Part shown: positions 1-36,487 of the stretch, piece by piece
Layout of the letters: every line of letters begins with the position of its first letter
Position numbering within the stretch: position 1 is the stretch's first letter
Virus record (IMG/VR): IMGVR_UViG_3300029448_000148
Coordinates: 1-36,487 of that record
Reading direction: 5' to 3' (one strand)
DNA length: 36,487 bases
DNA from: a virus
The notes under the pieces: model-generated
Databases searched by the model: none
What the model saw: the letters and a program-made list of their open reading frames with translations, nothing else
What the model was told of the DNA's origin: nothing
Made by a program: the position numbers and the translations under genes

Positions 1-1649
1 GCACAGCAGTTTCCTACGGCATTTCCGCCAGCACCACCATAATATCCTCCTCCGCCACCAGCAGCACCTTGTCCGCCTTGGAGTTCTGTGCCGGCACCAG
101 ATCCACCAGACCCACCAGCAGATTGTGTTCCACCCCTACCACCTCTACTAGGAGCATTGCCTCCATCAGAACCTTCCAGTCCACCACCATTACCACCAGC
201 AGCAGGGTCATTAGCACCTCCACCACCTCCACCTGCCATGATTATAGCATTGGCATTACTAGTAGATCTTCTTGATTCACTACCTACACCATCATTGAAT
301 ACATATTGTGCTCCTGCTGATGTATTTTCCCATTTACCTTTACTTGGAGTAATTGTTATAGATCCAGGATTACTATCAAGATCACTAAATGTTGCTGAAG
401 ATCCGTTTGCACCAATAGATGTTGAATCTACATTATTTGTTTCATGTACCCTGTAAATAGCACCATTCTGTATATCCACATTTATATTTGATGGTAAATC
501 ACCACTAAAACCTGAAGGAGAACCTAATGTAATGAATTCTGGACCATTTTTAAATCCCAAATTTGGATTTGGAAATGGGATTCCATTTTGTAATTTTAGA
601 ATAATTTGAATATTCTCAGTAGAAGATCTTGTTTGATTGAATGTGACTTTTTCTAAATCAACATCATTAATTGCTTTAATGTCAAATGGACTAAAGAAAA
701 GTCCAGTGAAACCACCTCCACCTCCACCTAAACCATATCCACGTCCACCTTCACCACCTAAACCAAATCCACCACCAGAAGCATCTCCACCAGCACCACC
801 TAATATGAGTACATATTGTTGATTTGCTACAAAAGTAAATGTTCCTTCTGCTACTCCACCAAGACCACCTGAAACAGATCTACCACTTGATCTTCCTCCA
901 CCACCTCCTCCAAGGAAGAGTTTTGTTGTCATATTTTGATTAGAAGTCAAAGTCATTTGTGAATTTTGATATGGTGAAAAATCAAATGTAGATACTTGAG
1001 AAAAATCAATATCAAAACCACCAATTGAATCAGTTATAACTGATAAAATCCCAGTTCCAAGATCACCTCCATCAATATCTTTAACTCCATCTGAAATATC
1101 ATTACCATCTAATTGCCATTGATAATTTAAATTCTCCCCAGTTGAAGGAATAATTGATGCTTCAATATTGTATTCAGCTATATTTCCTATAGCAACTGAC
1201 GTATCTACTGGTTGACTTTCAATAATAATTTCTGGAAAAGATGTTAAAGTTGCTGATTCAGATCTAGCAGATCCATTTCCTTCTCCTGCAATTATATTGG
1301 GGATTGAATTTGCATAATTAGCCTCTAAAAATAAAGATTTTCCATTATCACTATAGTCTATATTAGTTAATGTGATACTAGATGAATTACCTAAAGAAAC
1401 AATTGAAGCATCACTACTTGAATCAATAGATGTATCATAAATTTTTTCCCCATCATAATACCACTGAAAGGAATAAAATCCAGTTCCTGCTACTCCACTA
1501 ATAAAGGCAGTTGCTATTCCAGTAAATGTTACAAATCCTATAGAATTTTCAGCAGCATCTTCTGGGTCTTGAGTGAATGAAACAATTGGCCCATTTAGGG
1601 CCAAATTAGTAGGTATACTTCTAAAGTAATTAAATTGTAATGGGCTCAT
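1..1649 (-). CDS. Glycine-rich, Ig-like tail fibre/adhesin protein (partial, C-terminus beyond left edge)
   Basis: About 549 codons are open from the ATG at 1649 to the window edge, so the stop codon is not seen. The ATG overlaps the stop of the upstream giant gene as ATGA. The first ~240 residues contain two Ig-like stretches (FYSFQWYYDGEKIYD and LNYQWQLDGNDISDG, each with an Ig-type Trp after a hydrophobic strand). Next come two very Gly-rich blocks (DNA about 720-930 and 20-240) with runs such as LGGGGGGRSSG and GGGGGGYYGGAGG. This pattern resembles Gly_rich domains and the polyglycine-helix sandwich of T-even gp38-type adhesins. Position after the appendage gene suggests a distal, receptor-facing part of the virion. 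Function is inferred from composition and context only. Confidence 0.75.
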   Translation of the reverse strand, partial: MSPLQFNYFRSIPTNLALNGPIVSFTQDPEDAAENSIGFVTFTGIATAFISGVAGTGFYSFQWYYDGEKIYDTSIDSSSDASIVSLGNSSSITLTNIDYSDNGKSLFLEANYANSIPNIIAGEGNGSARSESATLTSFPEIIIESQPVDTSVAIGNIAEYNIEASIIPSTGENLNYQWQLDGNDISDGVKDIDGGDLGTGILSVITDSIGGFDIDFSQVSTFDFSPYQNSQMTLTSNQNMTTKLFLGGGGGGRSSGRSVSGGLGGVAEGTFTFVANQQYVLILGGAGGDASGGGFGLGGEGGRGYGLGGGGGGFTGLFFSPFDIKAINDVDLEKVTFNQTRSSTENIQIILKLQNGIPFPNPNLGFKNGPEFITLGSPSGFSGDLPSNINVDIQNGAIYRVHETNNVDSTSIGANGSSATFSDLDSNPGSITITPSKGKWENTSAGAQYVFNDGVGSESRRSTSNANAIIMAGGGGGGANDPAAGGNGGGLEGSDGGNAPSRGGRGGTQSAGGSGGSGAGTELQGGQGAAGGGGGYYGGAGGNAVGNCC

Positions 1650-4600
1650 GAGAAATTTTGTCCTCCAACTACACCAAATAGACTTATTCCACCATCAAAT
1701 GTCATGAATGAATATATATCAGTTGCTCCTGCACCAATTGAAACTGAAGGAACTACACCACCAGGCCAAGTACATGACTTGTTTGCTCCACCATCTAATC
1801 TGTAAGTATCTATACCAACAGAACGAGCACTACTATCTTGTGTGATTTTAATTGTAAATGCCCTACAAGTTCCTGCTGTAATGTTTTTGAGATTAAATAC
1901 ATCAACATTTTCTGTTAGTGGTAGATCAAAGGATTGACCTCGAGAAAGATCCAAATCAACCACACCACTACTACTAGTAACTGTTAGTGGTAATTCAGCA
2001 TATGCTTCAAATCTGGACTCTCCAACAACATCAATTTTACCTCTTGGAGTATCAGTACCAAAACCAACATTTGCTCCTGATGTTGATAATGCTGTTCCCA
2101 CAACTAGAGTGGTGGCAGTAGCAACACCAGCAACAATACTACCTGTTGTTGAATCTAAATTAAATCCAGTAGCAGACAGAATACCAACTCCACTTCCAGA
2201 TGGAATTATGACATCTTGTTCAAAGAATGCTGTACCAATGAATGTTGAATCATTATTAACTTTAAGAGCAGTCTGAGCAATTCCTGATGTTCCTACTTCA
2301 AGATCAGCAACTCTGTCAGTAACCATAGTTCCAATACCAACATTCAAGTTGTTAATTGGAACAATTCCAGTCTTACCAACACCTGTTGCTGTGTATTGGA
2401 ACAAGGAATCACTTGGTAGATTAGTAAGACCTGCACCATCACCAGTAAATGCAGTTGCTACTACAGCACCAGAAACATTTAATTTTGCTCCAATAACTGC
2501 AGTAACACCTATTCCAACACCGAAAGAATCAACTACAAATTGTGTGCTGCCTGATCCCACTTTAAATGTATGTTCACCTGGAGTTGTTGTTCCGACCCCA
2601 ACAGCATCAAATGTCATAACACTCTTTTGAGTGTTAATACTAATAGCACCAAATGGATACCAAGCATTATCAGTAGTATATGTCCATCCAAGAGTTCCAC
2701 CTTCAGATGGATTAGCATTATAAATTACATCACCTGGATTTCCAGCTATAGATGGAGTTGATATTCCAACAGTGTATTTTCTAGATACTGTTGTATCACC
2801 TTGTAAGAACAAACTATTAGATTCAAATCCTTCATCTGATGTTGATGTTACTTTATTAGTGAAGACTACTGGAGAGTCAAATTCAGATAAGATGTTATTG
2901 TTTGTTCCACCAGATACTTTAATTTTTCTGGAAACATTTACTTCTTCATGATTAACAAGATCTAGTGAACCAGCAAAAATACCAGTAGATAATGGATCTT
3001 CTCCAGTTACTGTGGGAATTGGAGTATCAAATACTTCCTCTTTACCAGTGGTGGATGATATTCTCTTATTACCAATATAGAAATCTCCTCTATCATTCAT
3101 ACCAGTGTAAACACTGACACCACCATTAGTATTGAACTTCTGAGAAATTAATTGCTCAGTAAGTGTTGGTTGTCTGCCCTGCTTACTTGGTAGTGATGTA
3201 GAATAATTACCAGGTCCATATCCAATATATTCAAAAGTATGACCAGAAGCACGAATAATAGATGGTCTTCTAAATTCAATTGGATTGATTGAGATCTTTT
3301 TAATTACAGGATAAATTCCATCTCCAGTAGCATTTTCTGTGTGAGCAACTGGTTTTGTTCCAAATAATCCTCTGAAAACAGTAATTGGATTTGATACTGT
3401 AACTGAGTTAACAATATTAGATGTAGATTTAACTCTCATAATTTCATCATCAACTCTCAAATAATCACCAATTTGTACATTTAAATTGGCAACATTTGTA
3501 ATATTGATGCTTGTTGTTGTTGCATTAGCGATTTCACTTTGAAGAGTAGATGAATATCCACCATAAAGATTAATTGTTCTCCCACCAAAACTTTCATCTG
3601 TTAGATCAACATTACCTGATGTAGATTCTTGAGCACCAGGATTAAACAATCTAATTGTTCCTGAAGTACCAGGAGAATCTGTTCTAACTCCACAATTAAT
3701 TACGAAAGTTGTTAAACCTACAACTTCTGTAATTACAAATGAATCATTATAGAAATTCTCTGATGCTCCACCAAGTCTAACAGCATTATCTGCAGAATAT
3801 CCATGAGCTGTTGATGTAATAACAGTTGCTATGCCTGTACTGTTACTATAAGTTAGAGAACTAACTGATACTGTTGGTCCTGTATTATTGAAGAATGCAG
3901 ATGAAGTAATATTAGCACCAAGACCCAAAGAAGATGGATTTGAAATAGTGCTTGCTGAGGATACTTGGAATTCTTTAGTTGAAGTTGTAGTTAATCCTGT
4001 AATTCTATAGAGAGTATTATATCCATTAGCAGACAGAGATGTAATTCCAGAAACACTAATTGTATCTCCTACATTATCTTCAATTGCTTCAACTTTAACA
4101 GATCCTGCTGAGAATCCTGAAGTTGTAGCAATACCTGTAACTGATAATACATCACCTACTTGGAATCCTGTTCCACCATTCATAATTTTGATATTACCAG
4201 TCAACTGATTTGAAGCATTAACTTCAATTCTAGCTGTGGCAAAATCACCTGTTGTAGATGGTCCAATTCTTGCATTATAGAAATGTTCAGAGGAGGAGAT
4301 TGCACCTTCTCCATACCCTGATCCAGCACTAAGTAGACTGATTCTAGTTACTCTCTGCAGTCCATGATCAATATTAGTGAAGATGGTGTGAGCTGTACCA
4401 GCACTATTTGATACAATATCAGTGATACCAATACCAATACCAAAATCATCAAAATAGTGATTTAATGTCTCTCTAGTAACACTATTTCTTGATTCATCTA
4501 TAACAGTTTGTCCAAGTGGTTCTGGTAAAGAATATGTTGTTGATGATTCAGGATTAGAGATTGGATTATCTCTATCAGTTTGTGGATAGAGATTAGTTAT

Positions 4601-7591
4601 TGGTTGTGAGAATTCAAAATTTTCACTGGTGTTAAATGGACTAACTGCAGGAGCATTTGATGAATTAATAGCAGTTAGATAGTAGATACCAGTTTGTTCA
4701 CCAGTAATATATTCTTTTAATTGTTCTGTATTGTAGATGTAATAAGTCTTATCTTGTCTTTGTCTCTTATATACTGGAAGAGATGTATTTCTTACGTTAC
4801 TATTATTTGTATATGTTCCAGGAGCACTAGTTGGTCCACTTACTGTGAAACAATTAGAAGTGGTTATACCAGTAACAGTAAATGCTCCATTATATGCTGA
4901 ATTTCCAACACCTGTTGTATTATTGGAACTGGTTACATTTTCAATTAAAACTTTTGATCCAACAGAAAGATTGTGAGGTATCTCAGTAACAAAAGTTGAA
5001 TTTCCAGTAGAATATGAAGCATAATTAATAAATCTAAAGTTTCTCAACTCAGACTCATTAGTCATAGAAACTGATGTTGGACCAAATTGTAATGCTACTT
5101 CAGCATTATTTGAACCTGTAACATCATTTGATTCGGTAAAAACATAAGAATCTCTAGGTGGTCTAGCAGAAGCGATTCCTGCAGAATTAGCAGAAGATGC
5201 TGGAATTACATATCTTAATTTGTAAACTCTATCATCATTATTTCTAACATCTGGGGTTCTTGTTATGAATGTTCTTGGTGTAGCAGCACCAATCCCACTT
5301 GTACCTAATGAGTTTACTGTGGAGTAAATATTATTTTCAGTGGTTGCCATGGCAACATTTACATACCACTGATTTTTTGTAGTATCAAATTGAATAGGGT
5401 GTCCAACATCACCTGCAATTTTATCAGAAACTCTACTTTCTACTAATAATTCACCACCTAATTTATTAATTGTTAATGAATTACTTGAGAGTGCATCAGT
5501 TAATGTTGGAGCTATTTTAATTTTATCTGAATCAATTCCAGTAGTAATAGCATAATATACTCTATTATCTAATAATCCATCAGGCAATCTTCCATTTTCA
5601 CTAACAACTCTAATAGTTTCACCATTTACAAACTTATGATCTTCTGTAAATGTAACAGTATTACTACTAATACTATTACCAGTAGATACAGTCCTGCCAA
5701 CATTAGAAACTTTTACAGATGATACTTCATTTGAAGTATTTTCTGTATTTGGCATTACAATTCTTGCCTCCCTAGTTATAGGGGTGCCATTTTCAGAAAT
5801 TACAACATTAAGTTTATCATTTACTTTTGCACCAATTCTATATCCTTGAATAACTGATTTTGGTGGTTTAGATAAATTTTCTTCCTGATAAAGATATAAT
5901 TTACTAGTAGTTGCAGATGAAACAGTATTAGCAACATCAATAGCAGTATACTCTAAATTAATAGTAGATTTGCTAATCGCTTTTGGTGGAATAATATTAG
6001 TAATATATCCAACATCATCTTTTGCAAAAGATGTATCTCTATATCCAGATGATGCAAGTGCTAATTGACCAAAGTTGGAGTTAGAGTTAGTGATTGAGAA
6101 ATCACCTCCACTCTCTGTAACAAAATGCTGCGCATAACCAATAGCAAATATAGAAACTAATTGAATTACAGAATTATTTGATGCTTTAATGTGGAAGTTG
6201 TAATAATCTGGATGATATTTCGCTAAACCATCACTATGAATATTGTCTATAGTGGTGTAGTTGTCAAAATCTCCATCTGTTTTATTATATCTTACAAATG
6301 CTTTATCATCTTTTTGTAGAGATACACCTGTAAATTGAGCAACAACCATGGATTTAAATCCTGTTGCTTTATTACCATCAGCGTGCATTCCACACATTCC
6401 ATATACAGATCTCAAAGAGATATTGAAGATATATGGTGATGCAGACTCTACAGTATCAGTGTCTAGTGTTACAGTAGCTGATGCTGGAGTTAAAGATGCA
6501 GTAGTTGGTACATTTGTTGCTTTATATGTGAATCTTGTTGCATTACCATTTGTGTCTGTAGTTTCTACAGTAGTGACAACAAAAGAACCATTATATGTGG
6601 TATCAGCAACATCATTAACAATTATTTTTGTATCAACATTTAAACCAGATATTCCAGAATCTAATTGAACAGTAACAGTATTAGTTGCTGTTGAACTATT
6701 TCCAGCAAAAATACTTGAGATACCAATTTGACCACTCAAAGGTCCAACAATTCTAAATTCATCAATTTTTGGTTGAATATCAATACTACTAGATGGATAA
6801 TCAGGTTCAATATTTCTTCCAGAAGATGGACCATAAGCAAGTCCAACTTTCTCATAATACATTTCAAGATCAGTTCTTAAGAAACTTTTATTTGATATGA
6901 ATGCATCATTAATTGTTACATCATTTACACCGTCAGCATATTCAAAACATGTTAGTTTATGGTGAGAGAAATCTGGTGTGAAAGTAGCAGTTGTATAATC
7001 TTTATACACAACACCATTTGGATCACCATCAAATAAACTAAACTGGAAGAAATAACAACCACCAGTTACTCTGAATAAAGAACTTCTTTCAATATTTGAA
7101 TTTTCTGGATTGGGAACGTATTTTGGTCTGATCTTTGTTTTTCTTAGATCACTAGCTACAATTGATACACCCCTAGGTACAATAACCCCACCATAAACAG
7201 AATTTAACTTATACAGTATATTATCACTTGAGTTTAAATCAAATATACTATTAGTTGATAATGCAGGGAAATTTGTTGAAGTTGATCCATCTCTCAATTG
7301 AAAAGTATTTGCAGTCTCATTATGAATTGGGAGCCATCCTGGTCTATTATCTACTAGATGCTCACCTGGAGAGAGTAAGATAGTTGTTTTTCCAAATCTA
7401 TCATTATCAAGTCCTTTCTGATAAGAAAATCTTGCTGCTTCAATCAGAGCTCTTTGGATGGTAATGAAAGGTCTAGCAAGAGAATTACCTTGATTCTCTA
7501 TACTATCAGTAGCATCTAAATCGTTAGGATTTACATAGATTATATTACCACGTACATTTTTAAGAAAATTATCTAATCTTGAGAGACCCAT
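1646..7591 (-). CDS. Giant virion appendage protein, 1981 aa (cyanophage structural protein)
   Basis: The N-terminus (MGLSRLDNFLKNVRGN, then YVNPNDLDATDSIENQG and RPFITIQRALIEAARF) is the type found in large conserved virion proteins of T4-like cyanophages and looks like the start of a pectin-lyase-like beta-helix. The middle has repeated beta modules of the type H-x2-L-x-V-G-x-K-V-x-I...YNG-x-F-x-V-T. The C-terminal ~450 residues are tail-fibre-like, with GVGIG, GFGTDTP and AFTGDGAGLTNLP motifs. A late-promoter-like CATAAATA lies 30 bases upstream of the ATG. The stop overlaps the downstream adhesin start, so the two probably form one host-contact unit. It is likely a baseplate-attached fibre or collar. 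The exact T4 counterpart is not clear. Confidence 0.85.
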   Translation of the reverse strand: MGLSRLDNFLKNVRGNIIYVNPNDLDATDSIENQGNSLARPFITIQRALIEAARFSYQKGLDNDRFGKTTILLSPGEHLVDNRPGWLPIHNETANTFQLRDGSTSTNFPALSTNSIFDLNSSDNILYKLNSVYGGVIVPRGVSIVASDLRKTKIRPKYVPNPENSNIERSSLFRVTGGCYFFQFSLFDGDPNGVVYKDYTTATFTPDFSHHKLTCFEYADGVNDVTINDAFISNKSFLRTDLEMYYEKVGLAYGPSSGRNIEPDYPSSSIDIQPKIDEFRIVGPLSGQIGISSIFAGNSSTATNTVTVQLDSGISGLNVDTKIIVNDVADTTYNGSFVVTTVETTDTNGNATRFTYKATNVPTTASLTPASATVTLDTDTVESASPYIFNISLRSVYGMCGMHADGNKATGFKSMVVAQFTGVSLQKDDKAFVRYNKTDGDFDNYTTIDNIHSDGLAKYHPDYYNFHIKASNNSVIQLVSIFAIGYAQHFVTESGGDFSITNSNSNFGQLALASSGYRDTSFAKDDVGYITNIIPPKAISKSTINLEYTAIDVANTVSSATTSKLYLYQEENLSKPPKSVIQGYRIGAKVNDKLNVVISENGTPITREARIVMPNTENTSNEVSSVKVSNVGRTVSTGNSISSNTVTFTEDHKFVNGETIRVVSENGRLPDGLLDNRVYYAITTGIDSDKIKIAPTLTDALSSNSLTINKLGGELLVESRVSDKIAGDVGHPIQFDTTKNQWYVNVAMATTENNIYSTVNSLGTSGIGAATPRTFITRTPDVRNNDDRVYKLRYVIPASSANSAGIASARPPRDSYVFTESNDVTGSNNAEVALQFGPTSVSMTNESELRNFRFINYASYSTGNSTFVTEIPHNLSVGSKVLIENVTSSNNTTGVGNSAYNGAFTVTGITTSNCFTVSGPTSAPGTYTNNSNVRNTSLPVYKRQRQDKTYYIYNTEQLKEYITGEQTGIYYLTAINSSNAPAVSPFNTSENFEFSQPITNLYPQTDRDNPISNPESSTTYSLPEPLGQTVIDESRNSVTRETLNHYFDDFGIGIGITDIVSNSAGTAHTIFTNIDHGLQRVTRISLLSAGSGYGEGAISSSEHFYNARIGPSTTGDFATARIEVNASNQLTGNIKIMNGGTGFQVGDVLSVTGIATTSGFSAGSVKVEAIEDNVGDTISVSGITSLSANGYNTLYRITGLTTTSTKEFQVSSASTISNPSSLGLGANITSSAFFNNTGPTVSVSSLTYSNSTGIATVITSTAHGYSADNAVRLGGASENFYNDSFVITEVVGLTTFVINCGVRTDSPGTSGTIRLFNPGAQESTSGNVDLTDESFGGRTINLYGGYSSTLQSEIANATTTSINITNVANLNVQIGDYLRVDDEIMRVKSTSNIVNSVTVSNPITVFRGLFGTKPVAHTENATGDGIYPVIKKISINPIEFRRPSIIRASGHTFEYIGYGPGNYSTSLPSKQGRQPTLTEQLISQKFNTNGGVSVYTGMNDRGDFYIGNKRISSTTGKEEVFDTPIPTVTGEDPLSTGIFAGSLDLVNHEEVNVSRKIKVSGGTNNNILSEFDSPVVFTNKVTSTSDEGFESNSLFLQGDTTVSRKYTVGISTPSIAGNPGDVIYNANPSEGGTLGWTYTTDNAWYPFGAISINTQKSVMTFDAVGVGTTTPGEHTFKVGSGSTQFVVDSFGVGIGVTAVIGAKLNVSGAVVATAFTGDGAGLTNLPSDSLFQYTATGVGKTGIVPINNLNVGIGTMVTDRVADLEVGTSGIAQTALKVNNDSTFIGTAFFEQDVIIPSGSGVGILSATGFNLDSTTGSIVAGVATATTLVVGTALSTSGANVGFGTDTPRGKIDVVGESRFEAYAELPLTVTSSSGVVDLDLSRGQSFDLPLTENVDVFNLKNITAGTCRAFTIKITQDSSARSVGIDTYRLDGGANKSCTWPGGVVPSVSIGAGATDIYSFMTFDGGISLFGVVGGQNFS

Positions 7592-7620
7592 TTTTATAGC
7601 GCAGTGATTCTATTATAGAT

Positions 7621-7628
7621 TATTTATG
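7621..7628 (-). promoter_or_regulatory. Putative T4-type late promoter (CATAAATA)
   Basis: On the minus strand the octamer CATAAATA matches the NATAAATA late motif described for T4-like cyanophages. It lies 30 bases upstream of the ATG of the 1981-residue appendage gene, which suits a late virion gene. Identified by motif and position only. Confidence 0.55.
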
Positions 7629-7682
7629 CCTTTAAGCCTATATACTTTGCCCAAGTGGCAGCAATATAATCATATACACAAT

Positions 7683-7844
7683 ATGTATCCAACACCCAAC
7701 AAATACGATAAAATTTATGTCAAATCAAGAAATCCTTACAAAACAAAAAATCCAGTTGAAAAAATTATCGATGACACTTATGAACAACTTAGAATACACT
7801 ACAAATGTGAAAGTGAATATTTTAAAAAGTTAGGTTATAAATAA
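7683..7844 (+). CDS. Small hypothetical protein, 53 aa (72 aa if the upstream ATG at 7626 is used)
   Basis: This short plus-strand ORF sits between minus-strand genes and is followed 20 bases later by a strong plus-strand terminator, which supports real transcription. The product is basic and Tyr/Lys-rich (MYPTPNKYDKIYVKSRNPYK...KKLGYK). The 7683 ATG was preferred because the preceding 19 codons look less protein-like. Neither start has a clear Shine-Dalgarno, but TATAAT lies at 7665-7670. No family is recognised. Confidence 0.5.
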   Translation: MYPTPNKYDKIYVKSRNPYKTKNPVEKIIDDTYEQLRIHYKCESEYFKKLGYK

Positions 7845-7864
7845 AAACGTGTGAAGGAAGTGCT

Positions 7865-7887
7865 AGGACCCTATGGGGTCCTTTTTT
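7865..7887 (+). terminator. Rho-independent terminator
   Basis: AGGACCC pairs with GGGTCCT around a TATG loop, and six T residues follow on the plus strand. It closes the short plus-strand gene ending at 7844. There is no T-tract on the minus side, so it is probably one-way. Confidence 0.85.
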
Positions 7888-7889
7888 AA

Positions 7890-7974
7890 TGGGAGTGGGG
7901 GGACTTGAACCCCCACGAGCACAATGCTCAACAGATTTTAAGTCTGGTGTGTCTACCTATTCCACCACACTCCC
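7890..7974 (-). tRNA. tRNA-Leu (anticodon UAA)
   Basis: The acceptor stem GGGAGTG/CACTCCC closes the molecule, and the discriminator base is A. The anticodon stem CAGA/TCTG encloses the loop CTTAAAA, giving anticodon TAA. A long variable arm (GAGC-ATTGT-GCTC) marks a class II tRNA, and the T arm reads GGGGGTTCAAGTCCCCC. No CCA is encoded. It begins four bases after the stop of the 97-aa gene and is probably cut from the same transcript. It reads UUA codons, which are common in this AT-rich genome. Confidence 0.97.
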
Positions 7975-7978
7975 ATAA

Positions 7979-8272
7979 TTAAACCACTCTGTCCAATCTT
8001 TTTTGTGCTTGATCGGGAAAATCTCTTGGGCGACTATCTGCTGCATTATCAGTTCTAGGTGAACCTTCATTCTTCTTTTCAGTTTTTTGAAAAGATACTC
8101 TTTTATATCTGTTAACCCATATATCAGGCATCCAATATGTCACTTGCCAATCAATAGTAGGATTTAACTCTAAGTGTTTCTCTAAAGAGTGATTGAAAAC
8201 ACCAATTTGAATATATCCATCATGAGTTACACATTCATCATTACCAATATCAACTATGAATAGTTGTTTCAT
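7979..8272 (-). CDS. Small conserved cyanophage protein, 97 aa, unknown function
   Basis: The start chosen is the ATG at 8272 (MKQLFIVDIGNDECVTHDG), which overlaps the end of the preceding small gene by 23 bases. The first 65 residues look folded, with an aromatic segment WQVTYWMPDIWVNRYKR. The last 30 are charged and disordered-looking (KTEKKNEGSPRTDN...QKRLDRVV). The gene is directly followed by tRNA-Leu. No known domain was recognised. Confidence 0.75.
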   Translation of the reverse strand: MKQLFIVDIGNDECVTHDGYIQIGVFNHSLEKHLELNPTIDWQVTYWMPDIWVNRYKRVSFQKTEKKNEGSPRTDNAADSRPRDFPDQAQKRLDRVV

Positions 8273-8426
8273 CAGTTGTGCTCCAAGTGGCAGGATTGAG
8301 ACTACAGTATTCATTAAAAGTAATCTTCATCTCTTTATTAGTTAGATTACAATTTTTTGCTGCTTTTGGAATGTTCCACTTTGCTACAAATAACATTTCC
8401 ATAGACTGTCGTGTTTCTGGTCTCAT
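8250..8426 (-). CDS. Small HTH-like protein, 58 aa, of a cyanophage-conserved type
   Basis: The sequence begins MRPETRQSMEMLFVAKWNIPK and continues AAKNCNLTNKEMKITFNEYC. The middle resembles a helix-turn-helix (AAK-x3-LT-x2-EMK), so DNA binding is possible but not shown. A second ATG two codons upstream (8432) would add Met-Ser. The end overlaps the next gene start by 23 bases, and it shares an operon with the 78-aa gene and tRNA-Leu. I recall similar short proteins in other T4-like cyanophages; their role is unknown. Confidence 0.75.
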   Translation of the reverse strand: MRPETRQSMEMLFVAKWNIPKAAKNCNLTNKEMKITFNEYCSLNPATWSTTDETTIHS

Positions 8427-8477
8427 ACTCATAGCATTTCAGGATTTCAGTGTAAAAATCAGATGGATATTTAAGCA

Positions 8478-8714
8478 TTAACTTTTGACAAGAGGTCCAG
8501 AGTAAATTATCATATCGTCATCAACAACAACACGAACTAATTCTAACACATTCATAAATTCATCAATACTATCACATTCAATATCTCTTTCAGAACCTTC
8601 ATTTGACCAGATAATAAATTTACGAGCACACGTGTCTACAATAATCTTGGTCAAATACTCATCATCATCATTGTCTGGGGATAGATCAATGTCTTCTGGA
8701 TAGTTTTCAAGCAT
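8478..8714 (-). CDS. Small acidic conserved protein, 78 aa
   Basis: A compact acidic protein (MLENYPEDIDLSPDNDDDEYL at the start, then IIVDTCARKFIIWSNEG and VRVVVDDDMIIYSG) with an alternating beta pattern. It is the first gene after a good sigma70-like promoter (8736-8764) and leads the island of small genes plus tRNA-Leu. Such genes are often expressed early in T4-like cyanophages. No domain assignment is possible. Confidence 0.75.
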   Translation of the reverse strand: MLENYPEDIDLSPDNDDDEYLTKIIVDTCARKFIIWSNEGSERDIECDSIDEFMNVLELVRVVVDDDMIIYSGPLVKS

Positions 8715-8735
8715 GGGATTCCTATTGACAATTTA

Positions 8736-8764
8736 ATTATAACACCTGTTAGAGAAAGGATCAA
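8736..8764 (-). promoter_or_regulatory. Sigma70-like promoter for the small-gene/tRNA island
   Basis: On the minus strand TTGATC is followed by a 17-base spacer and a perfect TATAAT. It lies in the 65-base gap before the 78-aa gene and points toward the three small genes and tRNA-Leu. This lets the island be read by host polymerase, apart from the late virion operon upstream. Confidence 0.75.
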
Positions 8765-8779
8765 CACCTCTTGTGACAG

Positions 8780-9088
8780 TTATAATTTTGGCACATCAAG
8801 TCTAGTTGCCATCACAATAAAGTAACAATTTATAGGGTATGGACCTTTTGATCCAAGAGTAATTTGATATTGTGAAGATGACTTCACAAAAATATTTTGA
8901 TCAGAACCAAAAGGTGTTATCTGAACTGTAATAGATGATTCTTCAATTAACCCTTTCCAGTGTTCTGGAAGAGAAATAATATTTTTATTCTTGCAGTGAC
9001 CTCTATAAAATACTGCATTTTCTGGTCCAATAATACTAGAGTATTCTATTGAAAGATTACTATTTGATGGGTGATGAATTTTTGTCAT
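8780..9088 (-). CDS. Stand-alone spike/appendage module, 102 aa
   Basis: The protein matches the C-terminal domain of the 364-aa virion protein two genes upstream. Both have HPxNxxxLxxxxxxxGPExAVxxRG, a following LPxxWxGxxxxxxxTxxxTxxGSxQxxFVK stretch, and a final ATRLD/ARRLD. Such modules occur near the ends of phage appendage proteins, where they can act as caps or assembly chaperones, but the role here is inferred. Its ATG overlaps the stop of the 527-aa gene as TAATG, and it ends the long virion operon. Confidence 0.75.
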   Translation of the reverse strand: MTKIHHPSNSNLSIEYSSIIGPENAVFYRGHCKNKNIISLPEHWKGLIEESSITVQITPFGSDQNIFVKSSSQYQITLGSKGPYPINCYFIVMATRLDVPKL

Positions 9089-10671
9089 TAGTTGTTTACG
9101 ATTCCTAGTGATCCCATATTAAAATTTGTACCAGCAGGATTGAAAGGATCTTCTGCAGGAATTACATTTGCTGGTGAGTTACTATTTAATACATCTAAAA
9201 ATTCTTGATCATCCAACAATCCTTGGAAAGTCGTTAATCCAGCTTGTCTTCTTTTACTATCACCAGATTGCAGTCTATATGCAAATATTCTTAAGTTAAA
9301 TCTTTCAAGTTGTTTGCGTAAACCATTAGCTAATGTAAGTCTTTTTTTAAATTTACCATTATCATTTGCAATAGCATTTTCTAAAGCATCTCTACTGGCA
9401 ATTGCATTTGTTAAATTATTTGCAATTTCAGTGCTACATGAAGAAGTATTAGAATAAAGAGTACCATTTGAAAGAGGTGCAGCAAGAACTTGAATTGTTG
9501 TACCTTCAGAGGCATCATTTCCTGTTATTGGATGTCTAGGTTTTCTATTAAATCCCACCCTATAATGAGATCTTCCTGCTCCCACACTGGGTTCTACTAC
9601 TACCACATCAGGATCATCTTGAGTATAATCAAAAAGTCCTTCCATAAATTGATTCCAAGATGCAGTGATATTAGGTTCACCTGAATTATTTTTTTCAATT
9701 TTAACACCATGACCAATTGTATCCTCAGTCATTATTTTAATTGTTTGAGGTGTATATACTGGAGTATCAAATGGTAAACTTAATTCTTCCAAATCAAAAT
9801 CATCTGGATTTCTGATAATATTAAAGATAACATAATCTCCACTATTATTGTCAGGAGCAAGAGCCTGGCTAGTTGAATTATTCTCTAAAGTTAATAAAAA
9901 TACTGTAGAGGTTGTAGTGTTAATACCTGAAATACCAGCTTCTTGTATATTAACTACTGTTGTACCAACTGCAACAATAGTATTAGTTCCTTGAACACCA
10001 GGAAATACTCCATTCTTAGATGATGTAACTTGCATTCCAGTTTCAATTCCAATTCCACCACTATTAGTTCCAGATAAAGTTGTGGAGGAGAATAAAAAGA
10101 GACTATTAGTATTAAATCCAATCCTACCAACAGCACCAATTACATAACTGTCTATAAGATCTTCATAGAAGGGTTCATCATAAATTTTAAGACCATGATA
10201 AAAATCAGTAACAAATCCTAATTTAGAATCTAAACCTATTGATGTTATACCTGAAGTTCCATCTTGATCAACAAGAGTAAGTTTATCAGAGGTAACCCCA
10301 GCACCTACAATACTTGAATAACCACTTACTCCAATTCCTGATGGTTGTATTTTAGTAACAGTTATTGAATAAAGAGGTACTGGACCAGCACCAGACTCGT
10401 CTGTACCGATACCAACTACTCTCCAAAACAAATCACTCCTGCAACCACTATCTATTCTATCTTGGTATGCTTTACCCACACTATTAATAGCAATATTAGC
10501 CTCATTAAGTTGAGTATAATTTAAAATATCAAGGGCATTAATTCCATTTTGATATGGTTCTTTTTCAGCATCTATTGCTACAATATTTGTATAAGAATTT
10601 ACGACAACATCATTTATTTGAGACTGTTCCTGAACAATATTTGCTGTTATTAATTCTTGATTAGTTGGCAT
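9088..10671 (-). CDS. Virion structural protein, 527 aa
   Basis: The N-terminus is helical (MPTNQELITANIVQEQSQIN and LNEANIAINSVGKAYQDRI). A Gly/Ser/Thr-rich beta region follows, and the C-terminus has a charged helix (SRDALENAIANDNGKFKKRL...LRKQLERFNLRI). Position between spike genes and TAATG coupling on both sides mark it as an appendage or baseplate component. No T4 gene number can be assigned confidently. Confidence 0.8.
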   Translation of the reverse strand: MPTNQELITANIVQEQSQINDVVVNSYTNIVAIDAEKEPYQNGINALDILNYTQLNEANIAINSVGKAYQDRIDSGCRSDLFWRVVGIGTDESGAGPVPLYSITVTKIQPSGIGVSGYSSIVGAGVTSDKLTLVDQDGTSGITSIGLDSKLGFVTDFYHGLKIYDEPFYEDLIDSYVIGAVGRIGFNTNSLFLFSSTTLSGTNSGGIGIETGMQVTSSKNGVFPGVQGTNTIVAVGTTVVNIQEAGISGINTTTSTVFLLTLENNSTSQALAPDNNSGDYVIFNIIRNPDDFDLEELSLPFDTPVYTPQTIKIMTEDTIGHGVKIEKNNSGEPNITASWNQFMEGLFDYTQDDPDVVVVEPSVGAGRSHYRVGFNRKPRHPITGNDASEGTTIQVLAAPLSNGTLYSNTSSCSTEIANNLTNAIASRDALENAIANDNGKFKKRLTLANGLRKQLERFNLRIFAYRLQSGDSKRRQAGLTTFQGLLDDQEFLDVLNSNSPANVIPAEDPFNPAGTNFNMGSLGIVNN

Positions 10672-11765
10672 TATTTTTTCTCCATTTTGTTGAGTTTTTC
10701 TCTTGCAACTTCTTTTACAATTCTTTCCATGTTATCATTCTCCCAACTAAATTCATAACCTTCATTTCCTTTCCCATCAACTCCAGGATAATCATTACAA
10801 CTTTCACCTTCATATTCCACTATAAGATCATCATCTAATCTTCTAGCAGTAATATGATAATCAGCATTGATAGATCCACCAGCATTATTTCTAACAATCA
10901 CTTTTTTACCCCACTGAACTTCTTTTACAAAAAGTTCTTGCCAAGATCCAATAGCAGTTAAATTAATAGTCATATCATCAGTGTTAACAAATCCTTCCCA
11001 AAAAGATGGTAAGTCAATAACACCATCTTGCCCCACTTTACCTCTACAATAAACTGCAATCTCTGGACCTTCAATACAAACATGTCTTAGTCTCCATCCC
11101 TTTTTGTTAGGATGAGTAATATCAAAAGGTTTGTCTTTTTTTATAGCTTGAAGTAAATTAACTGTAGCAGTTGCTGCTACATGATCAACAGCATTATTGG
11201 TTGTTTTGTTGATTTGAGGAGCTGAATTAAGTGCTAATGCTACATTAACATCTACTCCCAATTCTGTTTTAAATCCAGCAAATATTTTAGCACCTATATC
11301 TTCAATAAGGGATGAAATATAGTTTCTAAGAATTGCAATTGTATTTTCACCTTCAGGACCCATTCTTTTAATTGTAGTGGGACCAGAAAAAATATTAACT
11401 CCTCCAAGTCCTGAATTAATTGTAACTCCACAAGGACTAACAGCACCAATTAAAATGTCAAGTGGAGTTGCTATCACACCACCAATTAAACTATTTTCAA
11501 TCTCAACAATTGATAAAGGAAGTGCTTCAGCAGCAAGACCAACAACATCAGTTAGTGGTCTTTTTGTAATCATCAAGTTTCCTCTTGGCACTCCTGGAGA
11601 AACAAAAGTTGCTTTTGATCCAATGATAACAGGACCCTTAATCGCTGTAGCACCATCCAATCTAAGAGGACCAGCACCAAATCCACATGCAGCAACAGAA
11701 AAAGGATCTGATCCTATAATTACTTGCTCAGTAAAATTAACACTTTCTTGAAAATTTTGTGACAT
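10671..11765 (-). CDS. Virion structural protein with C-terminal cap-like module, 364 aa
   Basis: Residues 1-150 carry beta-strand repeats typical of spikes (VIIGSDPFSVAACGFGAG, then GPVIIGSKATFVSPG). Roughly residues 210-320 contain the module HPNKKGWRLRHVCIEGPEIA followed by VYCRGKVGQDGVIDLPSFWEG, which is shared with the separate 102-aa gene at 8780-9088. The C-terminus is acidic, then ends in a helix (MERIVKEVAREKLNKMEKK). The stop overlaps the next start as TAATG. Probably part of the tail spike or a short fibre. Confidence 0.8.
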   Translation of the reverse strand: MSQNFQESVNFTEQVIIGSDPFSVAACGFGAGPLRLDGATAIKGPVIIGSKATFVSPGVPRGNLMITKRPLTDVVGLAAEALPLSIVEIENSLIGGVIATPLDILIGAVSPCGVTINSGLGGVNIFSGPTTIKRMGPEGENTIAILRNYISSLIEDIGAKIFAGFKTELGVDVNVALALNSAPQINKTTNNAVDHVAATATVNLLQAIKKDKPFDITHPNKKGWRLRHVCIEGPEIAVYCRGKVGQDGVIDLPSFWEGFVNTDDMTINLTAIGSWQELFVKEVQWGKKVIVRNNAGGSINADYHITARRLDDDLIVEYEGESCNDYPGVDGKGNEGYEFSWENDNMERIVKEVAREKLNKMEKK

Positions 11766-11774
11766 AATTATTAA

Positions 11775-12413
11775 TTAGTTTTGAAAAAATAATTTTTTAC
11801 CCAATGTTTTAGCAAAATCTGTAAGTGTCAGACTACCTCTTAATGCTTGAGCTATAGTATTGATAATTGATTGTGAAGAATCTGTGTTATCTTTTAGAGC
11901 AGAGTACATATTAAGAGTTGATTTTCCAATCAAATTCATGGTTCCTTCACAGGTAAATGATATATCACCAGGAGCTTTACCTAATATACTTTCTCCACTC
12001 ATAATAATTTTCTCATTAGCTGAGAGAATAATATTTCCAGTAGTATTATCATACCCCTCAGCAACTAATTCAATACCTTGAGCAATTATCCTTACTTTTC
12101 CATTTGGTGCTGCTAGGATTAAATCATTTGTGTCTGCTTCAATAATTACAGCTGGAATATTATCACCAATATCATCTCTTGATTCAATACCAGTGCCAGC
12201 TCTAATATAGGTTCCACCAGATGAATGAATTACAGTACCACCTTCTAGGTGTTCTGGACCAGTTTCATACATCGCTATGTAATGGTCAGAAAGTTTATCT
12301 TGACGATTATTTAGAAAACATGCTGTTATTTCATCATTATCCATGACCTTGCCAAATACAATCTCTCCATCAGAATTTCCTTTTCCTGTAGCATGTGGAT
12401 TTGTTTCTGCCAT
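11775..12413 (-). CDS. Beta-helical spike protein, 212 aa
   Basis: Short beta repeats run through the centre (GGTVIHSSGGTYIRAGTG, AVIIEADTNDLILAAPNG, VRIIAQGIELVAEG, NIILSANEKIIMSGES), as in spike beta-prisms such as the gp5 C-terminal needle. A short helical tail follows. It lies two genes downstream of the gp5-type gene, which itself lacks an obvious needle, so this protein may supply the spike shaft. That role is an inference. Coupled to the upstream gene by TAATG. Confidence 0.75.
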   Translation of the reverse strand: MAETNPHATGKGNSDGEIVFGKVMDNDEITACFLNNRQDKLSDHYIAMYETGPEHLEGGTVIHSSGGTYIRAGTGIESRDDIGDNIPAVIIEADTNDLILAAPNGKVRIIAQGIELVAEGYDNTTGNIILSANEKIIMSGESILGKAPGDISFTCEGTMNLIGKSTLNMYSALKDNTDSSQSIINTIAQALRGSLTLTDFAKTLGKKLFFQN

Positions 12414-13465
12414 TATACTTTACCTACACAATCAACAACTTGAATGACCTTTTCAAAACCAACTTCCCTCACTTCTTCATCACTTAATCTATCTATACAG
12501 AATTTTGGTATCAATTTTGCATTAATACCAGTTTCAGATCTAATATAAATTTTTGGTCTGCTTGTAAAACCCTCACCACCTTGAGTTACTTTAATTGATA
12601 GTAGTCTACCAAATTTATCAAATGTAGGAACAGCTTTTGCTCCCAAATTTGGTTCAATAACAATTTCATCACCATCAGTATATCCAATACCAGAGTCAAT
12701 AATAGGAATATCGCAAAGATATAATATTACAGGATAAGATCCTTGACCACTAGAAGGATAGTCTCCTCTAATTATAGCATTATTGTCAAGTGGGGGAGAA
12801 GTAAATGATCCTGCTTCTTTAATAATATTTTTCTTTCCACCTAAAATTTCTTCACCAGTTGGTTCAATAACAATTCTTGATCCATTAGGAATAGTTACAA
12901 TATCACCAGGAAGCGTATTAACTATATTTCCAGGAGGTATTGGAATTTCATATATTCCATTTTCATGTTGCACTGTTGTATCTTGTGCTGTTGCCCATGT
13001 TCTACCATCCCCTCCGCTACTACCATCAGGTCTGGATAGATAACCTTTTCCAGACTTTATAACGATAACATCTACTATTCCTATAGTACTATTAGTGCTA
13101 AGACCAACATTTGAATTGGATGTGAGAAGATTATTTGGAATATTAGAACCTTCTTGAGTAACACTATCAGGAAAGAAAGTATAATTTCCTGGTGATGATT
13201 CTGTAATTCCTCCATTAGTTGTTTGAACTGTACTTACAGTTTGTGGAATAGTGCTTCTAGTGGTAGTTGCTTGTTCTGTTCCCCCAGTTAAAATCTCCCA
13301 ATTAGTTCCTGATGAATTTCTTATGTATACTCTTTGCTCATCTAATTTATAAAATAATTGACCAGGAGCAGAATTTGTTGGAAGGACATTTCCAGTCTGC
13401 AGTTTGATTCTATCTTGTAGCACTTCAAATCCATTTGATCTATCACCTGTAACAATTGATGCCAT
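12413..13465 (-). CDS. Virion structural protein with GxGY repeats, 350 aa
   Basis: The start is the ATG at 13465, in a TAATG overlap with the gp5-type stop; a TTG five codons upstream is unlikely. An N-terminal module (GQLFYKLDEQRVYIRNSSG then TNWEIL) resembles the last 30 residues of the upstream gp5-type protein. Later there are two beta modules with VIKSGKGYLSRP, IIDSGIGYTDGDEIVIEP and VTQGGEGFTSRPKIYI. It is probably a baseplate or spike accessory. No enzyme motif was seen. Confidence 0.8.
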   Translation of the reverse strand: MASIVTGDRSNGFEVLQDRIKLQTGNVLPTNSAPGQLFYKLDEQRVYIRNSSGTNWEILTGGTEQATTTRSTIPQTVSTVQTTNGGITESSPGNYTFFPDSVTQEGSNIPNNLLTSNSNVGLSTNSTIGIVDVIVIKSGKGYLSRPDGSSGGDGRTWATAQDTTVQHENGIYEIPIPPGNIVNTLPGDIVTIPNGSRIVIEPTGEEILGGKKNIIKEAGSFTSPPLDNNAIIRGDYPSSGQGSYPVILYLCDIPIIDSGIGYTDGDEIVIEPNLGAKAVPTFDKFGRLLSIKVTQGGEGFTSRPKIYIRSETGINAKLIPKFCIDRLSDEEVREVGFEKVIQVVDCVGKV

Positions 13466-15270
13466 TAGATATTCCTCCAAGATGTACCATTATAAATTCT
13501 AATTTGACTAGTGTTGGAATTAAAATATATTTCTCCTTCTTCAGCATCTTCAGGATCACTGTTTTCCTCCGGAAGATTTGTAGACAGATCATTAAAAATA
13601 CTATCTCTATTACCTGTACCTAAAACTACTTTAACTCTAGCACCTACTCCTCTTCCACAATTATCAAAAACCTGTGCAGTTGCTCCTGATCCATACCCAA
13701 AACCAGAATTCTGCATATCAACACCAAGAACTTCCCCTGCTGCACTAATAACTAAATTACCAGCAGCTTCTGATCCATTTTTTCCAAAGAATCTTATTCC
13801 TGGTGGACCACATGTAATTGCGCTAGTATCACATCCTGATGTATCAAACATAGCAGTAAAATCAATATTATTAAAATTAAAGCTATCATTCATTCTTTCC
13901 CCAATTGTTGCTGCTTGTTCAGGAATACTACTAATTCTATCTAATAAATTACTTTGACCACCAGATTCTCCTTGGCCCAAGAATGTACTCCATGTTTGTA
14001 CTATGGATTTATTATTTTTAGTATTACAGAAACTAAAATCAAATACTGAATCAATTCCACTAAGAACATCACTGACTATGGATAAACCACTATCAACCAA
14101 ACCAGCAATACCTGAAACAGTATTTAAAACTGAACCAATAGCTGAATTAACTGCTGCTTTTGCAGATCCAATAAATCCCCCAACAAATTGATCAGCAAAA
14201 CACATTGGAACATTAATTACTCTCTGAATTGCCTCACCAACAAATTCAGCAACTTGACTTACTAAAAATCCAATTAGATTTCTAATAGCACATTTTAATT
14301 CACTAGCTCCCTTTGCAGCTGCTTGTTCACCAAGTGGTTTATAATCTGTTGGTATTAAGTCAAGTAACGTTTTAATTCCAAAATTAAAAGTATTAACAAC
14401 GTTTTCAATAACTAAATTATATAATGATTTTAATGTAGATGCTATTTGTTTTGATATTTTTTTTATAACATTTTGAATTTTTGCGTTTAATTTATTAATA
14501 TCACCTGATAAAGAAGATGAAATATCATAAATTAATTTTCTTAATTGTTCAATTTCCTGAATACCATTCTGTAATTGAAATCTAATTTTTTCTAAAGGAC
14601 TTTGAGTACTATTACCATCAGTATCAGTTGAAGGAGATGAAACAACCAGATTATTTTTACCAGTTGCTGCTTGAGCTTGAGACCCCTTATCTTTAACAGT
14701 ATTACCAGTTGATTGATTAACTGCCTCATTTACTTTTGTCTCTGCTACTCCACCATCAGGATTATTTTGTGGTAACTCAGCGTTTGTTGGAACTACTTTT
14801 AATTGATTTTTTGCTACTCTAGATTGGTCAGCTGCAGAATATCCTAAAAATGGTTTAAATGGAGTATCTGGTACATTTTTCATTACCTCAGCATATTCAT
14901 TATGACCAATACAACCCATTATAACTGGTTGTTGAGCATCATCACCATCAAGAAAAAATCCAAATACAAAATTACCTTGCGCTAATTGAGCATTTTCATA
15001 ATATCCCCTGTTACCAGTACCTGCTGTAACAGGATACATCACACTTGCCCATGGTAGATCATCATCAGGCAAATCAGTCTTAAAAGTAGTGTGGTATCCC
15101 ATGATACGCACTTTATATCTTTCACCTACACCTGGTAGATCACTAGCAGTATTAACTGGTGCAGGAGCAATATTGGCAATCCAACTTTCCTCACTCGCTA
15201 TTTGACCTATCCACCAAATGAATCCGTCTCTTCCAACAAAATGTTGCTTTAAAAATGTTTGTTCCATCAT
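13465..15270 (-). CDS. 5: gp5-type baseplate central spike protein without a recognisable lysozyme domain, 601 aa
   Basis: Residues ~1-130 form a gp5/VgrG-type OB fold (FVGRDGFIWWIGQIA, YKVRIMGYH, DLPWASVMYPVTAGTGNRGY, FVFGFFLDGDDAQQPVIMG). T4 gp5 is known to carry a phage lysozyme domain after the OB fold. Here the next region is Gln/Ser/Asn-rich, then helical and hydrophobic (~220-420), with no lysozyme motif. The C-terminus has a GFGYGSGATAQVF module and ends YNGTSWRNI. The gene directly follows the gp27-type gene (ATGA overlap), as expected for a gp27-gp5 complex. Confidence 0.85.
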   Translation of the reverse strand: MMEQTFLKQHFVGRDGFIWWIGQIASEESWIANIAPAPVNTASDLPGVGERYKVRIMGYHTTFKTDLPDDDLPWASVMYPVTAGTGNRGYYENAQLAQGNFVFGFFLDGDDAQQPVIMGCIGHNEYAEVMKNVPDTPFKPFLGYSAADQSRVAKNQLKVVPTNAELPQNNPDGGVAETKVNEAVNQSTGNTVKDKGSQAQAATGKNNLVVSSPSTDTDGNSTQSPLEKIRFQLQNGIQEIEQLRKLIYDISSSLSGDINKLNAKIQNVIKKISKQIASTLKSLYNLVIENVVNTFNFGIKTLLDLIPTDYKPLGEQAAAKGASELKCAIRNLIGFLVSQVAEFVGEAIQRVINVPMCFADQFVGGFIGSAKAAVNSAIGSVLNTVSGIAGLVDSGLSIVSDVLSGIDSVFDFSFCNTKNNKSIVQTWSTFLGQGESGGQSNLLDRISSIPEQAATIGERMNDSFNFNNIDFTAMFDTSGCDTSAITCGPPGIRFFGKNGSEAAGNLVISAAGEVLGVDMQNSGFGYGSGATAQVFDNCGRGVGARVKVVLGTGNRDSIFNDLSTNLPEENSDPEDAEEGEIYFNSNTSQIRIYNGTSWRNI

Positions 15271-16568
15271 CCGTATGAATCTCTAACTAATGCCAAACTT
15301 GTGAGTGTTTCTTCTGGTGTGATCTTATGGCACACATGTGCTACCATATATATGCCTGATGATTCATCATTCTTTTCTTTATTTGAACTTCCCTCAAGCT
15401 TAGGTACATCAACACTAACTAAATCACCAGCTCTTATTGTAAAATCTCCAGGAATAGTGATCTGTGTTTGGATTGTAAACAATTGATTATATCTCATTAT
15501 AGACTGCACCGTAGTATGTTGAGGATTAAAGTTTGGAACACTTGGTTGACTTTTCCATTCTCTCAATTGTTCTTCAGAAGATCTACCTTTAGGCATGGAT
15601 CCAGTATCAAGAACCATATTCATTAGTCTTGATGGTGACTGAGTAAATTCTGTTGCTACTAAATCTCCACTAAATTGTGTTCCAGTCCTATTTGAACTTT
15701 GATTGGTAATATTATAATCTTGCACATTATAATTAAATGATATTGGATCAAAAAATAAAGATCTATTATTATAACATCCTAATGATAATTTTTCATGAAG
15801 GTCTATGTCACTATCAATTGAGTAAGTAAGAACTTTAGCATCATATCCTGTTTCTATATCTCCAGTGTTATTGAAAATATATCTTTTAGAAGAAGTCTGA
15901 GAAAGAAGTGAATCAACAGATTTAAATTTAAAAGAATCTTTAGTTTGAAAAAATAAAAATCCTGCTGTGTCACCAAGTGCTGTAGTATTTGGGATGGATT
16001 TAGATGCTAACCATGTACATGTATAAAATGGTTTTCTAGCATTCCCTATGAAATTATAATTAGATGAAGTTTCATCAATATCTAAAGTCAATTCAGTTTG
16101 CAATACATTTGTTAATATGCTTCTTACATGTTCAGATATTTTGCCTTCATATCTTTTTATTACTCTTGTTTGATCATTTGCAAAGTATTCAGATGATGAA
16201 AAATCTAAAAAGTATAGATCTTTTTGTGTTCCTGGTGTTGCATCTCTAACTCTGTTTACATAAAGTCCATTAGAAAAAGTTAATTCATTATCATATGAAT
16301 CTTTCAAAGATATCTCTGCTCTTTCTCCTCCACGAATAGGAAGACCATCAATAGTTCCCCTACCTGATAGTGCTTGTTGACCATCAGTTTGAAAACCAGT
16401 TTCTACTATGGTTGCAGTTGCTGTAACAACATTTGATAATACACTTTCATAATATCTAAAATCCACCACACCACCAGACATGTCTATACTATTTCTAGCG
16501 CTAGAATTTGATGTTATTTGAAATCTATCAATTGAACCAGCTTGAACTGGTGAAGTTTGGTATGACAT
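15267..16568 (-). CDS. 27: gp27-type baseplate hub protein, 433 aa
   Basis: The N-terminal half resembles the hub domain of T4 gp27 and gpD-type proteins (GGVVDFRYYESVLSNVVTAT, then GERAEISLKDSYDNELTFSN and LYVNRVRDATPGTQKDLYFL). The length is close to T4 gp27 (about 390 aa). The C-terminal region has QTQITIPGDFTIRAGDLVSV and ends in a charged loop plus YMVAHVCHKITPEETLTSL, typical of hub proteins. It would form the trimeric ring to which the gp5-type spike binds. TAATG links it to the upstream gene. Confidence 0.85.
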   Translation of the reverse strand: MSYQTSPVQAGSIDRFQITSNSSARNSIDMSGGVVDFRYYESVLSNVVTATATIVETGFQTDGQQALSGRGTIDGLPIRGGERAEISLKDSYDNELTFSNGLYVNRVRDATPGTQKDLYFLDFSSSEYFANDQTRVIKRYEGKISEHVRSILTNVLQTELTLDIDETSSNYNFIGNARKPFYTCTWLASKSIPNTTALGDTAGFLFFQTKDSFKFKSVDSLLSQTSSKRYIFNNTGDIETGYDAKVLTYSIDSDIDLHEKLSLGCYNNRSLFFDPISFNYNVQDYNITNQSSNRTGTQFSGDLVATEFTQSPSRLMNMVLDTGSMPKGRSSEEQLREWKSQPSVPNFNPQHTTVQSIMRYNQLFTIQTQITIPGDFTIRAGDLVSVDVPKLEGSSNKEKNDESSGIYMVAHVCHKITPEETLTSLALVRDSYG

Positions 16569-19500
16569 TATCCTTGCTTATAAAGAGATCCAAGTAATTG
16601 ATCTCTATAATATCTATTTAATGCACTTGTGGGTATTATCATACTCTTACCTTTTGAAGGAATCATTTGTGGCATTTGATCTTGCATCTGAGATAAAGGA
16701 ATAGCAACTGTTTGTTCTGCACCCTGTTCATAAGATGCTGTTCTCTGTAGAGATGGAGATGAAGAGGCAGTTGATGTTGATGATGGTGATTGTTTTGCCA
16801 CAGTTGCTGTTGTTGTTTGAGATGATGATGAATTTGTTTCTAATGATGCAGAGGAGTCTTGATTTTGATCTTTTGCTATAGGAGCACCTTCATTACTATC
16901 TGTTGTTGTTTTACTTGAAGTTTGTTTATTTGAATCAACTTTTCCAGTTGATTGACCATAAGCTCTTTTTATTTCTTCTTTTGATTTGCCACCTTGTCCA
17001 TAATAACTTGTATTTGTACCAACATTTCCTTTTGAGTCTGGTCCAATTAAATTAGGGAAAGAGGCAAACTCAGGTGCTAGCATATCAATAACTTTGTCAC
17101 TCATTCCCTCCTTTGATAATAGTTCTGGTGTTACACCTCTCATTCTAGAAATCCTATTTAAAATCAATCTATCCTGCATCTCTGGAGTGAATAATTCATT
17201 GGGGGAGATACCCTGTCTGTTAATTTCTTCTTCTAAAACATATGACATAAACTGATATCTACCAGTTGCATTAGAATTATACCCACTCCCATAAACACTT
17301 TTTCCATTATACATTTTAGACTTTTGCATTTTCAAAACCTCTGCAATAGTCATTTTACCAGCAGCAAGTTCTGGTATGACTTTTCCACCATAAAGTGTGC
17401 CATAACTTTTTGTTGTTCCCTCTGCAAAAGAAATAGCATCAAGCATTTTCTTCTGCTCTGATGTTCCAAATTTAGCACTACCTTTTGTAGAAGTTCCCAC
17501 CAATGGAGACTGTGGTTGAACTGTCTGTGGTTGAACAGTAGGTTGAGTTGCTTTTCCACCTGTCTCTTCTTTTTCTTGATTATTTCCTAAAGGAAAATTA
17601 ACTTTATTTCCAAAGAAATGAAGTCCCTCTTTCATATCAAATTTCTTTTTATAGTCTTCCCATGATAAGGAAGGATCTCTAATCAAGGGTCTTGCTGGTA
17701 AACCCAACATTTCAGCTATTGGATCTTGATTCTGTTCTGGATCAATTGTTGGATATAAAGTTTCTATTAATTTGTTAACTAACATTTCTCCAGCAATACT
17801 GCCAGCAACGCCTAATACGAATGCTACTGGGGAGGGTACTCCTCCTGTAAATGCTGAACCTATAGCAAATCCAGCTCCATAACCCAAAATTCCTCCTATA
17901 GTTGTAGCTATAGCATTAACAGGAGCTTCACCAAAACTATATTTAAGTATAGCCTCAACTATTCCAATGATTTTATCAATAGGTCCAGATATCTCTGCAA
18001 GACCAGAATTTTTTGCTCCTTTTAAAACAGTTATAAGAGTTTTTGATTGGTTTTCAACAGTTTCTTTAGCTGCGTTTCCAACTGTTTTTGCTGTTTTTGG
18101 ATTTTTTACTATATCTGTTAAAGATTTATAGGTTTTATTTTTTTCAAGTATTTCTAGAATTGGTTTTTTTATATTTTTTTCAGCAATTTCCGTAAATTTT
18201 CTTGGATCTAAATTTTTTAAAGTACTAACAAAAGATTCACCAACATTTTTTATGTTTCCAGAAAAATTATATATTTTAGATTTAGCATCATTAAGAAAAT
18301 TAGATGTAAGTTTTCCAAAACCTTCTGCAGCAGATCTAGCAGTATCTACTAAACCAGTTCTAGCATCACTTAATCCCTGACCAATTCTACCAAAAAATCC
18401 TTTTGGTTTTGGTTTTACATTTGTTGCAGTTTGTCCACTTAATTCTCTAGTGATTATTTCAGCTGCTTCTTCAGAAGTTGCTTTAAATGCTTCATCTGGC
18501 AATCCAGATTGCCCTACAGCAAACTCTAGCATTTCTTTATCAATTTTATCCTTAAGATCTGCTCCTTTCAAACCTTCTTGAATTGCTCGAGCAATAACTA
18601 ATTCTCTAAATGCCTTTCTTCTTAATTCTTTTACTGCTGCTATTTGTGCTGCTTCCCTAGCTGCTTTTTCTGCTGCTGTTTCTAATCCTGTTTCTGCTGC
18701 TGTTTTTACTGCTTTTTCTGTTACTGTTTCTGCTGCTGTCTGACCTGCTTTTTTTGCTGCTTCCCTAGATGCTCTCTTTGCTGCTTTTTCTGCTGCCTCC
18801 CTGCCTGCATTTTTTGCTGCTTTTTCTGCTGCCTCTTGACCAAGTTCAGTAGATGCCTTAAACAATTTGTCAAATATATTCTTAGCAAAGTCAAATATTC
18901 CATTAGCTAATTTTCTAAGTCCCTTTCCAATTATATTTTTTATTCTTGAAAAAAGTTTTTTACCTGTTTTCTTTAAGAAATTTCTAAATGGTTTAGTTAA
19001 TTTACCAAATGTTTTAGAAAATATACCAAATGGGTCAAATAAATTTTTAAGTAATTTGGGTAAAACCTTATAAATTCTAAAAAGATTTTTTGATAAATTA
19101 ACAAAAAGTTTTTCAGATCCAGATAGAAGATTTAATAAACCTACTAATGCTCCTCCCAACAATATATTATTTAAAAAATCATCTAAATTGAATGCTTTTC
19201 CTACAGCACCAACTGCGCCAACAGCTCCAGTAAGAACTTTCTTACCTGATTCTAAAAATCTTTCTCTTCTCTTTCTTTTTGCTTCTTGAAGATCTTTACT
19301 ATCTTCTCTTGCTCTTTTTTCATCAAATTTTAATCCTTCCTGTTGGACAAGATTTAATTCCTCAGTAATTTTTACTAGATTTGATACACTTTCAGTTAGT
19401 TTATCAAAACCAATTTTCTTTGGTGGTTCCTGTCCAGAACTTTTAACTATATCTGAACTTTTTATAGATTTTGAAGCAGTTAATGATGAACTTGGTTTTT

Positions 19501-19732
19501 TTATAAGTGCCCCACCTTTTGATTCATCACCATATGTTTCTGCTTTAGTTAAGGCATTATCATTTTTTTTCTTTTTTCCTTTTACAAAATTTTTCGCTTT
19601 TTCTTTTGCTTTATCTTTTACAAAATCCTTTGCTTTATCTTTTGCAAAAGATTTTGCACCTTGCATCAAAGCCTTTTTTCCTACTTGACCACCTAAAAAT
19701 TTTATTGCTGAACCTATAATTGCTGCTGACAT
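16568..19732 (-). CDS. Large tail protein (tape-measure-like) with lambda-type lysozyme domain, 1054 aa
   Basis: The N-terminus is Lys/Ala-rich (KDKAKDFVKDKAKEKAKNFV), followed by a hydrophobic NILLGGALVGLLNLL segment near residue 190. Ala-rich coiled repeats (AAEKAAKNAGREAAEKAAKR type) lie at DNA ~18620-18850. A Gly-rich hydrophobic stretch follows (GGILGYGAGFAIGSAFTGG). Residues ~763-935 match the lambda R-type transglycosylase/GH104 fold: SFAEGT with catalytic-type Glu771, ATGRYQF, TPEMQD and a final SYYGQ. The tail is Ser/Gln-rich. Size, helicity and hydrophobic segments suggest a tape-measure-like or hub protein that also cuts peptidoglycan on entry. Function is inferred; the domain match is strong. 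Confidence 0.8.
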   Translation of the reverse strand: MSAAIIGSAIKFLGGQVGKKALMQGAKSFAKDKAKDFVKDKAKEKAKNFVKGKKKKNDNALTKAETYGDESKGGALIKKPSSSLTASKSIKSSDIVKSSGQEPPKKIGFDKLTESVSNLVKITEELNLVQQEGLKFDEKRAREDSKDLQEAKRKRRERFLESGKKVLTGAVGAVGAVGKAFNLDDFLNNILLGGALVGLLNLLSGSEKLFVNLSKNLFRIYKVLPKLLKNLFDPFGIFSKTFGKLTKPFRNFLKKTGKKLFSRIKNIIGKGLRKLANGIFDFAKNIFDKLFKASTELGQEAAEKAAKNAGREAAEKAAKRASREAAKKAGQTAAETVTEKAVKTAAETGLETAAEKAAREAAQIAAVKELRRKAFRELVIARAIQEGLKGADLKDKIDKEMLEFAVGQSGLPDEAFKATSEEAAEIITRELSGQTATNVKPKPKGFFGRIGQGLSDARTGLVDTARSAAEGFGKLTSNFLNDAKSKIYNFSGNIKNVGESFVSTLKNLDPRKFTEIAEKNIKKPILEILEKNKTYKSLTDIVKNPKTAKTVGNAAKETVENQSKTLITVLKGAKNSGLAEISGPIDKIIGIVEAILKYSFGEAPVNAIATTIGGILGYGAGFAIGSAFTGGVPSPVAFVLGVAGSIAGEMLVNKLIETLYPTIDPEQNQDPIAEMLGLPARPLIRDPSLSWEDYKKKFDMKEGLHFFGNKVNFPLGNNQEKEETGGKATQPTVQPQTVQPQSPLVGTSTKGSAKFGTSEQKKMLDAISFAEGTTKSYGTLYGGKVIPELAAGKMTIAEVLKMQKSKMYNGKSVYGSGYNSNATGRYQFMSYVLEEEINRQGISPNELFTPEMQDRLILNRISRMRGVTPELLSKEGMSDKVIDMLAPEFASFPNLIGPDSKGNVGTNTSYYGQGGKSKEEIKRAYGQSTGKVDSNKQTSSKTTTDSNEGAPIAKDQNQDSSASLETNSSSSQTTTATVAKQSPSSTSTASSSPSLQRTASYEQGAEQTVAIPLSQMQDQMPQMIPSKGKSMIIPTSALNRYYRDQLLGSLYKQG

Positions 19733-22494
19733 TATCCTATTACATTATAGATTGATTTTACGACCATTAATTCAGTATTTGATGAATCAATTGCAGAAAA
19801 TGCACTTATATTTTTTTGTTGTGCTGCTGATGAACTAGTAGTTTTAGAACCAGACTTTTGTCCTCCTGCTGGTGGAATAAAAATAGTTTTTAAATTGGCA
19901 GACAATGGAGGACTAGGTGCTTGTGAAGTAGATTCTTTTGATTTTGGAAGTACTTGAGCAACAGATTTCATAGCAGGAGCACCTTCATTTGGTAAAGATT
20001 CTATCTCAGATCCAGTTCCAGGTTTAACTGTCCCACCCAAAACTTTAAGAGGATTTATTTTCTTTCCATCTTTATGAGTTTCAAGATGTAAATGTGTTTG
20101 AGCATAATTATCGCTTTTTGAACCTAAAGGAATCAATTTTCCAACTTTTTGACCCTTTCTTACTGGGGAACCCACTTTTAAAGATGGTTTCATATGGAGA
20201 TATGTTGCTATCAATCCGTTACCATGATTGACAGATAAATTTGATGTATAACCAGATGTTAGATATGGATAGTTTGGACTATCTCCTACAACCTTACCAT
20301 CTGCTATAGAAACAACAGGAATTTTAGGATCCTGACCATAAGGTGAATCTTCTGTTATATCAATTCCATTGTGTCCACCATATTTTCTTGAATCACCATA
20401 TTTTTGACCTGATTGTCCTTTATAAGATCCCTGTGGAACTGGTTGAACAACTCCACCACTACTAAATCCAGTAACTTTTCCAGTCTTAGGAATATTTGTT
20501 CCACCCCCCTCTTTATTCATAGAGAGTAAATTATTCTTACCCCAGTAATTAACTGATGATTTACTCATTACAATTTCACCAGGTTGAGCAGCTATTAATT
20601 GAGTATCAGGACCCATTCCTGAAATAGTTTGTCCAGAATTACTAGAAATTGGACCACCACTGTCAAACCTAAAGTTGTTTATATTTTGTGGTTTTGTGGA
20701 TGATTCAGTATTTGATTTGTTGTACAAATTATTAAATACTGGTCCACCATTACTAAAACTTGATATCAAAGAAGATGTATTAGAAGTATTAGAGTTGTTA
20801 GAGTTATTATTAAATACTGGTCCACCATTACTAAAACTTGATATCAAAGAAGATGTATTAGAAGTATTAGAGTTGTTATTGGAAGTATTGGAGTTGTTAG
20901 AGTTATTATTAAATACTGGTCCACCATTACTAAAACTTGATATCAAAGAAGATGTATTAGAAGTATTAGAGTTGTTATTGGAAGTATTGGAGTTATTATT
21001 AAATACTGATCCACCATTACTAAAACTTGATATCAAAGAAGATGTATTAGAGTTGTTATTGAATACTGATCCACCACCACTATATGAATTGACTACTGAG
21101 TCTCCACCATTAACTATTGATCCACCACCACTATATGAATTGACTACTGAGTCTCCACCATTAACTATTGATCCACCACCACTATATGATGTCATAGGAG
21201 TTCCATTCATAACAATTGGACTATAATTATAAATCTCTCCACCTTTATTATAACGTAATAAATTTACTGAAGTGTCTTTCTTAGAAGATTTAACTTCTCC
21301 ACCGTCTTTCATTCCTTTTACAGGAGTATCTTTTTTCTTAAAAGATTTAACTTCTCCACCACCTTTCATTCCCTTTGCAGGAGTATCTTTTTTCTTAGAA
21401 GATTTAACTTCTCCACCACCTTTCATTCCTTTTACAGATGGAACTTCAGGTTTTGAATTTGTTCCTGATTCTTCTTTTGGTGGTTCAATCAATTTAATTT
21501 CAGGTATTTGAGGAATCTCAAAATCTGGTATTGGATCAAATCCCTGAATTGGATCAAAATTAAATAGAGCAAGAGCATCATTTATTCTGTCTATAACAAA
21601 TCCACCTGCAGTATTAAGTCCATCTATCACACCTTGAATGGGATCTGAAAGAAAAGTAAATATATCCGTCAAAACTCCATTTAGTGGTGTGACTAAATTT
21701 TCATTAATTGTTTTTATAACAGGATTAATGAAAAATCCAACAGGATTTTCCAAAATATTCATCAATCCAACTATAGCGCCACCAAGAAGAATATTTTTAA
21801 GAAAATTCATCAACATATCAAAGAATCCACCAACAGGTTTTATCTTTGCAGCAATTTTTTTGAATCCACCACCTTTTTTTGCTTTATCTTCTAATTCTGC
21901 TTCTCTACCTTTTCTTTCTTCTTTTTGTTCACCAATATCAGCATCTCTTGATTCTTCCTTTTTTGCCTCATTTATTTTTTTTGTATTTCCAAGAATATTT
22001 TTAAGATTCTCTTCCATCTTAGCAAAACTTGGCGCTAAAACAGAAGTTAAAATATCATTTGTTTTTTCTTGATCACTTCTTATATCATTTAATAAATCAT
22101 CAAGACCATCAGGTACTTGTTCATCTTTAGGTTCTTGAAGTATTGAAGGTGGTAATAATTTTTGAGGATTTATTTGTGTGGGTTTATTATCTTTTTCTTT
22201 TACTACCTCTGCTTTTCTTTTAAAGGCATCTGCACCTATCTTTTTCTTCTTTGTTTTAAAAGTTCCAGTTTCATTTTTTATTTTTTTAAATTCATCAGTA
22301 AGACTCTCAATGTCCTCAGTGGACATACCAGTGTCTCTTAATCTTGCCTCAGTTATTTTCTCTCTGAGTAGAGTTTTATAATCATCTACAGTTATATCAA
22401 CAGTGTCCTTAATACCTAAAAGCTCAAGATTTTTTGGATCAATTTCTTGACCCATTTGATCATCATTTACTTTTTGTTCAGTCTCAAGAGCCAT
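19732..22494 (-). CDS. Large tail protein (tape-measure-like) with M23 peptidase domain, 920 aa
   Basis: The start chosen is the ATG at 22494 (MALETEQKVNDDQMG), preceded by an AAGG; an ATG at 22524 would add ten residues. The N-terminal third is charged and helical, and then comes NILLGGAIVGLMNIL near residue 240. The middle has three tandem-repeat classes rich in Gly, Ser and Asn. An M23/LytM zinc endopeptidase domain lies at ~690-830, with H708xxxD712 (HNGID) and H801LH803 (THLHLE) as likely zinc ligands. M23 enzymes cut peptide cross-links in peptidoglycan. The stop overlaps the next start as TAATG. The tape-measure role is inferred from size and position. Confidence 0.8.
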   Translation of the reverse strand: MALETEQKVNDDQMGQEIDPKNLELLGIKDTVDITVDDYKTLLREKITEARLRDTGMSTEDIESLTDEFKKIKNETGTFKTKKKKIGADAFKRKAEVVKEKDNKPTQINPQKLLPPSILQEPKDEQVPDGLDDLLNDIRSDQEKTNDILTSVLAPSFAKMEENLKNILGNTKKINEAKKEESRDADIGEQKEERKGREAELEDKAKKGGGFKKIAAKIKPVGGFFDMLMNFLKNILLGGAIVGLMNILENPVGFFINPVIKTINENLVTPLNGVLTDIFTFLSDPIQGVIDGLNTAGGFVIDRINDALALFNFDPIQGFDPIPDFEIPQIPEIKLIEPPKEESGTNSKPEVPSVKGMKGGGEVKSSKKKDTPAKGMKGGGEVKSFKKKDTPVKGMKDGGEVKSSKKDTSVNLLRYNKGGEIYNYSPIVMNGTPMTSYSGGGSIVNGGDSVVNSYSGGGSIVNGGDSVVNSYSGGGSVFNNNSNTSSLISSFSNGGSVFNNNSNTSNNNSNTSNTSSLISSFSNGGPVFNNNSNNSNTSNNNSNTSNTSSLISSFSNGGPVFNNNSNNSNTSNTSSLISSFSNGGPVFNNLYNKSNTESSTKPQNINNFRFDSGGPISSNSGQTISGMGPDTQLIAAQPGEIVMSKSSVNYWGKNNLLSMNKEGGGTNIPKTGKVTGFSSGGVVQPVPQGSYKGQSGQKYGDSRKYGGHNGIDITEDSPYGQDPKIPVVSIADGKVVGDSPNYPYLTSGYTSNLSVNHGNGLIATYLHMKPSLKVGSPVRKGQKVGKLIPLGSKSDNYAQTHLHLETHKDGKKINPLKVLGGTVKPGTGSEIESLPNEGAPAMKSVAQVLPKSKESTSQAPSPPLSANLKTIFIPPAGGQKSGSKTTSSSAAQQKNISAFSAIDSSNTELMVVKSIYNVIG
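20732..21067 (-). repeat. Tandem repeats coding SFSNGGPVFNNNSN units
   Basis: Five near-identical units begin at about 20732, 20810, 20909, 20999 and 21059, so spacings are 78, 99, 90 and 60 bases. All are multiples of three. Differences come from smaller 9-12 base NNSNTSNT sub-repeats. They encode an Asn/Ser-rich linker inside the M23-bearing protein. Confidence 0.9.
21068..21189 (-). repeat. 51-base tandem repeat coding GGGSIVNGGDSVVNSYS
   Basis: Two full 51-base copies (21068-21118 and 21119-21169) and a 20-base partial third copy are nearly identical. Each encodes 17 residues in frame inside the M23-bearing protein. Confidence 0.92.
21268..21438 (-). repeat. 57-base tandem repeat coding KGMKGGGEVKSSKKKDTPV
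   Basis: About three copies of a 57-base unit encode 19-residue blocks that differ by few residues (KGMKGGGEVKS or KGMKDGGEVKS, then Lys-rich KKKDT). The block is strongly basic and precedes the Asn/Gly linkers. Confidence 0.9.
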
Positions 22495-22654
22495 TCCTTG
22501 CCTTTGCCTTTTGTTCCTCTTCATCCAGATGTTGTTTAAGCATAGTCACATAAACATCCCTCTCCCAAGGAATTAGATTTTCAATCTCTGTCAAGCTATA
22601 TTTATGGTACTGTATCAAGGCAAAATTCAATTTGTAATAACTTTCAAGATCCAT
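22484..22654 (-). CDS. 56-aa ORF, probable tail assembly chaperone T-like extension
   Basis: The translation starts MDLESYYKLNFALIQYHKYS and continues LTEIENLIPWERDVYVTMLK, then a charged end. The H-x-(W/Y)-S-x2-E-I-E-x-(L/M)...E pattern is like the short T part of lambda gpGT and P2 E'. The reading frame stays open upstream from the ATG (22654) to a slippery TTTTTTC in the end of the gp26-type gene, so it may be made as a -1 frameshift fusion, alone, or both. It overlaps the following M23-bearing gene by 11 bases. The coding call is good; the chaperone role is inferred. Confidence 0.75.
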   Translation of the reverse strand: MDLESYYKLNFALIQYHKYSLTEIENLIPWERDVYVTMLKQHLDEEEQKAKARNGS

Positions 22655-22665
22655 ATGGACCATGC

Positions 22666-23382
22666 CTATGCGAAAAAACTTGATAACCCCTCAAGAACAA
22701 CTTTGTTTGATTTTTTAGTTTTTGGATTCTTTACAGTAATTTCATGAGATAATTTAGGCATAGTTTCAAAGAATTTTTCAACTTTTTTAAATTGTTGAGA
22801 ATTCATTTGATCAAGAAATTCATTCATTTCTTCTTTGGAGAAATCAGATGCATCCCATGTTTCTTCTTCATTATATACTTTATCAATACAACCAGCAACT
22901 AAATCAAAAGTCTGCTCTGTTGTATTTTTTTGGTTAAAATCAAAATTATTTGAGATAAACTGACTTAAAGATGGGTATTTCATTTCCATCATCAAATTAT
23001 CATCAAGTTTGATAAATTTATCATGACCATCAAATTCCTTTACCTTAATATCATCAAGATTAATCGTGATAGGAATTGATGTTTTACCATCATCAGGTGC
23101 AATAATATTTACTTCAACTTCTTCTCCAACTGATTTTCCTCTAATATTTAAGAAAAGAAATTCAATATCAAAAGTAGGAAGCACTTCAATATCAATCTGA
23201 CTTTTGATGCAAGATTGAATAACAGTTTTAATCGCTGTTGAAATTTGATTCTGATCCTCACTCTCAAGAGCAAGAACTAAAAGTTTTTCTTCTTTTACAA
23301 GAAATGGTCTATAATTAACTTCTTCTTTGGTTGATGGTAAAATCAGAGAATAAGTGGGGGTGGCAATTGTTGGTAAAGGCAT
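22666..23382 (-). CDS. 26: gp26-type baseplate hub / tail assembly protein, 238 aa
   Basis: The protein fits the T4 gp26-like family (PF12322-type) found in T4-like phages: MPLPTIATPTYSLILPSTKE, then YRPFLVKEEKLLVLALES, DIEFLFLNIRGKSVGE, and a helical C-terminus. Length is near T4 gp26 (about 208 aa). In T4, gp26 is listed as a hub component. Its place just before tape-measure-like genes, with a slippery heptamer at its end, suggests it acts as a lambda gpG-like tail chaperone. A NATAAATA motif lies 21 bases upstream of the ATG. Confidence 0.8.
   Translation of the reverse strand: MPLPTIATPTYSLILPSTKEEVNYRPFLVKEEKLLVLALESEDQNQISTAIKTVIQSCIKSQIDIEVLPTFDIEFLFLNIRGKSVGEEVEVNIIAPDDGKTSIPITINLDDIKVKEFDGHDKFIKLDDNLMMEMKYPSLSQFISNNFDFNQKNTTEQTFDLVAGCIDKVYNEEETWDASDFSKEEMNEFLDQMNSQQFKKVEKFFETMPKLSHEITVKNPKTKKSNKVVLEGLSSFFA
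22672..22678 (-). promoter_or_regulatory. Putative -1 ribosomal frameshift site (T TTT TTC)
   Basis: In the gp26-type frame the codons read AGT TTT TTC GCA TAG. The heptamer T TTT TTC has the canonical X XXY YYZ form. Slipping back one base gives TTT TTT CGC ATA GGC ATG, which runs without a stop into the 56-aa ORF. A short stem (GGTCC-ATAT-GGATC, one G-T pair) starts 10 bases downstream. Confidence 0.6.
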
Positions 23383-23402
23383 ATTTTAAATTTCAGTGTG
23401 AT

Positions 23403-23410
23403 TATTTATA
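23403..23410 (-). promoter_or_regulatory. Putative late promoter TATAAATA embedded in a stop codon
   Basis: Minus-strand TATAAATA begins 28 bases upstream of the gp26-type ATG. Its internal TAA is the stop codon of the gp54-type gene. It could give separate late transcription of the long hub operon. Confidence 0.65.
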
Positions 23411-24170
23411 GTGTTGGTTTAGAACTAGATACCTCAGTAATTATTTGACCATTTAGTAATCTTTGAATTCTAAAAAGACCATTTCCAATATTAACAACAC
23501 CAACTATATCACCCTCACTTAGACCACCAAGTGGGAATGAATTCACTGATTGTGTTGTATTGTGCCTCTCTCTAGTATATCTTATATAAGAGAATGAGAC
23601 TGAAAATCTGGTAATATCACTAGTATTATATGAAAGAGGTATATTATTAATTGATATGGGAAATGCTCCTACAAAAGTATAGGTCATCGCCTTATCTCTT
23701 AAATCTTTTTCAAATTTTGTTACTGAAATATTGGTTTTATAATATTTTGGATAACTCATCCTATAAGTTGCTGCTTGGTTTTTATATTCTTCCTTTGTTC
23801 CTGTCCTACCTACACCAGAAATATAATCCATCCATCCATCAAAAAATTCAATAATTTTATATTCCTTATCAACATAAAATGTCATATCAATAGTTTCATC
23901 ATATATTCTTCTATATGCCATCTTCTCAGTGACACCAACAAAATCACTAGTCCTATCATGAGTAGCAAATGTACTTCCAGGCAGTGTTGTTTCAGATGCT
24001 AGAAGTTCTAAATCTCTTCCATCAGTGGCATAACTTAAACCTGAATTGTTAAGAAAAAGATTTACCTCATTGGGGGGATTTAGACTAACAGTATATACAG
24101 AGGTTTGAGACAGATTTAGTAATCTTGTCTTTAAACTTGAGGTAGATACTATATTTGGTCTGGTTGGCAC
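23406..24170 (-). CDS. 54: gp54-type baseplate tail tube initiator, 254 aa
   Basis: The fold looks tube-protein-like, with FVGVTEKMAYRRIYDETIDM, TFYVDKEYKIIEFFDGWMDY and VGAFPISINNIPLSYNTSDI. This is shared by T4 gp54 and tail tube gp19. T4 gp54 is about 320 aa, so this is somewhat short. It would sit on the hub and start tube growth. The start is GTG at 24170 because no ATG is available near the N-terminus. The alternative is a tail tube paralogue; I prefer gp54 because of the baseplate neighbours. Confidence 0.72.
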   Translation of the reverse strand: MPTRPNIVSTSSLKTRLLNLSQTSVYTVSLNPPNEVNLFLNNSGLSYATDGRDLELLASETTLPGSTFATHDRTSDFVGVTEKMAYRRIYDETIDMTFYVDKEYKIIEFFDGWMDYISGVGRTGTKEEYKNQAATYRMSYPKYYKTNISVTKFEKDLRDKAMTYTFVGAFPISINNIPLSYNTSDITRFSVSFSYIRYTRERHNTTQSVNSFPLGGLSEGDIVGVVNIGNGLFRIQRLLNGQIITEVSSSKPTL

Positions 24171-24172
24171 AG

Positions 24173-24180
24173 TATAAATA
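24173..24180 (+). promoter_or_regulatory. Putative late promoter TATAAATA for the gp4-gp48-gp53 operon
   Basis: A perfect TATAAATA on the plus strand lies 32 bases upstream of the gp4 GTG start, inside the 41-base gap between divergent genes. Confidence 0.75.
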
Positions 24181-24211
24181 CGTTTGATTACTATTACTAT
24201 GTAGACAAGCT

Positions 24212-24676
24212 GTGGGAATATCTTACAAGAGTAAATATAAACCTAGCAATCCACAAAAGTACAAGGGTAATTCAAATAATATTATTTGTAGAAGTAACTG
24301 GGAAAGAACTTTTTGCAGATATTGTGATATAAATGAAAATGTTCTAAGTTGGGCAAGTGAAGAATTCAGTATACCTTATATTTCACCAATTGACAATAAG
24401 GTACATAGATATTACCCAGATTATCTAATTGAAGTGAAAGAAGGATCAAAGATTAAAAAATATATTATTGAAGTTAAACCAAAGAAACAAACAAAACCTC
24501 CAGCAAAAAGATCAAGGGTGACATCATCTTATATAACTGAATGTAAAACTTTTGAAGTGAATAAAGCAAAATGGAAATCTGCTAAAGAGTTTTGTCTTGA
24601 TAATGGTCTTGAGTTTAAAATTATAACAGAGGAAGAACTCTATGGACCAAGAGGAGTACCTAGAAAACACAAATAA
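24212..24676 (+). CDS. 4: gp4-type head completion protein, 154 aa
   Basis: Length and sequence fit T4 gp4 (also called gp50, about 150 aa), which is needed to finish DNA-filled heads before tail joining. The layout also fits a TnsA-like PD-(D/E)xK fold: W30-E31, P69-D70 (YYPDYL) and E87-V88-K89 (IIEVKPKK). The start is GTG (MGISYKSKYKP); the only near upstream ATG (24199) is followed at once by TAG. It is the first gene of a plus-strand late operon. Confidence 0.82.
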   Translation: MGISYKSKYKPSNPQKYKGNSNNIICRSNWERTFCRYCDINENVLSWASEEFSIPYISPIDNKVHRYYPDYLIEVKEGSKIKKYIIEVKPKKQTKPPAKRSRVTSSYITECKTFEVNKAKWKSAKEFCLDNGLEFKIITEEELYGPRGVPRKHK

Positions 24677-25019
24677 TAGATTTGAATATATTACTGATGG
24701 CATTATAAATTTAGGTGATGCTGATGAGAGAATGACTGCTATTATTGAAACTGCCACTGATGTTGATGTAGTTCCTGATGTTGGTAAATATTATACTTTT
24801 ATCTACGCTCCTAAAACACCAAGAATTAAATATGATCAAAATCCACTTATAGCATGTGTATCAATTGATAGATGGGGATTTAAAGGTTTGAATTATCACT
24901 GGGGAGAATTTAGAAACTATACATGGCAAGAAGTGATTGGAAATTTGCATGTAATTTATCCTATGGAATTAAATGATCTGAGATCTATTCCATATCAATA
25001 TTTTAGAATAAATAACTAA
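24642..25019 (+). CDS. Conserved phage protein between gp4 and gp48, 125 aa
   Basis: The start has a good Shine-Dalgarno (GAGGAAG) and overlaps the gp4 end by 35 bases. The protein has a folded middle (VGKYYTFIYAPKTPRIKYD) and a striking aromatic segment (SIDRWGFKGLNYHWGEFRNY then TWQEVIGNLHVIYP). Similar segments are known to me from other marine T4-like phages, with no assigned function. Its place among baseplate genes suggests a structural or assembly role. Confidence 0.8.
   Translation: MDQEEYLENTNNRFEYITDGIINLGDADERMTAIIETATDVDVVPDVGKYYTFIYAPKTPRIKYDQNPLIACVSIDRWGFKGLNYHWGEFRNYTWQEVIGNLHVIYPMELNDLRSIPYQYFRINN
25007..25014 (+). promoter_or_regulatory. Putative late promoter AATAAATA before gp48
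   Basis: AATAAATA matches the cyanophage NATAAATA late motif. It overlaps the last codons of the 125-aa gene and lies 22 bases upstream of the gp48 ATG. Confidence 0.5.
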
Positions 25020-25035
25020 ACAAAGCACCTCTATA

Positions 25036-26493
25036 ATGGGTAAATATAAAGATAGAGATACAAGTGGTTGGGCACAAACCTCAGCAGGTGCTGTAACTTA
25101 TAACGCGACTTTTAGATTTGATAAAACAACAACATCCAATAGTGGTGCATCTTCATCTTCTAAGAAAGATCTTAAAGTAACTTTAAATACTAATACTGGA
25201 AATTATGATGTTTATGAAAAAAATGTATTAGGAGATGCTCTGATATATCAATATAATGCATCAAATAACAAAACAGTAATCAAGAATGAATCATTATATG
25301 GTAGTTTTTTTGCTGGAGATTCTGGAAGAACATCTCAATTAAAAAATATAAATTTAGGTGCAAGAGAATCAAATCTAGCATTAATTGATAAAAATGCTAC
25401 TACAGATTTACAAAGAAAAAATTATATTAACATAACGAGTTACGAGGGATATAGACCTTTAGAAGATAATACATCCACAGCTGCTCCAGATAGAACAGAA
25501 GATGATCAAGAAAATGTTGCTCCAGCAAATTCAAATAACACAGGAGTAGAAGATCCAAATGATAGCACAAATGTTGATGATGCTGTAAGCACTGCTGAAA
25601 AATTAACATTTGAACCAGAAACTGATTTTAGAGAACCAGTAACAAATCGTGGATTAGTATTAAGATATCCAAAAGAAATACCAGATTTGGGATATGATTT
25701 TATTAGGATTACAGCATACAATTATGTTACGTCAGGTTTACCATCTTTATCAAATCAAAGAACTCAAAGTGCATCAAGAGTACTAACTGATCCTCTAGAA
25801 ACAGTAATACTCCCAATGCAACCCAATCTCTCAACAAGTCAATCAGTTGACTGGGGTGGTGATAAACTTGATGCTGTAAAAGGTTCATTGGCAGAAGCGG
25901 CAATGGGAGCAATAGATAGTATAAGTAATTTTGATGCTGCTGGATTACTAGAAGTTGCTAAAAAAGCAGGGGAAAACTTTAATAAAACTTTCAATGATTC
26001 TGGAACAAAACAAGCATTAATTGCTTATTTTGCTGGTCAAGCAGTTGGTGCAAACATTCAAGGTAGAACCACTGGACAAGTTTTAAATCCAAATCTTGAA
26101 CTTCTTTTTACTGGTCCAAGGATGAGGACATTTCAATTTAACTTTGTTTTCACTCCTAGAGATGAAGATGAGGCAGTAACTGTAAGAAAAATTATAAAAA
26201 CCTTTAAAAGAAATTTTTCACCACAAAGATCTACTAGTGGTTTATTTTTAAAAACACCAAGAGTTTTTCAAATTGAATATATATTTGATGATAGTGACAC
26301 TAGTAACCATCCTTTCTTGAATAAAATTAAACCTTGTGCAATGACATCTTTTAATGTTAATTACACACCTGATGGTTCATATTCAACCTTCCCAGATGGT
26401 TCAATGACTTCTTATGCTATAAGCATGTCATTTGGTGAACTGCAACCAATTTATGCTGATGAATATGATAATTCAGACGATATGGGATTTTAA
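25036..26493 (+). CDS. 48: gp48-type baseplate tail tube cap, 485 aa
   Basis: The second half carries the conserved tail-cap region: GLVLRYPKEIPDLGYDFIRI, LFTGPRMRTFQFNFVFTPRD, then IIKTFKRNFSPQ and a final FGELQPIYADEYD. T4 gp48 is about 364 aa, so the N-terminal ~190 residues (Ser/Asn-rich and acidic) are extra. The middle has a helical Ala-rich segment (LAEAAMGAIDSISNFDAAGL). It would sit on the central hub and join the baseplate to the tail tube. The following gene starts three bases after its stop. Confidence 0.85.
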   Translation: MGKYKDRDTSGWAQTSAGAVTYNATFRFDKTTTSNSGASSSSKKDLKVTLNTNTGNYDVYEKNVLGDALIYQYNASNNKTVIKNESLYGSFFAGDSGRTSQLKNINLGARESNLALIDKNATTDLQRKNYINITSYEGYRPLEDNTSTAAPDRTEDDQENVAPANSNNTGVEDPNDSTNVDDAVSTAEKLTFEPETDFREPVTNRGLVLRYPKEIPDLGYDFIRITAYNYVTSGLPSLSNQRTQSASRVLTDPLETVILPMQPNLSTSQSVDWGGDKLDAVKGSLAEAAMGAIDSISNFDAAGLLEVAKKAGENFNKTFNDSGTKQALIAYFAGQAVGANIQGRTTGQVLNPNLELLFTGPRMRTFQFNFVFTPRDEDEAVTVRKIIKTFKRNFSPQRSTSGLFLKTPRVFQIEYIFDDSDTSNHPFLNKIKPCAMTSFNVNYTPDGSYSTFPDGSMTSYAISMSFGELQPIYADEYDNSDDMGF

Positions 26494-26496
26494 AAA

Positions 26497-27159
26497 ATGT
26501 CTAAACAGTATTTCGATTACCTTCCAGATTTTGCTTATGTAAGTCGTGAACCAGATTCAAAAATTTCAGATTACATTACTCTAAAAAATATTTTTAGAAG
26601 AATAAAACTAACTGATCAAGTTTTAAATGATATAACTAACTTCACAAAATATAAAATTATAGGAGATGAAAGACCTGATCAGGTTGCTTATAAACTTTAT
26701 GGTGATTCAAATTTAGATTGGTTGGTGATGTTAGCAAATAATACACTAAATCAATTTGAAGAATGGCCAATGAGTCAAACTTCACAATATAATTACCTAA
26801 TTAAAAAGTATGGAACAGAGGAAAACTTATCTTTACCTCATCATTATGAAACAGAACAAGTAAAAGATAATAATAATGGTGTTGTTATTGTTAAAAAAGG
26901 AATCACAGTTCCAAAAAATTACACTGTGCAGTTTCTTAGTGGAGGATCAATCATTACATTAAATCCAGTGACAACTATTTCCAATTATGAGTATGAGGAA
27001 AAAATACAAACAAATAGAAGAAACATCTATGTTCTTAAAGGTAAATTTGTTAGTCTGGCATTAGACTTAATTAAAAAGCAATTAATTAATTTAAAAGGAT
27101 CTTCACAGTATCAGTCAGTTGATCTCTCTATTGCAGATAATATTAAACTATATCAATAA
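26497..27159 (+). CDS. 53: gp53-type baseplate wedge protein, 220 aa
   Basis: It has the gp53 core: MSKQYFDYLPDFAYV, NIFRRIKLTDQVLND, then GDERPDQVAYKLYGDSNLDW and LVMLANN. Length is close to T4 gp53 (about 196 aa). In T4, gp53 joins neighbouring wedges during baseplate assembly. It is the last gene of the plus-strand late operon and is followed by a terminator that separates it from the convergent gp32 unit. Confidence 0.92.
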   Translation: MSKQYFDYLPDFAYVSREPDSKISDYITLKNIFRRIKLTDQVLNDITNFTKYKIIGDERPDQVAYKLYGDSNLDWLVMLANNTLNQFEEWPMSQTSQYNYLIKKYGTEENLSLPHHYETEQVKDNNNGVVIVKKGITVPKNYTVQFLSGGSIITLNPVTTISNYEYEEKIQTNRRNIYVLKGKFVSLALDLIKKQLINLKGSSQYQSVDLSIADNIKLYQ

Positions 27160-27165
27160 AATCCT

Positions 27166-27207
27166 AAAGGGGTCATTTTTTACCTGGATTTTTTTTGCCC
27201 CTTTTTT
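27166..27207 (+). terminator. Terminator after the gp53 operon
   Basis: AAAGGGG (27166-27172) pairs with CCCCTTT (27198-27204), and T residues continue to 27207. The loop of about 25 bases is T-rich, so the structure is weaker than the others here. Confidence 0.6.
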
Positions 27208-27232
27208 GGAATTAAAGTTCAATTTTGCTCAC

Positions 27233-27256
27233 AAAAAAGGGAGGCATACACCTCCC
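27233..27256 (-). terminator. Rho-independent terminator after gp32
   Basis: On the minus strand GGGAGG-TGTATG-CCTCCC is followed by TTTTTT. It ends the gp32 transcript and faces the plus-strand terminator. Confidence 0.92.
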
Positions 27257-27284
27257 TCTATGATTATTATATTCTAATCATACT

Positions 27285-28217
27285 TCATCCATCAGCGAGC
27301 TTTGCAAAGTAATCCATAGGATCATCATCGTCATTAGAAGATGATTCTTCTTTAACAACTTTTGATGCTTGGAAAGAATCCTCAAGTTTTTTGAGAACTT
27401 CTTCTTCACTAACTGATTTTTGTTCTGTTGCTGCGTAATTGTCATATTGCGTCTCTTCCTCTACTGATTTGCGAATGGACTTATTGCCCAGAACATAATC
27501 AACTCTCTTCTTCAGTTCATCATAAGATTTGAACTGATCAGCAGCAGTAAAGGCAGTGAGAGAATATTCTTTTTTCCAGAGTGCTTCCATAGCATCATCA
27601 TCTTCTAGAAGTGGTGAAACTGCTGCAAACTCAGAAGAATCATAGTTCCAGTAACCTGCAACCTTCTTCAACTTCAGTTTGAAATTAGCACCCTGCCAGA
27701 AGTCAAAAGGATTGATTGGAGTCTCATCCTCAAACTCAGGTTGCATTGCTTCCATAATCTTATCAAAGATCTTCTTACCAAACTTATAGAGGAATACACC
27801 TCCTTCATTATGTGGATTAGCAGGATCTTTGACAACATAAATGTTGGCATAGAAAGAAAGTTTACGCTTTTGCTTGCGCACAACATCTTTGTCTGATTCA
27901 TTACCACTGTTCCATAGTTCCCTGTTCAATTCTCCAACAGGATCCTTTCCTCCCACAGTAGTTAAGGAGTTTTCAATATACCATCCACCAGGTCCTTGAA
28001 AGGCGTGAGAGAAGAGTTTTACCCAAGGAAGATCTTCTCCTTCTGGAGCAGGTAGGAAGCGAATTACTGCATACCCATTACCAGACTTATCCATTTCTGG
28101 TTTCCAAAGGCGTTCATCTGCACCTCCACCAGTATTGTTCATCTTCTCTACTTCTTTCACAAGTTTAGATGTGAGAGAACCAAGTGAAGATTGCTTTTTC
28201 AGGTCATTAAAAGACAT
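27285..28217 (-). CDS. 32: Single-stranded DNA-binding protein gp32, 310 aa
   Basis: The core matches T4 gp32 (about 301 aa): an N-terminal self-assembly helix (MSFNDLKKQSSLGSLTSKLV), YAVIRFLPAPEGEDLPWVKL, GGWYIENSL, YANIYVVKDPANPHNEGGVF then LYKFGKKIFDKI, and an acidic C-terminus that in T4 recruits partner proteins. The T4 zinc ligands are mostly missing: His71 is kept, but no Cys is present in the matching region (71-105). It coats ssDNA during replication and recombination. It has its own sigma70-like promoter and terminator. Confidence 0.95.
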   Translation of the reverse strand: MSFNDLKKQSSLGSLTSKLVKEVEKMNNTGGGADERLWKPEMDKSGNGYAVIRFLPAPEGEDLPWVKLFSHAFQGPGGWYIENSLTTVGGKDPVGELNRELWNSGNESDKDVVRKQKRKLSFYANIYVVKDPANPHNEGGVFLYKFGKKIFDKIMEAMQPEFEDETPINPFDFWQGANFKLKLKKVAGYWNYDSSEFAAVSPLLEDDDAMEALWKKEYSLTAFTAADQFKSYDELKKRVDYVLGNKSIRKSVEEETQYDNYAATEQKSVSEEEVLKKLEDSFQASKVVKEESSSNDDDDPMDYFAKLADG

Positions 28218-28281
28218 GTATTCTCCGTATTAGTTGTATTTGGTCTGTGTCCCTTAGCTTGGTAGAGGATCAGGCAGCCTC

Positions 28282-28309
28282 ATTCTAACCTATGTAGATG
28301 TGTTGTCAA
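28282..28309 (-). promoter_or_regulatory. Sigma70-like promoter for gp32
   Basis: On the minus strand TTGACA, a 16-base spacer and TAGAAT (one change from TATAAT) lie 65 bases upstream of the gp32 ATG. It overlaps the 3' end of the DUF1825 gene. It would allow gp32 to be read alone. Confidence 0.65.
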
Positions 28310-28628
28310 GGGATAGTTTCATGTTTTTAATAATTGAACCCATGTTTGAAAACACATATCCCAAATCTACACCAGGAGGAAAACCCAGTTTTTTTGCTTG
28401 ATCAATTATTTCTTCTTTCATTTTTTTAGCTTCATCATCATCAGACAAACAAAGTCTAGTATAAAGAGTATGTTGTTTGTTTAATAACTTCTCTAAAGTA
28501 TTAATGTGTTCTAATTTTTCTTCTCTTCCCATAGTGGGAAAATTAAAAACTGCTTTGTAAATATTATCTTGAAGTTCTGTAATTTCTTCTATTTCGTCTT
28601 TGACAAATTCTGATTCAAAGAAACTCAT
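28290..28628 (-). CDS. DUF1825 family protein, 112 aa
   Basis: The sequence fits the DUF1825 family, which is common in cyanobacteria and cyanophages: MSFFESEFVKDEIEEITELQ, FNFPTMGREEKLEHINTLEK, LYTRLCLSDDDEAKKMKEEI, and a final helix. It is all helical with no enzyme motif; function is unknown. The ATG overlaps the gp59 stop (ATGA), so it is coupled to the helicase loader. The host family link suggests old gene exchange with cyanobacteria. Confidence 0.85.
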   Translation of the reverse strand: MSFFESEFVKDEIEEITELQDNIYKAVFNFPTMGREEKLEHINTLEKLLNKQHTLYTRLCLSDDDEAKKMKEEIIDQAKKLGFPPGVDLGYVFSNMGSIIKNMKLSLDNTST

Positions 28629-29227
28629 AGTCCTACTACCTGTTTAAGAATTTTTTTATAATGAAATACATTAATATCTAGGAAGGAAATATATTTATCA
28701 ACTCTCATTGAGATAAATTCCCATACAGGATCATCCATCTTTTTATCAAAATCTTTTTTAAATCCAATAATTTTTTCTAAGATAATAAAAGATTCAATTG
28801 AAATACTATTTTGCAAAAGTTCTTTTATTATAATTGGATGTTTGCTTTCCTCAATTTTAAATACATCATCAAATTTTCTTTCAGAAAACAGTTTATCCAT
28901 CTGTTCTCTAAACAAATAAGACATAGATTGTTTTCTTTTTTTCCAATCTACATAATTACCTTCACCATTCCTAACAATTTCACCAATCCAAAGTGATTGT
29001 GGATTATCACAAGAAATAAAATTAGATACAAAGAACTCAACTACTTCACCATCAGTTTTTTGTCTGCTCAATTTTTCAAAAAAGTATCTATCTCTTCTTT
29101 TATAAAAACTTTGAACAGTTGCACGGGACTTACCACCATATTTGTGATAATCATACTTTGGTTTAGTAAAATGGTTTTTCAATCCCAAATAGGATTTATA
29201 CGCATCAAATGGTGTCACTTTAATCAT
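28625..29227 (-). CDS. 59: gp59-type loader of DNA helicase, 200 aa
   Basis: The opening MIKVTPFDAYKSYLGLKNHF followed by TKPKYDYHKYGGKSRATVQS, then FYKRRDRYFFEKLSR and VEFFVSNFISC, matches T4 gp59 (about 217 aa). In T4, gp59 binds fork DNA and gp32 and loads the gp41 helicase. It is basic and mainly helical, as expected. Its place two genes upstream of gp32 fits that partnership. Confidence 0.92.
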   Translation of the reverse strand: MIKVTPFDAYKSYLGLKNHFTKPKYDYHKYGGKSRATVQSFYKRRDRYFFEKLSRQKTDGEVVEFFVSNFISCDNPQSLWIGEIVRNGEGNYVDWKKRKQSMSYLFREQMDKLFSERKFDDVFKIEESKHPIIIKELLQNSISIESFIILEKIIGFKKDFDKKMDDPVWEFISMRVDKYISFLDINVFHYKKILKQVVGL

Positions 29228-29250
29228 CTAATTCTTCAAATTGAATAATA

Positions 29251-29511
29251 CTATAGTGGGAGTTTAGCACGTGAGGTTCTCTTCAATAAATTGAGTTCCA
29301 TTGCTTCAGCCTTCAATTTTTCTTTTAGTGGTTTAGTCACTAATTTAGGAACTGATTCTACATCAATACCATTTTCTTCACAAAAGAAGACAATAGCATC
29401 AATATATTTCATGTCCTTATTTTTAAGGACTGTTTTTTCGATTTCTTCTGTGAACTTCTTGGAAGAATAGAACTTCTTCTCAATTAATTCAGTTATAGTT
29501 GGTTCAGGCAT
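29251..29511 (-). CDS. 33: gp33-type late transcription co-activator, 86 aa
   Basis: The start is the ATG at 29511 (MPEPTITELIEKKFYSSKKF), overlapping the nuclease gene by eight bases; a longer upstream reading is unlikely. The middle has TVLKNKDMKYIDAIVFFCEE then NGIDVESVPKLVTKPLKEKL, typical of cyanophage gp33. In T4, gp33 links RNA polymerase to the sliding clamp for late promoters. It is smaller than T4 gp33 (112 aa). It fits with the NATAAATA motifs in this window. Confidence 0.88.
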   Translation of the reverse strand: MPEPTITELIEKKFYSSKKFTEEIEKTVLKNKDMKYIDAIVFFCEENGIDVESVPKLVTKPLKEKLKAEAMELNLLKRTSRAKLPL

Positions 29512-30166
29512 TTTGCAGTTTAAATTCAACAAACTCGCTAATGTAATCTGAGAGCAAATTAATGTACTTTCTTTTGTCATACTCTTCATAAACTTTTACT
29601 TCACCATTTTCACATGACATGATGATGACAAATTTCTCTACCATTATACCAGTCATCTCATATAACATGCAAGCATATGCTGCACACTGTACAAAATGAT
29701 GATCAACCCAATTTCTGGGTTTTGGTTTCTTGCTGGTCTTAAAATCAATTACAGCAAGTTCGCCATCATATTCAGCAATACAATCTACACTACCAGCAAC
29801 ACCCAATTTATAACTGAACAGAGATTGTTCAAGAGCATGGATATTATCAATTTTATTCAAAGTAGGTTTAGCCTGTTTGAATAACATCTCTGATAGAGGT
29901 TGAACACTTGGTAGTTCACTATTTTTTAGATAATACTCACTAAGAGTGTGCATATCTGTGCCTCTTGAAGTTGCCTGTTTAGTAACTTTATTGGCTTCAT
30001 CATTACCAACCTTTGCTCTCCATGCTCTGAAGATTTCACGATTAATGTGACTAATAATTGATGTAATTGAAACTAACTTTTGTCCATCAGGAGCATCATA
30101 ATATCTAACTCCTTGAATCATCTGTCTTTCAAGTTTTGGATAATCAATTTCAATATGGTTAAACAT
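29504..30166 (-). CDS. RecB/Cas4-like PD-(D/E)xK exonuclease, 220 aa
   Basis: The nuclease core is visible: RGTDMH with His73 and Glu77, then GVAGSVDCIAEYDGELAVID with Asp128, and Asp141-Phe-Lys143 (VIDFKTSKK). This is the metal-binding pattern of RecB/Cas4-type exonucleases. A C-terminal helix (YDKRKYINLLSDYISEFVEF) completes the fold. The ATG overlaps the phoH stop as TAATG. It probably processes DNA ends in phage recombination or host DNA breakdown; the substrate is unknown. Confidence 0.85.
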   Translation of the reverse strand: MFNHIEIDYPKLERQMIQGVRYYDAPDGQKLVSITSIISHINREIFRAWRAKVGNDEANKVTKQATSRGTDMHTLSEYYLKNSELPSVQPLSEMLFKQAKPTLNKIDNIHALEQSLFSYKLGVAGSVDCIAEYDGELAVIDFKTSKKPKPRNWVDHHFVQCAAYACMLYEMTGIMVEKFVIIMSCENGEVKVYEEYDKRKYINLLSDYISEFVEFKLQNA

Positions 30167-30939
30167 TAGAGTCCTAATTCAAGTTTAGTAGTGATGTATT
30201 CCTTAACAAATCCACTTCTGCAAATGTCTTCTGCTTGGAATTCAATTATATCAAAGGATGGCATGTTGCCTAAAATTCTCATGAAATCAATAATACCATT
30301 CTTTTCTGTTAGTTTTACTAAATCAGTTTGAGTAGCATCACCACAAAACATGATCTTTGAATTTTCACCAACTCTAGTGATAATAGAGTCTAGTTCATGA
30401 AAATTTAGGTTTTGAAATTCATCAACAATAAGGATAGCATTATCAAATGTTGTACCTCTGATGTATGATGTGCTCCAAAAACTAATAGTTCCTTGAGACT
30501 TCAAATTATTATACAACATTTCAAAAGAATTGTCATCAGGCATCTCAAACATGTATTTGACCATGTTTTTATATGGAATCTGATAAATGTCAGATTTATC
30601 TTCATGATCACCTGGTAAGAAACCAATCTCTCTGGTGGGTACAAGAGACCTAATGATGTAAATCTTATGGTAAGGTGAATTTACATCTAAGACTTGTTGT
30701 AGGGCATTATACAATGTGATAAAGGTCTTTCCTGTGCCAGCACAACCATAGGCAACCATATTTTTATCATCTTTATATGAATCAAAAAATTTTTCTTGGT
30801 TTTCTGTCAGAGGTTCAATCTTTTTAATATACTCAAGATTGATAGGTTTTTTCCTTTTCATTTGTCTATTACTCATACCAAATGGAACTGGGTTGGTGCC
30901 AATACCTGACGATGATGAACTTTTTCTTTTAGCTGGCAT
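30166..30939 (-). CDS. phoH: PhoH-like P-loop ATPase, 257 aa
   Basis: A Walker A motif GCAGTGKT is at residues 65-72 and a Walker B ILIVDEFQN at 169-177 (Asp173, Glu174). PTREIGFLPGD and a late FCGDATQTDL motif are also typical of the PhoH family. A basic N-terminal tail (MPAKRKSSSSSGIG) precedes it. phoH is a very common cyanophage marker gene; its role in infection is still unclear, and a tie to phosphate stress is not established. It is coupled to the nuclease gene by TAATG. Confidence 0.95.
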   Translation of the reverse strand: MPAKRKSSSSSGIGTNPVPFGMSNRQMKRKKPINLEYIKKIEPLTENQEKFFDSYKDDKNMVAYGCAGTGKTFITLYNALQQVLDVNSPYHKIYIIRSLVPTREIGFLPGDHEDKSDIYQIPYKNMVKYMFEMPDDNSFEMLYNNLKSQGTISFWSTSYIRGTTFDNAILIVDEFQNLNFHELDSIITRVGENSKIMFCGDATQTDLVKLTEKNGIIDFMRILGNMPSFDIIEFQAEDICRSGFVKEYITTKLELGL

Positions 30940-30959
30940 ATGTTATAAGAGATTAAGAT

Positions 30960-31208
30960 TTATCCGTAGTAACGATTTTTACGAACTGTAGCACCTGGTT
31001 GTTTAGATGCTCTGTCTAGGACTTCATTCCACCCATTAGATTTAGCTTCACCAGTCCATTTAAATTCTGTATCAATTCCTCCACAACCTTCTGACCAATC
31101 TTTATCCCAACCAGGATTTTCTTTTCTCCACTCATCATATGCTTTCATGGTCATACTAAGAGTTTTCTTTTCTTTAGTTTCCAAATTAATAACAGGGTAT
31201 GTAGGCAT
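30960..31208 (-). CDS. Conserved cyanophage protein, 82 aa
   Basis: The protein begins MPTYPVINLETKEKKTLSMT, then YDEWRKENPGWDKDWSEGCG and a basic end. It is Trp-rich (five Trp) and resembles small proteins found beside phoH in other T4-like cyanophages. Only one Cys is present, so a zinc ribbon is unlikely. An AATAAATA motif (31231-31238) lies 23 bases upstream. Function is not known. Confidence 0.85.
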   Translation of the reverse strand: MPTYPVINLETKEKKTLSMTMKAYDEWRKENPGWDKDWSEGCGGIDTEFKWTGEAKSNGWNEVLDRASKQPGATVRKNRYYG

Positions 31209-31230
31209 ATATGTTTTCCTTGTGTGTTAA

Positions 31231-31238
31231 TATTTATT
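31231..31238 (-). promoter_or_regulatory. Putative late promoter AATAAATA
   Basis: Minus-strand AATAAATA lies 23 bases upstream of the 82-aa gene before phoH, next to the thyX stop. Motif match only. Confidence 0.4.
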
Positions 31239-31869
31239 ACCAGTTTAATGCTTGAGATATTGTAGGAAATTGTTCTTTGAAAATTGCTTTACATTCATTA
31301 GCAAGATCCATATGTTCCTTCTGTGTGCCATTAGCAGATCTCAGTTCAATATAATGAACCCATGATCGCACTGAACCGCTCATGTACATTCTTGTTGGAA
31401 CTGCCAGTGGAAGCACCATACGAGCACATTCCTTTGCCACTCCTCTCTCCAACATCTGTTGATACAGTGCCATAGAAGAGTCAAATAGAGTCTGCATCTG
31501 TAACTCAAGGTTCTGACGTACAAATGGGTCAAGATCATCAGTAGAGTTCTGACGATTTTTAGTATCTTGACGTCTCAGTTCAGGCAAGGCAATAGTTTTA
31601 CCAAGCAGAGATGAATCTGCATACCTTTGTGAAAATTCCTGGAATGTAAAAGACCTATGACGCAGAACTTGAGCTGCTATTGCTCTAGTTGTTTCCAACT
31701 CAATAGACAGGTATGCCTGCTCAAAGATACTCCAGTGTTTATGTTTGATACAGTACTTAATGAGACCTTCAAAGGAATCATTATCCTGATTAGAGGGATT
31801 ACTTACTCTGGCACAGTAAGCAATTTGCTTTTCTGCATCAGGAGTTACTGAAATAAGTTTTGCTGTCAT
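31237..31869 (-). CDS. thyX: FAD-dependent thymidylate synthase ThyX, 210 aa
   Basis: The signature RHRx7S is exact (Arg70-His71-Arg72 ... Ser80, followed by QRYAD). Other ThyX features are AYCARVSNPSNQ near the N-terminus and RMVLPLAVPTRMYMSGSVRS then WVHYIELRS near the C-terminus. ThyX makes dTMP from dUMP with methylene-THF, FAD and NADPH. Length is usual for the family. It supplies thymidine for this AT-rich phage genome. Its ATG overlaps the upstream small gene (ATGA). Confidence 0.97.
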   Translation of the reverse strand: MTAKLISVTPDAEKQIAYCARVSNPSNQDNDSFEGLIKYCIKHKHWSIFEQAYLSIELETTRAIAAQVLRHRSFTFQEFSQRYADSSLLGKTIALPELRRQDTKNRQNSTDDLDPFVRQNLELQMQTLFDSSMALYQQMLERGVAKECARMVLPLAVPTRMYMSGSVRSWVHYIELRSANGTQKEHMDLANECKAIFKEQFPTISQALNW

Positions 31870-32036
31870 TGCTTCTCTGCTTTTCTTACTTTTTTGAGTT
31901 CTTTGAGTTCTACTTTAATTTGTTGATAAGCATCCTCTGATGAAATTCTTTTACTTATTTCTAAACAAGTAATTACTTCAACTCTTGTGCCAAAATGTTG
32001 AAGTGCTCTTTCAAATGTGTCTAGTTCTTCATACAT
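31866..32036 (-). CDS. Small helical protein upstream of thyX, 56 aa
   Basis: The start is the ATG at 32036, seven bases after a strong GAGGAG; a TTG at 32051 is rejected. The product is helical (MYEELDTFERALQHFGTRVE then VITCLEISKRISSEDAYQQI and a Lys-rich end). It overlaps thyX by ATGA, so the two are probably co-translated. I recall similar short proteins in other cyanophages; no function is known. Confidence 0.82.
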   Translation of the reverse strand: MYEELDTFERALQHFGTRVEVITCLEISKRISSEDAYQQIKVELKELKKVRKAEKQ

Positions 32037-32047
32037 GGATATTCTCC

Positions 32048-32218
32048 TCAATCTTGATACCCATCATCATCATCAAAAATTTCTTCATAATCAACAATAG
32101 GTGCTTGATATTTAGTCTTGTTAGTGTATGCTTCTACATCAGAAAAAACCTCAGATTCTAGAGCATCAACTAAAAGTCTCAGGTTTCTAACTATCAATTT
32201 GAGTTTATCTTTTTCCAT
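32048..32218 (-). CDS. Small acidic protein, 56 aa
   Basis: The ATG at 32218 gives MEKDKLKLIVRNLRLLVDAL, then an acidic tail ending DDDDGYQD. A GTG at 32251 is less likely because it would code through a terminator stem. The ATG follows the T-tract of that terminator directly and has no Shine-Dalgarno, which is unusual. Twelve bases separate its stop from the next gene. Confidence 0.72.
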   Translation of the reverse strand: MEKDKLKLIVRNLRLLVDALESEVFSDVEAYTNKTKYQAPIVDYEEIFDDDDGYQD

Positions 32219-32241
32219 AAAAAATGGGAGGTTTCCCCCCC
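32219..32241 (-). terminator. Rho-independent terminator abutting a start codon
   Basis: On the minus strand a six-pair stem (GGGGGG/CCTCCC, one G-T pair) encloses a GAAA loop and is followed by ATTTTTT, then at once by the ATG of the 56-aa gene. It would end the transcript from the promoter at 32640-32668. Confidence 0.85.
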
Positions 32242-32270
32242 ACAATAACACTATTCAATTGATTTGGCAA

Positions 32271-32375
32271 TTACTTGGTGTAAGTGCGTCCACGATAGCA
32301 GAAGGTGCCATGTGACTCCTTGTTCTCTACACAACGGGTATCATACTCAAGTTGGGTGAAAATTAACCTTCTCAT
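32271..32375 (-). CDS. Very short protein, 34 aa, with a YRGRTY motif
   Basis: The ATG at 32375 gives MRRLIFTQLEYDTRCVENKE then SHGTFCYRGRTYTK. The YRGxxY core resembles short cyanobacterial DUF4278-like proteins, but the match is too short to be sure. It ends 30 bases before a strong terminator and follows the 53-aa ORF by 30 bases. The conserved-looking sequence in a region with no longer ORF supports coding. Confidence 0.62.
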   Translation of the reverse strand: MRRLIFTQLEYDTRCVENKESHGTFCYRGRTYTK

Positions 32376-32405
32376 CTTTCGATGGATCCGTTTTTTCCCG
32401 TTCCT

Positions 32406-32567
32406 TCAGTCGTTTGCGTCCCAATAACAATCAGGATTTGACTCCTTCATAACCTCAATTAATTCAACCCTAACATCATTGTTAAGATTTTGATGATTCT
32501 TTATCCTTAGCATAATGCTGTCGGCATCAGAACAACTGATTGATGAATATAAAAGAAATTCTATCAT
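32406..32567 (-). CDS. Small protein, 53 aa, cyanophage-type
   Basis: The translation starts MIEFLLYSSISCSDADSIML, then IKNHQNLNNDVRVELIEVMK and ends CYWDAND. An N-terminal beta strand with a Cys, then helices, is reminiscent of small cyanophage proteins I have seen, function unknown. It is the first ORF after a perfect consensus promoter (32640-32668), with a leader of about 65 bases. There is no strong Shine-Dalgarno; GAACGGAGCGTTC may form a hairpin just before the start. Confidence 0.68.
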   Translation of the reverse strand: MIEFLLYSSISCSDADSIMLRIKNHQNLNNDVRVELIEVMKESNPDCYWDAND

Positions 32568-32639
32568 GGGATGAACGCTCCGTTCCTACGACTTACTTGC
32601 GTCTTACCTTACATAAAAGGTTTGATGAACGATAGAGTA

Positions 32640-32668
32640 ATTATAACTCTACAATATTTAGATGTCAA
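32640..32668 (-). promoter_or_regulatory. Perfect sigma70 consensus promoter
   Basis: On the minus strand TTGACA, exactly 17 bases, then TATAAT. It lies in the 129-base gap between the 49-aa and 53-aa genes and drives the 53-aa and 34-aa genes, probably early in infection by host polymerase. The terminator at 32219-32241 closes the unit. Confidence 0.9.
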
Positions 32669-32696
32669 GACTGCTTAATAATATAATTTGTATCAT

Positions 32697-32846
32697 TTAG
32701 AACTTGTTTCTCTTAGACTTATTATAAATGATCACTTCTTCTCCATCATGTGTGAAGACTAATTCATCATCATGATCCCAACAAAGTTCTTCAAATAATG
32801 CATTTAATTTCTCCATGTCCTCATAGAGAGCATTAGGATTATTCAT
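32697..32846 (-). CDS. Small acidic protein, 49 aa
   Basis: The ATG at 32846 overlaps the stop of the glutaredoxin-like gene as TAATG. The product reads MNNPNALYEDMEKLNALFEE, then LCWDHDDELVFTHDGEEV and a basic end. The helix-then-beta pattern and the coupling support a real gene. No function is known. Confidence 0.75.
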   Translation of the reverse strand: MNNPNALYEDMEKLNALFEELCWDHDDELVFTHDGEEVIIYNKSKRNKF

Positions 32847-33088
32847 TAGATATCTCCTAAAATTTTATTAGATTGTATATACTGAAGAGTTTCTTTTAAA
32901 CTGCCACGATGCTTGAGTCCAATAGCAATCTGTGGATACTCTGCATTGCCACCAAACTCTGCATGAAATTGCTTGTCTGTGAAATCTTCGTTCAAGAAGT
33001 ATTCATGGAAATCCTCATGAATACTTTTAAGGAGCATACCAGCACGCTCACATTCTTGACTGCCGTTACTATAAATTACTGCTTGCAT
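32846..33088 (-). CDS. Glutaredoxin-like protein lacking the nucleophilic Cys, 80 aa
   Basis: It aligns with the true glutaredoxin at 35301-35543: YSNGSQEC against YSKDGCPYC at the active site, then F-x2-K-x-F-x2-EFG-x-NA and later G-x-ETxxY. The CPYC motif is changed to SQEC, so the reactive N-terminal Cys is Ser10 and only Cys13 remains. A Pro in YPQIAIG fits the cis-Pro site. Redox activity as a dithiol enzyme is unlikely; it may be a scaffold or act in another way. Paralogy to the second glutaredoxin is directly visible. Confidence 0.8.
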   Translation of the reverse strand: MQAVIYSNGSQECERAGMLLKSIHEDFHEYFLNEDFTDKQFHAEFGGNAEYPQIAIGLKHRGSLKETLQYIQSNKILGDI

Positions 33089-33251
33089 TTTCGTATACTT
33101 CTTCGAAGGGGAATAAATTTTTTACTTCTCTTACTGGATTTGGAGATGATTTATGAACATAATGATAACGCACACATTGGAATTGTTTATCCCATGTTGT
33201 GACTGTGACATAATCATCAATCACGTTGCCTCCAATCATCTGATTTTTCAT
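33069..33251 (-). CDS. Small protein, 60 aa, unknown
   Basis: The ATG at 33251 gives MKNQMIGGNVIDDYVTVTTW then DKQFQCVRYHYVHKSSPNPV. An ATG at 33239 (MIGGNV) is also possible. It overlaps the 105-aa gene upstream by 35 bases and the glutaredoxin-like gene downstream by 20 bases. The beta-rich sequence suggests a small folded protein. No family is recognised. Confidence 0.72.
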   Translation of the reverse strand: MKNQMIGGNVIDDYVTVTTWDKQFQCVRYHYVHKSSPNPVREVKNLFPFEEVYENASSNL

Positions 33252-33534
33252 GAGAAAACCAATCAGCAATATCATCAGCACTACCAAATCCTAAAGAATG
33301 ATTAGATGGATCAGGATCCCCAAGGTCCATTTGATTCAAAAAATCATCAAAACCACCTTCTTTCATTTCTGGATTTCTTGCTTGTCTTCTTGCTTTCCTC
33401 AAAATAGATGCTGCACTTTGATTTGATTTTGCTAATTTGTTAGCCCAAATCATATCATCAAGATTAACTTCCTCCCCATTTGCTATGCGTGAACAAATGA
33501 ACTCAAGTCTGAGTCTATATTTTGTAGAGAGCAT
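33217..33534 (-). CDS. Conserved cyanophage protein, 105 aa
   Basis: A helical N-terminus (MLSTKYRLRLEFICSRIANG, then WANKLAKSNQSAASILRKAR) is basic, and the C-terminus is acidic with DDFLNQMDLGDPDPSNHSLG and DDIADWF. This split charge could suit a protein-nucleic acid or protein-protein adaptor, but nothing specific is recognised. An AATAAATA lies 17 bases upstream of the ATG. Confidence 0.78.
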   Translation of the reverse strand: MLSTKYRLRLEFICSRIANGEEVNLDDMIWANKLAKSNQSAASILRKARRQARNPEMKEGGFDDFLNQMDLGDPDPSNHSLGFGSADDIADWFSHEKSDDWRQRD

Positions 33535-33550
33535 ATTATACTTTTTTTAA

Positions 33551-33558
33551 TATTTATT
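33551..33558 (-). promoter_or_regulatory. Putative late promoter AATAAATA
   Basis: Minus-strand AATAAATA lies 17-24 bases upstream of the 105-aa gene and overlaps the end of the 90-aa gene. Motif match only, in AT-rich sequence. Confidence 0.35.
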
Positions 33559-33826
33559 TAAGTGGTTTTCCATGCTTGTCAACAAGTCCTAACTTTTTAA
33601 TTTGAGAAAGATTAGACTTTTCATTCTTTTTAATTTTCTTATACTCCTTAATTAGTTTTTGAACTTCATCAGTACTGATGTTTACTTTTAAATCATCATC
33701 AGATTCTACAAATCCAAGTCCTGAACTTTCTACCTCTTCCTTATCATCAACATAATCATTAATGATCTCTTGTATTTCGTCTCTTATTAATTCATTAATT
33801 TGATTTTCAATTTCTTTATCATTCAT
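33554..33826 (-). CDS. Small helical protein, 90 aa
   Basis: The product is very charged: MNDKEIENQINELIRDEIQE, then an acidic stretch and VQKLIKEYKKIKKNEKSNLS near the end. A coiled coil is likely at both ends. The ATG overlaps the upstream stop (ATGA). Unknown function. Confidence 0.72.
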   Translation of the reverse strand: MNDKEIENQINELIRDEIQEIINDYVDDKEEVESSGLGFVESDDDLKVNISTDEVQKLIKEYKKIKKNEKSNLSQIKKLGLVDKHGKPLK

Positions 33827-34071
33827 TTTTCTTTCTTATTTAATTTTGAATTCCAAAGTCTTGGATTAATTCTGCCCTCAGTTTGAGAAATAAACACAAA
33901 ATCTTTTTTATATTTGTCATAATAATGATCAAATACATCAACTTGTTTAGATGAAATAACTAAATCAAAATGAGTTACTTCATCTTGTATGTATTCAACT
34001 AAAAATGAATTATTAGGTAAACTTCTATCTTGAGCAAGTGTAGGATCACAATCTGTTTCAACTACTTTCAT
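33823..34071 (-). CDS. Small protein, 82 aa, unknown
   Basis: The sequence MKVVETDCDPTLAQDRSLPN, then FLVEYIQDEVTHFDLVISSK and FVFISQTEGRINPRLWN suggests an alpha/beta fold. It is three bases from the DUF6433-like gene upstream and overlaps the next gene by four bases. No family is recognised. Confidence 0.72.
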   Translation of the reverse strand: MKVVETDCDPTLAQDRSLPNNSFLVEYIQDEVTHFDLVISSKQVDVFDHYYDKYKKDFVFISQTEGRINPRLWNSKLNKKEK

Positions 34072-34074
34072 AAA

Positions 34075-34563
34075 TTAACCTCTTCCACCCCATTCAATAT
34101 CAGGATATGCATTTGCTATAACAGATTTAGTAATTTTGTATTTTTTAGTTAAATTTTTATCTTTAACTAAACAGATAATTTCAGATTCCAAAGGATGAAG
34201 TCCTTCCAGCATTTGAATAAACATACTCTCTCTTCTTGTTTTAGAAAGACTATCATTACCACCCTTTACAAAGTGATAAAGATTCCTATATTCCTTCCTA
34301 AGTGAAGTATGGTCAGTTCCAATAGGTGCTTCATTTTTATTAAATGGAACCTCACCCTCTGGGAGCATAGAAATTACAGTATCATCAAAATTCCAAATAA
34401 GAATTGATGTTAATGCATCTGATCTATGCTCTTTAAGGAGTTCTACCTTCTTTGTAGTTGCTCTTGTCTTACTTACTACTTCTAAAATCTCATGAATGAA
34501 TGGATTAGGTGGGAGTTTTTTTACCACACTAAACGTCTTCTTCGTAGTTGTCTTCTGGGGCAT
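34075..34563 (-). CDS. DUF6433-like conserved phage protein, 162 aa
   Basis: The start is the ATG at 34563 (MPQKTTTKKTFSVVKKLPPN); a TTG two codons upstream is rejected. The sequence PFIHEILEVVSKTRATTKKV followed by ELLKEHRSDALTSILIWNFD, and later EMLEGLHPLESEIICLVKDK type segments (here QMLEGLHPLESEIICLVKD), is of the DUF6433 type found in T4-like phages. Function is unknown. It overlaps the membrane protein gene upstream by 35 bases. Confidence 0.85.
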   Translation of the reverse strand: MPQKTTTKKTFSVVKKLPPNPFIHEILEVVSKTRATTKKVELLKEHRSDALTSILIWNFDDTVISMLPEGEVPFNKNEAPIGTDHTSLRKEYRNLYHFVKGGNDSLSKTRRESMFIQMLEGLHPLESEIICLVKDKNLTKKYKITKSVIANAYPDIEWGGRG

Positions 34564-34753
34564 TTTCAAACCTCACTGATAAAATTTCATCTGGTATTAT
34601 TTGTCCATTTTCATCAAACATTTCTGGATGTGTGGGTATGTAACACGAGTTTCTTTCATAAACATATTCTTTAACTAAGTATCCAATTACTCCTCCAACG
34701 AAAAGAAATAAAATTGAAATGATTGATGATAGTGTTAGGGTGATTGCTAACAT
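34529..34753 (-). CDS. Small single-pass membrane protein, 74 aa
   Basis: Residues ~3-28 (AITLTLSSIISILFLFVGGV then IGYLVKEYV) form one clear membrane helix. The rest is an acidic soluble tail with YIPTHPEMFDENGQIIPDEI. Similar proteins are common in T4-like cyanophages. It probably sits in the host inner or thylakoid membrane; the partner is not known. Confidence 0.85.
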   Translation of the reverse strand: MLAITLTLSSIISILFLFVGGVIGYLVKEYVYERNSCYIPTHPEMFDENGQIIPDEILSVRFENAPEDNYEEDV

Positions 34754-34754
34754 T

Positions 34755-34985
34755 TTACTCCTCCCCTTTTACTTGCTTTTTAATATCAAGTGAAAGTTCA
34801 AAATTAAAATGAATCTCCCTCTTTAAAAAGGAAATCATTTTACCAACTTTCACTTGGAAAGTTTTTGGCTGAGAGATCCTCCTTTTATTTCTTAATAATA
34901 ACTCAACCCCACGATTAATTCTTGGAGTATCGTCACTTCTGTTTTTATTTAGTGCCTTTTTTTCTTCTTCCTGATCTTCTGTCAT
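34755..34985 (-). CDS. Small charged protein, 76 aa
   Basis: The ATG at 34985 (MTEDQEEEKKALNKNRSDDT) is preferred because AAGG lies seven bases upstream; an ATG two codons earlier is too close to it. The rest is basic (RGVELLLRNKRRISQPKTFQ then KVGKMISFLKREIHF). It overlaps the 118-aa gene by 41 bases. Unknown function. Confidence 0.78.
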   Translation of the reverse strand: MTEDQEEEKKALNKNRSDDTPRINRGVELLLRNKRRISQPKTFQVKVGKMISFLKREIHFNFELSLDIKKQVKGEE

Positions 34986-35301
34986 AACCATACCTTTCAG
35001 CGTCTTTAAGAATTCCTGACAAATAATTTTTTATCTTACGTGCTTCAGGTTTACCAAGATGCCCATAAGCTTCTCTCAATTGTTTGTGTTTAGAATCATT
35101 TCCTCCTTCACAATAATCTTCTAGTTCAAGAATTAATCCATTAATTTCAACTGCAGTAGAAGAATTGAAAAATTCCTCTACATCATTTTTGGTTGCTTTT
35201 ATAATTTTTAGAAATTCATACATGTTGATTGTGAACTTACCTTCAAAGGCAGAATCAATGGTATGTTCAACAGTATCGTACAAATCCCAACAATTATCCA
35301 T
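34945..35301 (-). CDS. Conserved helical protein, 118 aa
   Basis: The protein begins MDNCWDLYDTVEHTIDSAFE and has EFLKIIKATKNDVEEFFNSS, then a long helix and a basic tail (YGYDRRSGRRKKGTK). The tail could bind nucleic acid. Its ATG overlaps the glutaredoxin stop as TAATG, so it is translated with it. I cannot name a family. Confidence 0.8.
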   Translation of the reverse strand: MDNCWDLYDTVEHTIDSAFEGKFTINMYEFLKIIKATKNDVEEFFNSSTAVEINGLILELEDYCEGGNDSKHKQLREAYGHLGKPEARKIKNYLSGILKDAERYGYDRRSGRRKKGTK

Positions 35302-35543
35302 TATACTAAATTGTTTTCTTTAAGATATTTAACTGTTTCAGTACATCCACCAAGAGTGATATTATCTCTCTTTACTTTTGGAAAAGTAGCATTCTGGCCA
35401 AATTCTTCATAGAAACCTTTTTTATCAAAATCTCTACCTAGTTTAAATTCAATATGTTTTAACTCTGCTAACTGTAACACAGAAATAACTTTTGTGCAAT
35501 ATGGACATCCATCTTTGCTATAGACTCTATAAATTTCATTCAT
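35301..35543 (-). CDS. grx: Glutaredoxin, 80 aa
   Basis: The CPYC active site is at residues 13-16 (SKDGCPYCTKV), followed by the family's FPKV cis-Pro segment and a GG motif near the C-terminus (ITLGGCTETVKYLKEN). Such small glutaredoxins reduce ribonucleotide reductase and other thiol proteins in T4-like phages. The start is the ATG at 35543; a TTG at 35555 falls in a terminator T-tract. It sits ten bases after that terminator with no Shine-Dalgarno. Confidence 0.92.
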   Translation of the reverse strand: MNEIYRVYSKDGCPYCTKVISVLQLAELKHIEFKLGRDFDKKGFYEEFGQNATFPKVKRDNITLGGCTETVKYLKENNLV

Positions 35544-35552
35544 AAGATAATA

Positions 35553-35577
35553 CAAAAAAAGAGGGGTTACCCCTCTT
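35553..35577 (-). terminator. Rho-independent terminator downstream of the psbD unit
   Basis: On the minus strand AAGAGGGG-TAA-CCCCTCTT is followed by six or more T residues. It lies between the 24-aa Cys-rich peptide gene and glutaredoxin and ends transcription from psbD. Confidence 0.92.
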
Positions 35578-35585
35578 AATTTATA
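35578..35585 (-). promoter_or_regulatory. Possible late promoter TATAAATT overlapping a terminator
   Basis: TATAAATT differs by one base from TATAAATA and lies directly upstream of the terminator hairpin. A start about six bases downstream would fall inside the hairpin, so the transcript for glutaredoxin would escape it. Confidence 0.35.
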
Positions 35586-35616
35586 GTATTTTTAATTTCT
35601 AGTCAATACCAAAGAT

Positions 35617-35691
35617 TTATTTGTTGTGTCTAGGTGGTCTAAATGGACAATCTGGACATCCAGAACCACAGCATCCTCTATTCTTTATCAT
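35617..35691 (-). CDS. Cys-rich peptide, 24 aa
   Basis: The ATG at 35691 gives MIKNRGCCGSGCPDCPFRPP then RHNK. The CCx3Cx2C arrangement looks like a metal or redox site and resembles the CC-G-x-GC-x2-CP motif of small DUF5522-like proteins. It overlaps the 69-aa gene by 14 bases and is the last gene before the terminator. The motif makes chance unlikely, but it is very short. Confidence 0.6.
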   Translation of the reverse strand: MIKNRGCCGSGCPDCPFRPPRHNK

Positions 35692-35887
35692 AAATTTGTT
35701 CCAGTTTCTCTCTGGATAGGTCCACATACATTAATTCCTCACCTGCTTCAGGTGCTTCAGGATGCTTTGGTTTAGGAGTCCTCATCTCTACGTTAATAGA
35801 TTGAATGTTAGACCACATCATAGCGAAGGCACCACCAGCAATGAGAGCAAAGCAAACAAAATATATGAAAACCATAAAGTTATTCAT
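35678..35887 (-). CDS. Small membrane protein near psbD, 69 aa
   Basis: One membrane helix (residues ~4-25, FMVFIYFVCFALIAGGAFAM) is followed by a short acidic soluble part (MRTPKPKHPEAPEAGEELMY then VDLSREKLEQIYDKE). It overlaps the upstream gene by ATGA. As the second gene after psbD it may act in the photosynthetic membrane, which is only an inference. Confidence 0.85.
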   Translation of the reverse strand: MNNFMVFIYFVCFALIAGGAFAMMWSNIQSINVEMRTPKPKHPEAPEAGEELMYVDLSREKLEQIYDKE

Positions 35888-36129
35888 GCTTCTTGTAGAG
35901 ATTGAACTGTATTGTGAAGTTCTCCAATATCACGGAGACCTTCAACACTGAACCATGGGGCATTTGCCCAACTGAATCCTTCACCCATGGTGCTATCAGG
36001 TGCTGTGATATACCAATGACATGCTGTGTCTGGTACATCTACTGCACACTTAGACCAATCATCCTGCCACTGTGGGACTTGCACCCACATCAATGCAGCA
36101 AACATAAAAGTGAAGAGTGATTTAATCAC
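35884..36129 (-). CDS. Small exported or membrane-anchored protein downstream of psbD, 81 aa
   Basis: A GTG start overlaps the psbD stop (GTGA), so translation is coupled to D2. The N-terminus looks like a signal peptide or anchor ([20 protein letters not shown]). The rest has two Cys ([20 protein letters not shown]) and several Trp, and may form a disulphide in the lumen or periplasm. A role linked to photosystem II is possible because of the coupling but is not shown. Confidence 0.8.
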
Positions 36130-36487
36130 AGTGCATTACCTCTTGGTAGTACCTCTTCTGGGAAGATGAAGTTCTCATGTGGTTGATCAACAGGTGCCAA
36201 CCATGCACGAAGTCCTTCATTCAGAAGAATGTTTTTTGTATAGAAAGTCTCAAACTCAGGGTCTTCTGCTGCACGAATCTCTTGAGATACAAAGTCATAA
36301 GCACGTAGATTAAGAGCAAGTCCAATAATACCGATAGAACTTGTCCAGAGACCCATGACGGGAACAAAGAGCATGAAGAAATGCAACCAACGCTTATTAC
36401 TAAAAGCAACACCGAAGATCTGTGACCAGAAACGGTTCGCAGTAACCATCGAGTAAGTCTCCTCCTCTTGCGTAGGTTCAAAACCTT
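36126..36487 (-). CDS. psbD: Photosystem II D2 protein PsbD (C-terminal third; start beyond right edge)
   Basis: The visible 119 residues match D2: [28 protein letters not shown] with the non-haem iron ligand His (D2 His268), [35 protein letters not shown] and the end [12 protein letters not shown]. The match is near-complete, with no frameshift. Phage psbD is expressed during infection to replace damaged D2 and keep host electron flow going. It leads a small operon that ends at the terminator at 35553. Confidence 0.98.

Follow-up and report, generated by a model that had tools for sequence, protein, structure and literature searches.

Glutamine riboswitches activate with glutamine; the type 1 riboswitch of Synechocystis controls IF17, whose N-terminal part is DUF4278, and the type 2 form of marine picocyanobacteria is linked to DUF4278 genes (PMC6316151). 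The GS inactivating factor IF17 is defined by DUF4278 together with a C-terminal GS-binding part. Cyanophage glutamine riboswitches are already known as Rfam matches (PMC9964418, PMC9602691), among them the glnA RNA of cyanophage S-CREM1, which is reported as a match of 44.0 bits over 99 nt (PMC9964418).

The window analysed here comprises all 36,487 nt of IMG/VR record IMGVR_UViG_3300029448_000148, an ocean cyanobacterial virus. A sequence-only reading of this DNA had described an apparent gap of about 600 bases holding three short genes. Open reading frames of 53, 34 and 49 codons are indeed present on the minus strand, but the 34-aa frame is no separate gene and a conserved structured RNA had been missed. 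The main feature of the gap is a putative split glutamine-riboswitch aptamer enclosing the 53-aa ORF; it resembles type 1 most closely and lies directly after the promoter. We assign a probability of about 0.78 to the reading of the unit as a glutamine ON-riboswitch that is nearest to type 1 (RF01739) and is interrupted by a protein gene. The parts of the region, in minus-strand order, are as follows.

32697 to 32846, minus strand: 49-aa conserved cyanophage gene (phrog_728, DUF7191)
32640 to 32668, minus strand: sigma-70 type promoter TTGACA-17-TATAAT, from motif scan and locus comparison
32627 to 32631, minus strand: 5' strand of P1, CGUUC ("a")
32602 to 32626, minus strand: P2 arm, a compact hairpin in the window, with a 65-67 aa ORF inside it in other phages
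32594 to 32601, minus strand: first half of the putative ligand core, CGCAAGUA
32589 to 32593, minus strand: 5' strand of P3, AGUCG (partner CGACU at 32412..32408)
32573 to 32585, minus strand: inner hairpin b:c, GAACG-GAG-CGUUC, just 5' of the start codon of the 53-aa ORF
32567 to 32571, minus strand: 5' strand of P2', UCCCA, including the A of the start codon
32406 to 32567, minus strand: ORF1, 53 aa (phrog_504), enclosed in the P3 arm
32419 to 32423, minus strand: 3' strand of P2', UGGGA, in codons 49-50 of ORF1, pairing with the UCCCA before the AUG
32399 to 32418, minus strand: 3' half of the aptamer, with CGCAAA, CGACU (3' strand of P3), GAAG and GAACG ("d", 3' strand of P1)
32271 to 32375, minus strand: 34-aa ORF, a remnant of ORF2 (DUF4278-like, phrog_545), of which only 32351..32271 is homologous
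32350 to 32351, minus strand: junction of a 103-nt deletion relative to contig L001
32224 to 32243, minus strand: intrinsic terminator, a GGGAGG/CCUCCC stem capped by a GAAA loop, with a T-run

The perfect consensus promoter and the GAAA-loop terminator of the earlier description are both present (32668..32640 and 32243..32224, minus strand). No other 12/12 match to the promoter occurs in the 18.5 kb scanned, where weaker matches are at chance level (80 found, 82 expected), and a promoter of the TTGACA/T-17/18-TATAAT type occupies the same place in about 105 of about 135 related loci. Judging from the promoter spacing, transcription probably starts at about 32633, directly at the aptamer. The 49-aa gene lies upstream of the promoter and outside the unit. 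A compact unit with a strong host-type promoter, a terminator and small conserved cyanophage ORFs is thus supported, and its early expression is plausible. Elsewhere in the window, a strong short hairpin with a T-run at 35557..35577 looks like a terminator on the minus strand (being symmetric, it is also listed on the plus strand), a minus-strand frame at 36126..36449 appears to resemble the C-terminal part of photosystem II D2 (psbD), and a repetitive stretch at 20675..21226 carries SSLISSFSNGGPVFNNNSN-like repeats within a 930-aa ORF on the minus strand.

A search of other cyanophages for the short ORFs, as had been proposed, found relatives of the 53-aa ORF in 313 phage records and of the 49-aa ORF in 382. 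Both are under purifying selection (pN/pS 0.39 for the 53-aa ORF and 0.31, from 14 sequences, for the 49-aa ORF), so that the suggested comparison of synonymous and non-synonymous sites was passed by these two and also by the full-length form of the third. The ORF1 product has two invariant cysteines and a predicted helical hairpin (model pLDDT 78.7); a structure search with this model gave no significant match (best E 3.1). Regarding host relatives of ORF1, a search of genome contigs returned only two matches, in MAGs assigned to Euryarchaeota and Saprospiraceae (L089 and L090); these were rejected as hosts, as they carry the cyanophage unit and are probably binning contamination.

The 34-aa frame fares differently. 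Over 750 nt, contig L001 matches the window exactly apart from 103 nt that are absent from the window; in L001 these include the Shine-Dalgarno sequence, the start codon and the 5' half of a 55-aa gene, ORF2. The frame in the window opens at a chance ATG and keeps just the C-terminal 26 residues of ORF2, which makes it a deletion remnant with a fortuitous start codon. The junction was found in no other IMG/VR contig searched, and the deletion may be either a real variant or an assembly error. The parts of the switch are intact in the window; the Shine-Dalgarno sequence and the first half of ORF2 are gone.

The 5' half of the aptamer precedes ORF1 and the 3' half overlaps its last codons and stop, so the entire ORF1 lies inside arm P3, bracketed by helix P2', which joins its start region to its end. 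The signature CGTTCATC occurs twice on the minus strand of the window (three matches on both strands, chance mean 0.11), and GACGCAA..GGAACG also occurs twice (chance mean 0.00). Nearly all of the 80 contigs fetched with the 53-aa protein have CGTTCATC, a hairpin and GACGCAAGTAAGTC, together with [G/C]AACG and CGTT[C/G]A on either side of a short loop, and the start codon. The end of ORF1 and the bases past its stop are nearly invariant (TGG GAC GCA AAC GAC TRA AGGAACGG), and mean synonymous difference falls from a pS of 0.68 in codons 1-48 to 0.09 in codons 49-53. The unconstrained minimum-energy fold of a 240-nt window RNA contains P1, P2, P3 and b:c, with an unexceptional fold energy (z -1.25).

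Class membership was examined against the Rfam cut-offs of 35 bits for type 1 (RF01739) and 33 bits for type 2 (RF01704). The window scores 23.2 bits with RF01739 against the cut-off of 35 (E 2e-4, for this record alone and this family), and ORF-bearing loci stay below both cut-offs; an ORF-long insert in P3 probably hides the RF01739 match. Six relatives without an ORF were scored with the two halves joined through P3. Three of them (L294, L264 and L281) pass RF01739, with 42.3, 40.3 and 35.6 bits, and the remaining three reach 33.7, 33.2 and 30.2 bits, below the cut-off. The joined Rfam alignment forms P1 from the early CGUUC (a) and the late GAACG (d), and P3 from AGUCG and CGACU. The type 1 elements, P1 CGUUC/GAACG, P2, P3 and the AAGUA/GAAG core strands, are all present, with P3 spanning ORF1; the phage core is CGCAAGUA where the type 1 consensus has CGGAAGUA, that is, CGC for CGG. 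The best RF01704 score is 32.1 bits (cut-off 33) and that of the window 4.7 bits, and a search for the pseudoknotted core of type 2 found no hairpin around GGAACGG. Other Rfam matches near the window (snoZ159, U8 and sraL) were discarded as below cut-off and implausible.

The content of the arms differs between phages. A split aptamer with an ORF in P3 is present in 17/17 annotated isolates examined. An early stop ends the ORF in L141 and L211, with the RNA block kept downstream as non-coding sequence; in L169, L191, L204 and many further loci another small ORF fills the P3 arm; and in L264, L281, L294, L324, L332 and others the arm has no ORF, only a short hairpin. Together the early stops, replaced ORFs and ORF-less arms indicate that the RNA, not the protein, is conserved. 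An apparent loss of ORF2 and the 3' half in S-CAM1 was rejected, both being kept beyond an earlier stop. Each of the 251 distinct proteins translated from P3 arms contains exactly two cysteines, spaced by 32-40 and usually by about 35-36 residues. These proteins are otherwise very different; many begin with a hydrophobic stretch, and they often end in DAND, which is dictated by the RNA core.

The P2 arm may also hold a gene. ORF0, of 65-67 aa (phrog_6471; e.g. in L139-L218), has its start codon in one strand of P2 and its stop in the other, and a P2 ORF occurs besides the P3 ORF in S-CAM1, Syn9 (gp196, in L377) and S-TIM5. In a scan aimed at this type, 69 of the 69 distinct loci with enough upstream sequence show CGTTCATC[C/T], a start codon at most a few bases away, ORF0 and a stop inside CATAR|GAC. 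Among 97 loci with an ORF in P2, TCC occurs with GGA in 72, TCT with AGA in 21, TCT with GGA in three and TCC with AGA in one, and the AUG faces CAU in 90. A second scan targeted P3 ORFs with non-standard ends; with both scans directed at chosen types, the counts are not frequencies.

ORF2 is the gene next after ORF1, of about 47-55 aa and DUF4278-like. Against Pfam DUF4278 (PF14105, gathering threshold 25.3) the 55-aa ORF2 scores 22.4 bits (E 1.6e-4) and a 47-aa ORF2 25.5 bits (E 1.7e-5), and the ORF2 of P-TIM40 is annotated as DUF4278. In P-TIM40 a manA RNA (141.7 bits) is also found 3' of ORF2 (L086, 2909-3103). Just 5' of the ORF2 Shine-Dalgarno sequence stands YUUYA, complementary to URAAG at the ORF1 stop. 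Among 298 distinct loci with both cores, in which pairs were counted with purpose-written scripts and fixed patterns, a search for the YUUYA partner of the ORF1 stop identified it in 277 and found none in 21; all 277 can pair. TAAAG pairs only with CTTTA (75 loci) and never occurs with CTTCA, and TGAAG occurs with TTTCA, CTTCA, CTTTA or TTTTA (202 loci).

ORF2 is likely the target of the riboswitch, as deduced from its position. We also infer that glutamine is the ligand, that ORF2 is regulated and that ORF1 translation is an input to the switch. Without glutamine, URAAG at the ORF1 stop would pair with YUUYA by the ORF2 Shine-Dalgarno sequence and keep ORF2 off. In the presence of glutamine the aptamer would form from P1 (a:d), P3 and the RAAG strand, YUUYA would be freed and ORF2 translated. 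A ribosome completing ORF1 would also open the stop/Shine-Dalgarno hairpin, and ORF1 translation would compete with aptamer folding around ORF1, so that the phage would read both glutamine and translation. In its fuller form, which we tend to favour, the proposal is that the aptamer encloses complete, interchangeable genes, that inner translation and glutamine binding compete for one RNA and jointly set expression of the outer gene, and that the inner proteins form a fast-diverging family of two-cysteine hairpins whose C-terminal DAND is dictated by the RNA in many phages.

The same pairing could instead mean that the structured leader no longer binds glutamine and only couples ORF1 and ORF2 translation through the stop/Shine-Dalgarno hairpin. 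The URAAG:YUUYA pairing in every locus with an identified partner fits this explanation, as do a core unlike both Rfam consensus sequences and scores that are mostly below cut-off. We nevertheless consider it improbable, since type 1 scores exceed the cut-off in three natural loci that lack an ORF and since the core, P1 and P3 are almost invariant, more than coupling requires.

Base-pair covariation supports the nested fold of the split aptamer. P2' is paired in 297/298 loci, whichever small protein P3 encodes, and shuffled partners reached at most 220, although shuffles overstate independence because the loci are related. At its most variable position C-G, T-A, G-C and A-T all occur. CACCCC before the start codon pairs with TGGGGC at the end in 13/13 loci; of 156 loci with CATCCC, 155 have TGGGAC and one forms a wobble. 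In P3, a double change from CG to TA (AGUUG/CAACU) is found in L102, L105 and L128, where the protein end changes from DAND to DAKGN. The sequence of the P2 hairpin varies freely among related loci with its pairing kept. Variation is scarce in P1 (a and d) and most of P3, which leaves little covariation to observe there; 9/134 rows have G-G at the outer P1 pair, and we think that these nine have misplaced "a" strands. Since the loci share ancestry and were in part picked by pattern, these numbers show consistency and not independent events.

The inner hairpin bears on a further alternative, that of two ordinary tandem glutamine aptamers (a:b and c:d), each with its own P2, ORF1 being inserted into that of the second. 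Tandem glnA RNAs have been described (PMC2864571), most loci have complementary a:b and c:d strands, and the sub-cut-off Rfam matches land on each unit separately. However, the hairpin b:c has G-C in 283 loci and C-G in 15, and in the swapped loci a stays CGUUC and d stays GAACG; a:d and b:c therefore remain paired there, whereas a:b and c:d would mismatch (C-C and G-G). In addition, the first unit would be without the RAAG strand and the second without AAGUA, and the composite alone has both and alone passes the Rfam cut-off. Tandem aptamers thus seem to us quite unlikely. The a:b pairing may be the unliganded alternative of the split aptamer: averaged over 15 loci lacking an ORF, the combination of a:b with the stop/Shine-Dalgarno hairpin is 0.5 kcal/mol less stable than the minimum-energy fold and the nested state 4.9 kcal/mol less stable, as expected for a ligand-dependent state but also for a wrong one.

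The sequence-only reading itself, of three tiny early genes with a strong promoter and host takeover factors as products, is very improbable; the promoter and terminator are real and the 53- and 49-aa ORFs conserved, but the 34-aa ORF is a truncated remnant (the L001 comparison partly refutes this reading), an RNA element holds the unit together, and its regulation and DUF4278-like target point to nitrogen/glutamine status instead of takeover.

If the split riboswitch is confirmed, a large group of phage switches goes undetected in searches designed for compact aptamers, and there would be genes nested inside a ligand-binding RNA domain. Cyanophage infection would be tied to the glutamine status of the host through the host's own DUF4278 connection, and conserved cyanophage ORFs of unknown function (phrog_504, phrog_6471, phrog_13397 and phrog_545) would be explained. 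Within partial coverage of the literature, we found no description of ORFs inside riboswitch aptamers or their arms, nothing on point for DUF4278 in cyanophages and no transcript measurements for the genes of this unit.

Compared with known systems, the 99-nt glnA RNA of S-CREM1 would, by its length, fit the ORF-less composite (about 98 nt in L294), and the accessible part of that report describes no ORF-bearing form (PMC9964418). With type 2 (Downstream-peptide motif, RF01704) the phage element has in common the CGCA core start and the GGAACGG strand, along with the marine cyanobacterial setting and the DUF4278 target (PMC6316151). In type 2 the closure is a pseudoknot that involves GGAACGG in a hairpin loop, whereas the phage GAACG closes an ordinary P1. 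With type 1 (glnA RNA, RF01739; e.g. the Synechocystis gifB leader) it shares the P1/P2/P3 layout, the AAGUA and RAAGGAACG core strands and a DUF4278-like target. Unlike in type 1, a complete protein gene lies within the phage P3, and sometimes within P2, which is probably why most phage copies fall below the RF01739 cut-off; the phage core also has CGC in place of CGG, and the inner hairpin b:c and helix P2' are additional. Self-splicing introns whose peripheral loop contains an ORF are likewise structured RNAs that carry a protein gene; unlike them, the phage element is a predicted regulatory aptamer and not a ribozyme.
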